A program made the translations under genes and the position numbers. A model generated the notes under the pieces. The model worked only from the letters and a program-made list of their open reading frames with translations. It did not search any database and was not told the DNA's origin. From Desulfatitalea tepidiphila (GTDB lineage: Bacteria; Desulfobacterota; Desulfobacteria; Desulfobacterales; Desulfosarcinaceae), in assembly GCF_001293685.1 (NCBI RefSeq), contig NZ_BCAG01000001.1, forward strand, positions 186,001 to 250,000: a DNA stretch of 64,000 nt, written 5' to 3'. Positions 1-64,000 of this stretch are shown one piece after another. Within the stretch, counting starts at the first letter, position 1. Every line of letters starts with the position of its first letter.

Positions 1-715
1 GGGTCTGCCCAAACAGCACGGTGTCTCGAATGGCGCCCATGGTGCAGAAGCGGCTCCGCTGGGCAAGAAAACCGACGGCCAATCCGACCACCAGCGCCAG
101 CAGCAGCGGCGCATGCATGGCGCCCGGCCCTTTGACACTATAGAACAACACACCGCTGCTGGGCTGGTCCTTGATTTGGGGAAAGACCAGCACCAGAGCC
201 AGGAATCCGATCATGATCAGCGGCAGCATCCAGCCCACGGCGGCGTGGGTCGCCTGGGTGCGGCCCAGGTTGTAGCCCTTTTTGAGAAAGAGGGTGCCGA
301 TCCAGATGCCGAAGGTCAAACCCAACAAACCCAGAATCGCATTGCCGTCTCCGCCGGCCAGGCGCAGCACGGCCCGCCACGGACAACCGAGGAAGACCAG
401 GGCGCCGATCATGGCAAAGACGCCCAGCACGAACCGAACGATGGGTGCCGATCCGACCCGGGGCCGATACTCTCTGAAAAGATAGGCGGCGATCAGCGAA
501 CCGATCACGAAGCCGATGATTTCCGGGCGCATGTACTGCACCACCGCTGCACGGTGCAGGCCTAAGGCACCGGCGATATCGCGTTCGAAACAGGCCACGC
601 AGATGCCCATGTTGCCCGGGTTGCCCAGTTTCTGAAGCAACGGGGCCAGAATGCCGATCACAGCGCCGACGCCGATGATTCCCCATCGCGTCGCAAAAAT
701 GTTTCTCCCCTGCAT
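1..715 (-). CDS. YedE-type (selenium-metabolism-associated) membrane protein, partial
   Basis: The gene reads leftward and runs off the window edge, so only the first ~238 residues are seen. The start is ATG at 715, preceded by AAGGAGG about 8 bases upstream. The translation is strongly hydrophobic with several membrane segments. It contains GNPGNMGICVACFERD near residue 31 and FLGCPWRAVLRLAGGDGNA near residue 93, the conserved Cys motifs of the YeeE/YedE transporter family, in the subgroup often associated with selenium metabolism. Substrate (selenium or sulfur species) is inferred from the family only. It follows the activase gene by ~190 bases and may belong to the same transcription unit. 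An Arg-rich overlapping frame at 138-686 is a shadow of it. Confidence 0.8.
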   Translation of the reverse strand, partial: MQGRNIFATRWGIIGVGAVIGILAPLLQKLGNPGNMGICVACFERDIAGALGLHRAAVVQYMRPEIIGFVIGSLIAAYLFREYRPRVGSAPIVRFVLGVFAMIGALVFLGCPWRAVLRLAGGDGNAILGLLGLTFGIWIGTLFLKKGYNLGRTQATHAAVGWMLPLIMIGFLALVLVFPQIKDQPSSGVLFYSVKGPGAMHAPLLLALVVGLAVGFLAQRSRFCTMGAIRDTVLFGQT

Positions 716-903
716 CAATTCAACCTCCTTTTTTGATGTCCCACTCCGTTTCATCCTGACATATGTAAAGACGGCCTCTTACGATTCAGATGCTTGATTT
801 CTTCTATTGCTCGAAAAAGAGTTTTTGGCTCCCTTTGAAGGTGCCGCTGCATGCGTTCCTGTCTGTCCCGGATTGCCCGAGGGCGCCATCGGTCTTCCAC
901 CGT

Positions 904-1662
904 TTACTGCGACTCCAGAGCCAGCAAGGCCGCACCCAGGGCCCCGGCAAATTGTGAGTGCTCGTGGTAAAGGACGGTTCGGCCCAGTTTCTGCGCCAGC
1001 AGGGCACGCAGGCACGGGTTTTTGGCGACCCCACCGGTAAATACAATATCCCCTGAGGGGGATACCCGTTGGATCATGGCCGCCACCCGGCGCATGACAC
1101 TGGCGTGAAGGCCCAGGGCGATTTGGCGGCGATCTTGACCTTTGGCAATCAGCGAAGTGACCTCCGATTCGGCGAAGACCGTGCACATGCTCGAAATGGT
1201 GATTTCTTTTTCCGCCAGAAGCGCTTCGTCACCGAAAGCATCGATCTCAAAACCCAATGTGCGCGCCATGATCTCAAGGAATTTACCGGTGCCGGCGGCG
1301 CAGCGGTCGTTCATTTCAAATTTTTTCACTTTTCCGTTGTCGAACAAGGCGATGGCCTTGCTGTCCTGGCCGCCGATATCGAGCACGCTGCGAGCTTCGG
1401 GGAAAAGTGTGCGGGCTCCCCGGGCGTGCGCCTTGATCTCGGTCACCGTTGGAGCTTCGAATGCTATTTCCAGAAGATTACGACCGTAACCGGTAGCCAT
1501 GATGCGGTCGCATTCGATGCCATTGAGCAGGCGTTTGGTGTCGCTCATGGGGTCAAAGCCGGTATCGGTCTTCAGGCGATGGGTGATTTCTCCGGTTGAA
1601 TCCACCACCACGAGTTCAATCGTTCGGGAGCCGATGTCGATGCCGGCAAAACGGTCGTTCAT
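904..1662 (-). CDS. Acyl-CoA dehydratase/double-cubane reductase activator ATPase (BadF/BadG/HgdC family)
   Basis: A 252-residue ASKHA-fold ATPase. The N-terminus has FAGIDIGSRTIELVVVD (phosphate-binding loop). DIGGQDSKAI is the second phosphate motif. The Cys residues in DRCAAGTGKFLE and SSMCTVFAESEV are those that hold the intersubunit [4Fe-4S] cluster in HgdC-type archerases. Such proteins are homodimers that use ATP hydrolysis to inject a low-potential electron into a partner. The partner is almost certainly the reductase gene that ends 7 bases upstream (1670-2950). I chose ATG 1662 because the family begins at this residue; an upstream in-frame extension to 1725 lies inside the neighbouring gene. 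The length is normal for the family. Confidence 0.9.
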   Translation of the reverse strand: MNDRFAGIDIGSRTIELVVVDSTGEITHRLKTDTGFDPMSDTKRLLNGIECDRIMATGYGRNLLEIAFEAPTVTEIKAHARGARTLFPEARSVLDIGGQDSKAIALFDNGKVKKFEMNDRCAAGTGKFLEIMARTLGFEIDAFGDEALLAEKEITISSMCTVFAESEVTSLIAKGQDRRQIALGLHASVMRRVAAMIQRVSPSGDIVFTGGVAKNPCLRALLAQKLGRTVLYHEHSQFAGALGAALLALESQ

Positions 1663-1669
1663 CCTTTTG

Positions 1670-2950
1670 CTATCCTTTGATTTGTTCGATGAACGCTTCC
1701 ACGCGCGTCTTGAGCTGCCCGGCATCTTCCATGCTGTAGTCGGTCTCGATGCGCAGGCAGGGGATATTTTTTTTCTCGAGGGCCTTCTCCACGGGTATGG
1801 CTTCCATCAGGTAGGGCTGGCAGAACTGCAAGCCGTAATGGATGACGCCGTCGGCCTTGTAGGCGGCGGCCATCTCTTCGATATGGGCCAGGCGATCGGG
1901 GTTGGGGGTGAAGATGGCGCAATCCACCTGGTAATAGCGATCCACGATGGCGGCCATCATCTCCTCGACCGTTTGGCCCGATGCGTCGGTGAGGTTGCGG
2001 GTGCCCCGTTCGCCCACGCACGACTCCTCTCCCACGATAACGGCGCCCGAAGTCTCCACGATAAAAGGCAGTTTCCAGTTGGGAACAGCCTGGGGACAGC
2101 CGGAGACCAGGATGCGGGGCGTGCCGGCCGGGCAGGTGCCCTTTTTCTCCGCGATGCGGTTTTCCAGCTCGTCGCAGATTTTGTTCACCGATTCTGTGAA
2201 ACGCGCCGGGTTGTCGTAGAAGAAGACCTGGTTGACCAATAGGGCATCCAGGCCGGATACGGGGACAGGATCTGCTTTCCGCAAAGCTGACAATCGGTGT
2301 AAGGCAGCCCGTTTGGCATTGACGGTGCCGATGGCCGCTTTCAAGGATTCAGCCGTGATCTTCACACCGGTGAGCGTTTCCATGGCCGTTTTGAAACGGA
2401 AGTATTCATTTTGGAGCAATGCCCGGCCGTTTTCTGATTTGACTTGGGGCAGGTCCATCACATAGAGGTTGCTCACCAGTTGGCCCAGCGTTTCATAGGC
2501 TTTCTTCTTGCCGTCGCAGGTGTTTTCGCCGACAATCATGTCCGCGCTCTCCAGGTAGGGGCACACCTTACCCAGCTTGAACCCGAACGAAGACTTGATC
2601 AGGGCGCACGTGTTGCGCGGCAGCAATTTTTCCACCTCCTCCATGGCGAAATCGGCACCCGAACAGAGGCCCACCAGGGTGGCGTTGGCCGCCAGTACCA
2701 GCTCCTCTGGGACAAACACGCAATAAGAGCCGACGATTTTGCGTCCGGCAGCCTTTTCATCCATCAACTCCTTGATGCGCAGGCCGTGCACTTCGCTCAT
2801 GACGAAATCGAAGTAGGCCATGCCTTCGGGGCGGTTCTTTTGCGCCAGATAGATCTCCTGGTAGGCACTGCCCAGTACGCCCAGCAGCGCATCGTGGGCT
2901 TCCAGATCGAGGCCCAGTTCGGTCCACATGGAACGGTAATTGTCGCTCAT
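1670..2950 (-). CDS. Double-cubane-cluster-type reductase (HgdB/YjiM-like 2-hydroxyacyl-CoA dehydratase family)
   Basis: A 426-residue HgdB-family protein. It carries many conserved Cys residues: GSYCVF, LCSGADF, NTCALIK, KVCPYLE, ENTCDGKKK, GCPQAVPNW, EESCVGERGT and QFCQPY. A single HgdB-like polypeptide paired with one activase, with no second dehydratase subunit, matches the double-cubane-cluster reductases (E. coli YjiM type). In characterised members an [Fe8S9] double cubane reduces small molecules with ATP-driven electrons. The natural substrate is unknown. The start is ATG 2950 with AGAAAGGAA upstream, rather than an in-frame codon at 2980. The next gene (activase) starts 7 bases downstream, so the two are co-translated. 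A nifB-type gene lies just upstream. Confidence 0.85.
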   Translation of the reverse strand: MSDNYRSMWTELGLDLEAHDALLGVLGSAYQEIYLAQKNRPEGMAYFDFVMSEVHGLRIKELMDEKAAGRKIVGSYCVFVPEELVLAANATLVGLCSGADFAMEEVEKLLPRNTCALIKSSFGFKLGKVCPYLESADMIVGENTCDGKKKAYETLGQLVSNLYVMDLPQVKSENGRALLQNEYFRFKTAMETLTGVKITAESLKAAIGTVNAKRAALHRLSALRKADPVPVSGLDALLVNQVFFYDNPARFTESVNKICDELENRIAEKKGTCPAGTPRILVSGCPQAVPNWKLPFIVETSGAVIVGEESCVGERGTRNLTDASGQTVEEMMAAIVDRYYQVDCAIFTPNPDRLAHIEEMAAAYKADGVIHYGLQFCQPYLMEAIPVEKALEKKNIPCLRIETDYSMEDAGQLKTRVEAFIEQIKG

Positions 2951-2972
2951 GATGATAATTTCCTTTCTGAGT

Positions 2973-2996
2973 ATTCTCATTCAAGCGCATGAGAAT
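2973..2996. promoter_or_regulatory. Inverted repeat ahead of the double-cubane reductase gene
   Basis: ATTCTCAT (2973-2980) and ATGAGAAT (2989-2996) form a perfect 8-base inverted repeat with an 8-base spacer in the 63-base gap between the nifB-type gene and the reductase gene, about 25 bases before the reductase start. It could be an operator or an RNA hairpin. No T-run follows on the minus strand, so a terminator is unlikely. Confidence 0.4.
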
Positions 2997-3013
2997 GAGA
3001 CATGTGAATTCCT

Positions 3014-3865
3014 TCAACACTCGAACCGGATCATATGATCCTCATTCAATTTTCCTGCGGCATCCGACCGGCACCTCTGGCAATGGCGCATTTGCGGCAC
3101 ATATCGGCCGGCCTGCATTTGAAGCCTCTTCATTTGCGATGTGGATGGCGGCGCGGTATTTTCCATGGGTGTTGCGGGCAGGGGAATGAGGGGCAGCAGG
3201 TTCATCAGATCCACGCCCAACCGATGCAAGCGTTTGGCCAGAAAGAGGATATGATGCATGTTCATACCGGGAACCACCACACTGTTGATTTTGACGGTGA
3301 AATGCTTCTCTTTCAACAAAGCAACCGCTTCCATTTGTCGGTCGATCAGCAACTGCGCCGCTTCAACGCCATGCAGCATTTTTCCCCCGAACTGGACCCT
3401 TTGGTATAGAAGTGACCCGATGCCTGGATCGATAGCGTTGATCGTGACCGTGACAAAACGAACGTCAAGCGCCTGAAGGTCGCCGATGACCTCCTTGATC
3501 ATCAAGCCATTGGTTGAGACGCACAAGGCGATATCGGAATGGGCGCGGCGGATGAGCTGGAAAGTACGGAGGGTGAGTTCCGGATCATCAAATGCATCTC
3601 CCGGACCGGCGATGCCGGCCACGGTGATGTACGGCATGTTCGCCAGGGCTATCTCCAAGCGAGTCAGCGCTTCGTCCGGGGTGATTGTCCTGCTGCAGAC
3701 ACCGGGCCGGTTTTCATTGGGGCACGCATGATCGCGCCGGCAATAGACACATTGAATGTTGCACGAAGGTGCCACGGGCAGGTGAATGCGGCCATACCGG
3801 GAATGGTCTTTTGAAAAGAAGCAGGGATGATGAGCCGTGGAGGATCGGGAATTCGGGCGATGCAT
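3014..3865 (-). CDS. nifB: NifB-type radical SAM protein
   Basis: A 283-residue protein with the NifB signature. It has the radical-SAM cluster motif CNIQCVYC near residue 36, then CPNENRPGVCS, the SAM-site motif AGPGDAFDD near residue 86, and a C-terminal HCQRCRSDAAGKL matching the NifB HCxxCRxDAxG motif. It lacks the C-terminal NifX-like domain, so it is the short form of NifB. NifB carbide-inserts and fuses two [4Fe-4S] units into the [Fe8S9C] precursor of nitrogenase cofactor. No nifH/D/K/E/N genes are in the window. Its neighbour is instead a double-cubane reductase. ATG 3865 abuts the TAA of the membrane-ferredoxin gene, indicating one operon. Confidence 0.85.
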   Translation of the reverse strand: MHRPNSRSSTAHHPCFFSKDHSRYGRIHLPVAPSCNIQCVYCRRDHACPNENRPGVCSRTITPDEALTRLEIALANMPYITVAGIAGPGDAFDDPELTLRTFQLIRRAHSDIALCVSTNGLMIKEVIGDLQALDVRFVTVTINAIDPGIGSLLYQRVQFGGKMLHGVEAAQLLIDRQMEAVALLKEKHFTVKINSVVVPGMNMHHILFLAKRLHRLGVDLMNLLPLIPLPATPMENTAPPSTSQMKRLQMQAGRYVPQMRHCQRCRSDAAGKLNEDHMIRFEC

Positions 3866-4672
3866 TTAGCGTCCTTTCGGCAGTCGACCGATCTTGATGG
3901 CATCCTGGGGGCATGCCGAAAGGCAGTCGCAGCAGTTGGTACAGTTGGCTTCCGCTGGTCGCGTACCCATTGGGCAGACTTTGATGCATTTATTGCAATC
4001 ATTGCAGCGATCGGTTTTGAAGACCCCGAAAAGGGCAATGGGCTTTATCCATTCCAGAACCCCGCCCGTTGGGCAGAATAAACGACACCAGGCATTGGCC
4101 ATCAGGAGACCGAAGGCCAAGACACCCAGAACCACAAAAGTGCGTACGAGCCAGATGAGGTTGGCGTGCTCAAAGGTCAAGCGGATGGATTCGAAAAATC
4201 CGCCGACTCGAATCGGCACCACTTCCCGGGGTTGACCTCCCGGCAGCCAGACATAGAGAGCGGCCGCCGATGCGGTCAACAGCAGATAGGGAAACATGCG
4301 GGTAAAGGTGTGCCGGATGCGCAGTTTGAATGGCGCGAGATGCCCCAGCATCTGATTGACCAGGGCTCCCGGGCAGGCCCATCCGCAGAACGCCCTTCCA
4401 AAAATCACCACGGAAAGAGGCAGTAGCAACCAAAATCCCCAAAAGACGGTGAAGAGGCGGCCGTGACACGTAATGACCGGGCAGTTCTGGCAGCTCACGT
4501 AAGGCACGATGAAAGGGCAGCGGAAAATGCCGTAAAAGGACCATTGGCCGATGACGGCCGCGATGGCCGATTGGCACAAACGGCGCCACCAGATGAGACC
4601 CATCCCTGCAAAAGACTTTTTTTCGCCGGCGCTTTTCGGTACGGCGGGTATCGTCCTGGCTGTCTCAAGCAT
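3866..4672 (-). CDS. NapH/NosR-like membrane 4Fe-4S protein
   Basis: A 268-residue polytopic membrane protein. It has about five hydrophobic segments, the CxxCP motifs SCQNCPVITCHG and CGWACPGALVNQ typical of NapH/NosR-type proteins, a further FCPTGG motif, and two C-terminal [4Fe-4S] motifs, CNDCNKCIKVCPMG and CTNCCDCLSACPQD. Such proteins pass electrons between the quinone pool or periplasm and cytoplasmic ferredoxins. It overlaps the upstream ModA-like gene by 8 bases and is followed directly by the nifB-type gene. A role in feeding electrons to this cluster's metalloenzyme is inference from position. Confidence 0.82.
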   Translation of the reverse strand: MLETARTIPAVPKSAGEKKSFAGMGLIWWRRLCQSAIAAVIGQWSFYGIFRCPFIVPYVSCQNCPVITCHGRLFTVFWGFWLLLPLSVVIFGRAFCGWACPGALVNQMLGHLAPFKLRIRHTFTRMFPYLLLTASAAALYVWLPGGQPREVVPIRVGGFFESIRLTFEHANLIWLVRTFVVLGVLAFGLLMANAWCRLFCPTGGVLEWIKPIALFGVFKTDRCNDCNKCIKVCPMGTRPAEANCTNCCDCLSACPQDAIKIGRLPKGR

Positions 4673-5561
4673 CTTTCACTCCCAGGGTCTCGACCAGTTG
4701 ACGGCCTTCGTCGGAGATGGCGGGGATGAATCCGGCCTGTTCAAAAAAGGATTGGCCCTCCTCTGAGAGGATAAAATCCACGTACCGATCTGCCAGGGCA
4801 CGATCCCGGGCCTCTTTCATGACGCCGATGGTAAAAGTGAGCGGCGGCGGGGGAAAGTATTGGGCCGGAATGGGGATGACCTCCGACCGGTCCCTGAAGA
4901 GCGGCATCCGGGTAAGCCGGAATTCTACCACCGACACATCCCCCTTGCCGTCGATCAGCTCTTCCATGGTGCGTTGCACGCAGCTTCCTCGGATCACGGT
5001 GTTATTTATGACCTGATCCATCACCCCGGCTTTTTTCAGCAGACCGATGGCTGCCTGTCCCCCGGGAGGAGAGGCATCCGGCGCGAGAATCACCCTAACG
5101 CCTGGGCGGGCCAGGTCTTTGATATCCGAAATGCCTGCGGGATTACCCCTGGGCGTGACCATGACATAACGGGTAAAGCACAGTGGCTTGAAATAGATCA
5201 TCTTGCCGGCCGAGCGCAGCTTTTTGGCCAGGTCCAGCACCCGGCCGCCAAACACCTCGGTGGTGGCGCTGCCCAGCAGCGATTTGCCCAATGCGGCCGC
5301 GAAAGCCCCGGTATAGGCGATTTCGACCCCCGTCTTCTCCTTGTACCTTGCATTGGCCGGAATGAAGGCCTCGGCCAAACCGCCGCAGGACCATACCTGT
5401 AGTATTGAATGGGCACTTGTTGACGCGGCCGATCCCCTGGCGGGTGTCACCGCGCCCGCCGCTACAGCGGCAGCTCCGGTTAGAAACGCTCTTCGACTCA
5501 GAGTCGCAAGATCGGTTTGGATCATCTTTTCCCTTGCCGTTTCTCTCGCGTTGGCAGGCAT
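4665..5561 (-). CDS. Tat-exported ModA-like substrate-binding protein
   Basis: A 298-residue periplasmic binding protein of the ModA/type II family. It starts with a twin-arginine signal (SRRAFLTGAAAVAAGAV), then LQVWSCGGLAEAFIPANA, the usual first strand of oxyanion-binding proteins, and IPAQYFPPPPLTFTIGV and FILSEEGQSFFEQAGF near the C-terminus. No ABC permease or ATPase is adjacent; the next gene is a membrane ferredoxin. The ligand (molybdate, tungstate or another anion) cannot be told from sequence. The start could be ATG 5561 or ATG 5525, the latter giving a more usual signal-peptide length. It is the first gene of the leftward cluster. Confidence 0.78.
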   Translation of the reverse strand: MPANARETAREKMIQTDLATLSRRAFLTGAAAVAAGAVTPARGSAASTSAHSILQVWSCGGLAEAFIPANARYKEKTGVEIAYTGAFAAALGKSLLGSATTEVFGGRVLDLAKKLRSAGKMIYFKPLCFTRYVMVTPRGNPAGISDIKDLARPGVRVILAPDASPPGGQAAIGLLKKAGVMDQVINNTVIRGSCVQRTMEELIDGKGDVSVVEFRLTRMPLFRDRSEVIPIPAQYFPPPPLTFTIGVMKEARDRALADRYVDFILSEEGQSFFEQAGFIPAISDEGRQLVETLGVKDA

Positions 5562-5625
5562 GAAATTTCACTCTTATCGCATGGGAAAAGCCTATTGTTC
5601 AAATTGGAACTTTAAATATTGATTT

Positions 5626-5644
5626 GAAATGCCATAGGCATTTC
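5626..5644. promoter_or_regulatory. Inverted repeat upstream of the ModA-like gene
   Basis: GAAATGCC, ATA, GGCATTTC is a perfect 8-base inverted repeat in the 137-base gap between the formate dehydrogenase gene end and the ModA-like gene start. No U-run follows on the minus strand, so an operator for the leftward cluster is more likely than a terminator. Confidence 0.4.
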
Positions 5645-5698
5645 CTATCGGATCGCCCACAATAGGAAAGAGGATTCCCAGGCCTGTGATTATGTCCA

Positions 5699-8497
5699 TC
5701 AGGTTATAGCGTAATCCCTATTTGAGGCTTCATTCGTGGGCTCGAGGGCTACTGCGCAAACCTTCAATTCAGGAATATGGCAAACCGGGTCCAGCGCCGC
5801 GTGGGTCAGCCTGTTGGCAGCTGCCGCCGCGAAGTGGAACGGAATAAAAACCACACCTGGTAGGATGTCGTTGGAAACTGAGGCCTTGGCCATGATAACG
5901 CCGCGCCGGGAGCGTATGCGGACCCGCTGGTCGTCGGATATGCCGATCCGGTGGGCATCTTGGATGGAGATTCCCACCTGGCACTCCGGAGCTCGCTCGT
6001 TGAGGCCGTTACTCTTCATGGTCATGGTGCCGGTGTGGTAGTGGTACAACAATCGGCCTGTGGTCAGCGTCAGGGGATAGGCCTCATCTGTCAGTTCGGC
6101 CGGCGGTTGAAACCCCACGGCATGAAAGCGGCCCAAACCCCTCGTGAACTGTCCAGTGTGAAGCACCGGCGTGCCGGGATGATCGAGGTCCGGACAGGGC
6201 CACGTCAGGCTCAAATTTTCGATGCGGTTATAAGAAATGCCTGCATATGAAGGGGTCACACTGCGCATTTCGTCAAAAATGCCTTGGGCATTCTTGTAAG
6301 CCATCGTTACCCCCATGCGGGTGGCAAGGTCGGCGATGATGTCCCAGTCGGAGCGGGCTTGGCCGGGAGCGGCGACGGCGCGGCGAACGCGTTGGACCCT
6401 GCGCTCGGTGTTGGTGAAGGTGCCTTCTTTCTCGGCGAAGCAGGCAGAGGGCAGCACCACGTGCGCCAATTGGGCGGTTTCAGTCAGAAAAATGTCTTGG
6501 ACCACCAGAAAATCGAGTTGCTTCAGGGCGGTTTCGGTATGGTTCAGGTCCGGGTCTGAGAGCATGGGGTTTTCACCGATGATGTAAAGTGCCTTGAGTT
6601 CGCCGTTATGGGCCTTTGGGATCATCTCGGTGGCCGTCCAGCCGGGCCGGGCGGGTAGATCGGTTGCGGCCCAGGCGTTTTCCATTTTTTTCAACACGGC
6701 GACGTCGATCACCGGTTGGTATCCACTGAAGACGTTGGGCAGCCCACCCATGTCACAGGCCCCCTGGACGTTGTTTTGACCCCGCAACGGGTTGACCCCT
6801 CCGCCCGGAATTCCCAGATTACCGGTGAGCATGGCCAGGTTGGCCAGGGATTTGACATTGTCGGTGCCGGTACTGTGCTGGGTGATGCCCATGCAGTAAA
6901 TTATGGCAGCAGGTTTGGATTGGGCGTATAGCCGTGCTGTGCTGACCAGTTCGTCGGCATCGATGCCCGTGATGGCCGCCACGACGTCGGGAGTATATTT
7001 TTCCACCATTTGTGCCAGCGCATCGAAGCCCTCGGTGCGGTTCCGGATAAAGTCTGCATCATGCAGTTTATCTTTGAGGATGATGTGCATCCAACCATTG
7101 ATCCAGGCCACGTCCGTGCCGGGCCGGGGGGTGAGCTTGTGCGCGGCGAAACGCGACAGAGGGATATTCCGGGGGTCGACGACGATCAACCGCGTTCCCC
7201 GGTAGCGTACGGCCCGCTTGATGCGCGACGCGATCACCGGGTGGGTTTCACTGCTGTTGGCGCCAGTCACCAGGATCACTTTGGATTGGTCGAGGTCGGC
7301 GATCGGATTGGTCATGGCGCCGCTGCCGAAACTGGCGGCAAGGCCAGCCACGGTAGAGGCGTGACATAGGCGGGCGCAATGGTCAACGTTATTGGTTTTG
7401 AGAACGGTTCGGGCAAATTTTTGAGCCAGGTAGTTTTCTTCGTTGGTGATCCGGGCGGAGACCAGTACGCCCATGGGGGCGTCGCCATGATCATCGCGGA
7501 TTTGCCTGAACCTGCGGGCTACCAAGTCCAATGCTTCATCCCACGAAGCTTTGCGGAATCGACCATTTTCCTTGATCAATGGATCGGTGAGCCTTTCGGC
7601 GGAGGAAATGAAGTGGTAGCCGAAGCGCCCTTTGACGCACAAACTACCGTGGTTGGGGGGCTCATCCACGCCGGTCACTTTGACTACGCGATTTTCTTTG
7701 ACATGGAGGTGGATCTGGCATCCCACGCCGCAATAGCTGCAAGTGGTGCGAACTTTATGGGTTTCCCATGGCCGCACGGCATAGCGCGCATCTTTTTCAA
7801 CGAGAGCGCCGACGGGGCAGGCTTGAACACATTCGCCACAGAACACGCACTCTGAATCTTTTAAGGGGCGGTCACCGCCGGTGATGATTTTGGCTGCCGG
7901 GCCCCGATAGCCGATGCTGATGGCGTCGTTGCATTGCACTTCGTTACATGCCTGGACACAGCGGCCGCATTGGATACAGCGGGAAAAGTCGCGCACGATG
8001 AAAGGGTTCACGGTCTCCAAGGGATAGCGGGTCGGGCCGGTGCCGAAACATCGACCGGTGACTTGGTACCGGTAGGCAAGATCCTGCAGCCGGCAATCGC
8101 CCCATACCGGGCAAAGGTCAAGACCGCCATCTTCTTCCTGCACCCTGAGCTGAAACGAGGTCCAATCCAGGTTGTCGTTGCAGCGAACGGCGCAGTTGTG
8201 GTTGCCGGAGCCGAGCATCAGCTGAATGATTTCCCGCCGGGCCATAATCACTGCGGATGATTCGGTTTGCACGCGCATGCCGGGGGCGGCCGGTGTGGTA
8301 CAAGCGGTGAGCAGGGTGCGTGCTCCCTCTACTTCGACCACGCAAATTCGGCAGGCACCGGTGGGGGTGACCCCCTTTAGCCAGCACAGGGTGGGGATGT
8401 CGATGCTGTGGCGTCGGGCCACTTCCAATAGCGTTTCACCATTTTCGAAGGGGAGTTGACGGCCGTTAATGAAGAGGGTTTGTGCAGGATTCGTCAT
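5699..8497 (-). CDS. fdhA: Formate dehydrogenase-like molybdopterin oxidoreductase, Cys type
   Basis: A 932-residue catalytic subunit. In order it has an N-terminal [2Fe-2S] ferredoxin domain (Cys near 38, 49, 52 and 66), a NuoG-like cluster region (~100-140), two [4Fe-4S] motifs (CIQCGRCVQAC near 174; CVFCGECVQACPVG near 217), the Mo/W-bisPGD [4Fe-4S] motif CSYCGVGC near 253, and the molybdopterin and dinucleotide-binding domains. The residue that ligates the metal is Cys378 in RLCHAST, not selenocysteine. This is the layout of cytoplasmic NAD- or ferredoxin-linked formate dehydrogenases. ATG 8497 overlaps the stop of the IscA-like gene (ATGA). Other molybdopterin substrates are possible, but position and motif favour formate. 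Confidence 0.88.
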   Translation of the reverse strand: MTNPAQTLFINGRQLPFENGETLLEVARRHSIDIPTLCWLKGVTPTGACRICVVEVEGARTLLTACTTPAAPGMRVQTESSAVIMARREIIQLMLGSGNHNCAVRCNDNLDWTSFQLRVQEEDGGLDLCPVWGDCRLQDLAYRYQVTGRCFGTGPTRYPLETVNPFIVRDFSRCIQCGRCVQACNEVQCNDAISIGYRGPAAKIITGGDRPLKDSECVFCGECVQACPVGALVEKDARYAVRPWETHKVRTTCSYCGVGCQIHLHVKENRVVKVTGVDEPPNHGSLCVKGRFGYHFISSAERLTDPLIKENGRFRKASWDEALDLVARRFRQIRDDHGDAPMGVLVSARITNEENYLAQKFARTVLKTNNVDHCARLCHASTVAGLAASFGSGAMTNPIADLDQSKVILVTGANSSETHPVIASRIKRAVRYRGTRLIVVDPRNIPLSRFAAHKLTPRPGTDVAWINGWMHIILKDKLHDADFIRNRTEGFDALAQMVEKYTPDVVAAITGIDADELVSTARLYAQSKPAAIIYCMGITQHSTGTDNVKSLANLAMLTGNLGIPGGGVNPLRGQNNVQGACDMGGLPNVFSGYQPVIDVAVLKKMENAWAATDLPARPGWTATEMIPKAHNGELKALYIIGENPMLSDPDLNHTETALKQLDFLVVQDIFLTETAQLAHVVLPSACFAEKEGTFTNTERRVQRVRRAVAAPGQARSDWDIIADLATRMGVTMAYKNAQGIFDEMRSVTPSYAGISYNRIENLSLTWPCPDLDHPGTPVLHTGQFTRGLGRFHAVGFQPPAELTDEAYPLTLTTGRLLYHYHTGTMTMKSNGLNERAPECQVGISIQDAHRIGISDDQRVRIRSRRGVIMAKASVSNDILPGVVFIPFHFAAAAANRLTHAALDPVCHIPELKVCAVALEPTNEASNRDYAIT

Positions 8498-8805
8498 GAA
8501 CAGCATCCCTCAGACGAACCGCAACCGCCGCAACCGCATGTCAATTTCAGCGAAGAGGAAACTTTGAAGCCGCTCCCGGCAAAATCGATTTCAATGGGCT
8601 GGGCCTGGTTCAAGAAGGCCGTGTCCACCAGGTATTGAATACCGGAGAATTCGAAGGTGGTATCGTTCGGCTTGGCGTCATCCAGGGCCAGAACAATTTG
8701 CTGTCCGCTGCAACTGCTGGCTAAAAATACCCGGATGGGTTTAAGCGCGTTTTCTTCAAAGTAGCGTGCAATTTGTTCCTGGGCCTTTTCAGTGACATTG
8801 AGCAT
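8494..8805 (-). CDS. IscA/HesB-like iron-sulfur carrier
   Basis: A 103-residue A-type carrier-like protein. SCSGQQIVLALDD holds the first Cys, and the C-terminus is very Cys-rich (TCGCGGCGSSEGCCS), replacing the usual CGCGxSF ending. Such proteins donate Fe-S clusters or iron. ATG 8805 is chosen because CAGGAGA lies 8 bases upstream; ATG 8811 is too close to it. The stop overlaps the formate dehydrogenase start by 4 bases, so it is translationally coupled and may help load that Fe-S-rich enzyme (inference). Confidence 0.78.
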   Translation of the reverse strand: MLNVTEKAQEQIARYFEENALKPIRVFLASSCSGQQIVLALDDAKPNDTTFEFSGIQYLVDTAFLNQAQPIEIDFAGSGFKVSSSLKLTCGCGGCGSSEGCCS

Positions 8806-8822
8806 GAGCATTTCTCCTGTGT

Positions 8823-9329
8823 TTACGATTGAGACGCGCTCACCAGGCCCCTGAAGACCTTCCGGAGGTCGCGTTCGGTTGCGTTGGACAGCGGGTCGAT
8901 ATCTTCGTCCGGGTGAGCAGTTGTTTCGGGATGCGGTGAAGGATCGAGTTCGGCAGGGCATATGCACATCTCATTGCAGCGTTCCCGAATCTGTTCCTCG
9001 GTCAATTCGCGGTTGTTCTCGATCCAGCGGTGGCAATCGTCGTGGGTGCCGACATGCAGCAGGAAAAGCCGGCGGCCGGTTTTGAAGGTGATCAGGCGGT
9101 AGCCAGCGCCCAGGTTGTATTTCATCACCCCTTTGATGCGCAGTTCGCCATGCTTGGTGATCGTGCCGATGCGGTCCGGGACCAGGTGGCCCTGCCGCAT
9201 GCGCTGAATGATCTTTTCGGCCCGTGCGGCAGCCAGGGCCGCCTTTTTGCCCGAACGACGGAGTAGTTCAAGGCTTTTATTGATTCTGGGATCCAGGTGC
9301 ACATGTCTAATCATGGGATCCGTCTCCAT
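8823..9329 (-). CDS. RelE/ParE-fold-like protein of unknown role with Cys-rich C-terminal part
   Basis: About 168 residues from ATG 9329, or 163 from ATG 9314. Residues ~10-105 resemble a RelE/ParE-like fold: a basic helical part, then LGAGYRLITFKTGRRLFLLHVGTHDDCHRW. The C-terminal third is acidic with CNEMCICPAEL. There is no antitoxin partner, and the gene overlaps the end of the short HdrA gene and precedes the IscA-like gene in the same operon. A structural or assembly role is as likely as RNase activity. I do not recognise an established family name. Confidence 0.6.
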   Translation of the reverse strand: METDPMIRHVHLDPRINKSLELLRRSGKKAALAAARAEKIIQRMRQGHLVPDRIGTITKHGELRIKGVMKYNLGAGYRLITFKTGRRLFLLHVGTHDDCHRWIENNRELTEEQIRERCNEMCICPAELDPSPHPETTAHPDEDIDPLSNATERDLRKVFRGLVSASQS

Positions 9330-9723
9330 ATCTCTTCCGGTCCGGAAGGTCGGCGGCCGACACGACCGGGCATGCATCGATACAGGCCCGGCACCCGGTG
9401 CAGCGCTCGATGTCGACGCTGCGCGCTCGCTTTTTCACCACCGCTTTAAATCGGCCCGCTTCACCTGAGAGCGATTCCAAGGTGGCATAGGTGACCAGTT
9501 CGATGTTGGGATGTCGTCCGGCGCTGACCAGGTAGGGAGAGAGAATGCACATGGAACAGTCGATGGTGGGAAAGGTCTTGTCGAGCTGCCCCATCGTGCC
9601 GCCGATCGCCGGCGTTCGCTCGACCAGATAGACAAAGAAGCCGGAATCGGCCAAGTCCATGGCGGCTTGGATGCCGGCGACGCCGCCGCCCACGATCATG
9701 ACGCTGCCGCTGGTCTTTTTCAT
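9307..9723 (-). CDS. Short HdrA-like flavoprotein/ferredoxin
   Basis: Only 138 residues, against roughly 340-1000 for HdrA/QmoA family members. It has the N-terminal FAD-binding motif VGGGVAGIQAAMDLA, the HdrA Cys motif FPTIDCSMCILSPYL, and one [4Fe-4S] motif, CTGCRACIDACPV (~108-120). It then ends with an unrelated hydrophilic tail. The start ATG 9723 overlaps the stop of the MvhD-like gene (ATGA). The rest of HdrA is absent, with no remnant in the next gene, so it is either a decayed HdrA or a deliberately minimal electron relay. Its operon place between MvhD-like and Fdh genes fits Hdr-linked formate oxidation. Confidence 0.75.
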   Translation of the reverse strand: MKKTSGSVMIVGGGVAGIQAAMDLADSGFFVYLVERTPAIGGTMGQLDKTFPTIDCSMCILSPYLVSAGRHPNIELVTYATLESLSGEAGRFKAVVKKRARSVDIERCTGCRACIDACPVVSAADLPDRKRYGDGSHD

Positions 9724-10190
9724 ATCAACGTCGCTCCTGATTGGATCGTTGTGGGGTCTGAATCCGACAATGGCCTTTTGATCATGCTCTTGGCCGGCCC
9801 CAGCGCCAGGACCGAATCGGTCACCTTCTGCGCCGTGGCGGCGAATTTGGTCGATTCGGCCGAAGAGATCCACGAAAAATGCAGCCTGCCCGGCTCCAGG
9901 CCGGAATATTCCAGGAAATTTTTCAATAAGGTGAATTTCCGGCGAGCGTAGAAATTGCCTTCGATATAGTGGCAGTCGCCCGGGTGGCAGCCAGACACCC
10001 ATATGCCGTCGACGCCGTTGCGCAGGGCGGCCAGAATGAACTTGGGGCTGATGCGGCCGCTGCATGGCACCCGGATGACGCGGATGTTGGGCGGGTACTG
10101 CAGGCGGCTGACCCCGGCCAGGTCGGCGGCCCCATAGGTGCACCAGTTGCAAAAAAAGGCGATGATTTTCGGTTCCCATTGTGGCGTCAT
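9720..10190 (-). CDS. MvhD/FlpD-like [2Fe-2S] protein, second copy
   Basis: A 156-residue MvhD-family protein with FFCNWCTYGAADLAG near the N-terminus, VPCSGRISPKF, and SGCHPGDCHYIEGN, the Cys residues that bind the [2Fe-2S] cluster in MvhD. MvhD passes electrons from a hydrogenase or formate dehydrogenase to HdrA. It lies 42 bases after the first MvhD-like gene and is coupled to the short HdrA gene by a 4-base overlap. The C-terminal ~20 residues extend beyond the usual family end. Confidence 0.85.
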   Translation of the reverse strand: MTPQWEPKIIAFFCNWCTYGAADLAGVSRLQYPPNIRVIRVPCSGRISPKFILAALRNGVDGIWVSGCHPGDCHYIEGNFYARRKFTLLKNFLEYSGLEPGRLHFSWISSAESTKFAATAQKVTDSVLALGPAKSMIKRPLSDSDPTTIQSGATLI

Positions 10191-10232
10191 GGCATCACTT
10201 CTCTTGTGTTTCCAAATTCTTTGGGTTAATGG

Positions 10233-10670
10233 CTATGAAGCAATTCGGTCTATTCGTCGAACAGGCGACGGACCGAGCCGGCGAATGGTTTCGGTCATCT
10301 CCGTTGCGATTTCCGCAAAACGCGGCCCCATGGCCGAACTGAGATTGAACATTTGAACCCGCTCGGGTTCTATGTCTGCCTCGGCCAGCAGCTTCCGCAC
10401 CGCGGCAACCCTTTTCCGGGCCTTCAGGTTCCCTTCTAGAAAATGGCATTCGCCCTCTATGCATCCGGCCACGTATACGCCGTCGGCTCCATTTTCGATG
10501 GCCTTGAGCAGATGGCTCATATCCACCCGGCCGGTGCATGGCACCTGAATGATCTTGACATTGGCCGGGTAGGTCAGACGCATGCTCCCGGCCAGATCAC
10601 CGGCCGCATAAGCACAGTACTTGCAGCAAAAGGCCAGAATCTGGGGCTCGAAGAGGTGTTCAGCGGTCAT
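10233..10670 (-). CDS. MvhD/FlpD-like [2Fe-2S] protein, first copy
   Basis: A 145-residue MvhD-family protein with CCKYCAYAAGDLAGS, VPCTGRVDMSH and AGCIEGECHFLEGN. The start ATG 10670 has AAGGAGG five bases upstream; an in-frame extension to 10757 (TTG) overlaps the preceding stop and is less likely. It is the partner of the adjacent HdrD-like and second MvhD-like genes. Two MvhD paralogues in tandem suggest two electron entry points or a heteromeric relay. Confidence 0.87.
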   Translation of the reverse strand: MTAEHLFEPQILAFCCKYCAYAAGDLAGSMRLTYPANVKIIQVPCTGRVDMSHLLKAIENGADGVYVAGCIEGECHFLEGNLKARKRVAAVRKLLAEADIEPERVQMFNLSSAMGPRFAEIATEMTETIRRLGPSPVRRIDRIAS

Positions 10671-10753
10671 GCATGCCTCCTTGCCTGTGGGTTTTTGCAC
10701 CATGGAATCGGCAGAATCTCTTTTCTGCGTTCCGGACCTCATGTTGAATCTAT

Positions 10754-12085
10754 TCAACCAATAAACGGATTGGGTGTTCCCGGTTCCCCGGGCAGCAAGA
10801 CCTCCTTCAGGTCATCGCCTAAATACTCCCGCTCATTTTCGGCCAGGACACCCAGGGCGAGGGCGACAATGCTCCACATGTGGACCGTGTGATAGGTGCC
10901 TCCGAAATGGTCGGCCAGGTCGTGGATCTGGGCGTGGCAGTTGTGGCAGGGTGTTACGCAGTAGTCGGCGCCGGTGGCGATGATCTGGTCGAACTTGATT
11001 TTGCCGTATTGATGGCGCGCTTCGGTATAGCCGGATTGCAGGTAACCACCGCCGCCACCACAGCAGTAGTTGTTGGATCGATTGGGGACCATGTCGACGA
11101 AGTTCTCTTCGCCCACACACGCCTTGAGCACGAAGCGCATTTTTTCGGCCTGTTCGTCCCCGAAGCTTTTGCGGATCTGGTTGCAGGGGTCCTGGACGGT
11201 GAACTTGAGCTTCAGGTCTTTGTTCCAGTCGGCGCTGACCTTCAGCTTTCCCGATGTGATCCATTCATAGTAGTAGGCCACCAGGGGGGCGATTTCCAAT
11301 TCGGTATGGATATTGAATTTCTTGTTGGCCGCCCAGACTGCATAGGTGGAGTGACCGCATTCGGTATTCAAGTAAACTTTGCACCCCAGTTCTTTGGCGC
11401 GTTTGAGTGTATGGGCGGATGTCTTTTCCCAATTTTCGTCATCAGCCAGAAACATGCAGTAATTTTCGCCGCCCCACGCTTCGCAGCTGTAGGTCCAGTC
11501 CGCACCGGCCAGATGAAGAATTTTCCACAGGGGCACCATCTCGTCCGGTTCGGTGACCGGCTCGCGGGAGTTCTGGCTGAGGAAAAAGTGAGCCCCCTGC
11601 TTCTCCAACGGCGCTTCGAGTGTTTCCCATCCAGGTTGCGTGCCGCGAACCTCGTCGAGCACATCCTCGACCACGAAGCGGAAATCTTCGGGGGGCGTTC
11701 CCATGGCGCTGCAGCTGTCATTGCGCAAGGCCATGTCGCAGGAGGCCAGGATGCCCTTTGGGCGCTCGTCGCGGGGCCACAATTTGCGGGCCTCATAGAC
11801 CAGACCCGGGATGTTGATGGCCATGGGGCAGACATGCATGCAGCGGCTGCACATGGAACACATCCAGACCCAGGGGTGTTTGGTGATCTCATCGTCCATG
11901 CCAAGCATGACCATGCGCAGGAATTTGCGCGGGTCCATGCCTTCCAGGCCGGTGGCCGGGCAGCCCGATGCACAGGCGCCGCAGGTGAGGCACAGGTTGA
12001 GATTTTCACCTCTGGGGATGAGGTGCCGGACCTTGTCGAGAAATCGTTCCTTGTTGGGGCCTTTCAACACGATGGCTTGGGTCAT
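10754..12085 (-). CDS. HdrD/TmcB-like iron-sulfur (CCG-domain) protein
   Basis: A 443-residue protein. It has two [4Fe-4S] motifs at the N-terminus (CLTCGACASGCPA near 32; CSMCSRCMHVCPM near 76), and C-terminal CCG-type Cys motifs (DPCNQI, NNYCCGGGGGY, CVTPCHNCH) that in HdrB/HdrD bind the noncubane cluster reducing disulfides. It resembles HdrD and TmcB of sulfate reducers. ATG 12085 follows GAAAGGAG. It is the first gene of the leftward Hdr/MvhD/Fdh operon; a 15-base palindrome lies ~100 bases upstream. The electron acceptor (a thiol-disulfide such as DsrC, or a membrane partner) is not evident. Confidence 0.85.
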   Translation of the reverse strand: MTQAIVLKGPNKERFLDKVRHLIPRGENLNLCLTCGACASGCPATGLEGMDPRKFLRMVMLGMDDEITKHPWVWMCSMCSRCMHVCPMAINIPGLVYEARKLWPRDERPKGILASCDMALRNDSCSAMGTPPEDFRFVVEDVLDEVRGTQPGWETLEAPLEKQGAHFFLSQNSREPVTEPDEMVPLWKILHLAGADWTYSCEAWGGENYCMFLADDENWEKTSAHTLKRAKELGCKVYLNTECGHSTYAVWAANKKFNIHTELEIAPLVAYYYEWITSGKLKVSADWNKDLKLKFTVQDPCNQIRKSFGDEQAEKMRFVLKACVGEENFVDMVPNRSNNYCCGGGGGYLQSGYTEARHQYGKIKFDQIIATGADYCVTPCHNCHAQIHDLADHFGGTYHTVHMWSIVALALGVLAENEREYLGDDLKEVLLPGEPGTPNPFIG

Positions 12086-12185
12086 GCCGGAACTCCTTTC
12101 CGCGCATGCGGCGCGATAGGTTTTCAGGAATCGCCGCCGGCTCGGCCCGGACCCGGGTCAAGACCTCTTTACAAGGCATATCCAA

Positions 12186-12200
12186 GTACCTGGCAGGTAC
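12186..12200. promoter_or_regulatory. Perfect palindrome upstream of the Hdr/MvhD/Fdh operon
   Basis: GTACCTG-G-CAGGTAC lies about 100 bases before the start of the HdrD-like gene. Its size and symmetry fit a dimeric repressor or activator site. Confidence 0.4.
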
Positions 12201-12563
12201 CCGTCGAGGTTGTGATGTGTGCTGTGCCGAATTCAATATTCGGCGGAGGGGCACCGACGGTTGGTCCCTATGCCTGCGCACGCCAGCCCGGGCTGCGATC
12301 AGCGGCTTGCTCAGGTAAAACCAGTGTGTCGGTGTGGAAGGAGCATGTGGATTTTTCCAGATTAACGGTAACCGAATTTCCTGCGCCATGTCCTTCCTGT
12401 TTTTGGATGGGCATCAGGCAGGCGTTACCTCTAAAAGGGCTGAAACAAAAAGTCAAAGCGATATATTCAATGCCAGGGGGTCTACTGGATTAGTATTTTC
12501 AATTTATGCCATCTGCTTTTTTAATCCGTCTTGTTGGGTCGCCGACAGCAATTCTAACTGAAT

Positions 12564-12600
12564 CTGTCCCACCCACGCCGGTTTTAATGAATAGCATTCA
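12564..12600 (+). repeat. Dispersed repeat, copy 1 (core CGCCGGTTTTAATGAAT)
   Basis: The stretch CTGTCCCACCCACGCCGG followed by TTTTAATGAATAGCATTCA is nearly identical to 49937-49973 and related to 42050-42092. All three copies are intergenic. The function is unknown. Confidence 0.6.
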
Positions 12601-12865
12601 GATAGAATCCCTGGGGTGCAGACACTTGCCGCGATATTTGCCGAAAAGGCATGGCGAGCTTCATGGGCATTGTCGAGGTGTCCTCCGCGGGATTGATGAC
12701 TCTATCTGGCGGGGAATGTCTCGAGGCCTTGATGAATTTAAAAGGATGAAATGGCTATCGCACTATATGTTGTGATATGGATCCGCACTGCATTCCATAT
12801 ATTGGAGATCCAGATTTGGCGGGCCTTTGAATCCGATTTTAGCCATTCGCTCATGTTGAAATTTA

Positions 12866-12894
12866 TTGACAATGGTGTGCCAGGGTGCTATTCA
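12866..12894 (+). promoter_or_regulatory. Possible sigma-70-type promoter of aprBA
   Basis: TTGACA at 12866-12871 is followed after 17 bases by TATTCA. The -35 box is perfect, the -10 box poor. It lies ~240 bases upstream of aprB, leaving a long leader. Confidence 0.35.
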
Positions 12895-13132
12895 TCTTAT
12901 CTTGTTTTACTTATAAGATGTTGATTTTATAAGCTAATTTTTTTCTCACCAAAAACAGATGTGACGCTGCGGGTCCGCAGCTTTTTAGACTTGCCTTTTA
13001 CATAAGTCCGTGAAGGATAATCATCGGACAACCAAAACGAAGGGGGGTGCAAGGAAAACAGCTTAAGGTTCCACATGTTTTGAGGCGTGGATTGGTTGGA
13101 TTTTTAAAAACCAAATTTAGGAGGTATATTAA

Positions 13133-13570
13133 ATGCCAAGTTTCGTAATTCAGGAAAAATGTGACGGGTGCAAGGGTGGCGACAAGACCGCTTGCATGTA
13201 CATTTGCCCCAACGATCTGATGGTTTTGGATCCCAACGCCATGAAGGCTTATAACCAAGAGCCGGATCAGTGCTGGGAATGCTTCTCCTGTGTTAAAATC
13301 TGCCCCACCCAGGCAATCGAAGTGCGCGGCTATGCCGATTTCGTACCCCTGGGAAGCTCCATCATGCCCATGATGGGTACCGAAGACGTCATGTGGACCT
13401 GCAAGTTCCGCAACGGACTCATCAAACGTTTCAAGTTCCCCATTCGCACCACTCCGGAAGGTGCCGCCAATGCTTATGAAAGCCTGAAGGGCAAAGATCT
13501 CGACAGCCAGCTGCTTTCCACCGAGGAAGCCGACGGCCGCGCGCTGCCAACTCCCAAGGCGACCGTGTAG
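13133..13570 (+). CDS. aprB: Adenylylsulfate (APS) reductase beta subunit
   Basis: A 145-residue iron-sulfur subunit of the cytoplasmic enzyme that reduces APS to sulfite and AMP. Two [4Fe-4S] sites are visible: CDGCKGGDKTACMYICP (with the characteristic insertion) and CWECFSCVKICPTQA. The C-terminal part, which wraps around AprA in known structures, follows. TTAGGAGG precedes ATG 13133. aprA starts 59 bases downstream with its own AGGAGG. Length and order are typical of sulfate reducers. Confidence 0.97.
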   Translation: MPSFVIQEKCDGCKGGDKTACMYICPNDLMVLDPNAMKAYNQEPDQCWECFSCVKICPTQAIEVRGYADFVPLGSSIMPMMGTEDVMWTCKFRNGLIKRFKFPIRTTPEGAANAYESLKGKDLDSQLLSTEEADGRALPTPKATV

Positions 13571-13629
13571 GGCGGAGATTTGAATCCATTAATTCATACA
13601 CTTCGATATAATTTTTAGGAGGTATAGAT

Positions 13630-15609
13630 ATGGCATTACCGAATAAGCCTTTGGGTGAACTCAAAGCTGTGCGGGACCCTGAAGTTGTTGAAAAAGAAGT
13701 CGACATCCTTATCGTGGGCGGTGGTATGGCTGCTTGCGGTACCGCGTTTGAAATCAATAAATGGTTGCAGCCGGGCCAGACCGTGCTGCTGTGCGACAAG
13801 GCCGCCATGGAGCGTTCCGGCGCCGTGGCCCAGGGTCTGTCCGCCATCAACACCTTCATCGGCGAGAACAGCCCGGACGACTACGTCCGCATGGTGCGCA
13901 ACGACCTGATGGGGCTGGTGCGCGAAGACCTGATCTTCGACCTGGGCTGCCATGTCGATGACTCGGTCTACCTGTTCGAAGAGTGGGGCTTGCCGATCTG
14001 GAAAAAATCGGCCGAGGGCAAAAACCTCGACGGTAAAAAAGGCCAGGCCATGGGTACCCTGAAGAGCGGCGCCCAACCGGTCCGCACCGGTAAGTGGCAG
14101 ATCATGATCAACGGCGAATCTTACAAACGTGTTGTGGCCGAGGCCGCCAAGAAAGCCCTGGGCGCCGACAACATCATCGAGCGCTGCTTTATCGTCGAGT
14201 TGCTCTTGGATGCCAATAAACCCAACACCATCGCCGGTGCCGTGGGTTTCTCGGTGCGTGAGAACAAAGTCTACATCATCAAATGTAAAACCATGATGGT
14301 CGCCTGCGGCGGCGCGGTGAACATTTACCAGCCGCGTTCGGTGGGCGAGGGCAAGGGCCGTGCCTGGTACCCGGTGTGGAACGCCGGTTCCACCTACACC
14401 ATGTGCATGAAGGTCGGTGCCGAACTCTCCATGATGGAAAACCGTTTCACCCCGGCCCGCTTCAAAGACGGTTACGGCCCGGTGGGTGCCTGGTTCCTGC
14501 TGTTCAAGGCCAAGACCCTCAACGGCCTGGGCGAGAACTTCGCCGCCAGCGATGCCGCCAAGAAAGAGCTGGAAAACTATGCGCCTTACGGCACCGCTGC
14601 CATCACCCCGACCTGTCTACGTAACCACCTGATGTTGTTCGAGATGAAAGCTGGTCGCGGCCCGATCATCATGGACACCGTCACCGCATTGGCCAACCTG
14701 GGCAAGACCATGGACAAGAAAGAGCTCAAGCACCTGGAGTCCGAAGCTTGGGAAGACTTCCTGGACATGACCTGCGGCCAGGCCAACCTGTGGTGTGCTC
14801 AGGACTGCGAGCCGGAGAAGAAGAATTCCGAAGTTATGCCCACCGAGCCGTACCTGCTGGGTTCCCACTCCGGTTGCTGCGGCCTGTGGACCTCCGGTCC
14901 GGACCTGGATTGGGTGCCGGATGCTTACAAAATTAAAGCCGACAACGGCAAGGTGTACAACCGTATGACCACGGTCAACGGTCTGTTTACCTCCGGAGAC
15001 GGTGTGGGCTGCTCCGGTCACAAGTTCTCCTCCGGTTCCCATGCCGAGGGTCGCATCGCGGCCAAGCAGATGGTGCGCTATGCCAAGGATCATGCCGACT
15101 TCAAACCGACCCTGAAGCAGAGCAATCAAGAGCTGGTCGATCTGGTTTACAAACCGGTTCGCACCTTCCTCGATCACTGCAATTACACCACGGCCATTGA
15201 CATCAACCCGAACTACATCAAACCCAATGGGATGATGTACCGGTTGATGAAAGCGACCCATGAGTACGGCGCCGGTACGGCCACCTACTACATGACCAGC
15301 AGCAAGAGTCTGGAAATCGTCATGGATCTCCTCAAGACCATGCGCGAGGACTGTGCAAAAATGGCGGCCGGCGATCTGCACGAACTGATGCGCGCCTGGG
15401 AGATTGAACACCGCATCTGGACGGTGGAGGCTCACCTGCGTCACATCCAGTTCCGTAAAGAGACCCGCTATCCGGGCTTCTACTATCAGGCCGACTACCC
15501 CGGACAGGATGATGCCAACTGGTTCTGTTTCGTCAACTCCAAGTTCGATCCGGAGAAGAAGGAATGGAATGTGATGAAGAAAGACTACATCAAGATCATT
15601 CCTGACTAA
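13630..15609 (+). CDS. aprA: Adenylylsulfate (APS) reductase alpha subunit
   Basis: A 659-residue FAD-containing catalytic subunit of the fumarate reductase flavoprotein family. The FAD-binding motif ILIVGGGMAACGTAFEI is near residue 23, RSGAVAQGLSAINTF follows, and the active-site region includes MMENRFTPARFKDGYGPVG and LLGSHSGCCGLWTSGPD. Codon use is strongly biased to C-ending codons, as expected for a very highly expressed gene. A strong terminator follows at 15650, so qmoABC may be transcribed separately. Confidence 0.98.
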   Translation: MALPNKPLGELKAVRDPEVVEKEVDILIVGGGMAACGTAFEINKWLQPGQTVLLCDKAAMERSGAVAQGLSAINTFIGENSPDDYVRMVRNDLMGLVREDLIFDLGCHVDDSVYLFEEWGLPIWKKSAEGKNLDGKKGQAMGTLKSGAQPVRTGKWQIMINGESYKRVVAEAAKKALGADNIIERCFIVELLLDANKPNTIAGAVGFSVRENKVYIIKCKTMMVACGGAVNIYQPRSVGEGKGRAWYPVWNAGSTYTMCMKVGAELSMMENRFTPARFKDGYGPVGAWFLLFKAKTLNGLGENFAASDAAKKELENYAPYGTAAITPTCLRNHLMLFEMKAGRGPIIMDTVTALANLGKTMDKKELKHLESEAWEDFLDMTCGQANLWCAQDCEPEKKNSEVMPTEPYLLGSHSGCCGLWTSGPDLDWVPDAYKIKADNGKVYNRMTTVNGLFTSGDGVGCSGHKFSSGSHAEGRIAAKQMVRYAKDHADFKPTLKQSNQELVDLVYKPVRTFLDHCNYTTAIDINPNYIKPNGMMYRLMKATHEYGAGTATYYMTSSKSLEIVMDLLKTMREDCAKMAAGDLHELMRAWEIEHRIWTVEAHLRHIQFRKETRYPGFYYQADYPGQDDANWFCFVNSKFDPEKKEWNVMKKDYIKIIPD

Positions 15610-15642
15610 TGGGCGGGTATCGGTTATGCGATAAGCGCTGAC

Positions 15643-15684
15643 AAAAATACCTCCAGGCGCCGCAGCGCGCCTGGAGGTTTTTGT
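15643..15684 (+). terminator. Rho-independent terminator of aprBA
   Basis: The 11-base perfect stem CCTCCAGGCGC (15650-15660) and GCGCCTGGAGG (15667-15677) has a 6-base loop and is followed by TTTTTGTT. An A-run before the stem makes it potentially bidirectional. Confidence 0.9.
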
Positions 15685-15990
15685 TAGCTGGGCCCATAAC
15701 AAGCCTGCCGTTAGACCGGTGCAGGCGATATCCTTTTTGGTCGCCGCTAATCCTTCGTCGATAGTTCATAAGCGACGGAGGAGGGCCGCTGAATGGCGAA
15801 GCTGAGCCCTGGAGAAAATCGATGACGCGCTCCAAGGTTCAGCTATGTGGTTCAGGATCCAAGGGTATCGCCTGCGGCCGCCGGGAGCGGCTGCAAAGAG
15901 AACATCTTATTTCATGAAGCGACGCTTCGAGTATTCGATCTCGAAAAGTGATTTTGCTTCTGCCAATTCTAGAACGCACGGAGGGATAGC
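15685..15990. other. Intergenic region upstream of qmoA
   Basis: About 300 bases between the apr terminator and qmoA hold no credible gene. GGAGG just before 15991 is the qmoA ribosome site. I see no convincing promoter boxes, although qmo transcription must start here if the terminator is efficient. Confidence 0.5.
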
Positions 15991-17268
15991 ATGACAAGTG
16001 AAAACAAAGCCCCTGCGAGTGGAAGCATCGTTGTGGTCGGTGGCGGTATCAGCGGCCTGACGACGGCCCTTGAAGCCGCGGAAGTGGGGTATGACGTCTA
16101 CCTGCTGGAGAAGAATCCCTACTTGGGCGGGCGGGTGGCCCAGTTGAACCAGTATTTCCCCAAACTGTGTCCGCCGACCTGCGGCCTGGAGATCAACTTC
16201 CGCCGTATCAAGGACAACCCCCGCATCAAGGTATTCACCTTGGCCGAGGTGGAGAAGGTGGAGGGTGCACCCGGCAACTACGATGTGACCATCAAGCTCA
16301 ACCCACGTTATGTCAACGAAAAATGCACCTGTTGCGGTGCCTGCTCGGATGCCTGTGAAACGGAGATCAGCGACGATTATAACTTCGGCATGACGACCCG
16401 AAAAGGCGCCTATATGCCATTTGAAATGGCTTTTCCGGCGCGCTATGTGGTATCGCCGCAGATTATCGGGACGGAAGACGCCCAGAAGGCCAATGCGGCC
16501 TGTAAATACGATGCCATCGATTTGGAGATGCAGGCCAAATCCATGACCATCCAGGCCGGCGCCATCGTATGGGCCACGGGTTGGGAGCCCTACGACGCCA
16601 GTAAAATCGACAACCTCGGGTTTGGGCAGTACGACAACATCATCACCAACATGATGGTGGAACGCCTGGCGGCCCCCAACGGCCCCACCAAGGGGAAAAT
16701 TCTACGGCCGTCGGACAGTAAAGAGCCCCAAAGCGTGGCGTTCGTGCAATGCGCCGGGTCGCGGGACGAAAATCATCTGCCCTATTGTTCCTACATCTGT
16801 TGCATGGCCTCCCTGAAGCAGGCCACCTATATCCGTGAGCGCTGTCCGGACGCCGATATCTACATTTTCTACATCGATTTGCGTGCTCCGGGTGATCGTT
16901 ACGAAAAATTCTATAAGAAAATCAAAGAAGACAAGAAGGTCTTTTTTGTCAAGGGCAAGGTCGCCGAAGTGGTGGAAGATTCGACCACCAGGCAGGTGAC
17001 CGTCGTGGCCGAAAATGCCGTTACCGGCGAAAAAACAAGACAAACCGTGGATCTGGTGGTCCTTGCCACCGGCATGCAGCCCACGGCCGCCAAAGTGAAA
17101 TTGCCGGCGGATCTCAAGTACAATGCCGATGGGTTCATTCTTAACGACTATGAAAAGGGTGGCATGTTCGCTGCTGGATGTGCCAACAAACCGGCCGATG
17201 TCGTATCATCCAACCAGAATGCGACCGGTATGGCCTTGAAGGCCATCCAAACCCTGGCAAGGAAGTAG
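15991..17268 (+). CDS. qmoA: QmoA, HdrA-like subunit of the quinone-interacting oxidoreductase
   Basis: A 425-residue flavoprotein with VVVGGGISGLTTALEAAE at the N-terminus, the HdrA-like FPKLCPPTCGLEINF, one [4Fe-4S] motif CTCCGACSDACE near residue 112, and a second FAD-binding half with VLATGMQPTA. QmoABC moves electrons from menaquinol towards APS reductase. GGAGG precedes ATG 15991, and qmoB begins 10 bases after the stop. Confidence 0.96.
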   Translation: MTSENKAPASGSIVVVGGGISGLTTALEAAEVGYDVYLLEKNPYLGGRVAQLNQYFPKLCPPTCGLEINFRRIKDNPRIKVFTLAEVEKVEGAPGNYDVTIKLNPRYVNEKCTCCGACSDACETEISDDYNFGMTTRKGAYMPFEMAFPARYVVSPQIIGTEDAQKANAACKYDAIDLEMQAKSMTIQAGAIVWATGWEPYDASKIDNLGFGQYDNIITNMMVERLAAPNGPTKGKILRPSDSKEPQSVAFVQCAGSRDENHLPYCSYICCMASLKQATYIRERCPDADIYIFYIDLRAPGDRYEKFYKKIKEDKKVFFVKGKVAEVVEDSTTRQVTVVAENAVTGEKTRQTVDLVVLATGMQPTAAKVKLPADLKYNADGFILNDYEKGGMFAAGCANKPADVVSSNQNATGMALKAIQTLARK

Positions 17269-17278
17269 GAGGCTATCC

Positions 17279-19615
17279 ATGGATAAGAAATATGGTGTGT
17301 ATATTTGTGAAGGCTGCGGCATCGCTGAGTCCCTCGACGTGGATGCAATTAAAAGCGTGGCCGCGGATGAAGGGCGAACGGCAAAGACCCATCCCATCCT
17401 CTGCAGCCCCGAAGGGGTGGATTTCCTGAAGAAGGAGATCGCGGACGGTGTCAACACACTGGTGCTGTGCGCCTGTTCCCGGCGGGTCCATTACGACACC
17501 TTCCGGTTCGACGGTTGCATTGTCGACCGCGTCAACCTGCGTGAAGGCGTGGTCTGGTGTCATCCCCGCGACAAGTTCCCAAAACTGACCGAAGAAGAAA
17601 AGGCCGGTGGGGATGCCTTTGATCGTGTTCAGATGATGGCCGAGGACTATCTCCGCATGGGTATGGCCCGGGTACAGAAGGTGGCCTTGCCGGAACCCTA
17701 CAAACTGGAGACGACCTCCGAAAAGATCCTGGTCATCGGCGGCGGTGTCACCGGAATGAGTGCGGCCCTGGATGCCGCCAGGGCCGGATATGATGTGACT
17801 ATCGTGGAAAAGGAAGACCAGCTGGGCGGCGCGGCCCTCAACTGGCGCAGCCAGCTGCCGGTAGGTGATCCATATGACAAGCTGATTCCACCGGTGATCG
17901 AAGAGAAGATCAAAGCCGTTCAGGCCGATCCCAGGATTACCATTAAGACCTCCACCGTGGTGGCCCGGCTGGCCGGCCAACCCGGAGAGTTTACGGTCAC
18001 GTTCAAAAAGCCCGGCGAAAAGATCCAATTCGATGTGCCCTATCCCCTGCCACCCGAAATGCTGGTGGATGAGAGTGGAAAGGAATTGGATGCCGAGACC
18101 TTGCACAAGAAGTATATGGAGTACAACGAGGGGCGGGCCGATATTCTGACCCTCGATCCCAACGGCGAGTTGTTCGGCGCCGTGGTGCTGGCGGCCGGCT
18201 GGCGGCCTGCCAAGCTGGAGGGCGATGCCTATGCCCACCTGGGCTATGGCGCGATCCCCGATGTGGTCACCAACGCCGAATTCGAAGCTATTGCCAAGAA
18301 AGGCAAGATCGCTCGGCCTTCGGACGGCAAGCCGGCCAAGTCCGTGGTCTTCATCCAGAGCCCGGGCAAGGACGAAGATGACAGCGATTTCAGTTACGCA
18401 GGCGCGGTCACCAGCCTGGTGAGCCTGAAACAGGCCAAGTATGTGCGCGAGGATTACGAAGACGGCAAGTCCTTTGTCTTCTACCAGCATATGCGCACCC
18501 CGGGTCTCAACGAGAATTTCTACAAGAGCATTCAGCAGGATCCGGGTATCTTCCTGACCAAGGGCAATGTGCTCAGCGTCGCCAAGGGCGGCGGTGGCCT
18601 GATGATCGAAGCCTCCGACACCCTGCTCGGCGAAAAGCTCAAGGTCAAGGCCGACATGGTGGTGCTGGCGGCCGGCATGGTGCCGGTCACGAAGGACGAT
18701 CCCGTGGTCAACATGGCCTATCGTCAGGGGCCGGCCTTCCGCGACATCGACCTGTTCAACGGCTACTGCGATTCCAATTTCATCTGTTTCCCCTATGAAA
18801 CCCAGCGCACGGGTATTTACGCGGCCGGCGCGGTGCGTCGCAGCATGACCACCGAAGAGGCCATGGAAGATGCGTCCGGTGCGGCCCTCAAGGCCATTCA
18901 GTGTATCACGTCCGTTAACCGGGGCGTTTCGGTTCATCCGCGTTCGGGCGATATGACCTTCCCGGATTTCTTCTTTCAGCGCTGCACCCAGTGCAAACGC
19001 TGCACCCAGGAGTGCCCCTTCGGCGCCCTGGACGACGATGCCAAGGGAACACCCAAGCCCAATCCCACACGCTGCCGTCGTTGTGGCACGTGCATGGGCG
19101 CCTGTCCCGAACGCATCATCGGATTTGCCGACTACAACATCGACAGCATCGGCTCCATGGTCAAGGCGATCAATGTGCCTTCGGAAGACGACTACTCCGA
19201 ACCACCCATGCGGATCCTGGGGTTGGTGTGTGAAAACGACGCCTATCCGACCTTGGACATCGCCGCCCTGAACAAGCTTTCCTATTCGGCCGACGTTCGG
19301 TTGATCCCGGTGCGTTGTCTCGGCTCGGTCAACGTGATCTGGATCAAGGATGCGCTTTCCCAAGGTATGGACGGCGTCTTCCTGCTCGGCTGCAAGCACG
19401 GTGACGACTATCAATGTCATTTCGTCAAAGGCAGCGAGCTGGCCAGCATCCGCATGAAGAAGATCGGCGAGGCTCTGACCAGCCTGGCGTTGGAGGTTGA
19501 GCGCGTGGCCCAGTTCGAGGTCGCCATCGACGACTACGACAAGGTGCCCCAGATCATCAACGATTTCGTGGAATCCATCGAGGCATTGGGACCCAACCCA
19601 TTCAAAGGCTTCTAG
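17279..19615 (+). CDS. qmoB: QmoB, HdrA/MvhD-like fusion subunit
   Basis: A 778-residue protein. The N-terminal ~140 residues carry YICEGCGIAESLD and CACSRRVHYDTF. An HdrA-like FAD domain follows (LVIGGGVTGMSAALDAA near 153), then two [4Fe-4S] motifs (CTQCKRCTQECPFG near 569; CRRCGTCMGACPER near 599). The last ~140 residues are MvhD-like (VRCLGSVN, GCKHGDDYQCHFVKGS). This domain order is diagnostic for QmoB. It lies between qmoA and qmoC in the usual order. Confidence 0.96.
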   Translation: MDKKYGVYICEGCGIAESLDVDAIKSVAADEGRTAKTHPILCSPEGVDFLKKEIADGVNTLVLCACSRRVHYDTFRFDGCIVDRVNLREGVVWCHPRDKFPKLTEEEKAGGDAFDRVQMMAEDYLRMGMARVQKVALPEPYKLETTSEKILVIGGGVTGMSAALDAARAGYDVTIVEKEDQLGGAALNWRSQLPVGDPYDKLIPPVIEEKIKAVQADPRITIKTSTVVARLAGQPGEFTVTFKKPGEKIQFDVPYPLPPEMLVDESGKELDAETLHKKYMEYNEGRADILTLDPNGELFGAVVLAAGWRPAKLEGDAYAHLGYGAIPDVVTNAEFEAIAKKGKIARPSDGKPAKSVVFIQSPGKDEDDSDFSYAGAVTSLVSLKQAKYVREDYEDGKSFVFYQHMRTPGLNENFYKSIQQDPGIFLTKGNVLSVAKGGGGLMIEASDTLLGEKLKVKADMVVLAAGMVPVTKDDPVVNMAYRQGPAFRDIDLFNGYCDSNFICFPYETQRTGIYAAGAVRRSMTTEEAMEDASGAALKAIQCITSVNRGVSVHPRSGDMTFPDFFFQRCTQCKRCTQECPFGALDDDAKGTPKPNPTRCRRCGTCMGACPERIIGFADYNIDSIGSMVKAINVPSEDDYSEPPMRILGLVCENDAYPTLDIAALNKLSYSADVRLIPVRCLGSVNVIWIKDALSQGMDGVFLLGCKHGDDYQCHFVKGSELASIRMKKIGEALTSLALEVERVAQFEVAIDDYDKVPQIINDFVESIEALGPNPFKGF

Positions 19616-19681
19616 CGTGTCAGCCGGCGAAATGGAAACCCAAAGCGAATCGATTGCTGTTTCAATTCAGGAGGTAAATGT

Positions 19682-20830
19682 ATGTCTGACTCATATTTAG
19701 TCGAACCGGATGTCGGCTTTATCAAGGAGGTGATCAAGCTCGGTGGCGAGGATGTGAAAAAGTGCTACCAGTGTGCCACCTGTTCTGTCGTCTGTCCCAT
19801 CTCCCCGGACACCAAGCCCTTTCCACGCAAGGAGATGATCGCCACATCGTGGGGTCTGAGAGACCGCCTGGTGGGCAATGGCGATATCTGGCTGTGCCAC
19901 AATTGTGGCGATTGTTCGACGCGCTGCCCGCGTGGTGCCAAGCCGGGTGACGTCCTGGCAGCGGTGCGCGCCTATGCGGTGACGGAATACGCCGTTCCCA
20001 AGAAATTGGGGAAAATGGTCAACGACCCCAAATCGTTGCCGATTTTGCTGGCCATCCCGGCCGTGCTCATACTGGTCGCCGGTTTTATCTTCAATCTTTT
20101 CGGCCTCGGCTGGCTCAACTTTTCCCCCACCGGTGACGAGCTCTGGCAGGCCGACTACTTCAGCAACTATATGGTCGATATCATCATGATCCCGACCTTC
20201 TTTGCTGCCATCGCGGTTTTTGCCCTGGGGTTGAAGCGTTTCATCGCCGACATACATGCCAATGCGCTGCAAGAGGGCAAGACCGACAAGGAGAAGATCG
20301 ATCCGGCCGGATTCATACAAGCTCTGATCAAAATCATCCCGACAATTCTCAAGCACAACCGTTTCAGCGAGTGCGGGGAGAACAAGGAGCGCGCCACGTC
20401 CCACATGATGGTGCTGTACGGCTTCATCGGCCTGTTCATCGTGACCGGTTGCTTTTTCATTGCCGAGTGGGTGCTGCACATCGAAGGCCCCTACAGCCAG
20501 ATCAACCCGATCAAGTGGCTGGGCAATGCGGGCGGTATTGCGCTGCTCATCGGCGGCGGCCTGATGATTGCCAAGCGTTTGAATCAAAAGGATGAGGTGT
20601 CCAGTTATAAAGATTGGTACCTGCTGGGCCTGGTGATGTTGCTCAGCGGCACCGGCCTTTTGACCGAGATGCTGCGGCTGGGTCACCTCTATGGCCTTTC
20701 CGCATTCGTCTACTATCTCCATTTGATTTTTGTGTGGGCGCTGTTTGCCTATACCCCCTACTCCAAATTGGCCCACCTGGTCTACCGAACGGTGGCCATG
20801 GCCTACCAGGAGTATTCAGGGCGCAAATAG
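19682..20830 (+). CDS. qmoC: QmoC, HdrC/cytochrome b-like membrane subunit
   Basis: A 382-residue subunit. The N-terminal HdrC-like part has two [4Fe-4S] motifs (CYQCATCSVVCPIS, CHNCGDCSTRCPRG). About six membrane helices with histidines for b-type haems follow, as in NarI-type domains. It is the quinone-reactive anchor of QmoABC. CAGGAGG precedes ATG 19682. A hairpin after the stop probably ends the operon. Confidence 0.96.
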   Translation: MSDSYLVEPDVGFIKEVIKLGGEDVKKCYQCATCSVVCPISPDTKPFPRKEMIATSWGLRDRLVGNGDIWLCHNCGDCSTRCPRGAKPGDVLAAVRAYAVTEYAVPKKLGKMVNDPKSLPILLAIPAVLILVAGFIFNLFGLGWLNFSPTGDELWQADYFSNYMVDIIMIPTFFAAIAVFALGLKRFIADIHANALQEGKTDKEKIDPAGFIQALIKIIPTILKHNRFSECGENKERATSHMMVLYGFIGLFIVTGCFFIAEWVLHIEGPYSQINPIKWLGNAGGIALLIGGGLMIAKRLNQKDEVSSYKDWYLLGLVMLLSGTGLLTEMLRLGHLYGLSAFVYYLHLIFVWALFAYTPYSKLAHLVYRTVAMAYQEYSGRK

Positions 20831-20857
20831 CAGGTTTTTTCGATACGCCAATTCAAA

Positions 20858-20900
20858 GGGGGCCGTGTCCCGCATGGGGCCGGCCCCCTCTGTGCTTTTC
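20858..20900 (+). terminator. Probable terminator after qmoC
   Basis: GGGGGCCG (20858-20865) and CGGCCCCC (20881-20888) form a strong stem with a 15-base loop, followed by TCTGTGCTTTT. The T-run is weak. Confidence 0.5.
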
Positions 20901-20992
20901 GGCACGGTCGACCCCCTCAGGCAGATTTTTGGACGCCGCTCAGAGGGCACAAGGCTCAGCACCGAGTCGGCCGGACACCCAATGCGGGAGTG

Positions 20993-22426
20993 ATGGACAG
21001 ACGCTTTATGTCTCCCAAATCGAATTTGGCATCCAAGGTAAAAATTCGAGACGCCTACGCGCTCGATTTTTATCGATTGCTCGATGATGTGCCGTTGGGA
21101 GTGCTCGTGATGGACCGCCATCGCCGGGTGGTGTTTTGCAATCGTTTTTTAGAAACGCTGATCGGCACGCAGGCCTTGAGGACCGAGGGGCTGCATTGCC
21201 GCAACGTGGTTCGCAGCCGCACTTGTATCACCGGTTGCCCGGCCGAGCATCTTGCCGAGCTCTCGGAAACGGTTTGCATCCAAAGCGATTTGATCAATCG
21301 GGACCGCAAACGCATTCCCGTGCGCATGACCCTCTCATCGCTCTACGATGTCCAGGGGAAACCGGTAGGCTTCATCGAAACCATAGAAGATCTGAGGCAC
21401 TTGAAGGCCCATGATGAGGAGGCGGCGCAAGCCTATAGCTTCAGCCACATCGTGGGGCAGAGCGTTCAGATGCAGAAATTGTTCGGTATGCTGCCCGTGG
21501 TCGCCCAGAGCGACGCCTCGGTTTTGATTACCGGTGAGACTGGTACGGGAAAGGACATGCTGGCCGAAGCCCTGCATCAGGAGTCTGCCCGGGCAAAGGG
21601 GCCGTTTGTCAAAATCAATTGCGGTGCACTGCCGGAGACACTCCTCGAATCCGAGCTCTTCGGACACACCAAAGGCGCTTTTACCGGCGCGGTGGAAAAC
21701 AAACAGGGGCGTTTTTACCTGGCCCACAACGGCACCCTCTATCTTACCGAAATCGGGGATTTGCCCCTCCCTCTGCAGGTCAAGCTACTCACCTTTTTAG
21801 ATGACAAAATCGTCTATCCGCTCGGCAGCACAAAGGGTTACGCCGCCAATGTGAGGGTGATTGCCGCGACCCACCGCGACCTCGAGCAAATGGTGCGTGA
21901 AGGGAAGTTTCGCCAGGACCTCTTCTTCCGACTCAACGTCATGCGGCTCAACATTCCCCCGTTGCGCGACAGGGAAGGGGATGTGCGTTTGCTGGTGGAT
22001 TACTTCCTGAACTATTTCAATCAGAAGCTGCACCGAAACATGTCGGGTTTTTCAGCCAAGGCCATGCAGATTCTCCTCTCGTATGCCTATCCTGGAAATG
22101 TTCGCGAGTTGCGCAACATCGTGGAATATTCCGTCAGCGTATGTCGCGAAAAGAAAATCCTCGCAGCCCATCTCCCCACCTACCTGTCTGAAAGGCGACC
22201 CATGACCGTGGAGCCGCCTGCGCCGTCCGGACCTACCGTTCAACGGGCCGGTCCTGCACCAGTAGATCGGGAGGGCGTTTCGACCTGGACCGAGATGGAA
22301 AAGCGGCTGATACTCGATGCTCTGGTCCATACGCGCGGGAATCGCGTGCTGGCTGCAAAGCATCTGGGCTGGGCGCGCAGTACCTTGTGGCGAAAAATGA
22401 AACAATACGGAATCGACGCATCATGA
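20993..22426 (+). CDS. Sigma-54-dependent activator with PAS sensor (NtrC-family enhancer-binding protein)
   Basis: A 477-residue protein. A PAS-like N-terminal domain (~25-140) includes CRNVVRSRTCITGCPAEH, a Cys group that could bind metal or sense redox. The AAA+ domain has Walker A GETGTGKD, the sigma-54 contact loop GAFTGA, LLxEIGDL and R-finger region FRQDLFFRLN. A Fis-type helix-turn-helix (NRVLAAKHLGWARSTLWRKM) ends it. There is no receiver domain, so it senses a signal directly. A sigma-54 promoter with an upstream palindrome at 22851-22951 is a likely target. ATG 20993 is used; ATG 21008 is also possible. Confidence 0.9.
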   Translation: MDRRFMSPKSNLASKVKIRDAYALDFYRLLDDVPLGVLVMDRHRRVVFCNRFLETLIGTQALRTEGLHCRNVVRSRTCITGCPAEHLAELSETVCIQSDLINRDRKRIPVRMTLSSLYDVQGKPVGFIETIEDLRHLKAHDEEAAQAYSFSHIVGQSVQMQKLFGMLPVVAQSDASVLITGETGTGKDMLAEALHQESARAKGPFVKINCGALPETLLESELFGHTKGAFTGAVENKQGRFYLAHNGTLYLTEIGDLPLPLQVKLLTFLDDKIVYPLGSTKGYAANVRVIAATHRDLEQMVREGKFRQDLFFRLNVMRLNIPPLRDREGDVRLLVDYFLNYFNQKLHRNMSGFSAKAMQILLSYAYPGNVRELRNIVEYSVSVCREKKILAAHLPTYLSERRPMTVEPPAPSGPTVQRAGPAPVDREGVSTWTEMEKRLILDALVHTRGNRVLAAKHLGWARSTLWRKMKQYGIDAS

Positions 22427-22758
22427 CGACCAAGGTGATGATCCCCTTGCACAAGGATGAGGTGGCGCCCCGCTTCGATTTGTCCACCGAGGTGTTGATG
22501 GCCTGGTGTTCGGACGAGGGAAACGTCGAACAGGAAAAACTGTTGATTCTGCCGGGCCCATCGGCAGAGCGGATTTGCCACATGGCCATGACCGAGCATG
22601 TGCAGGCCATTATCTGCGGCGGTATTGACCAGGAGGTGTTCGACTATCTGACCTGGAAGAACGTCGACGTGATCGACGACGTCATCGGCCGCGCGGCAAC
22701 GGTTTTACGACGGTATCTTTCGGGCCGGCTGCAACGCGGCGACATCGTTCCATCGTAA
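22423..22758 (+). CDS. NifX/NifB-C-terminal-domain-like protein (FeMo-cofactor biosynthesis family)
   Basis: A 111-residue single-domain protein of the dinitrogenase iron-molybdenum cofactor biosynthesis family: MIPLHKDEVAPRFDLSTEV at the start, and the typical IICGGIDQEVFDYLTWKNVDVIDDVIG. Family members bind FeMo-co or related clusters in transit. ATG 22423 overlaps the regulator's stop (ATGA), so the two are translationally coupled. No nitrogenase genes are near. It may sense or carry a metal cluster for the regulator, or act with the separate nifB at 3014-3865 (inference). Confidence 0.8.
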   Translation: MTTKVMIPLHKDEVAPRFDLSTEVLMAWCSDEGNVEQEKLLILPGPSAERICHMAMTEHVQAIICGGIDQEVFDYLTWKNVDVIDDVIGRAATVLRRYLSGRLQRGDIVPS

Positions 22759-22850
22759 TCTCAACGGGCATGAATCCCATTTTCATCCGTTCGCCAGTCG
22801 CCCTTGGCCTTTTGCGGCCCGAAGAGATGTTTCGATTTGATTTATAAATG

Positions 22851-22866
22851 ATGCAAAAAGTTGCAT
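22851..22866. promoter_or_regulatory. Putative enhancer-binding site (palindrome) for the sigma-54 activator
   Basis: ATGCAA-AAAG-TTGCAT is a perfect 6+6 inverted repeat about 70 bases upstream of the -24/-12 promoter, a usual place for an NtrC-type activator site. Confidence 0.5.
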
Positions 22867-22935
22867 AATGAGACTATGCCTGTTTCGCTGCTGTGGTTCA
22901 AAAAATATCTGATTGAATATCAGGTGGTTTACGGT

Positions 22936-22951
22936 TGGCATGCGCTTTGCT
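22936..22951 (+). promoter_or_regulatory. Sigma-54 (-24/-12) promoter
   Basis: TGGCATGCGCTTTGCT matches the TGGCAC-N5-TTGCW consensus with the invariant GG and GC exactly 10 bases apart. It lies ~55 bases before the receiver-domain gene at 23004 and just after the sigma-54 activator gene, which strongly suggests activator-target pairing. Confidence 0.75.
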
Positions 22952-23003
22952 GAAGCCAAGATGGTTTTAATTGGGATCGAACACACTGCGCATCGATTGA
23001 GAA

Positions 23004-23399
23004 ATGGATCCACATATCCTGATCATTGCAACAGAGACCAGTTTGCGCGCCAATCTTTCGCAACACTTGCGACAAGAAGGTTTTCACGTATCTGAAACCG
23101 ATGGCACGCAAGAGTTGATGAATTTTATAGACGAGGAGAATTTCGGCTTGATCCTCCTTGATCTTCAAGGGTTGAAGCGCAATGGCATCGCCATGATGCG
23201 TCACATTCGACAGCGATTTCCCCAAATCAAAATTATCACAATCAACTCAGGCGATCAGCTCGATTTGTCCATTGAAAGCATGCGCCTGGGGGCCTTTGAT
23301 GATTTTCTCATTCCTTTTCATCTGGAGGGTTTGATAGCCCGTATTAGAAGTTTGGGAGATGGGCGAAGTACCGAGGATAAAAACGAGAAGTCGCAATAG
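23004..23399 (+). CDS. Response-regulator receiver-domain protein
   Basis: A 131-residue stand-alone receiver domain. It begins HILIIATETSLRANLSQHL, and LILLDLQGLKRNGIAMM carries the presumed phosphoacceptor Asp. LGAFDDFLIPFHLEGLIARI is the usual last helix region, but the conserved Lys of the KP motif is replaced (LIPF), so phosphorylation signalling may be altered. There is no output domain. It is the first gene after the sigma-54 promoter, followed by the CBS protein and the permease. Confidence 0.8.
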   Translation: MDPHILIIATETSLRANLSQHLRQEGFHVSETDGTQELMNFIDEENFGLILLDLQGLKRNGIAMMRHIRQRFPQIKIITINSGDQLDLSIESMRLGAFDDFLIPFHLEGLIARIRSLGDGRSTEDKNEKSQ

Positions 23400-23446
23400 A
23401 CAGTTGGGTGTCTAACGACATAATTATAGTTACCAGGAGGTGTTGC

Positions 23447-24004
23447 GTGAAGAAGTATAAAGTCAAGGACTTGATGGTACCGCGGGAGGATTATGCGGTG
23501 ATTTCTGAAGATGCTAATATTTTCGAAGCGGTGCAGGCCCTCGAAAAGGCCCAGCAGGATTTCGACCAGGCCCGTTACCGCCATCGGGCTATCCTCGTGG
23601 AGGATAAAGCGGGTCGGATCGTCGGAAAGCTTGGGCAAATCGACGTCTTGCGCGCGTTGGAACCCAAATACGAGGAAATGAAAGCCGATACCCCAGGCAT
23701 CGCCAAATACGGCTTCAGCCGAAAGTTTCTGCTCTCCATGCTGGAGACTTACAAGCTTTTCGATAAACCGTTGGATGATATCTGCCGAAAAGCTGGATTG
23801 GAAAAAGTCTCCACTTATATGCATCGCCCCACCGAAGGGGAATATATCGGTGAAGACGATTCGCTGGACAAGGCCATTCATCTGTTTGTGGTCGGTTCAC
23901 ACCAGTCTCTCCTTGTAACGAGGGGCGATCATATCGTGGGGTTGTTGCGCCTCACCGATGTATTCGCGGCGGTTTTTCATGCCATGAAGGCATGCAATCT
24001 GTAG
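23447..24004 (+). CDS. CBS-domain-pair protein
   Basis: A 185-residue protein. The first CBS motif region is KVKDLMVPREDYAVISEDAN, the second VSTYMHRPTEGEYIGEDDSL with SLLVTRGDHIVGLLRLTDV. Between them is an insertion with KYGFSRKFLLSMLE. CBS pairs bind adenosine nucleotides (AMP, ATP, SAM), attractive here beside sulfate activation. GTG 23447 is the start: AGGAGG lies 8 bases upstream. A close paralogue, frameshifted, is at 29328-29889, beyond the permease and sat. Confidence 0.85.
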   Translation: MKKYKVKDLMVPREDYAVISEDANIFEAVQALEKAQQDFDQARYRHRAILVEDKAGRIVGKLGQIDVLRALEPKYEEMKADTPGIAKYGFSRKFLLSMLETYKLFDKPLDDICRKAGLEKVSTYMHRPTEGEYIGEDDSLDKAIHLFVVGSHQSLLVTRGDHIVGLLRLTDVFAAVFHAMKACNL

Positions 24005-24069
24005 AAATTTTGCGTCATTTGAACTCGGTGTCAGATGATGCGGAATGAATCGATCGATAGGGGGAATAA

Positions 24070-25542
24070 ATGGCTAATACGTCTGTGGCAGTCGACTCGT
24101 CTGGGGTCGATTGGAAAAAACTGGGTTTTCTCTTTCTCGGCTTGTTTCTTTTTGCCGTGGTTTACTGGTCACCGGGCTGGCCGGACGCCGTCGACCCAAT
24201 GGGCAAGCATTTCGTATTGACGCGGGAAGCCAAGGCGGCGTTGGCCGTATTCCTGCTGGCCGGCACCTGGTGGGTCTTCGAGGTGGTGCCCATCGGTGTG
24301 ACCAGCTTGGCTATCGGCGTGCTGCAGGCCCTGTTCCTCATCCGGCCGGCCAAGATCGCGTTTACCGATTTCACGGTGCCGTCGGTCTTCTTCATCTTCG
24401 CCTCGCTGATGATCGGCCTGGTCTTCACCAAGACCGGCCTGACCAAGCGGTTGGCCTACAAGATGCTCATGATCGTGGGTGAACGGACCAGCATGATCAT
24501 GCTCGGCTGTTTTGTGGTGACGGCGGCCCTGACCCATATCATGGCGCACACGGCAGTAGCGGCTACCATCTATCCGCTGCTCGTCTCCATTTACGCCATG
24601 TACGGTGAGGGCGATGCACGCACCAAGTTCGGCAAGGCGCTCTTCATGGGCATGGCTTATGTGGCCGGCGCGGGCAGTATTATTACCCTTCTCGGCGCGG
24701 CACGCGGTGCGGTGGCTTTAGGCTTTTTCAAAGAGATCATGAACCAGGACATCTCCTTTTTCCAGCTGACCTATTACATGTTCCCCATCGGCTGGTTGAT
24801 GACCTTTGCGCTGTGGGGTTTCTTCATGATTTTTATGAAGCCCGAAAAGGATCGCATTCCAGGGTTACGGGATCGTGCCCGGCGACTCAATGACGAATTG
24901 GGCGGTCTTACAAGCAAAGAGATCCTGGCGGCGGTCATCGTAGGTGGGTGTATTCTGGTGATGTGCCTCCAGAATTTCCTGCCCGCGTTGCAGGCGATCA
25001 ACAAGACCGGTATTATCCTGATTTCAACGATTCTTTTTTTCGTCACCGGTCTGCTGAGCGTCGAAGATCTCGAGGATGTGCCCTGGAACATCATTCTGCT
25101 GTTTGGCGGGGCCATGAGCATCGGCAACTGTCTGTGGGAAACCGGGGCAGCCAACTGGCTGGCCGTCAACTGGCTGCTCATGTTCCAGAAGGCCAACTGG
25201 TTCATTTTTGTCATGAGCATCACCTTTTTCGTCATGGTGATGACCAACTTCATCATGAACGTGGCAGCCATCGCCATCTCCCTTCCCGTGGCCCTGGTCA
25301 TCGCGCCTTACTTGGGGGTGGCCGGCGAAGTGATTTTGTTCGCCTCGCTGGTGGCCGCCGGTATGCCCTTCCTGTTGCTGGTGGGCGCGGCGCCCAACGC
25401 CATCGCCTATGACTCCAAGCAATTTACGCCTGGGGAGTTTTTCCTCTATGGCATCCCGGCGAGCATTCTCTTGATGATCGTCACTGGTTTCGCGGTCTTC
25501 ATCCTCTGGCCGCTGATGGGGATGCCGGTGACCCTGAACTGA
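24070..25542 (+). CDS. SLC13/DASS-family anion permease, probable sulfate/Na+ symporter
   Basis: A 490-residue integral membrane protein with about 11-12 hydrophobic segments and SLC13/DASS-type features: VFEVVPIGVTSLAIGVLQ, an ALTHIMAHTAVAATIYPLL stretch, and MTNFIMNVAAIAISLPVAL near the C-terminus. Substrates in this family are dicarboxylates or sulfate. Position among apr, qmo and sat genes makes sulfate likely. It follows the receiver and CBS genes and may share their sigma-54 promoter. A strong terminator follows. Confidence 0.82.
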   Translation: MANTSVAVDSSGVDWKKLGFLFLGLFLFAVVYWSPGWPDAVDPMGKHFVLTREAKAALAVFLLAGTWWVFEVVPIGVTSLAIGVLQALFLIRPAKIAFTDFTVPSVFFIFASLMIGLVFTKTGLTKRLAYKMLMIVGERTSMIMLGCFVVTAALTHIMAHTAVAATIYPLLVSIYAMYGEGDARTKFGKALFMGMAYVAGAGSIITLLGAARGAVALGFFKEIMNQDISFFQLTYYMFPIGWLMTFALWGFFMIFMKPEKDRIPGLRDRARRLNDELGGLTSKEILAAVIVGGCILVMCLQNFLPALQAINKTGIILISTILFFVTGLLSVEDLEDVPWNIILLFGGAMSIGNCLWETGAANWLAVNWLLMFQKANWFIFVMSITFFVMVMTNFIMNVAAIAISLPVALVIAPYLGVAGEVILFASLVAAGMPFLLLVGAAPNAIAYDSKQFTPGEFFLYGIPASILLMIVTGFAVFILWPLMGMPVTLN

Positions 25543-25564
25543 CCAAAACTCGGCTTAAACATCA

Positions 25565-25597
25565 AAAGGGCGCGTCATTCCGACGCGCCCTTTGTGT
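25565..25597 (+). terminator. Rho-independent terminator after the permease gene
   Basis: AAAGGGCGCGTC (25565-25576) and GACGCGCCCTTT (25582-25593) form a perfect 12-base stem with a 5-base loop, then TGTGTT. Confidence 0.85.
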
Positions 25598-25664
25598 TGA
25601 TATGTGCTCATCTGCAAATGGCCAATTGGGCCGATATCGACATTGCGCGAGAATTCAAATTCTC

Positions 25665-25701
25665 AAAAAAAACGGAGAGGCACCGTGCGGCACCTCTCCG
25701 T
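25665..25701 (-). terminator. Rho-independent terminator of sat
   Basis: Read on the minus strand, ACGGAGAGG (25701-25693) pairs with CCTCTCCGT (25680-25672) and is followed by a run of eight T residues. It lies ~40 bases after the sat stop. Confidence 0.85.
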
Positions 25702-25737
25702 GGGAGAGCGGCAGATCTGTGAGCTTGCCGTTAGCGA

Positions 25738-27012
25738 TTATTCGCCGGTGGCAGCCTTGTGGGTCTTGATCTTGACCTTTTCGGTCAGGCCTTCATAGTA
25801 CTCGCGCAGGATGACAACGACTTCGTCACGGCCGAAGTGATCGGGCATCTCGCCGCCTTCACTCAGGATCTTGCGCAGCATGGTGCCGGAGAGCAGTACG
25901 CGGTCTTCTTTGCCATGCGGGCAGGTGCGCAGGGAGGCCATGCCGTCGCACTTGTAGCAGTAGAAGGTCCAGTCGATCTTCAACGGGGTGCACAAGAGAG
26001 CCTTGCCCTCTTCTTTGGGCATGGGGATTTTGTCGAAGATGGTCTGGGCTTCGAACATGCCGTAGAAGTCGCCCACGCCGGCATGGTCGCGGCCGATGAT
26101 CATTCTGGAGCAGCCGTAGTTCTGGCGGAAGGTAGCATGCAGCAAACCTTCACGCGGACCGGCATAGCGCATATCCAACGGATAGCCGCCCTGTACGACG
26201 TTTTTCTCCACGAAGTAGTTTTTCACCAGGGCATCGATGCATCTCACGCGGACTTCTGCGGGAATGTCACCGGGTTTCAGGTTGCCCACCAGGGAGTGAA
26301 TGTAGACACCGTCGCACACTTCCACGGCAATTTTGCACAGGTACTCATGGGAGCGGTGCATGGGGTTGCGCAGCTGCAGGGCGGCGATTTCACTCCATCC
26401 CTTCTCCTCGAAGATTTTGCGGGATTCGGCCGGACGATGATAGACGCCGGCATATTTCTTGGGGTACTCGCCTTCGCTGAGCACTTTCACGGGACCGGCC
26501 AGGTTGAACGCCTTCTGCTTCATGACCATCTGTACGCCGGGATGATCATCTCTGGCGATCTTCCAGAACTCTTCGGCGGTCGGGGTGCCTTCGCCCATGA
26601 AAATCTTCTCGCACTCCCACTCTTTGTTGGCATCGGTCAGCTCGTATTTTTCGGTGACCTTCATAGTGGCCATGATCTCTTTGCTTTCGGGATCAAACAG
26701 GGCGATTTCTTCGCCCTCTTTAATGGCGTTGGCATCTTCCTTGGAAACGTCCAGGGTCACCGGGACCGGCCAGAAGGTGCCGTCGGCGAGAAGAAAGTTC
26801 TCGCAGACACCCTTCCAGTCCGCTTTGGTCATGAAGCCGGTCAGGGGGCTGAAACCACCGATACCGATCATGATCAAGTCGCCTTTGACGCGTGGGGAGA
26901 TCTCGACCTTTTTGAGACCCTCTGCTTTTTTCAGTTCGGCAGCCCTTTCTGCGCCTTCGAGCAGGCAAATGGTCAGGCCTTTTCCGCCATGGGGGGGAAT
27001 GAGTTTCGACAT
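25738..27012 (-). CDS. sat: Sulfate adenylyltransferase (ATP sulfurylase)
   Basis: A 424-residue single-chain dissimilatory ATP sulfurylase, making APS from sulfate and ATP. The active-site motifs are present: [12 protein letters not shown] (QxRNP...HxxH) near residue 210 and [14 protein letters not shown] near 310. [18 protein letters not shown] near 375 is a Cys-rich metal (Zn/Co)-binding segment of sulfate-reducer Sat. The start ATG 27012 has AAAGGAGAG upstream; the in-frame extension to 27498 overlaps the promoter and divergent gene and is not coding. It is convergent with the permease and divergent from a cyclic-nucleotide-binding gene. Confidence 0.97.
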
Positions 27013-27100
27013 ACAATGCTCTCCTTTCGATTTTTGTTTACATATCAGTAGGCTAAACTGCCTTGTGGGCGTGCGTGCCTTCGATGGCTTCAAGGGCGTA

Positions 27101-27129
27101 TACCTATAGAGGAACCGCCGTTTTGTCAA
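27101..27129 (-). promoter_or_regulatory. Possible promoter of sat
   Basis: On the minus strand TTGACA (27129-27124) is followed by TATAGGTATAC, giving candidate -10 boxes at 15 or 17 bases. It lies ~90 bases before the sat start. The -35 is perfect, the -10 uncertain. Confidence 0.4.
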
Positions 27130-27258
27130 GGGTAATCGCCCGACACCCCTTTCTGAAGATGCCGCGCTGCAATTTGACATTGCGTTCAGCAAAAGTGTGG
27201 TGTTATGAGGTAACCCAATTCCATTGCGGCAGCGGCAGGCAAAAAAGGAGAAGGCACG

Positions 27259-27765
27259 ATGCGCACTGCGGAAAAGCTCAAGGACAGTGTGGACATAATC
27301 GAAAAAATCAAAACCTTGCCGGCCCTCGAGTCTTTTGACGAAAAGGACCTCAAAGAGCTGTTGCGTATCAGCAAGATCGTCCGCTATGAACCTGGTGAAA
27401 CCATCGTCGACGAAGGGGCCTACGACAAGTGGCTCTATTATTTGATTTCCGGCAGGGTTCGAATCGTTAAAAAAGATACGGAGCTGGCGATTCTCCAACG
27501 AACGGGCGATGTTTTCGGCGAGGTGGGCAATATGGGCAGCGGTGAGTTGTCCGTATCGGTGTTCGCCTTGGACGAAGCCACCTGCCTAAAAATCGATATT
27601 TCCAGCGTCGATGGTTTGCCCAATGAGAACCGTTTCGTGTTTCGTTATGCCATCTTCCGCGGTTTTGCCGAGGTACTGGCCAAGCGGTTGCGCATCACCA
27701 CCTCCAAGTATCTCGAGGCCAAGGCGGAGATCGAGCGTTTGAAATCCCTCATTAAAAAATCTTGA
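27259..27765 (+). CDS. Cyclic nucleotide-binding-domain protein without DNA-binding domain
   Basis: A 168-residue protein. Residues ~20-130 form a cNMP-binding fold ([22 protein letters not shown] split by [20 protein letters not shown], then [19 protein letters not shown]). The C-terminus is a coiled helix ([17 protein letters not shown]), not a helix-turn-helix, so it is not a Crp-type regulator. The canonical Arg of the phosphate-binding cassette is not evident, so ligand binding is uncertain. AAAAGGAG precedes ATG 27259. It is divergent from sat. Confidence 0.8.
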
Positions 27766-27789
27766 TCCCTCATCTTAAAAAACCGTTTT

Positions 27790-27870
27790 TCACCGCAGAG
27801 GCGCGGAGCAAACAGATAAAATTTGTATTATCAAATAGATGCCTCTGAGGTCGCTGCGTTTCTGCGGTGA
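27790..27870. repeat. Imperfect inverted repeat with CACCGCAGAGGCGC arms
   Basis: TCACCGCAGAGGCGC (27790-27804) and GCGTTTCTGCGGTGA (27856-27870) are imperfect inverted copies flanking an AT-rich centre, between two convergent genes. The arm resembles a short repeat seen in many bacterial genomes. It might also act as a weak bidirectional terminator. Confidence 0.45.
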
Positions 27871-27892
27871 TTTGCGACTTCATACGGCGCCG

Positions 27893-29314
27893 TCACGGTT
27901 GAATGAGAATGGTGGGATACATGCCCTGCAGATCGCCTTCCGGGTAAGGTTGTATGGTGTTGAAGGAGATTTTCTGATTCTTCTGGGCATGGCCCCTGTC
28001 TTTTTGGCCGTCGAAGAAGGCGCCGTTGGCCTCCAGAATGTGATGGATGCGTTCCTGGAATGCCTTGACAAACGTCCCTCCGCTGCCCTCGAAGTGGAGG
28101 TCGCCTCTGGAGAGCTTGTTCTCGACTTTCGCTAGATCCGCAATGCGGATACTGTTTTTCTCCAGATCGGCCGGGTTTTTGATCAATCCCCAGGCCAGAT
28201 GGCCGGGCGGCAAGTTCAGCGGTTCGTCGCTGTCCATGATCGTGTGGGGCATGATGATGCATTCCTTGCCGATGGTGATGCGGCTCTCGGGTCGGCCGTG
28301 AAGGAAGCTGTTGAAGCCGACGAATACGGTGTTGCCCAGATCCGCTTCGATGATTTTGGCGCCATGCGCGGTGATGTCGTTGCCTTCCAGGCGGCTGTTG
28401 ATGATATAGCAGTTTTCCTGGGCATTGGCCCCCTTGCCGAGCCAGGAGTTTTCGAGATAGGCGCGTTGGGCGACCAGGACGTTTTCGTCGATGTGGGTTT
28501 TGGGTTTTACCACGGCGAAACGATCCAGTGACGTGGTTTGGGGCACTCTGATGGAGGAGGGGAGATTGACGACATCGAAAAGCAGTTGGAAATCTTTTTT
28601 CCGGTTTTCGACAAAGTCCATGAGTACGCCGCAGGGTGCTTTCCCCGCCTCGAAAGAAATATAAGGAAACAGCGCCTCGCGGGGATAACGATAGAGGAAA
28701 TTGAACACACCCGGCACACGAACCCACACGGTGCCGGGGTCGATCTTGAGGTGATTGACTTCGCCGGCCTGAATGTAGGAAAAGGCGCCGATGACGCAAT
28801 CGTTCATGGTCGTCAAGTCGACGGTGGCAAACGGTCCCAGGAAACTGCCGTCGGTGGGGGAGCCGTGAATGTTGGCATAGTGGGTGCTGATGGTGTTGGT
28901 GATGAAGAAGAGTTCGAGCGTCTCCGGATCGTGGGAGTAGTTGTGAACCAGGGTTTTGACGAGAAAGCTGTCCTCGATTTCGATGGCTTCGTCTTTGGAA
29001 ACGGGGATGTCGAAACCCTTGTAGTGCACCATCGCACCCTGCTTCTTGAGTTCGTCGCCGCGGATGTCGCTTTTATAAAGGATCGAGTTGGCCGTGCGGC
29101 ACCTGCCCAGAAAATAGCTGCCCGACAGGTTGGAGTGCCTGAAGACGAAGTTCAGGGGATGGTGCGGCGTAACGCCGTAAAAGGCATAGAATTTGACCAT
29201 TTTCTCAAAACTGACGAGGCCCTTGATGTAGGGCGTGACATCGAATTCCAGCTCACGCAGGTTGATATTGACCCGTTGGGCGATTCTGTCGAAAAGTTTT
29301 TGCAGTTCGTTCAT
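27893..29314 (-). CDS. Left-handed beta-helix (hexapeptide-repeat) protein
   Basis: A 473-residue cytoplasmic protein. Parallel-beta-helix-like repeats are visible in the middle (VDLTTMNDCVIGAFSYIQAG) and C-terminal halves (DENVLVAQRAYLENSWLGKGANAQ broken into hexads, then EADLGNTVFVGFNSFLHG). Such folds occur in acyl- and nucleotidyltransferases and carbonic anhydrases, but I see no decisive catalytic motif. It lies downstream of the frameshifted CBS gene in the same direction (14 bases apart), suggesting a shared transcript, and close to sat. The substrate is unknown. Confidence 0.75.
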   Translation of the reverse strand: MNELQKLFDRIAQRVNINLRELEFDVTPYIKGLVSFEKMVKFYAFYGVTPHHPLNFVFRHSNLSGSYFLGRCRTANSILYKSDIRGDELKKQGAMVHYKGFDIPVSKDEAIEIEDSFLVKTLVHNYSHDPETLELFFITNTISTHYANIHGSPTDGSFLGPFATVDLTTMNDCVIGAFSYIQAGEVNHLKIDPGTVWVRVPGVFNFLYRYPREALFPYISFEAGKAPCGVLMDFVENRKKDFQLLFDVVNLPSSIRVPQTTSLDRFAVVKPKTHIDENVLVAQRAYLENSWLGKGANAQENCYIINSRLEGNDITAHGAKIIEADLGNTVFVGFNSFLHGRPESRITIGKECIIMPHTIMDSDEPLNLPPGHLAWGLIKNPADLEKNSIRIADLAKVENKLSRGDLHFEGSGGTFVKAFQERIHHILEANGAFFDGQKDRGHAQKNQKISFNTIQPYPEGDLQGMYPTILIQP

Positions 29315-29327
29315 CGTCCATCCTCAA

Positions 29328-29889
29328 TTAAGGGTTGAGTTCACACTCTTTCATGGTGTGGAACACGGCCGCGAAGACATCTGTCAGACGCAACAGACCC
29401 ACGATATCCTTGCCGCGGGTGACCAGCAAAGAGAGATGGTTGCCCAGCACCAGTTGGTGGATGGCCATGTCCAGGGTGGTCTCTTCGTCCACGCACTCCC
29501 CTTCCGTGGTGGCCTGCATGAAATCTTCGACCTTCAACTGGGCGGCCTTGGTGCACAACGCCTTCAAGGGCTCGCTTTCCATCCGTCGCTCTTTTTTTCA
29601 GTGCGCGGACGAATTGCTGGCTGAAGCCAAAGCGATTCAGTTCGTCGATGTCCTTGAGATCTTTGCCTCTGGGTTCCAGGGCCCACAGCACATCCATCTG
29701 GGTGAGTTTGCCGGTGACGCGGTTGTCGTGGTCGAGGATCAGAATGGCGCGATGCCGGTACTTGGTTCGGTCGAACTCCTCCTGGGCCTTTTCCAATGCC
29801 TGAATGGCATCGAAAAGGGTCGAGCCCACGTGGACCGTTGCATATTCGGACAGGGGAACCATCAGCTCTTTAACGGTTAAGCTTTTCAC
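29328..29889 (-). pseudogene. CBS-domain-pair protein, frameshifted paralogue of 23447-24004
   Basis: Residues from GTG 29889 (LTVKELMVPLSEYATVHVG ... FGFSQQFVRALKK) match the N-terminal half of the CBS protein at 23447. The match to the C-terminal half (EDFMQATTEGECVDEETTL ... IVGLLRLTDVFAAVFHTMKE, ending at 29328) continues in another frame. The break is at a run of seven A residues on the coding strand (29592-29598). Removing one A joins the frames as LKKERRMESE. This is either a real one-base insertion, a sequencing error, or a slippage-dependent gene. GGAGAGAC precedes the GTG start. Confidence 0.8.
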
Positions 29890-29986
29890 GTCTCTCCTCC
29901 GATAGGGGGCTATGGGCCGGAACCGAGGTCCCGCGATGGATGTAACAGAAGGCCCGGCCAGCTGCCTGGTCGGGCCTGAGATTCAA

Positions 29987-30079
29987 TGGCGGAGAGAGAG
30001 GGATTCGAACCCTCGGTGCAGGTTTCCCCACACACTCGCTTAGCAGGCGAGCGCCTTCAGCCGACTCGGCCATCTCTCC
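29987..30079 (-). tRNA. tRNA-Ser(GCT)
   Basis: A 93-base serine-type tRNA. The 7-base acceptor stem GGAGAGA pairs with TCTCTCC, there is a long variable arm, the anticodon is GCT in CTGCTAA, and the TPsiC arm contains GGTTCGAATCC. The CCA end is encoded (29989-29987). Confidence 0.95.
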
Positions 30080-30211
30080 TTCGACTTTTGGTTGTATCGT
30101 CAAAATTTCGATTCGTTCCGTCTCCCCTTCCGCAGGCGCTGTGGCGAGCGCTGTTCGCGGCGTTTCACATGCTGCCAGAGAGCCTTGAATGCTTCGACGA
30201 CTCAACGGAAC

Positions 30212-30297
30212 TGGCGGAGGGAGTAGGATTCGAACCCACGGAGCTTTCGCTCAACGGTTTTCAAGACCGCCGCCTTAAACCACTCGGCCATCCCTCC
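30212..30297 (-). tRNA. tRNA-Ser(TGA)
   Basis: An 86-base serine-type tRNA with acceptor stem GGAGGGA/TCCCTCC, a long variable arm, anticodon TGA in CTTGAAA, TPsiC arm GGTTCGAATCC and an encoded CCA. It lies 132 bases from the GCT serine tRNA on the same strand. Confidence 0.95.
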
Positions 30298-30395
30298 CGC
30301 AAGGGTAGGTCCGCTCTTACCATCATGTGCCTAAGGGGTCAATAAGTTTTGCGAATTCACCAGGTCAGCGGAACGATAATGCCACGATTATGGAG

Positions 30396-30424
30396 TTGAC
30401 ATCAATCCTTTTTGGTGATTATGT
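30396..30424 (+). promoter_or_regulatory. Possible promoter of the acidic-protein gene
   Basis: TTGACA at 30396-30401 is followed by TTATGT/TATGTG after 17-18 bases, ~50 bases before the ATG at 30475. The -10 box is weak. Confidence 0.4.
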
Positions 30425-30474
30425 GGCCGGCAAAAATTGGCCCCAAGGATAGAGTGTTTTAGGAGATCCAGAAC

Positions 30475-30963
30475 ATGAAACAAAAATATGCCATCATCCG
30501 GGATGACGATCAGGCCACCCTGGTGGTTCGCGAATATGCCGAACTCGATAAGGAGATGATGTCCCTGCTGTGTGAGGAGACCTACTCCCAGGAAAAGATA
30601 AAGTCGGCGCTGAAAGACGGTCAGATCGAGTTGATCAAGGCGATTCGAACCAACAACATGTATCCGCCCACCACGTTCGCATATGCCATTGCCGAAGCCA
30701 TCGCCGGGCTTCTGGACGAAGGCGGCAATCAATCCGCCGAACTTTTTTTCGATGACAAAGACCTCTTCCAAAGAGGCGAAGAGGTGGCGATCGAAGAGGC
30801 TGCGGACGAGGAGGAGGTCGACGAGGACGTTGATGTCGACGACCTTCTGGACGATGACGATGCCATCGATGATGATTTTGAAGACGACAGCGTGTTGACC
30901 GACCTGAAGACATCGATCAAGGTGGCCGACGACGATCCCGCCGACACCGATGACGCCGTCTGA
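30475..30963 (+). CDS. Highly acidic protein of unknown function
   Basis: A 162-residue protein. Residues 1-95 are a mixed, probably helical domain (YAIIRDDDQATLVVREYAEL, NMYPPTTFAYAIAEAIAGLL). The rest is a very acidic tail rich in Asp and Glu (e.g. EEEVDEDVDVDDLLDDDD), probably disordered. TTTTAGGAG precedes ATG 30475 and a terminator follows, so it is a single-gene unit. I recognise no family. Confidence 0.75.
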   Translation: MKQKYAIIRDDDQATLVVREYAELDKEMMSLLCEETYSQEKIKSALKDGQIELIKAIRTNNMYPPTTFAYAIAEAIAGLLDEGGNQSAELFFDDKDLFQRGEEVAIEEAADEEEVDEDVDVDDLLDDDDAIDDDFEDDSVLTDLKTSIKVADDDPADTDDAV

Positions 30964-31025
30964 ACACCAATAACCCGCTCGCAAAACAGAGGGGTCACTC
31001 CCGTTCATCGCTATTGGCGATAATT

Positions 31026-31056
31026 GCGCCCACCGCCGAGGTGGGCGCACGCTTTT
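31026..31056 (+). terminator. Terminator after the acidic-protein gene
   Basis: GCGCCCACC (31026-31034), loop GCCGA, GGTGGGCGC (31040-31048), then ACGCTTTTC. The stem also sits just beyond the stop of the convergent TlpA-like gene. Confidence 0.7.
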
Positions 31057-31577
31057 CAATCGAGCAGCGCCTCGATTTTTCTCTCCAGTTCCCGGTAACT
31101 TTGCCGGCCGGGCCTCTTTTCGACGATTTTCCCTGCCTTGACGACCATCAGGGTGGGCACCCCCACAATGCCGTAGTCGTTCATGGCTGGGGTTCCCACC
31201 CAATAAACCGGAAAGGGAACGCCCAGTCGGTTCACCAGGGGTTGGGCGGCCTCCGGGTTTTCGTCCAGGCTCATCCCAACGATCTGGATGCCTTTGTCTT
31301 TGTATGCGCGGTAAAGCGCCACCAGATCGGGCAGTTCCGCTTTGCACGGCGGGCACCAGGCGGCAAAAGCCACCAGAAAACCGGTATAACCATCGGCATG
31401 GATCAGCTCCTTCAAGGCTCCCGGTTCTATGGATTTCACGGGATTGACGGTGGGCGCCGACGGGCCGCAGGCCGTCACCATCGCGAGGATCAACGCACAT
31501 ACGGCGAAAATAAGAAAACAGGGGCAATTCCGTTGTCTGGCGATTGTACTTGAATGGATAGGCGCTATTGAATTCAT
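31056..31577 (-). CDS. TlpA/ResA-like thioredoxin-fold lipoprotein
   Basis: A 173-residue exported protein. A hydrophobic signal segment ends in a lipobox (AMVTAC, Cys near 37), so it is probably membrane-anchored in the periplasm. The thioredoxin domain has the redox motif AAWCPPCKAEL near residue 73 and the cis-Pro in GIVGVPTLMVV. Family members reduce apocytochrome c or other periplasmic disulfides. It is convergent with the acidic-protein gene and divergent from the hydrogenase operon. Confidence 0.85.
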   Translation of the reverse strand: MNSIAPIHSSTIARQRNCPCFLIFAVCALILAMVTACGPSAPTVNPVKSIEPGALKELIHADGYTGFLVAFAAWCPPCKAELPDLVALYRAYKDKGIQIVGMSLDENPEAAQPLVNRLGVPFPVYWVGTPAMNDYGIVGVPTLMVVKAGKIVEKRPGRQSYRELERKIEALLD

Positions 31578-31987
31578 GGTCGTCCAAGATTTGCTGTTGA
31601 CGCACGGACAATTTTCATAATATGAAAGCTATTCATAAATTGTTCTATCCGTCCCAATTTAAATAAGCCGTACATGTTTTAAAATAGTATTCGCTGAACA
31701 GCTCAATTGAATCAGGTTTTAAGATGGGACTGTTGGAAACCGGACTTTCATGCGAATGAAACCATTCGATCGCGCATCTCTTTTGTTCACGAGATTTTCT
31801 ATTTGCCGCCCATATCAGGGAAAAACATTTGAAAACAGATTTTATCAATGGATCATGCGGCGTCAAGGGCTTGAATGGATGATTTTTGATTCAAGCGCTT
31901 TTTACCGGCGATCCACAGGTCTGGTTTGTTCGGGGCTCTGCATGCGGCAGAGCCTTTATTCGTGTTGCATCGTATGAGGAGGAGCCA
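31578..31987. other. Intergenic region upstream of the hydrogenase operon
   Basis: About 410 AT-rich bases between divergent genes, with no credible gene. TTTCAT-AAT-ATGAAA (31613-31627) is a perfect palindrome downstream of a TTGACG at 31597, which could form a promoter/operator. A terminator-like hairpin lies at 31934-31954. Confidence 0.5.
31934..31958 (+). promoter_or_regulatory. Leader hairpin upstream of the hydrogenase small subunit
   Basis: GGCTCTGC-ATGCG-GCAGAGCC is a perfect 8-base stem followed by TTTATT, ~33 bases before the start codon. It could attenuate transcription or protect the transcript end. Confidence 0.4.
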
Positions 31988-32929
31988 ATGGACAAGAAAG
32001 AACAGTTTTACCAACGGCTGGAGCAACGAGGGGTCTCACGAAGGGACTTTATGCGGTACTGTACCTTTCTTACGGCCACCATGGGACTTTCGGCATCCTT
32101 TGTGCCCAAAGTGGCCGAGGTGTTTGCCGCTCCCAAGCAGCGACCCCCGGTGATCTGGCTCAATTTTGGAGAATGTACGGGTTGTACGGAGGCGATGCTC
32201 CGCACCGTCTACCCGTATGCCGACGAGTTGGTCCTGGAGATTCTGTCGGTCGAGTATCACGAGACGATCATGGCGGCGGCCGGACACCAGGCCGAGGAGC
32301 AACTCCAGGCGGCCTTGGAAAAGCATTCGGGCAAATTCATTTGCGTCGCAGAGGGTGCAATCCCCACCAAATATAATGGTGGCTACGGGCGTATCGGCGG
32401 TCGGACCTTTCTGGAGATCGCCCAGGAGGTTATCCCCCAGGCAGCGGCCACGATCTGCATCGGCACCTGTGCCTGCTTCGGTGGCGTCCCGGCGGCCAAG
32501 CCCAATCCGGGCGGATACATGGGTGTCGGCCAGGCCTTGAAGATGAAAACCATCAATATTCCCGGATGCCCGCCCAACCCGGTCAACCTGGTGGGCACTA
32601 TCGTCAACTATCTGCTGCTCGGCAAGTTGCCGGCGGTCGACGACATGGGGCGGCCCCTGTTTGCCTATGGCAAAACCATCCACGATCAATGCCCGCGCAG
32701 GTCGCATTTTGAAAACGAGGAGTTTGTGGAAGAGTTCGGCTCCAAAGAGGCGGCTCTGGGCTACTGCCTCTACAAGATGGGGTGCCGCGGTCCAGAGACC
32801 TACAACAACTGCCCGGTGGCCAAATTCAACGACGGCACCAGTTGGCCGGTAGAAGCCGGACATCCTTGCATCGGCTGCAGTGAACCGGATTTCTGGGACA
32901 AGATGACCCCGTTTTACGAAGAATTCTAA
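31988..32929 (+). CDS. hynB: Periplasmic [NiFe] hydrogenase small subunit
   Basis: A 313-residue small subunit. A Tat signal (SRRDFMRYCTFLTATMGLSA) directs export of the folded dimer. The proximal cluster motif GECTGCTEAML is near residue 61. GTCACFGGVPAAKP and GCPPNPVNLVG follow, and the distal/medial cluster region contains CRGPETYNNCP and HPCIGCSEPDFWD. No C-terminal anchor helix is visible, so the enzyme is probably soluble in the periplasm and passes electrons to cytochrome c3. ATG 31988 has GAGGAG upstream; an extension to 31886 lies in the leader. The large subunit follows after 33 bases. Confidence 0.94.
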   Translation: MDKKEQFYQRLEQRGVSRRDFMRYCTFLTATMGLSASFVPKVAEVFAAPKQRPPVIWLNFGECTGCTEAMLRTVYPYADELVLEILSVEYHETIMAAAGHQAEEQLQAALEKHSGKFICVAEGAIPTKYNGGYGRIGGRTFLEIAQEVIPQAAATICIGTCACFGGVPAAKPNPGGYMGVGQALKMKTINIPGCPPNPVNLVGTIVNYLLLGKLPAVDDMGRPLFAYGKTIHDQCPRRSHFENEEFVEEFGSKEAALGYCLYKMGCRGPETYNNCPVAKFNDGTSWPVEAGHPCIGCSEPDFWDKMTPFYEEF

Positions 32930-32962
32930 CCACTGTCCGAAGGCAGTGAAGGGAGGATATTT

Positions 32963-34612
32963 ATGGGCAAGCGTATCATTGTCGACCCGATTACCCGAAT
33001 TGAGGGCCATCTGAGGATCGAAGTCGAGATCGAGGGTGGCCATGTGGTGGATGCCTGGAGTTCGGGGCAGATGTTCCGGGGCATCGAGATGATTCTCAAA
33101 GGCCGCGACCCCCGTGACGCGCACCATTTTGTGCAGCGCTCCTGCGGCGTCTGTACCTATGTTCACGCCATTGCCTCAGTGCGGGCGGTGGATGACGCCT
33201 TCAATGTGAAGATTCCCAAAAATGCACGTTTGATCCGCAACATGTTGCACGGCGCTCAGTACCTGCACGACCATCTGGTTCATTTCTATCACCTGCATGC
33301 CCTGGACTGGGTCGATGTGGTCAGCGCACTGCAGGCCGATCCCCAGAAGACGGCGGCCCTGGCCGACAGTGTCTCCGGGGCCGATGTGGGCGGCGCGGTC
33401 TACTTCAAGTCGGTCCAGCAACGGCTCAAGACCTTCGTCGAGAGCGGCCAGCTGGGCCCCTTTGCCAATGCTTACTGGGGCCATTCGGCCTACAAGCTGC
33501 CGCCTGAGGCGAACCTGATGGCCTGCGCCCACTACATCGAGGCCCTGCGCCTCCAGGCCCGTACGGCCCGTCTGCACGCCATTTTCGGAGGCAAGAACCC
33601 CCATCCTCAGTCCCTGGTCGTGGGCGGCGTGACGTGCCAAGCCAGCCTCACTGCGGACCATATCGCCGAGTTCCTTTACGTGACCAAAGAGACCCAGGCC
33701 TTCGTCAAGAACGTTTACCTGCCCGACCTGCTGGCCGTGGCCTCGTTCTACAAAGATTGGGGCGGCATTGGCGGCACCCGTAACTTCCTGGCCTATGGCG
33801 ATTTTCCCCTGACCGAAAAGGAGCCGGAAAGTCTCTATTTGCCGCGGGGCGTGATCATGAAGCGCGATTTGGGCAAGGTCGACATGGTGGATCAGGCCAA
33901 AATCACCGAGGACGTGACCCGTTCCTGGTACGAGCCCGGATCCCCCAAGCATCCATACGAGGGAGAGACCAAGCCGCTGGCCGAAGATCCAAAGTACGAA
34001 CCATCCAAAGGCAAATACTCCTGGCTCAAGGCGCCGCGTTATGACGGGGCGTCCTGCGAGGTGGGGCCGCTGGCCCGCGTACTCGTGGCCTACGGAAAGG
34101 GGCACAAGGACATCAAGCCCCTGGTCGACAAGGCGTTGACCCAACTTTCGATTCCGGCCACCGCCCTCTTTTCCACCCTGGGTCGCACCGCGGCTCGCTG
34201 CATCGAGACCGTAGCCATCGGCGACGCTCTGCAGGAGTGGACCATGGAGCTGGTAGAAAACATCAAGAGCGGCGACACCAAGACCTATGAGCCTTATGAA
34301 ATTCCCGAGAGCGGACGGGGCGTGGGGCTCAACGACGTACCCCGCGGCGCCCTCGGGCACTGGGTGGATGTAAAGGACAAGAAGATCCACAACTACCAAT
34401 ATGTAGTGCCCTCCACCTGGAACCTGAGCCCCCGGGACGGCAAGAACCAGCGCAGCCCGGTGGAAGAGGCCCTGATCGGCACCCCCATCGCCGATCCCAA
34501 GAAACCCTTGGAGATCCTGCGGACCGTGCACTCTTTCGATCCGTGCATCGCTTGTGCGGTACATGTCATCGATCCGCACTCCAACGAGGTGTATAAGGTC
34601 AACGTGATCTAA
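32963..34612 (+). CDS. hynA: Periplasmic [NiFe] hydrogenase large subunit
   Basis: A 549-residue catalytic subunit. The N-terminal Ni-ligand motif is RSCGVCTYVH (~60), after RIEGHLRIEVEIEGG. The C-terminal motif is DPCIACAVH, with Cys at the position that is selenocysteine in NiFeSe enzymes. Fifteen residues follow His and should be removed by a maturation protease. Motifs match group 1 uptake hydrogenases. GGGAGG precedes ATG 32963. A terminator-like hairpin follows the stop before the maturation genes. Confidence 0.96.
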   Translation: MGKRIIVDPITRIEGHLRIEVEIEGGHVVDAWSSGQMFRGIEMILKGRDPRDAHHFVQRSCGVCTYVHAIASVRAVDDAFNVKIPKNARLIRNMLHGAQYLHDHLVHFYHLHALDWVDVVSALQADPQKTAALADSVSGADVGGAVYFKSVQQRLKTFVESGQLGPFANAYWGHSAYKLPPEANLMACAHYIEALRLQARTARLHAIFGGKNPHPQSLVVGGVTCQASLTADHIAEFLYVTKETQAFVKNVYLPDLLAVASFYKDWGGIGGTRNFLAYGDFPLTEKEPESLYLPRGVIMKRDLGKVDMVDQAKITEDVTRSWYEPGSPKHPYEGETKPLAEDPKYEPSKGKYSWLKAPRYDGASCEVGPLARVLVAYGKGHKDIKPLVDKALTQLSIPATALFSTLGRTAARCIETVAIGDALQEWTMELVENIKSGDTKTYEPYEIPESGRGVGLNDVPRGALGHWVDVKDKKIHNYQYVVPSTWNLSPRDGKNQRSPVEEALIGTPIADPKKPLEILRTVHSFDPCIACAVHVIDPHSNEVYKVNVI

Positions 34613-34623
34613 CTATCACCGAT

Positions 34624-34668
34624 AGGGCTCCTGTTTGCGTCATCTACGCATCGGGAGCCCTTTTTTTT
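34624..34668 (+). terminator. Terminator or attenuator after the hydrogenase structural genes
   Basis: AGGGCTCC (34624-34631) pairs with GGAGCCCT (34654-34661), with an inner GCGT/ACGC helix, followed by eight T residues. It separates highly expressed structural genes from maturation genes on the same strand. Confidence 0.85.
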
Positions 34669-34686
34669 GTCCCAGATGGAGTGGCC

Positions 34687-35169
34687 ATGGCGCATATCGT
34701 CATCATAGGGCTCGGCTGCACGCTTTTCGGGGATCAGGGATTCGGCGTGCACCTGGTGAACGAGCTGGACCATCGATTTGTCTTTCCCGATGGCGTCCGC
34801 CTGATCGACGGCGGCACCATCGGGGTCCACCTGGTGGGCACCCTGGCTGGCGCCGACCATGTGATCGCCGTGGATATCCTCCGCCGGGGTGGGGCGCCGG
34901 GCGCGGTTTACCGGCTCGACGAACCGCAGATCATCGATCGGCTGAAGAGTCCGGACCATATTCTCCAAGAGGCATTCATCGAAGCGCTGATCCACTGCCG
35001 TCTGCTCGATCGACCGCCCCATGTCGTATTATTGGGCGTAGAACCAGATGATGACCGGACCTTCGGAAGCCACCTGACACCATCGTTGGCGGACAAGTTA
35101 GATAAGATGATCGCCATGGTGCTGAATGAACTGGATGGGTTGGGGGTGGAGTATGAAAGAAGAGCATAG
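34687..35169 (+). CDS. Hydrogenase maturation protease family protein (HyaD-like), altered metal site
   Basis: A 160-residue HyaD/HybD-family protein: IIGLGCTLFGDQGFGVHLVN, then DGGTIGVHLVG and VIAVDILRRGGAPG. In characterised members the first motif carries a Glu (DEGxG) that binds the large-subunit Ni; here it is Gln (DQG). The Asp of the second motif and a His (PDHIL) appear kept. It may be a chaperone-like or altered protease. ATG 34687 fits the GGAG seven bases upstream. A second family member follows at 35235. Confidence 0.85.
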   Translation: MAHIVIIGLGCTLFGDQGFGVHLVNELDHRFVFPDGVRLIDGGTIGVHLVGTLAGADHVIAVDILRRGGAPGAVYRLDEPQIIDRLKSPDHILQEAFIEALIHCRLLDRPPHVVLLGVEPDDDRTFGSHLTPSLADKLDKMIAMVLNELDGLGVEYERRA

Positions 35170-35170
35170 G

Positions 35171-35210
35171 AGTTTAAAGTTTAAAGATTTAAGTGGGAAG
35201 TGAAGGAAGG
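35171..35210 (+). repeat. AAGTTTA/GTGAAGGAA dispersed repeat, copy 1
   Basis: AGTTTAAAGTTTAAAG followed by AAGTGGGAAGTGAAGGAA. It is the most diverged member of a family also at 39515, 40641, 44111, 44321 (inverted) and 48601. Confidence 0.55.
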
Positions 35211-35234
35211 GTTTCTGATTGAATGGGGACAATG

Positions 35235-35753
35235 ATGAACGACACGGATAGGCCGCGGATCACGGTCCTGGGGCTGGGCAACATTCTGCTGCGCGACGAG
35301 GGATTGGGAGTACGGGCGGTGGAGCGGCTCGCCGAACAATATGATTTCGATGACAATGTCCAGGTGCTCGACGGTGGGGTTCTGGGCATGCGCCTCATGG
35401 GCATCGTGGCGGCTTGCGATGTGTTGATCGTCGTGGATGCGGTTCAAAACCAGGGAGCGGCGGGAACGCTTTACCGCCTGGCAGGCGACCAGGTTCCCCG
35501 TCGCGTGTTGGCCAAGCACTCCCTGCATCAATTGGATTTTCCAGAAGTCCTGGCCTTGTGCGGTATGATCGATCATCACCCCGAAACCATCGTGATCGGG
35601 ATGGAGCCAGAGGATATCGCCACCATGGACACTACTCTGACGCCGGTCGTGGCGGCCAACATGGATAGGTTGACGCAGATGGTGCTGGCCGAACTGGACC
35701 GGGTGGGGGGCGGTTATGTCACCAAACCGAACCTCTGGCAAAATGGCGTCTGA
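35235..35753 (+). CDS. hynD: Hydrogenase maturation protease
   Basis: A 172-residue HyaD/HybD-type endopeptidase that clips the large-subunit C-terminus after Ni insertion. The metal-binding residues are all present: Glu in LLRDEGLGVRAVE, Asp in VLIVVDAVQNQG and His in SLHQLDFPEVLA. The start is one of adjacent ATGs (35232/35235) after GGGGACA. It lies 60 bases before hypC. As it has the intact site, it is the likely processing enzyme for HynA. The symbol is by analogy. Confidence 0.85.
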   Translation: MNDTDRPRITVLGLGNILLRDEGLGVRAVERLAEQYDFDDNVQVLDGGVLGMRLMGIVAACDVLIVVDAVQNQGAAGTLYRLAGDQVPRRVLAKHSLHQLDFPEVLALCGMIDHHPETIVIGMEPEDIATMDTTLTPVVAANMDRLTQMVLAELDRVGGGYVTKPNLWQNGV

Positions 35754-35812
35754 TGATATATGACCATATTGATGTTTGAAACGACCTTTCCCAAGGTGGG
35801 GGGTAGACAATT

Positions 35813-36052
35813 ATGTGCCTCGCGATACCGTCCCGGATTACCCATATCGAGGACCAGATCGCCACGATCGATGTGGCCGGGGTCCGGCGGCAGGCCAGCC
35901 TGCTCTTGCTCGAGGATGCCCGGATCGGAGATTTCGTCATCGTCCATGCCGGTTTTGCCATCCAGAAGCTCGATGCCGACGCGGCCCAGGAGACCCTGAT
36001 GCTGCTGCGGAAGGCAGCCGAGCGGGCCGAAAGGGACGATGAGTTCGATTGA
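35813..36052 (+). CDS. hypC: Hydrogenase maturation chaperone HypC
   Basis: A 79-residue HypC/HupF protein starting MCLAIPSRI, whose Cys2 carries the Fe(CN)2CO unit with HypD. The beta-barrel core (ATIDVAGVRRQASLLLL, GDFVIVHAGFAIQKL) is typical. The stop overlaps the hypF start (TGATG), showing translational coupling. Confidence 0.95.
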   Translation: MCLAIPSRITHIEDQIATIDVAGVRRQASLLLLEDARIGDFVIVHAGFAIQKLDADAAQETLMLLRKAAERAERDDEFD

Positions 36053-38340
36053 TGCACACCGGTACCATTGCACGCCAGATCGACATTAACGGCATCGTCC
36101 AGGGCGTGGGTTTTCGGCCGTGCGTCTATCGTCTGGCACGGCGAAGGGGATTGCGCGGCGAGGTGGCCAACACGGCCCGGGGCGTGACGGTCCTGATCGA
36201 GGGGCCGGACGCCGACGTCGATGGTTTCGTGGCCGACCTGCAGCGCGAAAAACCGCCCCTGGCGCATATCGTGGAGATATCCCAATCGGATCGGCCGGTG
36301 GCCGGTCATACCGACTTCAAGATCGTGTCCAGCAAGGGAGAAGCCTCCCGCGCCACCCTGGTCTCCCCCGATGTGGCGGTGTGCGACGACTGCCTGCGGG
36401 AGCTGTTCGACCCGGCCGACCGGCGTTTCGGCTATCCGTTCATCAACTGCACCAATTGCGGTCCGCGCTACACAATCATCGATGACATCCCCTATGACCG
36501 GGCCAGGACCGCCATGCGCGGATTTACCATGTGCCCCCACTGCCAGGCCGAATACGACGACCCCAACGACCGCCGCTACCACGCCCAGCCCAATGCGTGC
36601 CCGGTGTGCGGGCCGCGGGTCGCCCTCTTCGATGCCCGTCGCAATCCCCTGCCAGACGCAGATCCCATCGCCCGAGCGGCCGAGCTGATCCGGCAGGGCT
36701 TCATCGTGGCCATCAAGGGGCTGGGGGGATTCCATCTGGCGGTGGATGCCTGCAACGACGATGCTGCAGCCCGGCTGCGTGAGCGCAAGCACCGGGAAGA
36801 GAAACCGTTGGCCGTGATGGCGCCCGATCTGGACACGGTTGCCGCGTTGGCCCACGTGACCCCGGACGACGCAGCCCTGCTGAGCAGCATCCAGCGCCCC
36901 ATCGTGCTGCTGCCCAAGCGGTTGCCCGAACGGCTGGCCTTCTCCGTGGCCCCCCGCAATCACTACTATGGAGTGATGCTGCCCTACACCCCCCTGCACC
37001 ATCTGCTCATGGCGCATGGATTCACTGCCGTGGTGATGACCAGCGGCAACCTGAGCGAAGAGCCCATCGCCATCGACAACGACGAAGCCTTCGAACGGCT
37101 GGGAACCATCGTCGATTATTTCCTGGTACATGACCGGCCGATCCGGCTGCGCAGCGACGACAGCATCGTGCGCCGTTCGGGCGGCCGCACCCGGCCCTTG
37201 CGGCGCTCCAGGGGATTTGTGCCGGTGCCGGTATTTTTGAAAAAAGGGATGCCCATGGTCCTGGCATGCGGCGCGGAGCTGAAAAACACCGTCTGTCTGA
37301 CCAAGGGCAACCAGGCCTTCGTCAGCCAGCACGTCGGCGACCTGGAAAACCTGGCCACCGAAGATTTCTTCCGCCTGACCATCGACCATCTCCAGCGCAT
37401 ACTGGACGTCTCCCCCCGCGTATTGGCCTGCGATCTGCATCCCGATTACCTGAGCACACGCTGGGCCTTGTCCCAGAAGGCGTTGCCCGTGGTCCAGGTG
37501 CAACACCATCATGCCCACGTCGCCGCCTGCATGGCCGAGCACCACCTCGAAGGATCGGTCATTGGTCTCGCTTTCGACGGCACCGGATATGGGACGGACG
37601 CCAATCTCTGGGGCGGCGAGGCGCTCCTGGCCGACGCCGGTGATTACCGGCGCGCGGTCCATTTGGCCTATGTGCCCATGCCGGGGGCCGCGGCGGCCAT
37701 CAAGGCACCCTGGCGGCTGGGTTTGGCCTACCTGCACCACGCCTATGGGGAAGCGATGTGGGACCTGGGGCTGCCTTTCCTGCAGGGGGTGGCCGCCGAT
37801 TCGGCGCGCACCGTGGTCCAGATGGCCGTCCAGCGTATCAATGCCCCCCTCACCTCCAGCCTGGGACGGCTCTTCGATGCCGTGGCCGCCATCATCGGTT
37901 TACGGCATGACGTGGCCTACGAGGGGCAGGCGGCCCTGGAGCTGGAGATGATCGCCGACGGTCGTGAACAGGGGGCCTATCCCTTCGAATGGTCGGACGG
38001 ACCGGTCAAGGTGGTGGCCGTAAGTCCCATTATTCAGGGGGTAGTGGATGATATCCTCGCCGGGGTGCCGGCGTTTGTCATCAGTCGAAGATTTCACGAC
38101 ACCCTGATTGCCCTGTGGGCCGCTCTTTGCGATGCCTTGCGCGGCGAGACCGGCCTGGAGCGGGTGGTGCTCAGCGGGGGGTGTTTCCAGAACGTGCTGC
38201 TGCTCGAAGGGCTCTCGGCACAACTGAAAGCGAGCGGGTTTTCAGTATACAGCCACGAACAGGTGCCGACCAACGACGGCGGGATTTCGCTGGGGCAGGC
38301 GGTGGTGGCCGGCATGCGGCTGGCGGAGATTTCAGGATAG
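36052..38340 (+). CDS. hypF: Carbamoyltransferase HypF
   Basis: A 762-residue enzyme that turns carbamoyl phosphate into the thiocyanate donor for hydrogenase CN ligands. Domains in order: acylphosphatase (NGIVQGVGFRPCVYRLA), two zinc fingers (CDDCLRELF...CTNCGPRYT; CPHCQAEYDD...ACPVCGP), a YrdC-like domain (~190-370), and a Kae1-like carbamoyltransferase domain (VQHHHAHVAACMAEH and LAFDGTGYGTDANLWGGE). The ATG at 36052 overlaps the hypC stop; a TTG one codon earlier is less likely. Confidence 0.96.
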   Translation: MHTGTIARQIDINGIVQGVGFRPCVYRLARRRGLRGEVANTARGVTVLIEGPDADVDGFVADLQREKPPLAHIVEISQSDRPVAGHTDFKIVSSKGEASRATLVSPDVAVCDDCLRELFDPADRRFGYPFINCTNCGPRYTIIDDIPYDRARTAMRGFTMCPHCQAEYDDPNDRRYHAQPNACPVCGPRVALFDARRNPLPDADPIARAAELIRQGFIVAIKGLGGFHLAVDACNDDAAARLRERKHREEKPLAVMAPDLDTVAALAHVTPDDAALLSSIQRPIVLLPKRLPERLAFSVAPRNHYYGVMLPYTPLHHLLMAHGFTAVVMTSGNLSEEPIAIDNDEAFERLGTIVDYFLVHDRPIRLRSDDSIVRRSGGRTRPLRRSRGFVPVPVFLKKGMPMVLACGAELKNTVCLTKGNQAFVSQHVGDLENLATEDFFRLTIDHLQRILDVSPRVLACDLHPDYLSTRWALSQKALPVVQVQHHHAHVAACMAEHHLEGSVIGLAFDGTGYGTDANLWGGEALLADAGDYRRAVHLAYVPMPGAAAAIKAPWRLGLAYLHHAYGEAMWDLGLPFLQGVAADSARTVVQMAVQRINAPLTSSLGRLFDAVAAIIGLRHDVAYEGQAALELEMIADGREQGAYPFEWSDGPVKVVAVSPIIQGVVDDILAGVPAFVISRRFHDTLIALWAALCDALRGETGLERVVLSGGCFQNVLLLEGLSAQLKASGFSVYSHEQVPTNDGGISLGQAVVAGMRLAEISG

Positions 38341-38374
38341 GCGTTGGCCAGTGCTACATAAGAGGATTTTCGAT

Positions 38375-39472
38375 ATGAAGGACCAACTGTCCCAGTTCGG
38401 CGAGGCGTTTCGCGATCCGCAACTGGCCCGGAGCATGGTGACCCAGTTGAAAACCAGTGCCCGGACCCCCATGCGCATCATGGAGGTGTGCGGCACCCAT
38501 ACCATGGCCATCTTCCGCCACGGCATCCGCGCCCTGCTGCCGCCGACGGTCACGCTGCTCTCCGGACCGGGGTGCCCGGTTTGCGTCACCGACCAGAACG
38601 ACATCGACGGCTTCATCGCCCTGGCCCAGCGCGAGGAGGTGATCGTGGCCACCTTCGGCGATCTGATGCGCGTGCCGGGCACCTATACCTCCTTGCAGTG
38701 CGAGAAGGCCGAAGGCGCCGATGTGCGCGTGGTCTATTCGCCCATGGATGCCGTGCAACTGGCCCAGGAGCATCCCGACCGGACGGTGGTTTTCCTGGGC
38801 GTTGGATTTGAAACCACGACGCCCACCATCGCTGCGGCGATCCTCACCGCCCAACAGTTGAAACTGTCCAATTTTTGCGTCTACTCGGCCCACAAGACCG
38901 TTCCCCAGGCCCTGGCGGCGCTCATGAAGCATCCCCAGGTGCGCATCGACGGCTTTTTGCTGCCCGGCCATGTGTCGGTGATCATCGGCATGGAGGCCTA
39001 CCGGCCCTTTTTCGAGGCTCATGCCACACCCTGCGCGGCGGCCGGGTTCGAACCGCTCGACATCCTGCAGGGGCTGCTGATGCTGGCCCGGCAGATCGAG
39101 GCGGGCCGGCCGGCTTTGGAAAACGCCTACCCGCGAGCCGTTACCGAAGCCGGCAACCCCAAGGCCCGGGCGATCATGAATCAGGTGTTCGTCGCCTGCG
39201 ACGCCCGCTGGCGGGGCCTGGGCGAGATCGCCGGCAGCGGATTGGCCATCCGGCCGGAATTTTCCCAATTCGATGCGGCCCGGCGCTTCAAGATCGCCGT
39301 GGTAGACATGCCGCCGCCCAAGGGATGCGCCTGCGGAGAGATCCTGACCGGCATCAAGACGCCCCCCGAGTGCCCCATGTTTCGCAAACGCTGCACCCCC
39401 ATGGATCCGGTGGGGCCCTGCATGGTGTCGAGCGAGGGGACGTGCGCGGCCTATTATCGGTACAGTAGTTGA
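38375..39472 (+). CDS. hypD: Hydrogenase maturation protein HypD
   Basis: A 365-residue [4Fe-4S] scaffold with HypC for Fe(CN)2CO assembly. Conserved motifs: VCGTHTMAIFRHGI, SGPGCPVCVTDQ, FETTTPTIAA, GHVSVIIG, and the C-terminal cluster Cys residues in GCACGEI, CPMFRKRCTP and PCMVSSEGTCAAYY. ATG 38375 has AAGAGG nine bases upstream; a GTG at 38351 is less likely. It begins 34 bases after hypF. Confidence 0.96.
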   Translation: MKDQLSQFGEAFRDPQLARSMVTQLKTSARTPMRIMEVCGTHTMAIFRHGIRALLPPTVTLLSGPGCPVCVTDQNDIDGFIALAQREEVIVATFGDLMRVPGTYTSLQCEKAEGADVRVVYSPMDAVQLAQEHPDRTVVFLGVGFETTTPTIAAAILTAQQLKLSNFCVYSAHKTVPQALAALMKHPQVRIDGFLLPGHVSVIIGMEAYRPFFEAHATPCAAAGFEPLDILQGLLMLARQIEAGRPALENAYPRAVTEAGNPKARAIMNQVFVACDARWRGLGEIAGSGLAIRPEFSQFDAARRFKIAVVDMPPPKGCACGEILTGIKTPPECPMFRKRCTPMDPVGPCMVSSEGTCAAYYRYSS

Positions 39473-39514
39473 ATCCGTCCATGCGGGTTGCGCGGGCCGA
39501 GGGGAAAAAGAGAA

Positions 39515-39562
39515 GAATGAAAAGAGTATGAAAGTATGAAAGTTAAGGTATGCTGTCGATAG
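39515..39562 (+). repeat. AAGTTTA/GTGAAGGAA dispersed repeat, copy 2
   Basis: GAATGAAAAGAGTATGAAAG, then TATGAAAGTTAAGGTATGCTGTCGAT. It shares the TATGAAAGT units with 44111 and the ATGCTGTCGAT end with 40641. It sits between hypD and hypE. Confidence 0.6.
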
Positions 39563-39605
39563 GATGGTTATGGTATAAAATGGGGCGGAGAGGGCGTTTC
39601 TTAAG

Positions 39606-40616
39606 ATGAAAAGCGACAAGATTCTTCTCGATCACGGAAGCGGCGGCAAGTTGGCCCACCAGTTGACCACCGAGGTCCTGATGCCGATGTTCAACAACCC
39701 TTTCCTGGCCCAACTGCACGATGGGGCGGTTTTTGAAGTCGACAACGGCCGGCTGGCCTTTTCCACCGACACCTTCGTGGTCGATCCGATCTTTTTCCCC
39801 GGCGGCAACATCGGCGACCTGGCGGTCAACGGAACGGTCAACGACCTGGCCATGTGCGGGGCGGTGCCGCGCTATCTGAGCATGGGCCTGATCCTGGAAG
39901 AGGGATTGACCTTCGCCGACCTGAAGCGGGTGCTGGAAAGCGTCCGCACGGCGCTCGATCGGGCCGGTGTGCTCCTGGTGACCGGCGACACCAAGGTGGT
40001 GCCCCGGGGTGCGGCGGACCGGTTGTTCATCAACACCTCGGGCATCGGCGTGGTGCCCGAAGGCGTCACCATCGGCGCCACCGGGGCGCAGATCGGCGAC
40101 GCCGTCATCCTGAGCGGCAACATGGCCGATCACGGTATCGCCGTGTTGACCCAGCGTGAGGGATTGCGCTTCGAATCGGGTGTGACCAGCGATACGGCGC
40201 CGCTCAATGGCCTGGTCCAGGCGATTCTCGCGGTGTGCCCTCAGGTGCACGTGTTACGCGATCCCACTCGGGGCGGCGTGGGCACGGCGCTCAACGAGAT
40301 CGCGCTGCAGTCCGGGGTGGGGGTCGTGCTCGAAGAAGCGAAGCTGCCCGTGTCGCCGGCCGTGGCCGGTATCTGCGACCTGCTGGGTTTCGATCCGATC
40401 TATCTGGCCAACGAGGGCAAGCTGCTCTGTTTCGTGCCGGCCGGGCAGGCCGAAGCGGTACTGGCCGCCATGCGCGAGCATGAATTCGGGCGGCAGGCGT
40501 GCATCATCGGCCGCACGGTGTCCGATCATGCCGGCCGCGTGGTGATGCAGACGGCCATCGGCGGCCAGCGCATCGTGGATATGCTGGCCGGCGAGCAGTT
40601 GCCGAGGATATGTTGA
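39606..40616 (+). CDS. hypE: Carbamoyl dehydratase HypE
   Basis: A 336-residue PurM/ThiL-fold ATPase that dehydrates the thiocarbamate made by HypF to a thiocyanate on its C-terminal Cys. The protein ends PRIC, the required terminal Cys. ILLDHGSGGKLAHQL and STDTFVVDPIFFPGGNIGDLA are typical. It is the last hyp gene here; hypA and hypB are not in the window. Confidence 0.96.
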   Translation: MKSDKILLDHGSGGKLAHQLTTEVLMPMFNNPFLAQLHDGAVFEVDNGRLAFSTDTFVVDPIFFPGGNIGDLAVNGTVNDLAMCGAVPRYLSMGLILEEGLTFADLKRVLESVRTALDRAGVLLVTGDTKVVPRGAADRLFINTSGIGVVPEGVTIGATGAQIGDAVILSGNMADHGIAVLTQREGLRFESGVTSDTAPLNGLVQAILAVCPQVHVLRDPTRGGVGTALNEIALQSGVGVVLEEAKLPVSPAVAGICDLLGFDPIYLANEGKLLCFVPAGQAEAVLAAMREHEFGRQACIIGRTVSDHAGRVVMQTAIGGQRIVDMLAGEQLPRIC

Positions 40617-40640
40617 TCCGGCAAAGCCGGAAAGGATAGT

Positions 40641-40679
40641 GTAAAGTTTGAAGTTTAAAGTGAAGGAATGCTGTCGATC
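40641..40679 (+). repeat. AAGTTTA/GTGAAGGAA dispersed repeat, copy 3
   Basis: GTAAAGTTTGAAGTTTAAAG, then TGAAGGAATGCTGTCGATC. It overlaps the possible start region of apbE, and its GAAGGA could serve as ribosome-binding sequence. Confidence 0.65.
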
Positions 40680-41747
40680 TTTATGGATGTGGATCGTAAC
40701 GGGAGAGTGTTGAAGGGATTGGGCGTGCGTGGCCCCATCCGGTCTGTTGTGCTGGTTTTACTCCTTTTACTCGTCGCTTGCAGTGGGCAGAAGGAATATC
40801 GCATCGCCGGCCGGACCATGGGGACCACCTACCACATCAAGTTCGTGGGTAACCGGTCCGTGGACGTGGCGGCGGTGCAGGCCAGCGTGGATGCCTGCCT
40901 GGAGGAGATCAACCAGAGCATGTCGACCTACAGGCCGGACAGCGAGATCAGCCGTTTCAACGCATTCGGCGAGGTCAACCGCCCCTTTGCCGTATCGGCC
41001 GATTTCTGGAAGGTGATGGTGACGGCCCGGGATATCTATCGGCTGACCGGCGGAGCATGGGACGGTACGGTCGATCCCCTGGTGAACCTGTGGGGATTCG
41101 GCAAGGCCGGCCCCCTGGAGAAGATGCCCGCGGCCGACGAGGTGGCGCGAATACGCGGGCAGGTCGGTTTCGATCTCATCGGGGTTGGCGGTACACCCGT
41201 TCTGATCAAGAAGGTGGCCGCTGTCTCCGTGGATCTGGCCTCCATCGCCAAGGGATATGGAGTGGACCGGGTTGCCAGTGTATTGCGATCGTCGGGTTTT
41301 GTCGATTACCTGGTGGAGGTGGGCGGCGAAGTATTCGCCGCCGGCCGGCGTCTGGACGGCAAGCCCTGGCGGGTGGGGATCAACCGGCCGCGTCCCGAAG
41401 CCGCAGCCGAAGAGGTTTACAAGGTGGTGGCCCTGCAGAACAATGCCCTGGCCACCAGCGGCGATTACCGCAATTTTTACGAGATCGACGGCCGGATTTA
41501 CTCGCACATCATCGATCCGCGCACCGGCTATCCGCTTGAAAACGGGGTGGTGAGCGCCACGGTGGTGGCGGACTCCTGCACCCTGGCCGACGGATTGGCC
41601 ACGGCCGTGATGATTCTGGGGCCGGAAAAGGGAATCGCCCTGATCGATGCATTGACGGGCGTCGAGGCATTGATCGTGGTGCGCCATGCGGACGGCCGTT
41701 TCTCGGATCATTTCAGCCAGGGGATGGAACGCTTTTTCGCCGATTAG
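40668..41747 (+). CDS. apbE: FAD:protein FMN transferase (ApbE family lipoprotein)
   Basis: Up to 359 residues. A hydrophobic N-terminal segment ends in a lipobox (LLLLVACSG), so the protein is exported and lipid-anchored. AGRTMGTTYHIKF is the FAD-binding start of the mature domain; MSTYRPDSEISRFNA, SIAKGYGVDRVA and SHIIDPRTGYP are classical ApbE motifs. It attaches FMN to Thr of NqrB/RnfG-type subunits. The start (ATG 40668 or 40683) is uncertain as it lies in a dispersed repeat. Confidence 0.9.
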   Translation: MLSIFMDVDRNGRVLKGLGVRGPIRSVVLVLLLLLVACSGQKEYRIAGRTMGTTYHIKFVGNRSVDVAAVQASVDACLEEINQSMSTYRPDSEISRFNAFGEVNRPFAVSADFWKVMVTARDIYRLTGGAWDGTVDPLVNLWGFGKAGPLEKMPAADEVARIRGQVGFDLIGVGGTPVLIKKVAAVSVDLASIAKGYGVDRVASVLRSSGFVDYLVEVGGEVFAAGRRLDGKPWRVGINRPRPEAAAEEVYKVVALQNNALATSGDYRNFYEIDGRIYSHIIDPRTGYPLENGVVSATVVADSCTLADGLATAVMILGPEKGIALIDALTGVEALIVVRHADGRFSDHFSQGMERFFAD

Positions 41748-41938
41748 ATAGTGTCCATTTACCTCTCATCTCATCCTGTTGCGTGGAAAATTGCCGCCGC
41801 AGTTCAAATTGAATGTGATTCCCCCTGAAGGGTATGCTTCCCTGAGGTTGCCTGACAAAATTCGCATTGCACCGATCATGGCAGGCACGGATTGGGCAGG
41901 TGGCCAGGGCCACGTGAGCCTGCGGTCGTAGTGCGGGT

Positions 41939-42014
41939 TGAATGCAAACGGCGGGCAAGCGGCCCAGACTGTTTGAGCGCAGCGAGTATCTGGGCCGCCC
42001 GCCGTGCATTTTAC
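41939..42014. repeat. Long hairpin element with GACTGTTTGAGCGCAGCGAG loop
   Basis: GGCGGGC-AAG-CGGCCCAGA pairs with TCTGGGCCG-CCCGCC, flanked by AATGCA/TGCATT. The loop is ACTGTTTGAGCGCAGCGAGT. The same CTGTTTGAGCGC loop and GGCCC-GGA stem recur, in the other orientation, at 60891-60998. Confidence 0.7.
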
Positions 42015-42019
42015 CGGCA

Positions 42020-42092
42020 CTTGACCGCTTGGCGTGTGGCATCGGCCACCTGCCCCATCCGCGCCGGGTTTAAAAATAGCATTGATCTGGAA
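42020..42092 (+). repeat. Dispersed repeat, copy 2
   Basis: CTTGACCGCTTGGCGTGTGG through CCTGCCCCATCCGCGCCGGG and TTTAAAAATAGCATTGATC. The first 32 bases are nearly identical to 49908-49939, and the rest is related to 12564-12600. Confidence 0.7.
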
Positions 42093-42209
42093 TCGCTGTT
42101 GAGGCCGCTTTGGCGTTGACTTTGTATTTTTACTCTTATAAGTAATCCCAAGCTTAACCCTATCTTAATGATATGAATCACTTATAGCCCCAAAAGGAAG
42201 GAGCGGACA

Positions 42210-42986
42210 GTGGAGATCTTAGTCTTAGTCAAACAGGTCCCGGCAACCGAATCGATGATCGCCATCGCCGGTGACGGGGTATCCATCAAGACCGATGGTA
42301 TCAAATTCGTGATGAATCCCTACGATGAACTGGCCGTGGAAGAGGCCTTGAAGATTCGCGAAGCCCAAGGCGGCACGGTTACCATTCTTTCCGTGGGCCC
42401 GGCCAAGGCAGCCGAAGCGATCCGGACGGGCCTGGCCATGGGCGCGGACAAGGGCATTCTCATCGATCCCGGCGACCTGGCCATCGACGGGCTGGGCACG
42501 GCCAAACTGCTGGCCGCCGCCATCAAGCCGCTCGCTTACGACCTCATCGTGGCCGGCCACCGGGCCGTGGACGACGACAACTTCCAGGTGGCCACGGCCC
42601 TGGCCGAACTGCTGGCCATTCCCAATATATCCATGGTCATCAAACAGGAACTGGCCGACGGCAAGATCCGCTGCCTGTGTACGGTCGAAGGCGGCACCAA
42701 GGAAGTGGAGGCCCCCCTGCCGGCGCTGATCGCCGCCCAGCGGGGTCTCAACGATCCGCGCTACGCCAGTCTGCCCGGCATCATGAAGGCCAAGAAGAAA
42801 CCCCTGGAAACCAAGACGCCGGCCGATCTCGGCCTGGCCGCCGCCGATCTGCAGCCGCTGATGAAGGTCAAGGCGCTCAAGGCGCCGGCCGAGCGTAAGG
42901 GCGGACGCATCATTGAAGGCGATTCGGTTCAGGCCAAAGCCGCCCAACTGGCGCGGCTGCTGCGTGAAGAAGCAAAGGTGATTTAG
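42210..42986 (+). CDS. etfB: Electron transfer flavoprotein beta subunit
   Basis: A 258-residue EtfB: ILVLVKQVPATESMI at the start, NPYDELAVEEALKI, and the AMP/FAD-binding DLIVAGHRAVDDDNFQVA. GTG 42210 is the start, after AAGGAAGGAG. With EtfA it forms the FAD heterodimer linking acyl-CoA dehydrogenases or bifurcating enzymes to the respiratory chain. etfA follows after 17 bases. Confidence 0.94.
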   Translation: MEILVLVKQVPATESMIAIAGDGVSIKTDGIKFVMNPYDELAVEEALKIREAQGGTVTILSVGPAKAAEAIRTGLAMGADKGILIDPGDLAIDGLGTAKLLAAAIKPLAYDLIVAGHRAVDDDNFQVATALAELLAIPNISMVIKQELADGKIRCLCTVEGGTKEVEAPLPALIAAQRGLNDPRYASLPGIMKAKKKPLETKTPADLGLAAADLQPLMKVKALKAPAERKGGRIIEGDSVQAKAAQLARLLREEAKVI

Positions 42987-43003
42987 ATAAAAAGGAGCCT
43001 ATC

Positions 43004-43969
43004 ATGACGCAACATGTCTTAGTGATTGCAGAGCAGGTGGAGGGGGTCTTTCGCAAGGTGACGTTCGAAGTGCTGTCCGCCGGTCGACGGTTGGCCGGCC
43101 AGCTGGGCGGCAGCGTCCAGGCGGTGGTGCTGGGCAGCGGCATCGAAGGTTTGGCGGCCGAATTGGGAAAATATGGCGCCGAAAAGGTTTTCGTGGCCGA
43201 TGACCCGGCCCTGGCCGATTTTACGACCGAGGCATATACCAACGCCCTGGCCGGCCTGGTCGGACAGATCCAGCCGGCCGTGATTCTGCTGGGTGCCACG
43301 ACCCAGGGCAAGGACCTGGGCGCACGGTTGTCCGCCCGGCTCAATGCCGCGCTAGCCACCGATGCGGTCGGCCTGGGCGTGGATGGCGGCCAGGTGGTGG
43401 CCACCCGGCCCATGTACGGCGGGAAGGTGCTGGCCGATGTGGTGCTCACCGGAGCACCGGCCATCGTTTCGGTGCGCCCCAATACCCAGGCCGTCGAGTC
43501 GGCCGCCGGCGCCGGCGCGGTGGAAAAGGCGGCGGTGACATTGGGCGACCTGCGCTCCAAGGTGGTGGGCAAGCAGTTCGAGTCCGGAAAGGTGGATCTG
43601 ACCGAGGCCGATGCGGTGGTCACCGGCGGACGCGGCATGGGCGGAGCCGATTATTCGGCCGTCGAAGCCCTGGCCGGGGTGCTGGGCGCCGCCGTGGGCG
43701 CATCGCGTTCGGCGGTGGACGAGGGGTGGCGTCCCGCTTCCGACCAGGTCGGCCAGACCGGCAAGACCGTTTCTCCCAATCTTTACGTCGCCTGCGGCGT
43801 ATCCGGCGCCATCCAGCACCTGGCCGGCATGTCGTCGTCCAAGGTGATCGTGGCCATCAACAAGGATCCCGAGGCGCCGATCATCGCCAAGGCCGATTAT
43901 GCCATCGTGGGAGACCTGTTCGAGGTGTTGCCGGCCCTGACCGAGGAGATCAAAAAGATCAAGGGATGA
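43004..43969 (+). CDS. etfA: Electron transfer flavoprotein alpha subunit
   Basis: A 321-residue EtfA. The C-terminal FAD domain is canonical: [55 protein letters not shown] and [17 protein letters not shown]. There is no N-terminal ferredoxin extension. AAAAGGAG precedes ATG 43004. No acyl-CoA dehydrogenase or ETF:quinone oxidoreductase gene is adjacent, so the partner is unknown. Confidence 0.95.
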
Positions 43970-44110
43970 CCATGGAAGGGCGATTGCCGTCTTGCCATCC
44001 CCGTCGGATTCAGGTAGATGCGAAAGGCTGCCCTTTAGGGGGTGGCCTTTTAAGTTGTGCCCATCCACCGGCCCGGTTGAGGAAAAAGTGATGGGAAGTG
44101 AAGGGAAAAA

Positions 44111-44156
44111 GTATGAAAGTCGGAAAGTATGAAAGTGAAGGAATGTCGTCGATTTG
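44111..44156 (+). repeat. AAGTTTA/GTGAAGGAA dispersed repeat, copy 4
   Basis: GTATGAAAGTCGGAAAGTAT, then GAAAGTGAAGGAATGTCGTCGAT. It faces an inverted copy at 44321-44372 across the miniature element at 44201-44315. Confidence 0.65.
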
Positions 44157-44200
44157 ATTGATGGCTTTATGGTTATTTCCTGCCATATAATGACGGCACC

Positions 44201-44315
44201 GTAAAAGGTCTGGAATTTGCTTTTTCCGTCATCCCGGCGGAAGCCGGGAACCATTATTTCCAATAAATTCTGGATGCCGGAGCAAGTCCGCCATGACACC
44301 TTTGGGACTTTTTAC
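44201..44315. mobile_element. Miniature inverted-repeat element (no transposase)
   Basis: Its ends GTAAAAGGTC (44201-44210) and GACTTTTTAC (44306-44315) are inverted with one mismatch. An internal hairpin TCCCGGC-GGAA-GCCGGGA (44232-44249) resembles the widespread CCGGCGGAAGCCGG motif of small non-coding repeats. The element is 115 bases with no coding capacity, and lies between etfA and rimO. Confidence 0.6.
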
Positions 44316-44320
44316 GAGTT

Positions 44321-44372
44321 CATCAATCGATAGAATTCCTTAACTTTCATGCTTTCTTACTTTAAATTTTCC
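44321..44372 (-). repeat. AAGTTTA/GTGAAGGAA dispersed repeat, copy 5 (inverted)
   Basis: On the minus strand it reads AAATTTAAAGTAAGAAAGCA, then TGAAAGTTAAGGAATTCTATCGATTGATG. It is the only copy in this orientation and forms a head-to-head pair with 44111-44156. Confidence 0.6.
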
Positions 44373-44439
44373 AATTGTTTATGTCTATTTGGTCAGGACC
44401 GCTGCGCAATCATCTATAAATGCCAAGGTCAGCGATACG

Positions 44440-45765
44440 ATGAACGTATTCCTCGAAAGTCTGGGCTGTGCCCGCAACCAGGTGGACAGCGAAACCATGC
44501 TGGCCCGCCTGCGTTCGGCGGGGGTGGAGATCACCGACGATCCGTCCACGGCCGACACCATCGTGGTCAACACCTGCGCCTTCATCCAGGCGGCGACCGA
44601 CGAGGCCATCGATACGATCCTGACCCTGGCGCGCTATAAAGAAACCGGGCGCTGCCGCCGCCTGATCGTGGCCGGTTGCCTGCCCGAGCGCTACCGCGAA
44701 CCGATCGTCGAGGCGCTGCCGGAGGTGGATCTCTTCCTGGGCACCGGCGCCTACGACCGCATCGTGGCGGCCGTCAGGGGCGGCTTGGCCGCCGGAAATT
44801 GCCTGTTGCCCGATCCGGAGAGCGTGGATGCGCGGCTGCCAGCCGAGCGGATACCCCTGGCCGCCCACAGCGCATATTTGAAGGTCGCCGAGGGGTGCAG
44901 CCGGCACTGCACCTACTGCATCATTCCCAAGTTGCGCGGCCGCCAGCACAGCCGCCCCCTGGCCACCCTGCTCGAAGAGGCGCGTGGGTTGATCGCCGGC
45001 GGTGCCCGGGAGATCACCCTAGTGGCCCAGGAGAGCACGGCCTATGGCCGGGACCTGGCGCCGCCCGTCGATCTGGCCGCGCTGCTGCATCCCCTGGCCG
45101 AACTGGACCGGTCGGTGTGGATCCGGGTGATGTACGGCCATCCGGCGAGCATCTCCGCCGAGACGATCGCGGCCCTGGCCGATCACGACAACCTGTGCCC
45201 CTACCTGGACATTCCGATCCAGCATGCCGCCGCCGGGGTGCTCAAACGCATGGGGCGAGGCTACCAGGAGCAGGATCTGTTGACGCTCTTCGACCGCGTC
45301 CGGCGGCAGGTGCCGGACGTGGCCCTGCGCACCACCGTGCTGGTGGGCTTTCCCGGCGAGACCGATGCCGACTTCCAACAGCTCAAGGCGTTCGTCGAGC
45401 GGGTCGGTTTCGATCACCTGGGGGTCTTCGCCTATTCGGACGGTGAGGATCTGCCCGCCCACCGGCTCGATCACCACGTGGGGCGGCGGGTGGCCCAGTC
45501 GCGGCTGGACGAGTTGGTGGCCCTGCAGCGGGATATTTCGGCCCGCAATCTGACCCGCTATCTGGGGCGCACCCTGGATGTGCTCATCGAGACGCGCGAG
45601 GCGGACGGGTATTGGACGGGCCGCACCCTGTACCAGGCGCCGGAGGTTGACGGCGTCACCTTTGTCCGTCCGCCGCCGGATGCCGTCGGGTTGGCCGTCG
45701 GCGCGAGGGTGCCGGTGCGTATCGTCGAAGCCATGGATTACGATTTGACCGCAGAGGTGTCATGA
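44440..45765 (+). CDS. rimO: Ribosomal protein S12 methylthiotransferase RimO
   Basis: A 441-residue methylthiotransferase. The N-terminal UPF0004 domain starts MNVFLESLGCARNQVDSE with Cys residues in VVNTCAFI and VAGCLPERY for one [4Fe-4S] cluster. The radical SAM motif CSRHCTYCIIP is near residue 150, and a TRAM domain forms the C-terminus. ATG 44440 matches the family start; the extension to 44389 is not conserved. The stop overlaps the next start (ATGA). Confidence 0.93.
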   Translation: MNVFLESLGCARNQVDSETMLARLRSAGVEITDDPSTADTIVVNTCAFIQAATDEAIDTILTLARYKETGRCRRLIVAGCLPERYREPIVEALPEVDLFLGTGAYDRIVAAVRGGLAAGNCLLPDPESVDARLPAERIPLAAHSAYLKVAEGCSRHCTYCIIPKLRGRQHSRPLATLLEEARGLIAGGAREITLVAQESTAYGRDLAPPVDLAALLHPLAELDRSVWIRVMYGHPASISAETIAALADHDNLCPYLDIPIQHAAAGVLKRMGRGYQEQDLLTLFDRVRRQVPDVALRTTVLVGFPGETDADFQQLKAFVERVGFDHLGVFAYSDGEDLPAHRLDHHVGRRVAQSRLDELVALQRDISARNLTRYLGRTLDVLIETREADGYWTGRTLYQAPEVDGVTFVRPPPDAVGLAVGARVPVRIVEAMDYDLTAEVS

Positions 45766-46742
45766 GCGATCTCAAACGCAAAATTCTCTCGGCCGTGGCT
45801 GATGAGCTCAAGCTGATCGAACAGGCCTTGGCCGATCATCTCCATCCCCATTTCGATCTGGTGGCCCAGGTGGCCGGTCATCTGCTCTTTGCCGGCGGCA
45901 AGCGCCTGCGGCCCCTGTTGATGATGCGCTCGGCACGCCTCTGCAGGTGCGACAGGGACGATCTGTCCCAGTTCGCGATCATTTTCGAATACCTGCACGC
46001 CGCCACGCTGATGCATGACGATGTGGTGGATGGCGCCCGGTTGCGCCGCGGCAGACCGGCCGCCCATCATGTGTGGGATCCGCCCACCGCCGTGCTGACC
46101 GGCGATTTCCTGCTGGCCCGCTCGCTCTCTCTGGCGGCCCGCACGCGCTTGCCCGAGGTGATCGACGTGATTGCCGGGATCACCGAGCAGATGTCCCAGG
46201 GCGAGATCCGGCAGTTGGCCCACAAGGGGGATGTCACCTTGGACGAAACGGTCTATCTGGACGTGATCCGCTGCAAAACCGCCGTGCTGTTTCAGGGCGC
46301 CTGCCGCACGGGCGCCCTGATCGCCGGGGCGCCCGCGTCGCTCTGCGACGCCCTGGATGACTATGGGTTTCACCTGGGCATGGCCTTTCAGATGGCCGAC
46401 GACCTGCTCGACTACACCCAGGAGACCGCTGCCCTGGGCAAGGCGGCCGGTGCCGATTTGCGCGAGGGCAAGTTGACCTTGCCCGTGATTCGAACCCTTT
46501 CCAGGGCAGATCACCGGCAAAGGGAGTGGATCGAGGCCCTGGTCCGCGATCCGGAGTTCACGCCGGCCGATTTTGACCGGTTGGTCGATTTGATGCGGAT
46601 GCACGGCGGCATCGAAGATACCCGTCAATCCGCTGCAATCCACATCCGGCGGGCCAAATCGGCCCTGTCGGGCTTCGAGGACGGTCCCCACCGGGCCTTG
46701 TTGGCCGATATCGCCGATTATGCCTGGGCGCGGACCGCATGA
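45762..46742 (+). CDS. Polyprenyl diphosphate synthase
   Basis: A 326-residue trans-prenyl synthase. GGKRLRPLLM, the first Asp-rich motif LMHDDVVD and the second MADDLLDYT bind Mg-diphosphate. It is most like octaprenyl/solanesyl synthases, giving the side chain of menaquinone. ATG 45762 overlaps the rimO stop. The chain length cannot be read from sequence with confidence. Confidence 0.9.
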   Translation: MSDLKRKILSAVADELKLIEQALADHLHPHFDLVAQVAGHLLFAGGKRLRPLLMMRSARLCRCDRDDLSQFAIIFEYLHAATLMHDDVVDGARLRRGRPAAHHVWDPPTAVLTGDFLLARSLSLAARTRLPEVIDVIAGITEQMSQGEIRQLAHKGDVTLDETVYLDVIRCKTAVLFQGACRTGALIAGAPASLCDALDDYGFHLGMAFQMADDLLDYTQETAALGKAAGADLREGKLTLPVIRTLSRADHRQREWIEALVRDPEFTPADFDRLVDLMRMHGGIEDTRQSAAIHIRRAKSALSGFEDGPHRALLADIADYAWARTA

Positions 46743-46828
46743 GGCGGCGGGCATCTTTTGGGTGCCGATGGTCGGCCCGTCGTGATATGGTGGGTCATTA
46801 CGGCTCAACTGCAGAAAAAGGAGGCGTC

Positions 46829-48010
46829 GTGCGAAAAGCAATGGTGCTCTTAGGATGGATGGCGCTGCTGGTCATGATGGCCGCCGTTCCGCCTTCCCCG
46901 GGTTTCGCCCAATCGGATGCGGCCTCGGGCTTGGTCCATGTGATCGGTACCAGTCAGATCCGGGGAGGTGACATGCCGGCCGCCCGTCAGGAGGCAATCG
47001 AAGAGGGATTGGTCACGGCGGTCAGCCGGGTCCTCATCGATCTATTGCCGGCCGAAAGCGTCGCCGGTAATTTCCAGGTGATCAACGAATCGATTCTAAA
47101 CCACAAAGATCAGTTCATCCAGGATTACAAGGTGCTGGCCGAATCCCAGCTGGGCGGCACCTACCGTCTCATCGTGGCGGCCAATGTTTCCGTGGCCCGG
47201 CTCGACGGAGCGGTCAAAAATGCCGGCATCCGTCTGGGAAAGGTGAGCTTCCCGCGCGTGCTGGTGTGCATCGCCGAGCAGGGCGCCGAAGACCTTTCAC
47301 AGGATTATTGGTGGAGTGGACAGCAACCGTTGACCGACCGTGTTGCGACGGATGCAGTGACCCGGGCGTTGCTCCAGGCCGGTTTCAAGGTCGTTCAGCC
47401 TCAAGTGGTGCCCGGCGCCGCCATGCTGCCGGCCCAGTTGAGTCTGGCCCAGGCGCAGGCGCTGGGGCAGCAACAAGACGCCGAAGTGGTGGTGGTCGGC
47501 CTGGCCTCGGCCGAAGCGGCGGACACCGGGACCGGCAGCCTGGGCCAGTCCAGTGGTTCGGTGGCGGTCCGGGCCGTGCGCGTGGAAGACGGCCGGTTGC
47601 TGGCCGATATTCGCGAGAGCGCCCGTTCGGCGGCCGCAGATCCCCAGGCCGGCAGCCGGGAGGCGATGCGCCAGGCGGCCGATCAGGCCGGTGCCGCCCT
47701 GGCCACCCGAGTGGCCGCGGCCTGGCGCCAGCAGAGCGCTGCCGCTGCCGCGATCGCCCTCACCATCGATGGGATCGGCGGCCACATCGCCGACTTTGTC
47801 AAGTTTCGCAGTGCCCTGGGCAGCATGTCGGGAGTGGACAATCTGCAGGTCAAAGAGATGATGCCCAACGCCGCCACCTTGACCGTTCAATACCAGGGAC
47901 CTGCCCGGGCATTGGCCGATGCGGTCTCCAAGCTTGTTTTCGACTCCTTCGTTGTGGATATCCAGGCGGTGGAGGGCAAACACATCCGCCTGCGGTTGGC
48001 GCCGCGCTAA
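46829..48010 (+). CDS. Exported protein with FlgT/LPP20-like N-terminal domain
   Basis: A 393-residue protein with a signal peptide (MVLLGWMALLVMMAAVPPS). VIGTSQIRGGDMPAARQEAI with GLVTAVSRVLIDLL resembles the SLAP-type domain of FlgT and LPP20-like envelope proteins; the rest is Ala/Gln-rich. The start is GTG 46829 with AAAGGAGG upstream; an extension to 46739 overlaps the synthase gene. pgsA follows after 9 bases. The function is not known. Confidence 0.72.
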   Translation: MRKAMVLLGWMALLVMMAAVPPSPGFAQSDAASGLVHVIGTSQIRGGDMPAARQEAIEEGLVTAVSRVLIDLLPAESVAGNFQVINESILNHKDQFIQDYKVLAESQLGGTYRLIVAANVSVARLDGAVKNAGIRLGKVSFPRVLVCIAEQGAEDLSQDYWWSGQQPLTDRVATDAVTRALLQAGFKVVQPQVVPGAAMLPAQLSLAQAQALGQQQDAEVVVVGLASAEAADTGTGSLGQSSGSVAVRAVRVEDGRLLADIRESARSAAADPQAGSREAMRQAADQAGAALATRVAAAWRQQSAAAAAIALTIDGIGGHIADFVKFRSALGSMSGVDNLQVKEMMPNAATLTVQYQGPARALADAVSKLVFDSFVVDIQAVEGKHIRLRLAPR

Positions 48011-48019
48011 AGGAGTGTC

Positions 48020-48583
48020 TTGTTGAGACGATTCAGTTCGCCCATCAGCATCCCCAACATTTTGACCCTGGTGCGCATTCTGCTCACGCCGGTCTTTGTC
48101 ATCCTGCTGTTGCGCGGACTTTATGCCTATGCGCTGGCGGTCTTTGTGTTCGCAGGCGTCAGCGATGGACTGGACGGGTTTATCGCCCGCTACTTCAACC
48201 AGCGTACGGCCTTGGGGGCCTATCTCGATCCCACGGCCGACAAACTGCTCCTGGTGTCTTCGTTCGTGACCCTGGCCGCACTGCAGGTGATTCCGGCCTG
48301 GGTGGCGGTGGTGGTCATCACGCGGGACGTCCTCATCGTGGTCGGTATCGCCATCTTCACCCTCTTCGAAAAAGCCTACGACGTGCATCCGTCCATCTGG
48401 AGCAAGTTGACGACCGCTTCGCAGCTTCTGCTGGTGGCGGCTACGCTGTTCGATCCGACCCGGGCCCGCCTGCCCGACCTGCACGCCCCGCTCATCTGGG
48501 TCACGGCCGGGGTGACCATCCTCTCGGGACTGCACTATATCTACATCGGGATGAGCATTTTGCAGGAGACGGGGGAGAGTTGA
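48020..48583 (+). CDS. pgsA: CDP-diacylglycerol-glycerol-3-phosphate 3-phosphatidyltransferase
   Basis: A 187-residue membrane enzyme making phosphatidylglycerol phosphate. The CDP-alcohol phosphotransferase motif DG-x2-AR-x8-G-x3-D-x3-D is complete in DGLDGFIARYFNQRTALG and YLDPTADK. About five hydrophobic helices are seen. The start is TTG 48020 (or TTG 48023) after AAAGGAG. It is followed by a dispersed repeat. Confidence 0.9.
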   Translation: MLRRFSSPISIPNILTLVRILLTPVFVILLLRGLYAYALAVFVFAGVSDGLDGFIARYFNQRTALGAYLDPTADKLLLVSSFVTLAALQVIPAWVAVVVITRDVLIVVGIAIFTLFEKAYDVHPSIWSKLTTASQLLLVAATLFDPTRARLPDLHAPLIWVTAGVTILSGLHYIYIGMSILQETGES

Positions 48584-48600
48584 GGAGGGATCGAAGAGAA

Positions 48601-48650
48601 AGTTTTAAGTTTAAAGTTTTAAGTTTAAAGTGAAGGAATGCTGTCTATTC
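48601..48650 (+). repeat. AAGTTTA/GTGAAGGAA dispersed repeat, copy 6
   Basis: Tandem AGTTTTAAGTTTAA units, then AAGTGAAGGAATGCTGTC. It overlaps the last codons of the convergent metallo-hydrolase gene, whose stop is within its end. Confidence 0.65.
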
Positions 48651-49781
48651 CAATAAATCGTTGCCGGACGGCGCCGTCAGGATGTGCGTTTCGCCGTGTC
48701 GGATATCCACCAAGCGGTCCAGCAACCCCTCCTTTTTCATCACCTCGCCCAGTTCCAGAGGCGGGAAGTGCACCGGTTCGTCTCCCAGGCGAAAGGTTCC
48801 CCAGTGGACCACGATCAGCTGTTTGGCGCCCAGTTGCCGGAAGGCGGTCACCGTCTCTTTCGGATCCATGTGGCTGGGCGCCATGAACCAGCGCGGCGCG
48901 TAGGCGCCGAGGTTGATGATGGCCAGATCGATGTCGAACTGCCGACCGATTTCGGAGAACCCGTCGAAAAAAGCGGTGTCGCCGGAGATGTAGATGGTTT
49001 TGCCGCCGGCGGTTTCGATGAGGTACGATCCCCAGAGGGCGCGATTGGGGCCCACCAGCGGGTTGCGCATGGTCCAGTGGTTGCAGGGCAGCAGGGTGAT
49101 GTTGCGCCGGCCGTCGCTGTACATTTCATACCAGTCCAGGTGGGTGCGCTGGCGCATGCCCAGGTCATCGAATATGTCGTTGTATCCGAGCGGCGCGATC
49201 ACATGGGTCTTGGGGTCGAAGTCGGCCAGGGTGGGTGTGTTGAGGTGATCGTAATGGCCATGGGTGATGAGGATGTGGTCGATGGGCGGCATCTCCCGCA
49301 CGTCAAAGGCCAGGGGCGAAAAGTCCTCGATGAACCAGAACATGTCGCGAAAGACCGGGTCGACGATCAGGTGGGCGTCCTGATCCTTGATCAGTATTGA
49401 GGCATGCTTGAGAAAAGTCACCGAAACGCCGTCGCTCTTTTCCAGCTTGCGCCAGTCGACCCGCACCGGGATCAGCGGCTGCCGGTCCAGATGGGGCCCA
49501 TACTCGTTCTCGGCGAACAGCTTCCAGTGCAGCAACTCGCCGAAACGCCGCCGTCTTCGGGAGTGTCCCAGCGGGTTGACGAAACGGCCGTCTTCGCCGT
49601 GGTGCGCCTTTTGAGCGGCCAGTTCCCTGAGCGAAACCCCGTCGAGTAATTTGTAGTGCAGGTCGTCCGTCCGGGACGGTTCCACCGCCGCGCGGGCCAG
49701 GCTGCCCGGAAGCATATTCAAAAGGGCCATGGCCTTGAGCCCTTGTATCGATTTTTGGAGAAAGGTTCTGCGTGCCATCAT
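48645..49781 (-). CDS. Metallo-beta-lactamase-fold hydrolase (UlaG/NAPE-PLD-like)
   Basis: A 378-residue protein. An N-terminal stretch (ARRTFLQKSIQGLKAMALL) looks like a Tat-type signal with one mismatch to the RR-x-F consensus. The metal-binding motif THGHYDHLN is near residue 174, with later ligands in LPCNHWTM, ISGDTAFFDG and VVHWGTF. Family members hydrolyse phosphodiesters, lactones or N-acyl lipids. The substrate is unknown. It is convergent with pgsA. Confidence 0.88.
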   Translation of the reverse strand: MMARRTFLQKSIQGLKAMALLNMLPGSLARAAVEPSRTDDLHYKLLDGVSLRELAAQKAHHGEDGRFVNPLGHSRRRRRFGELLHWKLFAENEYGPHLDRQPLIPVRVDWRKLEKSDGVSVTFLKHASILIKDQDAHLIVDPVFRDMFWFIEDFSPLAFDVREMPPIDHILITHGHYDHLNTPTLADFDPKTHVIAPLGYNDIFDDLGMRQRTHLDWYEMYSDGRRNITLLPCNHWTMRNPLVGPNRALWGSYLIETAGGKTIYISGDTAFFDGFSEIGRQFDIDLAIINLGAYAPRWFMAPSHMDPKETVTAFRQLGAKQLIVVHWGTFRLGDEPVHFPPLELGEVMKKEGLLDRLVDIRHGETHILTAPSGNDLLE

Positions 49782-49907
49782 CGGGTCACCTGTATTCGAT
49801 TTGCTGATCTTAAAGCTGAAACATTAAAATAGTGGTCATCGGGCCTCGGTCAATGGCCATGCTTGCGCGACGAGCCGGCCAAGAGGCCGAAAAGGTATTA
49901 CTGGCTC

Positions 49908-49973
49908 TTGACCGCTTGGCGTGTGGCATCGGCCGCCTGTTCCACCCGGGCCGGTTTTAATGAATGGCATTCA
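49908..49973 (+). repeat. Dispersed repeat, copy 3
   Basis: CTTGACCGCTTGGCGTGTGG through CCTGTTCCACCCGGGCCGG and TTTTAATGAATGGCATTCA. It joins the 5' half shared with 42020 and the 3' half shared with 12564. It lies ~70 bases before tRNA-Val. Confidence 0.7.
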
Positions 49974-50044
49974 CTTGGCATCGCCGGACGCCGTGATTTG
50001 GCCTTGACAGCGATTGGGCGCAATGCTAACAAGGCCGTACTTTT

Positions 50045-50119
50045 AGGCACGTAGCTCAGGGGGAGAGCGCTACCCTGACACGGTAGAAGTCCGCGGTTCA
50101 AATCCGCGCGTGCCTACCA
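50045..50119 (+). tRNA. tRNA-Val(GAC)
   Basis: A 75-base cloverleaf. Acceptor AGGCACG/CGTGCCT, D-arm GCTCAGGGGGAGAGC, anticodon stem CTACC/GGTAG with anticodon GAC, TPsiC arm GGTTCAAATCC, and encoded CCA (50117-50119). Confidence 0.95.
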
Positions 50120-50130
50120 TTTTAGAGCGG

Positions 50131-50160
50131 AAGGGTTGCGATCGGTTCGCAGCCCTTTTT
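50131..50160 (+). terminator. Terminator after tRNA-Val
   Basis: AAGGGTTGCGA (50131-50141) pairs with TCGCAGCCCTT (50147-50157) with one G-U pair, followed by T residues. Confidence 0.8.
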
Positions 50161-50213
50161 CGCTTTGCGGCATCGAAAGCGCGCAGTGACCGCGGTATTG
50201 CCGGGAGGATGCG

Positions 50214-50741
50214 ATGGGACGTCGACATCAATGCGTGTGGTGGTTATTGGCGCTGGGGTTGTGGTTGCTTTGCGGCTGTGCCAAGACGCAACTGGCCGTG
50301 CTCGCGCCCACGGATTGGACCGCCTCGGCCAGCGGCGCCTATGTCACCGATGAGGGGCGGGTGTTTTATGGCATCGGCCGCGCCTCGGGCTTGCGCAGCG
50401 CCATGCTGCTGCGGGCTACGGCGGACAACCAGGCCCAGACCGAAATGGCGCGCGTGATCAAGGGCTACCTGGCCCGGTTGTCCGCGGCGGCCGGCATGGA
50501 TGCCACCGCACCTCAGGACAGACAGGCGCTCCATGACCTGGCCCAGGCCGTCCTCAGACACGCCCGCATCGTGGATCACAGCGACCTTTCCGACGCGGGC
50601 GCCGCCATGTCCCTCTGCCGTCTGGACCTGGACGCCGTTCGGCAGGTGCTGCGAAGCGATGTCATACTGGAAAACGCCTTGCAGCAGCGCATGCTGGCCG
50701 AGACGGAGCGGGTTCACGACGCCATGGTCGGCCGTCATTGA
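50214..50741 (+). CDS. LPP20-like lipoprotein
   Basis: A 175-residue exported protein. The signal segment WWLLALGLWLLCGCAK contains a lipobox with Cys near residue 22. The mature part has EGRVFYGIGRASGL and LLRATADNQAQTEMARVI, the pattern of LPP20 family proteins, in which an N-terminal SLAP domain starts with such an alanine-rich helix. GGGAGG precedes ATG 50214. The role is unknown; argS follows after 63 bases. Confidence 0.75.
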   Translation: MGRRHQCVWWLLALGLWLLCGCAKTQLAVLAPTDWTASASGAYVTDEGRVFYGIGRASGLRSAMLLRATADNQAQTEMARVIKGYLARLSAAAGMDATAPQDRQALHDLAQAVLRHARIVDHSDLSDAGAAMSLCRLDLDAVRQVLRSDVILENALQQRMLAETERVHDAMVGRH

Positions 50742-50804
50742 CTTGACCCGCAAAACTATTTACAAGCCTTCACAGACAACGCTTCCAAATAGAGAGCCGT
50801 TTCA

Positions 50805-52469
50805 ATGATAGACCATATCCGCGAATTGATCCTGGCCGCGGCCCGCCGGGCCCATGCCGACGGCACGCTGCCATCGGATGCCTTTCCCGACGTGGCGGTC
50901 GAGACGCCCAAGATGGACAACCACGGCGATTTTGCCACCAACTTTGCCATGCTGTCGGCCAAGGTCCAGAAAATGGCGCCCCGCCGCGTGGCCCAGGCCC
51001 TGGTGGACCACATGGTGGATCCGGACGACCACCTGGATAGAACCGAGATCGCCGGTCCCGGGTTCGTCAACTTTTTCCTCAAGCCCTCGGCCTGGCCGCC
51101 GGTGGTCGGTCGGGTGCTGTCCGAGGACCAGCGCTATGGCGCCTCCCGCATCGGCCAGGGAAAGCGGGTGCAGGTCGAGTTCGTCAGCGCCAACCCCACC
51201 GGCCCCCTGCACGTGGGCCACGGGCGCGGCGCGGCCGTGGGCGATGCGGTGGCCAACATCCTGGCCTGTTGCGGGTACGACGTTCAGCGCGAATACTACA
51301 TCAACGATTCGGGCCGCCAGATCCGCACCCTGGGCCGTTCGGTGTTTTTGCGCTGCCGGGAGATGATCGGCGAAGCGGTCGAATTCCCCGAGGATTGCTA
51401 CCAGGGCGACTATATCCGCGACCTGGCCCGGGAGGTGATCGATGCCAAAGGGGCCGATTTCATCCGCGGCGACGAGGACGCCGCCCTGAACCATTGCGCG
51501 CGCCACGCGGCCGACGCCATCCTGGCCGGTATCCGTGCCGACCTGGAAAACTTCGGGGTGCGCTACGACGAATGGTTCAGCGAGCAGCGCCTCTATGACG
51601 AAGGGCAGGTCGAACAGTCCCTGGAAGAGCTCAAGGCGCGCGGGGTGGTCTATGCCAAGGACCACGCCTGGTGGTTCAACACCACTGCCTACGGCGACGA
51701 AAAGGACCGCGTGGTGGTGCGCCAGAACGGCCTGACCACCTATTTCGCCTCGGATATCGCCTACCACCGCAACAAGTTCGCCCGCGGTTTCGACCGCATC
51801 ATCGACGTGTGGGGCGCCGATCACCACGGCTACATCCCGCGCATGCAGGCCGCCGTGGAGGCCACCGGCCATCGCCGGGAGCAGTTCCAGGTGATCCTGG
51901 TGCAGCTGGTCAACCTGCTGCGCGGCGGCCAGCCGGTGGCCATGTCCACGCGGTCCGGCGAATTCGTGACCCTCGAAGAGGTGGTGGCCGAGGTGGGGCG
52001 CGATGCGGCCCGCTTCATCTTCCTGACCCGTGCCTATGACAGCCCCCTGGACTTCGATCTGGAGGTGGCCAAACAGCGCACCAACGACAATCCGGTCTAT
52101 TATGTCCAGTATGTCCACGCCCGCATCGCCAGCATCCTGCGCAAGGCCCAAGAGAACGGCATGGCCGGGCTGCAGTGGTCGGCCGAGGCCGGCCGGCGCC
52201 TGACCGAGGCCGAGGAGATCGCCCTGATCAAGGCCCTGGACCAGTATCCCCGGGTGGTCGATACGGCCGCCGAAAACCTGGCGCCCCACCGCGTCACCTT
52301 TTTTCTCATGCAGCTGGCCGCCCTGTTCCATGCCTATTACAACAAGCATCGGGTGCTGGTGGAAGATCCGCAATTGGCCGCCGGGCGGCTCGGGTTGATC
52401 CTGGCCGTGCAGAAGGTGATCCGCAACGGGCTGGCGCTGCTGGGCGTGAGCGCGCCGGAACAGATGTAG
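50805..52469 (+). CDS. argS: Arginyl-tRNA synthetase
   Basis: A 554-residue class I synthetase. The HIGH motif is in [19 protein letters not shown] (~125), the KMSKS equivalent in [14 protein letters not shown]. The N-terminal Add1 domain and C-terminal DALR anticodon-binding domain are recognisable. The length is normal. The next gene, a SPOR protein, begins 12 bases downstream. Confidence 0.96.
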
Positions 52470-52481
52470 AGGTCGGGCGGC

Positions 52482-53210
52482 GTGACAGACCAACAGCCCA
52501 AATTTGCCATTCAAATCACCCGCAAGGCGAGCCTGGTGTGGGCCGGGGTGCTGTTGTTCGTGATGGGATGGATGTTTGTCCTGGGTATCCTGGTCGGCCG
52601 GGGCACCGCGCCGGTTCCCCTGAAGGCCCATGCCCTGGAACAGGAGCTGCGGAACCTGAAGGCCGCCATGCTGCGGCAGCAACAGGAAGAGATCGAAACA
52701 CGGGTCAATCCCGGTGACGCGCCGGCTACGGAGCTGGGGTTTTACGAGGCCCTCAAGAAGCCGCCGGCCCCCACGGCGCGGCGGATCGCGGATGCGCCCC
52801 AAGCGGTGAAAAAACCGGCGCCGGTGCTGGCAGAAAAGAAGCCGGCGGCGCCCACACCCATACCGGAACGGAAACCCGAAAAGGCTGCGCTCCCTCCGAC
52901 CGTGCCCCCCGTGGCCGCCAAACCCGTGGCGGCGCCCAAAACGGTTGCCCCCGCGGCGACCGCGCCGGCCCAGAAGGAGCGCTTTGCAATTCAGGTGGGG
53001 GCCTTCAAGGATGCGGCCAGCGCCGACGGCATGGTCGACCGGTTGCGCGGCAAGGGGTATCCGGCCTACCATCTGCGCACGGAGTTGCCGGGCAAGGGGG
53101 TGTGGTACCGGGTCCGCGTGGGCGCATTTGCCGCCCGTGAAGGGGCCGAAACCATGTTGACCCGTCTGAAAGGGGACCAGGTACAGGGCATGGTGGTCAC
53201 CACGCCTTGA
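52482..53210 (+). CDS. SPOR-domain membrane protein
   Basis: A 242-residue protein. One membrane helix (VWAGVLLFVMGWMFVLGILV, ~15-35) is followed by a Pro/Ala/Lys-rich linker (~60-160), then a C-terminal SPOR domain (RFAIQVGAFKDAASADGMVD) that binds denuded septal peptidoglycan. It probably acts in cell division. The start is GTG 52482. It is coupled to argS by position only. Confidence 0.88.
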   Translation: MTDQQPKFAIQITRKASLVWAGVLLFVMGWMFVLGILVGRGTAPVPLKAHALEQELRNLKAAMLRQQQEEIETRVNPGDAPATELGFYEALKKPPAPTARRIADAPQAVKKPAPVLAEKKPAAPTPIPERKPEKAALPPTVPPVAAKPVAAPKTVAPAATAPAQKERFAIQVGAFKDAASADGMVDRLRGKGYPAYHLRTELPGKGVWYRVRVGAFAAREGAETMLTRLKGDQVQGMVVTTP

Positions 53211-53283
53211 ACCGCAGATCCCCTGTTTTGGCTTTACACCGTGCCGGAAACGGGTTTAAACATCCAACACGCAGGAGCGAGGG

Positions 53284-53571
53284 ATGAAAATCACGGCCGA
53301 ACAAGTGACACATGTGGCCCGTCTGGCCCGTCTCGACATCGATGCCGCTTCGGTGGACGGACTGGCCCGGCAGATGGCCACTATCCTGGACTATGTCGAT
53401 ACCCTCGGCCAGGTGGACACCGAGGGGGTGCCGGCCACCGCCCATGCCATCGATCTGACCAACGCCTTCAGGGACGATACGCCCCATCGGCATCTCTCAC
53501 CGGAGCAGGCCATGGCCAATGCGCCGGCCAGGGCCGAGGCCGGTTTCGTGGTGCCCAAGGTGATCGGGTGA
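53284..53571 (+). CDS. gatC: Aspartyl/glutamyl-tRNA amidotransferase subunit C
   Basis: A 95-residue GatC: VTHVARLARLDIDAASVDGL, ILDYVDTLGQVDTEGVPATA and FRDDTPHRHLSPEQAMAN are typical. It stabilises GatA in the amidotransferase that makes Gln-tRNA or Asn-tRNA. Its TGA overlaps a GTG start of the next gene (GTGA). Confidence 0.94.
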   Translation: MKITAEQVTHVARLARLDIDAASVDGLARQMATILDYVDTLGQVDTEGVPATAHAIDLTNAFRDDTPHRHLSPEQAMANAPARAEAGFVVPKVIG

Positions 53572-53963
53572 TCGCCATGGGCGACGCGAGTTTCAAGACA
53601 TGCACCAAGTGCGGCGAACGGTGGGACACCCGCGAGGCATTCCTGGCCGATCCATCGCTTCACCTGATCGGATATCAGGTCAATTTCCGCAAACTCCAGA
53701 CCGGCATTCTCCTGTTCAACCACAGCTGCCGCACCACGCTGGCCCTGTATGCCATCGACTTTCGGGACCTGTACGACGGACCGGTTTTTGTCGAGCGCGC
53801 CACCGGCACCGATCAGTGCCCCGGCATGTGTCTGCACCAGGAGGATCTGGGCCCCTGCCCGGCCCGGTGCGAATGCGCTTTTGTGCGTCACATCCTGCAG
53901 GTGATCAAACCGTGGCCCAAGTCTCCGACCGGCGATCAGACCCTCGTAAAGGCCGCTCGTTGA
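53568..53963 (+). CDS. Cys-rich conserved-looking protein within the gat cluster
   Basis: About 131 residues from GTG 53568 (or 128 from ATG 53577). CTKCGERWDTREAFLADP is a zinc-ribbon-like start; CPGMCLHQEDLGPCPARCEC near the C-terminus adds six more Cys. It probably binds zinc or an Fe-S cluster. It is translationally coupled to gatC and lies 54 bases before gatA, so co-expression with the amidotransferase is expected. I do not recognise a named family. Confidence 0.68.
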   Translation: MIAMGDASFKTCTKCGERWDTREAFLADPSLHLIGYQVNFRKLQTGILLFNHSCRTTLALYAIDFRDLYDGPVFVERATGTDQCPGMCLHQEDLGPCPARCECAFVRHILQVIKPWPKSPTGDQTLVKAAR

Positions 53964-54017
53964 TGGTTTCCACCTGACCGTTTTACAAAGATGCATCTTG
54001 ACCCGGAGTGATTCACG

Positions 54018-55490
54018 ATGAACCTACACACCCTGACCGTGGCCCAGGCCCATGAGCTGCTCGAACGCAAGGAGATCTCCGCGGTCGAATTGACCCGGGC
54101 CGTTCTGGATCGCATCCAGCAGGCCGAACCGGCCATCGCCGCCTATCTCACCGTTACCGCCGACCAAGCCTTGGAAGAGGCACGCCAGGCCGACCAGGAC
54201 ATTGCCCAGGGCTGTGCGGCCGCCCTGACCGGCATCCCCATTGCCCTGAAGGACGTGCTCTGTACCCAGGGGGTGCGCACCACCTGCGCTTCGCGCATCC
54301 TTGAAAATTTCATTCCGCCCTACGACGCCTTCGTGGTGCAGCGGCTCAAGGCCCAGGGCGCCGTCGTGTTGGGCAAACTGAACATGGACGAATTCGCCAT
54401 GGGCTCCACCACCGAGCATTCGGCCTTTCAGGTGACCCGCAATCCATGGAACACCGACTGCATTCCCGGCGGCTCCAGCGGCGGATCGGCCGCGGCCGTG
54501 GCCGCCGACATGTGCCTGGCCGCACTGGGTTCGGACACCGGCGGCTCCATCCGCCAGCCGGCCTCCCACTGCGGCGTGGTGGGCCTCAAGCCGACCTACG
54601 GCCGGGTGTCGCGTTATGGATTGGTGGCCTTTGCCTCTTCCCTGGATCAGATCGGGCCGCTGAGCAAGAGCGTGGCCGACAGTGCCCTCGTGCTCCAGGC
54701 CATCGCCGGACACGATTCGGCCGATTCCACCTGCGCCCCCCAGCCGGTGCCCGATTACGGCGCAGCCCTCGGCCGGGGCGTCAAGGGGCTGCGCATCGGC
54801 GTCCCCGAGGAGTATTTCGACACGCCCGGACTGGACCCCGAGGTAGCGGCGGCGGTGATGAAGGCCATCGACACGCTCAAGGCGCTGGGCGCCCGGACGG
54901 TGACGGTACGACTGCCCCACACCCGTTACGGTGTGGCCGCCTACTACGTCATCGCCCCGTCCGAGGCCAGTTCCAACCTGGCCCGCTACGACGGCGTCAA
55001 GTACGGTCTGCGCAGCAGCGATGCGGCTGAGCCGGCCAACACCCTGATCGACATGTACCGCCGCACACGCTCCCAGGGCTTCGGCCCCGAGGTCCAGCGG
55101 CGCATCCTGCTGGGGACCTATGCGCTGTCCGCCGGTTATTACGATGCATACTACCGCAAGGCCTCCCAGGTGCGGACCCTGATCATGCGCGATTTTGCCA
55201 AGGCTTTCGAAAGCTGCGATCTCATCGCCTCGCCGGTGACCCCCACCCCGGCCACGCCCATCGGCGCCCACAGCGACGATCCCCTGGCCATGTACCTGAC
55301 CGACGTCTACACCCTGCCGGCCAACCTGGCCGGGCTGCCCGGCATATCGGTACCCTGCGGTTTTTCCGGTCAAGGACTTCCCATCGGCCTGCAGCTCATG
55401 GCCGGCCATTTCCAGGAGGAACTGCTGCTCGCCGCGGCCCATGCCTTCGAGCAGGCCACCGACTTTCATCAGCGCAAGCCCGGCTTATGA
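54018..55490 (+). CDS. gatA: Aspartyl/glutamyl-tRNA amidotransferase subunit A
   Basis: A 490-residue amidase-signature enzyme. The catalytic triad Lys lies in [10 protein letters not shown], the cis-Ser and nucleophile Ser in [16 protein letters not shown] and [17 protein letters not shown]. It releases ammonia from glutamine for GatB. gatB is not in the window. GGAG precedes ATG 54018. The accessory S23-type element starts about 40 bases after its stop. Confidence 0.96.
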
Positions 55491-55530
55491 CCCCTTACGC
55501 TCGCGTGCGCAGTCCCGCAGGGACGTGAGT

Positions 55531-55558
55531 CTCGTACTCGTACTCGTTCTCGTACTCG
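55531..55558 (+). repeat. CTCGTA hexamer array (left arm of four-helix-bundle element)
   Basis: Nearly five tandem copies of CTCGTA with one variant (CTCGTT). It is the inverse complement of the array at 55935-55964, which lies inside the C-terminal coding part of the gene between them. Confidence 0.8.
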
Positions 55559-55571
55559 AAAAGGATAGATG

Positions 55572-56030
55572 ATGTTCGATCATGAATGACTGGACGTTTA
55601 TCGCGTCAGCATTGAATTTGTTACCTGGTCATACCGGCTTGCCAAGTCGTTGAAGGGCGTGGATCGTCATGCCCGTGATCAATTGCTGAGATCCTCTCAA
55701 TCGGTTCCGTTGAATATTGCAGAGGGGAACGGAAAGATCCCGTCGGCTGAGAGAAAACGTTATCAGCGTATCGCACTGGGTTCGGCGTTGGAAAGTGCGG
55801 CCACAATAGATGTTTTGGCGGCTTGCGGTGCAATAGAGCCCACAGCCGCAAGTGAAGGTAAGGCCTTACTAAGGCGAGTAGTGTCAATGCTTACGAGAAT
55901 GGTATCGATGCCCACACAGGTTAGGGAAGGGATCGAGTACGAGTACGCGTACGCGTACGAGTACGATGAACCCAGGTTTCCTGGAATAAACAAGAAATCA
56001 ACGTCACCAGGCGATAAGCCGAAAGATTGA
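55572..56030 (+). pseudogene. Four-helix-bundle (S23/intervening-sequence-type) protein with in-frame stop at codon 6
   Basis: From ATG 55572 (AAGGATAG upstream) the frame reads MFDHE, then TGA (55587-55589), then LDVYRVSIEFVTWSYRLAKS, and continues through RDQLLRSSQSVPLNIAEGNG to 56030. The family normally has Arg (CGA) where the TGA stands, so a single C-to-T change disables the gene unless translation restarts at TTG 55650, which would omit the first helix. The C-terminus encodes EYEYAYAYEYDE from the hexamer array. S23-type proteins are known from 23S rRNA intervening sequences and resemble the Avd protein of retroelements. Confidence 0.8.
55935..55964 (+). repeat. GAGTAC hexamer array (right arm, within coding sequence)
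   Basis: Five tandem hexamers: GAGTAC twice, GCGTAC twice, GAGTAC once. It encodes alternating Glu/Ala-Tyr residues and is inverted relative to the array at 55531-55558. Confidence 0.8.
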
Positions 56031-56038
56031 GACACCCC

Positions 56039-56224
56039 ATGACCATCCAGCCCGAAGGTGAAAACATCCGCAAGGCCGTCAAGTGGCTCGGCGCCGAACG
56101 CCAGGCCAACCCTTCGGTCCCGCTTCACAAGCTGATCGACCAGGCCTGCCTGCAGTTCAACCTGTCGCCCAACGAGGCGGCCTACCTGGAGCGGTTGGCC
56201 CGGGGGGACCGGACGGACGCCTGA
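56039..56224 (+). CDS. Small helical protein of unknown function
   Basis: 61 residues: MTIQPEGENIRKAVKWLGAE, then LHKLIDQACLQFNLSPNEAAYL. It is predicted all-helical, with good coding bias. It may originally have followed gatA directly, the four-helix-bundle element having inserted between them. A TTG four codons earlier is possible. I recognise no family. Confidence 0.6.
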   Translation: MTIQPEGENIRKAVKWLGAERQANPSVPLHKLIDQACLQFNLSPNEAAYLERLARGDRTDA

Positions 56225-56264
56225 CCGGGTCCGAAACGAGATGATGGCTCAGAGCGTTTGACGT

Positions 56265-56513
56265 TCAGTAATGGTAACGGCAGGCGAGAATTCGGATTTT
56301 ATCTTCTTTCACTTGATAAACCAAACGGTGTTCGCGGTCGATCCGGCGGGACCAGCAGCCGGAAAGTTCGTGTTTGAGGGGTTCGGGTTTGCCGGATCCG
56401 ATGAATGGATCCCGCTGAACCTCCCTGATCATTTTCAGGATGCGCAGGGCTTTCTTGCGGTCTTGTTCGACCCACCATGCAAGATCTTCAAACCCGGCTG
56501 GATCAAATTCCAA
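56265..56513 (-). CDS. yoeB: YoeB-type toxin (mRNA interferase)
   Basis: An 82-residue Txe/YoeB-family endoribonuclease: FEDLAWWVEQDRKKALRI, GSGKPEPLKHELSGCWSRRI, EHRLVYQV and the C-terminal ACRYHY. The general-base Glu (KPEP), Arg (SRRI) and His (RYHY) of YoeB are present. The likely start is TTG 56513, overlapping the end of the antitoxin gene; TTG 56540 is also possible. It pairs with the antitoxin at 56503-56706. Confidence 0.87.
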   Translation of the reverse strand: MEFDPAGFEDLAWWVEQDRKKALRILKMIREVQRDPFIGSGKPEPLKHELSGCWSRRIDREHRLVYQVKEDKIRILACRYHY

Positions 56514-56706
56514 GCTTCTTGCAGGCTTCGTCAAGGGCAATGCCTTTTTTCCGATTTTTAGCGTCGATCAATCGTTTTTTCATTGCTGCACTCTTGAGCA
56601 GGTAGGCTGTTTCCTTCTCTGATTGAATCTCGCGCCACAATTCAATGGGTACAATGACCCCTGTAATTTTATTGTTTTCATCGGCAATATATTGAATCTG
56701 TCCCAT
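56503..56706 (-). CDS. Antitoxin of the YoeB-type pair
   Basis: 67 residues: MGQIQYIADENNKITGVIVP, then WREIQSEKETAYLLKSAAMKK. It is short for Phd/YefM, with the usual strand-rich start and helical toxin-wrapping C-terminus. It overlaps the toxin gene by about 11 bases and would be translated first. ATG 56706 starts it; an upstream extension to 57018 is not conserved-looking. Confidence 0.75.
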   Translation of the reverse strand: MGQIQYIADENNKITGVIVPIELWREIQSEKETAYLLKSAAMKKRLIDAKNRKKGIALDEACKKLGI

Positions 56707-56999
56707 GTTGCTGACTCCTGATGTCGGGCCTGAAGCTAGGATTGATACGTCGGCCCGGCCATCGGTTTCCTCAACCATTCGATTGAGGCATTCTGATGAT
56801 AGACGAAAATAGCACAGACAGGTTCTCTTGGCAATTTTGGCCTTTGGCCATTCGCTATCGTTGCGGATTCGATATTCACAATTATATTTTTGAACCCAAT
56901 ACTCATGGCGGTTGGCGTCATCGTTCTCATTCGCGAAGTGGTTCGGAGGTGCTGGCCCCAGCGGCCAATGGGCGACCTGAACCTCTCTATTCTGGGGCA

Positions 57000-57263
57000 C
57001 TATTCGTAATGGGTCCACATGCGGATGATCTTGACCGTCTTTTCATCTTCGATGATCTGGTAGATCAATCGATGTTGGATGTTGATCCGCCGTGAATCGG
57101 CGCCAGTCAAATCACCGACGAGTTTTTCGTAAGGAGGGGGTGTTTGATAAGGATTCTCTCGAAGGATCTGGATCAGTTCCTCAGCCTTGGACCTGAGCCC
57201 TGATGCGGACAATTTTTTAGCGTCTTTTAGAGCCTGTTTTACGAAAACGATCCGCCAGTTCAC
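57000..57263 (-). CDS. Second YoeB/Txe-type toxin
   Basis: An 87-residue Txe/YoeB-family protein: NWRIVFVKQALKDAKKL, PPYEKLVGDLTGADSRRI, QHRLIYQI and RMWTHYE. GTG 57263 overlaps the antitoxin stop (GTGA), so it is translationally coupled. The usual KPEPLK loop is changed to PPYEKLVGDL, but the Arg-Arg and terminal His-Tyr are kept. Confidence 0.87.
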   Translation of the reverse strand: MNWRIVFVKQALKDAKKLSASGLRSKAEELIQILRENPYQTPPPYEKLVGDLTGADSRRINIQHRLIYQIIEDEKTVKIIRMWTHYE

Positions 57264-57502
57264 CAATCGATTTCCTCGGTGCAATCTTCGATGGGCGTGG
57301 CCAGCCCCTCGCGAATGGATTCACGCATGCCGGGAACATTCAAGAGATATATGGTTTCCTGGATCGAGCGCCAGTCGTCCTCCGAAATGAGCACCGCGTT
57401 GCCCCTTTTGCCTGTTATGACAATCGGTTCGTGCGATTTGGATGCTTGGTCGATGAGGCGGTACAGTTTGGTTCGCGCCTCTGTGGCGGATAACGTGGGC
57501 AT
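57260..57502 (-). CDS. YefM/Phd-type antitoxin
   Basis: 80 residues: TLSATEARTKLYRLIDQASK, PIVITGKRGNAVLISEDDW and IQETIYLLNVPGMRESIREG are classical YefM motifs. It binds DNA through the N-terminal part and the toxin through its tail. It is the first gene of the pair with 57000-57263. Confidence 0.92.
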   Translation of the reverse strand: MPTLSATEARTKLYRLIDQASKSHEPIVITGKRGNAVLISEDDWRSIQETIYLLNVPGMRESIREGLATPIEDCTEEIDW

Positions 57503-57597
57503 GGTGCACCTCGGTGTTTTTCGCCTAATGTACGTTATGGCGTACGTATTGTCAAATGCTCTCTTTTATAGCAGGACGAGATGATCATCAAAAGATC

Positions 57598-57816
57598 CTA
57601 TCTTTCTCTTCCCTTTCGAATGATATCCACAATCTCTTTTGTGGTGATATTTGCCTTTATAAAAGGCACATCTAAAGGAGAAGATGCGGTTTGTTCAGGC
57701 GTTAACGCAAAAGTCCGCCCATCTTTCCTGCGAATTAACACCTTACCGGTGCTTTCCGCCTGTTCAAGGACGGTGGCAAGCTTTTGCCTGGCTTCCGAAT
57801 ATGTGTATACCTGCAC
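57598..57816 (-). CDS. Lone Phd/YefM-like antitoxin
   Basis: About 72 residues: VYTYSEARQKLATVLEQAES, KVLIRRKDGRTFALTPE. GTG 57816 has GGAGG six bases upstream. No toxin gene lies downstream (57509-57597 is empty), so the partner is lost or elsewhere. Confidence 0.75.
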   Translation of the reverse strand: MQVYTYSEARQKLATVLEQAESTGKVLIRRKDGRTFALTPEQTASSPLDVPFIKANITTKEIVDIIRKGRER

Positions 57817-57935
57817 TTTAAACCTCCAACGCATGAATGCGATGTCTCGCGCAGCGACGCATCCTGCCGGGGATCTTGCGCGTAAGCCTGTCAGAGATCA
57901 ACTGGGTTGGGTTCGGTAACCTTTTATATTCGCCG

Positions 57936-58313
57936 TTATTTCGAGAAATGTTTTAAAATCTTCAGCGCCGTTTGCTCATCTTTGCAGGGCAGGACGATTT
58001 CCCCGATGCTTTCTGTTTTAATGGGGAGCGGCGGGGTTAAGACAGTATCTCCGTAAATCAGGCCTATTTTTTGATCCGAAACGCCGCTCAAGGCATTTTT
58101 GAAAATGCTTTGTCCGTGTTGATTGAGGATAATAAAAATTAAATATTCACCATTGCTATACTTCAAATAGGTATCCTCAACGGATTCAACCGCAATGGTG
58201 ACCTCGTTGGAAAGACCCACCGCCTGAAGTTCTGGCTTGGATGCCTTTGTGTTAGCGCAGAAAACAGTCATTAAAGTAATTGCCGTTGTGAGAAGGACCG
58301 CCTTTGCATTCAT
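57936..58313 (-). CDS. Small exported protein of unknown function
   Basis: 125 residues with an N-terminal signal (AVLLTTAITLMTVFCANTKA, possible lipoprotein Cys19). The mature part has YLKYSNGEYLIFIILNQHGQ and GEIVLPCKDEQTALKILKHF. No recognised family. It lies 18 bases after the next gene at 58332 on the same strand, so the two form an operon. Confidence 0.65.
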   Translation of the reverse strand: MNAKAVLLTTAITLMTVFCANTKASKPELQAVGLSNEVTIAVESVEDTYLKYSNGEYLIFIILNQHGQSIFKNALSGVSDQKIGLIYGDTVLTPPLPIKTESIGEIVLPCKDEQTALKILKHFSK

Positions 58314-58331
58314 TCGTTTTTCCTCTCGGAA

Positions 58332-58637
58332 TCAAGGGTGTCTTGCAACGATACGGACATTTTGACCCAGTAAATGACTTTTCATACGAACCCTTGCTTT
58401 GCATGCACACATACCAAACCCAAATATATGGGTGCCGGGTCCTATCAGTCTATCGGTTTTTTCCGCGCTCCCGATGAAGTAATTTACTTCTATATCAAAA
58501 GTTGCTGTCGCACTTGATTCGCTTGTGAATGTCAGCTCCCAGGTAAATATGCCCCCGTAAAGCTTGCCAGGGCCAAGATCAATCCATGGGCCCCAAATGC
58601 CCGGGGGAGCCCATCCCTGAAAAATGGATGATGGCAT
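58332..58637 (-). CDS. Small beta-rich protein of unknown function
   Basis: 101 residues from ATG 58637, chosen because AGGAGG precedes it; an extension to 58712 is not supported. It is rich in Gly, Trp and aromatic residues (FQGWAPPGIWGPWIDLGPGK, FTWELTFTSESSATATFDIE), suggesting a beta-sandwich. No signal peptide is visible. I recognise no family. Confidence 0.6.
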   Translation of the reverse strand: MPSSIFQGWAPPGIWGPWIDLGPGKLYGGIFTWELTFTSESSATATFDIEVNYFIGSAEKTDRLIGPGTHIFGFGMCACKARVRMKSHLLGQNVRIVARHP

Positions 58638-58947
58638 GATTATCCTCCTGATTTTTTTGTCGTATGACACCTTCGCTAAGTCGGCTGGCCGAAGAAATAC
58701 TATAGTGAACAAACCGCGAATGCGGCATTTAGGATGGCACCTTGAAGAATCTTAACCACCCATTGGTGTGGTAGGTCTTTATTGTTCTATGTGCTTAAAT
58801 TATTCCGTAGATGAGGTCAATACCGAATTGTCGTGATGATGGCCAAAAAAGGCGTGGTCCATTATTGTTTTTATCTTGGCCATTGGCATTTGTACCGAAT
58901 TCCGATAAGCGAAGTTGAATTCAATCTTGACCGACAAAGGATTCCCC

Positions 58948-60765
<1,818 letters not shown>

Positions 60766-61726
60766 GTATGTGGTGCGCGTAAATGAAATTCAGGCCTAGT
60801 GCGGCCGCATTTCGAAAAGGAGCATCGCGCATCATTTTTCAGGGATGTATACGCCGGTGGGACCGGCAGGCGATCCGGCCCTCACGCAAAGTCGTGTAAA
60901 TGCCGGTAAGGTGCGCTCCGGACGGCCCGGAAACTCGCATGCGCTCAAACAGTCCGGGCCGTTTCTCCTCCGCTGCACCCAACCGGCATTAACACGACAT
61001 GCGAACGAGGGCCCGGACCACCCACCGGCCCCACCTCCTTTTGTGAGTGACTCGAAATCAGGTCGTTTTTTTGGCACAATAGAAATCGCTTGGTTTCTTA
61101 TGCGGCCACCTGTCTTCAAACCAACATTCCCCGGTCTGATGCCTTTAGGACTTTCAGGAAGCCATCAAATTTGATGGACTCGAAAGGAGTCGATGATGCT
61201 TCGTGCCGGACCCGGTATCAAGGTCTGGGGCAGGCTTTGATCCGCCATTCAGATCTTATTGGAAATACTGGATCCCGGTGTTCGCTATGAAGGTGGGAAA
61301 AGCAAGTTTCGTGCTTTCTTATGAGATCGTTGACTTTCAACGGCTTGTCCTATGGCCGGCAGAAGAGGAGCAGTGTGGTACTGAATTGCTCCTCAATCCT
61401 CTATGGCGGTAAACACCCTCAAATTGTGCAAGCCTTGCCGAAACCCAACAACCCCAACAAACTCGATTCACTCAAGAAACTATCAAAACCGCTTGACTTT
61501 AGATTTCTCTCTTGATATGAGTGCTGCATATTTGTGTGGCCAAATGTAATTGATTTCTGCCAATCAACTTAAGAGGCCCAATATCCAATTGAAACGAACT
61601 ACGCGGAACGTCTCGAAAGGAATAAAGTTGGGAACGCAAGTGCGTTGGCGGCGTCAAGCTGCGTTTGGCTATTTTTGTTTTATTGGTTTGGTTTTCTTTT
61701 AACCCGTTCTTTAAGGAGGACAACAG
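60766..61726. other. Long intergenic region between mutL and the porin gene
   Basis: There is no convincing gene in 0.96 kb; short frames lack family motifs. It holds the 108-base palindromic element (60891-60998), a 16-base perfect palindrome CCATCAAATTTGATGG (61162-61177), and a weak possible promoter for the porin gene, TTGACT (61493) with TATGAG (61516) 17 bases on. The last 30 bases give the porin ribosome site TAAGGAGG. Confidence 0.55.
60891..60998. mobile_element. Palindromic miniature element with 17-base inverted ends
   Basis: GTCGTGTAAATGCCGGT (60891-60907) and ACCGGCATTAACACGAC (60982-60998) are inverted with one mismatch. Inside, ACGGCCCGGA (60922-60931) pairs with TCCGGGCCGT (60953-60962). 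The centre carries GCGCTCAAACAG, the complement of the CTGTTTGAGCGC loop at 41939-42014. It has no coding capacity. Confidence 0.7.
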
Positions 61727-62869
61727 ATGAAGAAACTATTGGTAGTTCTTTTGGTGCTGGGATTGGCAGTCCCGGCAATGGCGGCCGATTGGAACTTTTA
61801 CGGCAGCGCCAGGACCCATTTGGGGTATTACGATGTGGATGAGGATTTCGCCGGCGGTCCGGCAACGGCCCCCTCCATTCGCTCCGGTGGCGGGGACGAT
61901 GACAAGGGTACGACATTAAACCTTTACGGTCAGAGCCGTCTGGGCGCCAAAGTGATGGCCTCGGACAACCTCACCGGTTTCTTCGAGTTCGGTATGCGCG
62001 AGACCAACAATAACTCAAAGGACGGAGAAGAGGTCTATCTGCGTATGTTCGGCGGTATCTGGAACTTCGGCGCCGGCAGCCTCATGGTCGGTAAGAACTA
62101 CACCCCGGCCACCTTCCTGGGCTACTCGGGCATGGGCGCCGACCTGGGCGACAACGGCGATGCCAACATGCTGGTCAGCGGCCTGGCCTACATCAGCCGT
62201 CAGCCCCAGATTCGCCTGAGCTTCGGCACCTTCGACATTGCCTTGATTCAACCCAACGACGATGCGGACGATTTGGGACTTGGGGATATCGACTTTACCT
62301 TCCCGCGCATTGAAGCAGCCTACGTGTTCCGCACCCCGGTCTTCTCCATCCGTCCGGTAGTCGGCTTCCAGACTTATGAGGCAGAGGTTCAGGCGACCGG
62401 CGAAGACGAGACCATCACCAGCTACACCCTGGGTCTGGGCGCCACCGTTAACTTGGGGCCGGCCTACATCAAGGCGACCTTCTCTTACGTACAAAACCCG
62501 GGGAACTACGGCCAGGTCAACATTCTCGTTCTCGATGCCGCCCAGAGGGGTGCATTTAATGCAACCGCCGATGATGATGCCGAACTGATGCAGGGCACTT
62601 TCGTGGTCGGCGCCAAGATCAATGACATGCTGAGCATTGAAGCGGGCTTAGGCTACGGCGACATCGAGCAGGATGTCGCTCCTGGCGTTAAGGTCGAGCA
62701 GACCGGTTTCGTCTACTACTTGCAGACTCCCATCACAGTGGCAAAGGGCATGACTATCATTCCGGAAATCGGTATGGTGGACCGCGATGATCTGGAAGTG
62801 ACCGGGGAAGCCGATAGAGACGCCGGCGAAATGATTTACGCCGATATCAGTTTCAAAGTTGACTTCTAA
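61727..62869 (+). CDS. Outer-membrane porin-like beta-barrel protein
   Basis: A 380-residue protein. A Sec signal (KKLLVVLLVLGLAVPAMA) is followed by DWNFYGSARTHLGYY and alternating beta strands; the C-terminus ISFKVDF ends in Phe, as in outer-membrane barrels. GRETN-like aromatic girdles and Asp-rich loops fit a general porin. TTAAGGAGG precedes ATG 61727. Codon use suggests high expression. Substrate specificity is unknown. Confidence 0.85.
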   Translation: MKKLLVVLLVLGLAVPAMAADWNFYGSARTHLGYYDVDEDFAGGPATAPSIRSGGGDDDKGTTLNLYGQSRLGAKVMASDNLTGFFEFGMRETNNNSKDGEEVYLRMFGGIWNFGAGSLMVGKNYTPATFLGYSGMGADLGDNGDANMLVSGLAYISRQPQIRLSFGTFDIALIQPNDDADDLGLGDIDFTFPRIEAAYVFRTPVFSIRPVVGFQTYEAEVQATGEDETITSYTLGLGATVNLGPAYIKATFSYVQNPGNYGQVNILVLDAAQRGAFNATADDDAELMQGTFVVGAKINDMLSIEAGLGYGDIEQDVAPGVKVEQTGFVYYLQTPITVAKGMTIIPEIGMVDRDDLEVTGEADRDAGEMIYADISFKVDF

Positions 62870-62900
62870 TCTGCAACTGAAGTCGGTTGATCAAAACCAA

Positions 62901-62934
62901 AAGGCCGGGGCGTCTGCCCCGGCCTTATTATTTA
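62901..62934 (+). terminator. Terminator of the porin gene
   Basis: AAGGCCGGGGC (62901-62911), loop GTCT, GCCCCGGCCTT (62916-62926), then ATTATTTAT. It is a perfect 11-base stem. Confidence 0.9.
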
Positions 62935-62935
62935 T

Positions 62936-63240
62936 GTGTGCCAGGCATGGCGTAATTCCATAGCGTGCGAGTCCCGAACAGGCCGTAGTGGTCGGAACTG
63001 TTAGTTGAAGGCAAGGGCGTTGTCGCGAGCCAAAGCCTGGAGGAAGCCGGAAGCAAAACCCGGACCCGACGAACAGAAACCGGATATAAGGCCGGTGACC
63101 GCAAGGTCATCTGGCCATGGGCAGAGACGCCCGGTAGCCACTCGGATGCGGCATCGGTAAATCCGGCGGGAACTGGAGGAATATGTTACGTCTTGCCCTG
63201 GGAGTTCTCTGTCCGACGATCAGGCTACCGATTCCGCAAG
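62936..63240 (+). mobile_element. Group II intron fragment (5' RNA domains, no reverse transcriptase)
   Basis: The sequence starts GTGTGCCAGGCATGGCG, contains GCGTGCGAGTCCCGAACAGG, GGAACTGTTAGTTGAAGGC, GGAGGAAGCCGGAAGC and GAACAGAAACCGGATATAAG, which match from memory the conserved 5' domain I of bacterial group II introns. No reverse-transcriptase frame or domain V/VI is seen, and the end is uncertain. The 5' end lies 9 bases past the porin terminator stem. A database or Rfam covariance search would settle it. Confidence 0.6.
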
Positions 63241-63388
63241 GCTCCCCTGCTCTATTGAAGTTATTCCTTGATTGATGGACCCGGCCAGCCTGCCGGAGAT
63301 TTATTCATCGGTAATCCGATCAAATCGCGATGCAATCTTTTCCTCGATCAGAATCCCGGGGCTTTCCGCTTTTCCAGGAACCACCAGT

Positions 63389-64000
63389 CTATTGTTGGGG
63401 TAATGTCAAATCGAACCCAATCAAAGTGCTTTGGGCGTCGGCGAAGATGATGGCGCCCTCTTTGGATATCACCGCGGCCAGCAGTTCGTCGTCGCCGTCA
63501 TTGTCGAAGTCGGCGACGAGCAGATCCTGGACGCGGCCGGTGAGCTGCCGGGTCTGCCAGGCCGGGGTCAAACCGAGCCCGTCCCACACCAGGGCGACGA
63601 TGTTGGATTTGGAGAAGTAGCGCTGGCGGTCCAGCGTGCGGCCGGTGCTGCCGAAATTCCTGGCCGTGAGGATCTCGACTTTGCCGTTGCGGTCAAGGTC
63701 CACGGCCCGCATTCGAATGGGAAAATAGGATGCCGAATCCTTGGAGTCCGGATCGGTGGGCGGCGAAGCGAAGTAGAGGGTCGTCCCCCCGTAAGGATCA
63801 TCACCCTTCCATTCTGTTTTTCCACTCTGTAGCAACAACTGAATCCGGTCCCTGGGCGTATAAGCGACAATGCTCTCGTTCTGTTCGGCCATGACATCGC
63901 CGATCGTCATGCCCAGAACATTGGCCTTGTTGGCGGCCAATACCTGATTCGTCGGTTCGTAATCGGCCCCTTTCCATTCCATCTCGAAGATGGCGCCATT
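63389..64000 (-). CDS. FG-GAP/VCBS-repeat protein, partial
   Basis: The C-terminal ~204 residues of a protein that enters from beyond the right edge (the frame is open to 64000). Two repeat units with calcium-binding-like Asp motifs are visible: AVDLDRNGKVEILTA and VADFDNDGDDELLAAV. Such repeats form beta-propellers in exported proteins. The ORF stops with TAG at 63389. The full function and N-terminus are outside the window. Confidence 0.8.
   Translation of the reverse strand, partial: NGAIFEMEWKGADYEPTNQVLAANKANVLGMTIGDVMAEQNESIVAYTPRDRIQLLLQSGKTEWKGDDPYGGTTLYFASPPTDPDSKDSASYFPIRMRAVDLDRNGKVEILTARNFGSTGRTLDRQRYFSKSNIVALVWDGLGLTPAWQTRQLTGRVQDLLVADFDNDGDDELLAAVISKEGAIIFADAQSTLIGFDLTLPQQ

Follow-up and report, generated by a model that had tools for sequence, protein, structure and literature searches.

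A conserved ModA-like and NapH-like gene pair associated with NifB in Desulfobacterota

In Desulfobacterota, the constant unit of the locus described here is a pair of genes coding for a ModA-like and a NapH-like protein, and not the adjacency of nifB and a double-cubane reductase that the original prediction had put in the foreground. We tentatively prefer, at slightly below even chances, to see in it a NifB-dependent module: a Tat-exported three-cysteine protein of ModA fold would carry an 8Fe cluster and be wired to the membrane by the NapH-like protein.

The locus and its conserved unit

The window (the whole analysed stretch, 64,000 nucleotides from Desulfatitalea tepidiphila) starts with six genes. 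They are located as originally predicted, all on the minus strand, and had been named correctly.

1..754, minus strand: YedE-type putative selenium transporter, continuing beyond the window (376 aa in full; TIGR04112)
904..1725, minus strand: HgdC-type ATP-dependent activase, a variable neighbour, start probably at 1662 (TIGR00241)
1670..2980, minus strand: double-cubane-cluster protein (DCCP), a variable neighbour (NF040772; 7yyl/6eno)
3014..3865, minus strand: NifB single-domain paralog, 283 aa (TIGR01290; ligand residues)
3740..3763, minus strand: radical SAM motif CNIQCVYC (C35, C39, C42) of NifB; the three Cys are invariant in alignment A3
3866..4672, minus strand: NapH-like membrane polyferredoxin, 268 aa (profile matches and motifs)
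4466..4519, minus strand: extra four-Cys loop C52-x8-C61-x2-C64-x4-C69 of the NapH-like protein, found in 31/31 readable module NapHs
4665..5561, minus strand: ModA-like orphan protein of solute-binding fold, 298 aa (PF13531; Cys and Tat conservation)
4980..4982, minus strand: codon of Cys194 (GSCVQ), invariant in 31/31 rows
5178..5180, minus strand: codon of Cys128 (PLCFT), invariant in 31/31 rows
5385..5387, minus strand: codon of Cys59 (WSCGGL), invariant in 30/30 readable rows
5481..5498, minus strand: twin-arginine motif SRRAFL (residues 22-27), RR invariant in 30/30 full-length rows

In the window, the ModA-like and NapH-like ORFs overlap by 8 nt, the NapH-like and NifB ORFs abut directly, and NifB is separated from DCCP by 33 nt. 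Only 7 nt lie between DCCP and the activase, given the internal ATG at 1662 as activase start.

The module survey covered one phylum, Desulfobacterota, and its 32 module genomes were pooled from a 395-genome sample and a class sample. The best six candidates per genome were scored in the ModA and NifB searches and the best four in the DCCP search. ModA is next to NapH in 31 of the 32 loci; these include G026, where both are read as a single fused frame at a contig end. The sole locus without visible NapH adjacency is that of G085, where the contig ends right after ModA. Even the 8-nt overlap is retained in 23 of 30 measurable loci. In three loci (L069, L073, L076), modA or napH was placed by tblastn. 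The order ModA-NapH-NifB is seen again in other families of the phylum and thus the locus is beyond chance. A contig scan returned one relative (97% identical, from Desulfatitalea sp. UBA4791), while a scan of viral contigs returned none. Searching plasmids with the ModA-like protein by tblastn yielded 7 records with 25-31% identity, six of them annotated as modA.

The YedE-type protein, although scored as a partial sequence, matches the seleno_YedE model with 321 bits (cut-off 200). Beyond the window it is followed by a TusA/YedF-like stretch, seen by tblastn only, and by a Se/S-carrier protein (PF11823). A selenium role of the module was considered and rejected: such genes (YedE, TusA/YedF-like and Se/S-carrier) occur near 3 of the 32 loci and a YedF-type gene near 2 more, which is too rare to define a role.

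The double-cubane protein as a variable neighbour

DCCP and activase match the structurally characterized DCCP-activase system (6eno/7yyl) over nearly their full length. DCCP scores 473 bits with the double_cubane model NF040772 (cut-off 350) and aligns to 7yyl/6eno from about residue 15 to 435 (464 bits). The activase reaches 228 bits with the acyl-CoA dehydratase activase model TIGR00241 (cut-off 125), and its best solved match is chain E of 7yyl, the activase chain of an entry which also contains a DCCP chain. Here, however, this system is only a variable neighbour of the module: DCCP adjoins it in 5 of the 32 loci, so that the nifB-reductase adjacency did not prove to be a conserved feature.

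It had further been proposed that the NifB product, or a related 8Fe cluster, is handed to the reductase encoded next door. The five adjacent loci speak for this, as does the frequency of DCCP, which was found in 14 of 16 ModA-positive genomes versus 47 of 93 other NifB-positive ones (p=0.005, phylogeny ignored). However, when 16 of the 32 module genomes were searched at E 1e-90, DCCP was not detected in two of them (G303 and G381), and NifB is absent from 72 of the 133 DCCP-bearing genomes. Escherichia coli, a control genome, also carries a DCCP, and the double cubane (two cubanes bridged by sulfide) also formed in BzdN when E. coli was the production host (PMC11971306). In view of the DCCP survey and this E. 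coli product we reject delivery from NifB to DCCP as the main link, and we regard the proposal as highly improbable.

The ModA-like and NapH-like proteins

The ModA-like protein has a solute-binding fold (SBP_bac_11, PF13531: 155 bits, cut-off 25) but stays below the curated cut-off of the ModA model TIGR01256 (35.7 versus 62.5 bits). By sequence match it resembles ModA and PEB3 at the fold level, from which it differs by its three cysteines, its Tat signal, a lost ligand serine and the lack of an ABC partner in the module. From its twin-arginine motif we predict that it is Tat-exported, which is unusual for an ordinary solute-binding protein. The full-length rows in which this motif was scored leave out G007, with a truncated ModA, and G026, whose ModA is cut by the contig end. 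Alignment to solved solute-binding proteins suggests where C59, C128 and C194 lie in the fold; a single-sequence AlphaFold model had a pLDDT of 37.

Four weak relatives (G168, G261, G360 and G454; E 1e-22 to 1e-28) served as controls and are not module members. None of the cysteines is found in them: the position of Cys59 is G in 4/4, that of Cys128 is V, V, T and A, and that of Cys194 is T in 4/4. ABC transporter genes, identified by Pfam, adjoin three of these Cys-less relatives; the fourth (G261) is on a 5-kb contig without an ABC gene. Beside the module ModA, no recurring ABC permease or ATPase was found in ORF surveys, which were made mostly by eye and by BLAST among loci, with family searches for part of the neighbouring ORFs. 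In addition, Gly61 aligns with a serine of the molybdate-binding protein 4kd5; we take this serine, which follows the first strand, to be the oxyanion-binding residue of molybdate ModA. The earlier idea of an imported oxyanion metal therefore finds no support, given the glycine in place of the ligand serine and a module in which no ABC partner was seen.

A broader version of this idea makes the ModA-like protein a scavenger that would supply cofactor synthesis with a metal or sulfide-metal species (Mo, W, thiomolybdate, dissolved FeS), with reduction or release by NapH. Such a role would fit the solute-binding fold and the iron and sulfide requirement of NifB. It would also fit an Alginate_exp-type outer-membrane porin that flanks the module in G226, G381, G337 and G470 (Pfam for three of these genomes, 52% identity for the fourth). 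The same type of porin adjoins the Cys-less relative in G261; this neighbour is therefore compatible with uptake but not specific to the three-Cys protein, and it counts against our preferred reading. On the other hand, the missing transporter genes, which three of the four relatives do have, the lost serine and the Tat signal argue against scavenging, and the module persists in genomes without nitrogenase matches. We consider scavenging unlikely.

The NapH-like protein has two CX3CP motifs and two C-terminal 4Fe-4S motifs. Proteins of the NapH/NosR/PceC type likewise combine two CX3CP motifs with an exported partner, and C-terminal 4Fe-4S sites are described for NapH and NosR (PMC5928378). 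The window protein differs from them by the extra conserved four-Cys loop and by its three-Cys partner of ModA fold. It is also below the cut-off of the NapH models (TIGR02163, 43.9 versus 213 bits; NF007013, 44.7 versus 234 bits) and without an FMN domain match in a Pfam scan. In 30 loci fetched from four genomes, no other NapH-like ORF had the four-Cys loop. The loop is positioned directly before the hydrophobic segment 71-100 and may face the extracytoplasmic side. Hydropathy flagged only this segment and segment 169-200; that the first membrane segment went unflagged counts against the preferred reading. NapH-like proteins serve extracytoplasmic oxidoreductases in a modular manner (PMC8238504). 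Electron transfer from the NapH-like protein, as originally proposed, is plausible; the partner constantly found with it, however, is the ModA-like protein and not the reductase.

NifB and a candidate periplasmic cluster carrier

The window NifB scores 293 bits with TIGR01290, below the cut-off of 343.65, and covers positions 7-284 of the 441 model positions. The NifB family profile matches the solved NifBs 6y1x, 7bi7, 7jmb and 7jma. In MaNifB, the ligands of cluster K1 have been mapped to C30, C63, C129 and H43 and those of K2 to C264, C274 and C277 (PMC7145814). Placed by spacing, the K1 ligands of the window protein are C15, C48, C115 and H28; at K2, C262 and C265 are present while the third position is Ala. 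Ala also stands in place of the third K2 cysteine in the NifB of the genome's nif cluster, with which the window NifB shares 45% identity. With NifBs of nitrogenase clusters, the window protein has the radical SAM motif and, apart from this K2 position, the cluster ligands in common, and solved NifBs are its best matches; it differs in being a single-domain protein of separate lineage encoded beside modA and napH. In a quick tree, where one of the 'other' rows (L054) duplicates the G291 sequence of a module row, the module NifBs form at least two lineages and stand apart from a 48-row group containing the genome's nif-cluster NifB.

As originally stated, the window nifB is not accompanied by nitrogenase structural genes: there is no PF00148 match (NifDKEN-type subunits) on its contig. 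Elsewhere in the genome (C5:134-140 kb), five PF00148 pieces are followed by another nifB. One subunit gene of this cluster, at the nifK position, is split over two frames, which may be either a real frameshift or an assembly error. The window nifB is hence a second paralog in a genome whose nif cluster carries its own nifB. The original prediction was to be dropped if the adjacency was not conserved, or if the genome had a full nif regulon with this nifB as its only copy and randomly varying neighbours. Neither case applies cleanly: nif genes are indeed present, but the copy is not the only one and its neighbours are not random.

Module NifBs might be repurposed radical SAM enzymes which modify the ModA-like or NapH-like protein and make no 8Fe cluster. 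The 45% identity and the score below the TIGR01290 cut-off are compatible with this, as is the loss of a K1 cysteine (the C48 column) in the three clade B rows of alignment A3, which also weighs against our preferred reading. However, the window protein retains the radical SAM motif, all K1 ligands including the histidine, and two K2 ligands, and modules without their own nifB are located in genomes with nif genes and a nifB elsewhere. A repurposed enzyme is therefore quite improbable.

NifB was found in 31 of the 32 module genomes. The exception is G085, an assembly that is 80% complete and is left out of the counts of nifB position; its missing NifB counts against NifB dependence. All 16 ModA-positive genomes of the 395-genome sample, from 11 families, have NifB, compared to 109 of 395 overall (Fisher 5e-10, phylogeny ignored). 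In the class sample it is 17 of 18, including G615, where the contig ends inside nifB. A dedicated nifB is part of the module locus in 18 of 32 cases. It is not at the locus in 13 of 32, as judged within the fetched stretch (short contigs in L119 and L157); each of these genomes has nitrogenase-family genes, and its nifB lies elsewhere. The lack of an adjacent nifB in 13 modules likewise counts against the preferred reading.

Nitrogenase presence was scored by PF00148 subunits. Canonical matches occur elsewhere in the genome in 21 of the 32 module genomes, while none above cut-off was found in G089, G291, G298, G342, G498 and G630. Five module genomes which are at least 93% complete have no nitrogenase-family match over cut-off, and in 5/5 of them nifB is in the module. 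Counted as without canonical nif are also G226 and G381, whose PF00148 pair is nitrogenase-like (E about 1e-60). The nif-negative group includes G630 (89% complete) and excludes G007 (73%), G085 (80%) and G615 (88%); G007 and G615 would add two genomes to those with nifB in the module. With these definitions, nifB is in the module in 8/8 genomes without canonical nif versus 8/21 with canonical nif (p=0.003, phylogeny ignored). A NifB role outside nitrogenase, as originally suspected, thus gains support from a paralog that the genome has in addition to the nifB of its nif cluster, and from module NifBs in near-complete genomes without PF00148 matches over cut-off. The window NifB probably serves something other than nitrogenase.

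The three cysteines could equally hold a [4Fe-4S] cluster or one metal ion, for which they would be enough. The ModA-like protein might then be a periplasmic redox protein with such an ordinary site, coupled to NapH, and linked to NifB through a shared strictly anaerobic, low-potential lifestyle or an indirect dependency. NapH-like partners are indeed common among periplasmic oxidoreductases (PMC8238504), and the co-occurrence statistics ignore phylogeny. Against such a link speak the dedicated nifB paralogs, which belong to at least two lineages, and their place in the module in all eight counted genomes without canonical nif. We regard an ordinary site as rather unlikely.

Returning to the NifB-dependent module, we infer its working from what is directly seen: gene order, sequence conservation, co-occurrence with NifB, and presence in genomes without detected nitrogenase genes. 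NifB, whether from the module's own gene or from the nif regulon, would make an 8Fe cluster of the NifB-co/L-cluster type, which the ModA-like protein would take up with its three cysteines while still in the cytoplasm. The Tat system would export the folded, cluster-loaded protein. The NapH-like protein may link the exported protein by electron transfer to the quinone or cytoplasmic ferredoxin side, perhaps with its extra four-Cys site as part of the path. Together, the two proteins would form a periplasmic reductase or an electron relay. DCCP, activase and selenium genes would be optional neighbours.

A precedent outside the Nif family is the MCR activation complex of methanogens: the clusters of McrC/Mmp7 match [8Fe-9S-C] and have Cys/Cys or His/His as ligands (PMC12176620). 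One site of the complex is Cys-ligated, and NifB is kept in organisms without nitrogenase (PMC12176620), as in some module genomes without detected nitrogenase genes. That complex is archaeal, ATP-driven and made of other proteins, whereas the module combines a solute-binding fold, Tat export and a membrane polyferredoxin. No match to the McrC/Mmp7 family was found among the window proteins in Pfam and NCBIfam scans.

The presence of nifB, or of more than one copy, is by itself no proof of nitrogen fixation. The NifB product is among the most elaborate metal clusters of biology, and outside the nitrogenase family we found one described user in the literature, in methanogens. It is possible, though we regard this with more reserve than the NifB-dependent module as such, that the ModA-like protein is a first example of a carrier of a NifB-made [8Fe-9S-C]-type cluster outside the cytoplasm. 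It would then be a periplasmic redox enzyme wired by NapH and built on a solute-binding fold, and would add a third setting for this cofactor to those in the nitrogenase family and in MCR activation. A periplasmic acceptor would require Tat export of such a cluster, of which we found no description in the literature. With the module as a named candidate acceptor, the question of other cluster uses becomes testable with two or three genes, and our results suggest an undescribed use of a nitrogenase-type cluster outside the cytoplasm.

Conservation of the ModA-NapH-NifB arrangement

Six genes occupy the leftmost 5.6 kb of the window:

4665-5561, minus strand, ModA-like protein
3866-4672, minus strand, NapH-like membrane iron-sulfur protein
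3014-3865, minus strand, NifB
1670-2980, minus strand, double-cubane cluster protein (DCCP)
904-1725 (start probably at 1662), minus strand, HgdC-type activase
running out of the window, minus strand, YedE

Directly upstream on the same strand (5699-12085) are genes for a cysteine-type formate dehydrogenase, a HesB/IscA-Se family protein and, by reading, HdrA/MvhD-like proteins. Formate dehydrogenase, HdrA- or MvhD/FlpD-like genes near the module are also found in loci L071, L118 and L120. An ORF at 8823-9377 overlaps the start of the HesB frame and shows a weak match to a ParE-like toxin domain (21.9 bits, cut-off 24.4 bits).

In a collection of named genomes one relative came up, Desulfatitalea sp. 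UBA4791 (G007), with a 97% identical NifB. The nearest relatives of the window NifB were searched among 97 relatives and among 395 genomes of the phylum. In nine of the 11 matches with E < 1e-86, the window included, ModA-like and NapH-like genes adjoin nifB; the two matches without them (G356, G092) are adjoined by nitrogenase-family-like genes. Loci with a divergent NifB in G075, G226 and G381 have the same partners in a different gene order. Searches with the ModA-like alignment gave 16 matches with E < 1e-100 and four weak ones in the 395 phylum genomes, and 18 matches with E < 1e-60 in 389 genomes of the class. The union of both samples is a set of 32 genomes with the module, i.e. a ModA-like and a NapH-like gene with or without nifB beside them. 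These two genes are adjacent in 31 of the 32 loci, counting G026, where they read as a single frame at a contig end; the remaining locus (G085) is cut by a contig end. In the 30 loci where it could be measured, the overlap of the NapH gene with the modA stop is exactly 8 nt in 23, and 11 to 110 nt in the others when the longest ORF is taken. The gene for NifB lies inside the module locus in 18 of the 32 genomes, counting G615, where the contig ends within nifB, and was not seen there in 13 (G085 was assigned to neither group). As loci with and without nifB are intermixed in the ModA tree, these loci have seen repeated gain or loss of nifB.

In the MAG of Desulfatitalea sp. UBA4791 (L039 and L068), formate dehydrogenase and modA are both shortened and lie together, and the DCCP frame is split. 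This reflects a deletion accompanied by a frameshift or, alternatively, faulty assembly.

Proposed dependence on NifB and relation to nitrogenase

In the 395-genome sample, NifB occurs in all 16 ModA-positive genomes, which come from 11 families; the figure for the whole sample is 109 of 395 (Fisher 5e-10, uncorrected for relatedness). In the class sample it was found in 13 of 15 genomes checked, to which the window genome (G000), G007 and G089 are added from the search of 97 relatives. In G615, one of the two misses, the C-terminal part of NifB is seen where the contig ends; the other, G085 (80% complete), still counts as a miss. For the union of the samples, this amounts to 31 of 32 module genomes.

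A search for PF00148 (NifDKEN-type subunits) covered all 32 module genomes. Canonical-type matches were obtained in 21, and one nitrogenase-like pair each in G226 and G381; G291 and G342 showed sub-threshold matches only, and G089, G298, G498, G630, G007, G085 and G615 none. Among the genomes without matches above the cut-off, completeness is 93% or more in G089, G291, G298, G342 and G498, and 89% in G630. When G007, G085 and G615 are set aside as incomplete, all 8 genomes without canonical nif have nifB in the module, versus 8 of the 21 with canonical nif (p=0.003, uncorrected). Such a pattern would be expected if the ModA-NapH pair requires NifB and can draw on the nif regulon for it.

The window nifB is not the sole copy in its genome. 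A nif cluster on another contig (C5:134-141 kb), with five PF00148 pieces, has its own nifB, which makes the copy in the window a second paralog. The two NifB proteins are 45% identical. The gene at the nifK position of this cluster (L007, G000:C5:125000-144999, approx. 10853-12233) consists of two overlapping reading frames, due to either a frameshift mutation or an assembly error.

The window NifB keeps the radical SAM cysteines and, placed by spacing, the K1 ligands including His and two K2 cysteines as mapped in MaNifB (PMC7145814). The third K2 position is Ala, as it is in the nif-cluster NifB. In the three clade B rows of the NifB alignment, the K1 Cys column matching C48 is not kept (for oxytoca NifB, see PMC5715403). 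In a quick tree, module NifBs form two lineages of ten rows (support 92) and six rows (support 95), plus that of G291, assigned to neither lineage, apart from a 48-row group which holds the nif-cluster NifB. A distinct NifB lineage (support 96, 38-44% to the window NifB) is found in L083, L084, L085, L087 and L090 (G426, G349, G308, G329, G238), together with what appear to be nitrogenase-like, NifH-like and ABC-transporter genes.

The double-cubane protein and selenium-type neighbours

The window DCCP is a true family member by model and is accompanied by its activase. The proposal that the NifB product is delivered to this neighbouring reductase is not supported. Of the 32 module loci, five have DCCP next to the module (G000, G007, G089, G291 and, on the other strand, G342). 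In G226 it is ca. 5 kb away. At E 1e-90, 133 genomes of the 395-genome sample have DCCP (over the cut-off, 132), namely 14 of 16 ModA-positive, 47 of 93 other NifB-positive and 72 of 286 NifB-negative genomes. The association with the module is real but partial, and DCCP does not need NifB. E. coli is not known to carry nifB. An [8Fe-9S] double cubane also formed in BzdN when this protein was expressed in E. coli MC4100 (PMC11971306).

A second setting with DCCP-type and NifB-type genes in one neighbourhood is L079:46-8706 (G023, from the window's family). The genes of this run share a single strand and are interspersed with two further ORFs. They code for a distant double-cubane/HGD-D-like protein (34% to the window DCCP), an activase, two nitrogenase-like proteins and a NifH-type protein, as named by BLAST clustering and reading, along with a NifB-like protein that is very divergent (33%). 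In two families, YedE, a TusA/YedF-like stretch and a Se/S-carrier protein adjoin the module (L006:12835-14755, L076:3865-5826), and in L069 and L091 a TusA/YedF-type gene follows a second DCCP (TusA plus DsrE by Pfam in L069).

A putative exported cluster protein and its membrane partner

The ModA-like protein is unlike a molybdate-binding protein: that of the window does not reach the cut-off of the ModA model, and the module loci show no recurring ABC partner. A twin-arginine signal is present in 30 of 30 full-length rows, and three cysteines are invariant (C59 wherever the row is readable, 30 of 30; C128 and C194 each in all 31 rows). All three are missing from the four weak relatives (G360, G454, G168, G261), three of which are adjoined by ABC transporter genes (Pfam); no ABC gene is present on the short contig of the fourth, G261, where an Alginate_exp porin adjoins (L127). 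Such an outer-membrane porin gene also adjoins the module in G226, G381, G337 and G470 (L091, L092, L119, L120). In alignments to solved binding proteins, C59 is two residues ahead of a Ser of 4kd5 whose counterpart here is Gly61; C194 is matched to the 4kd5 residue immediately preceding a Val. We take these positions to be ligand-binding loops of ModA, and thus at least two of the three cysteines probably face the cleft.

In the NapH-like protein, a pair of CX3CP motifs is kept along with two 4Fe-4S motifs at the C-terminus. An extra C-x8-C-x2-C-x4-C loop ahead of the main hydrophobic segment occurs in all 31 readable module NapHs and, among 30 NapH-like loci from four module genomes, is confined to the module copies; one non-module ORF in G089 has a similar yet different four-Cys loop. 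A hydropathy scan flagged residues 71-100 and 169-200 and no others, so that any membrane segment ahead of the loop, like the loop's side of the membrane, is a putative assignment. In the literature, NapH-like proteins appear as modular carriers that lead to extracytoplasmic reductases or away from extracytoplasmic oxidases (PMC8238504; PMC5928378).

In the mechanism that we propose, we infer cluster identity, ligands, topology and substrate. NifB would make an 8Fe cluster, which the three-Cys ModA-like protein would take up; Tat would export the folded holoprotein, and the NapH-like protein would link it to membrane or cytoplasmic electrons. There are precedents. In the MCR activation complex, Cys or His residues ligate clusters that match [8Fe-9S-C], the carbide of which, according to the authors, still needs spectroscopic proof (PMC12176620). 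NifB-co is carried by a His of NifX and then handed to a Cys of NifE (PMC13128457), and most Tat substrates of E. coli are stated to bind redox cofactors (PMC3712460). In the titles and abstract openings of the open-licence papers listed by full-text searches, we found no description of a ModA-NapH-NifB module or of an exported NifB-dependent protein. Every part of the module comes from a known superfamily.
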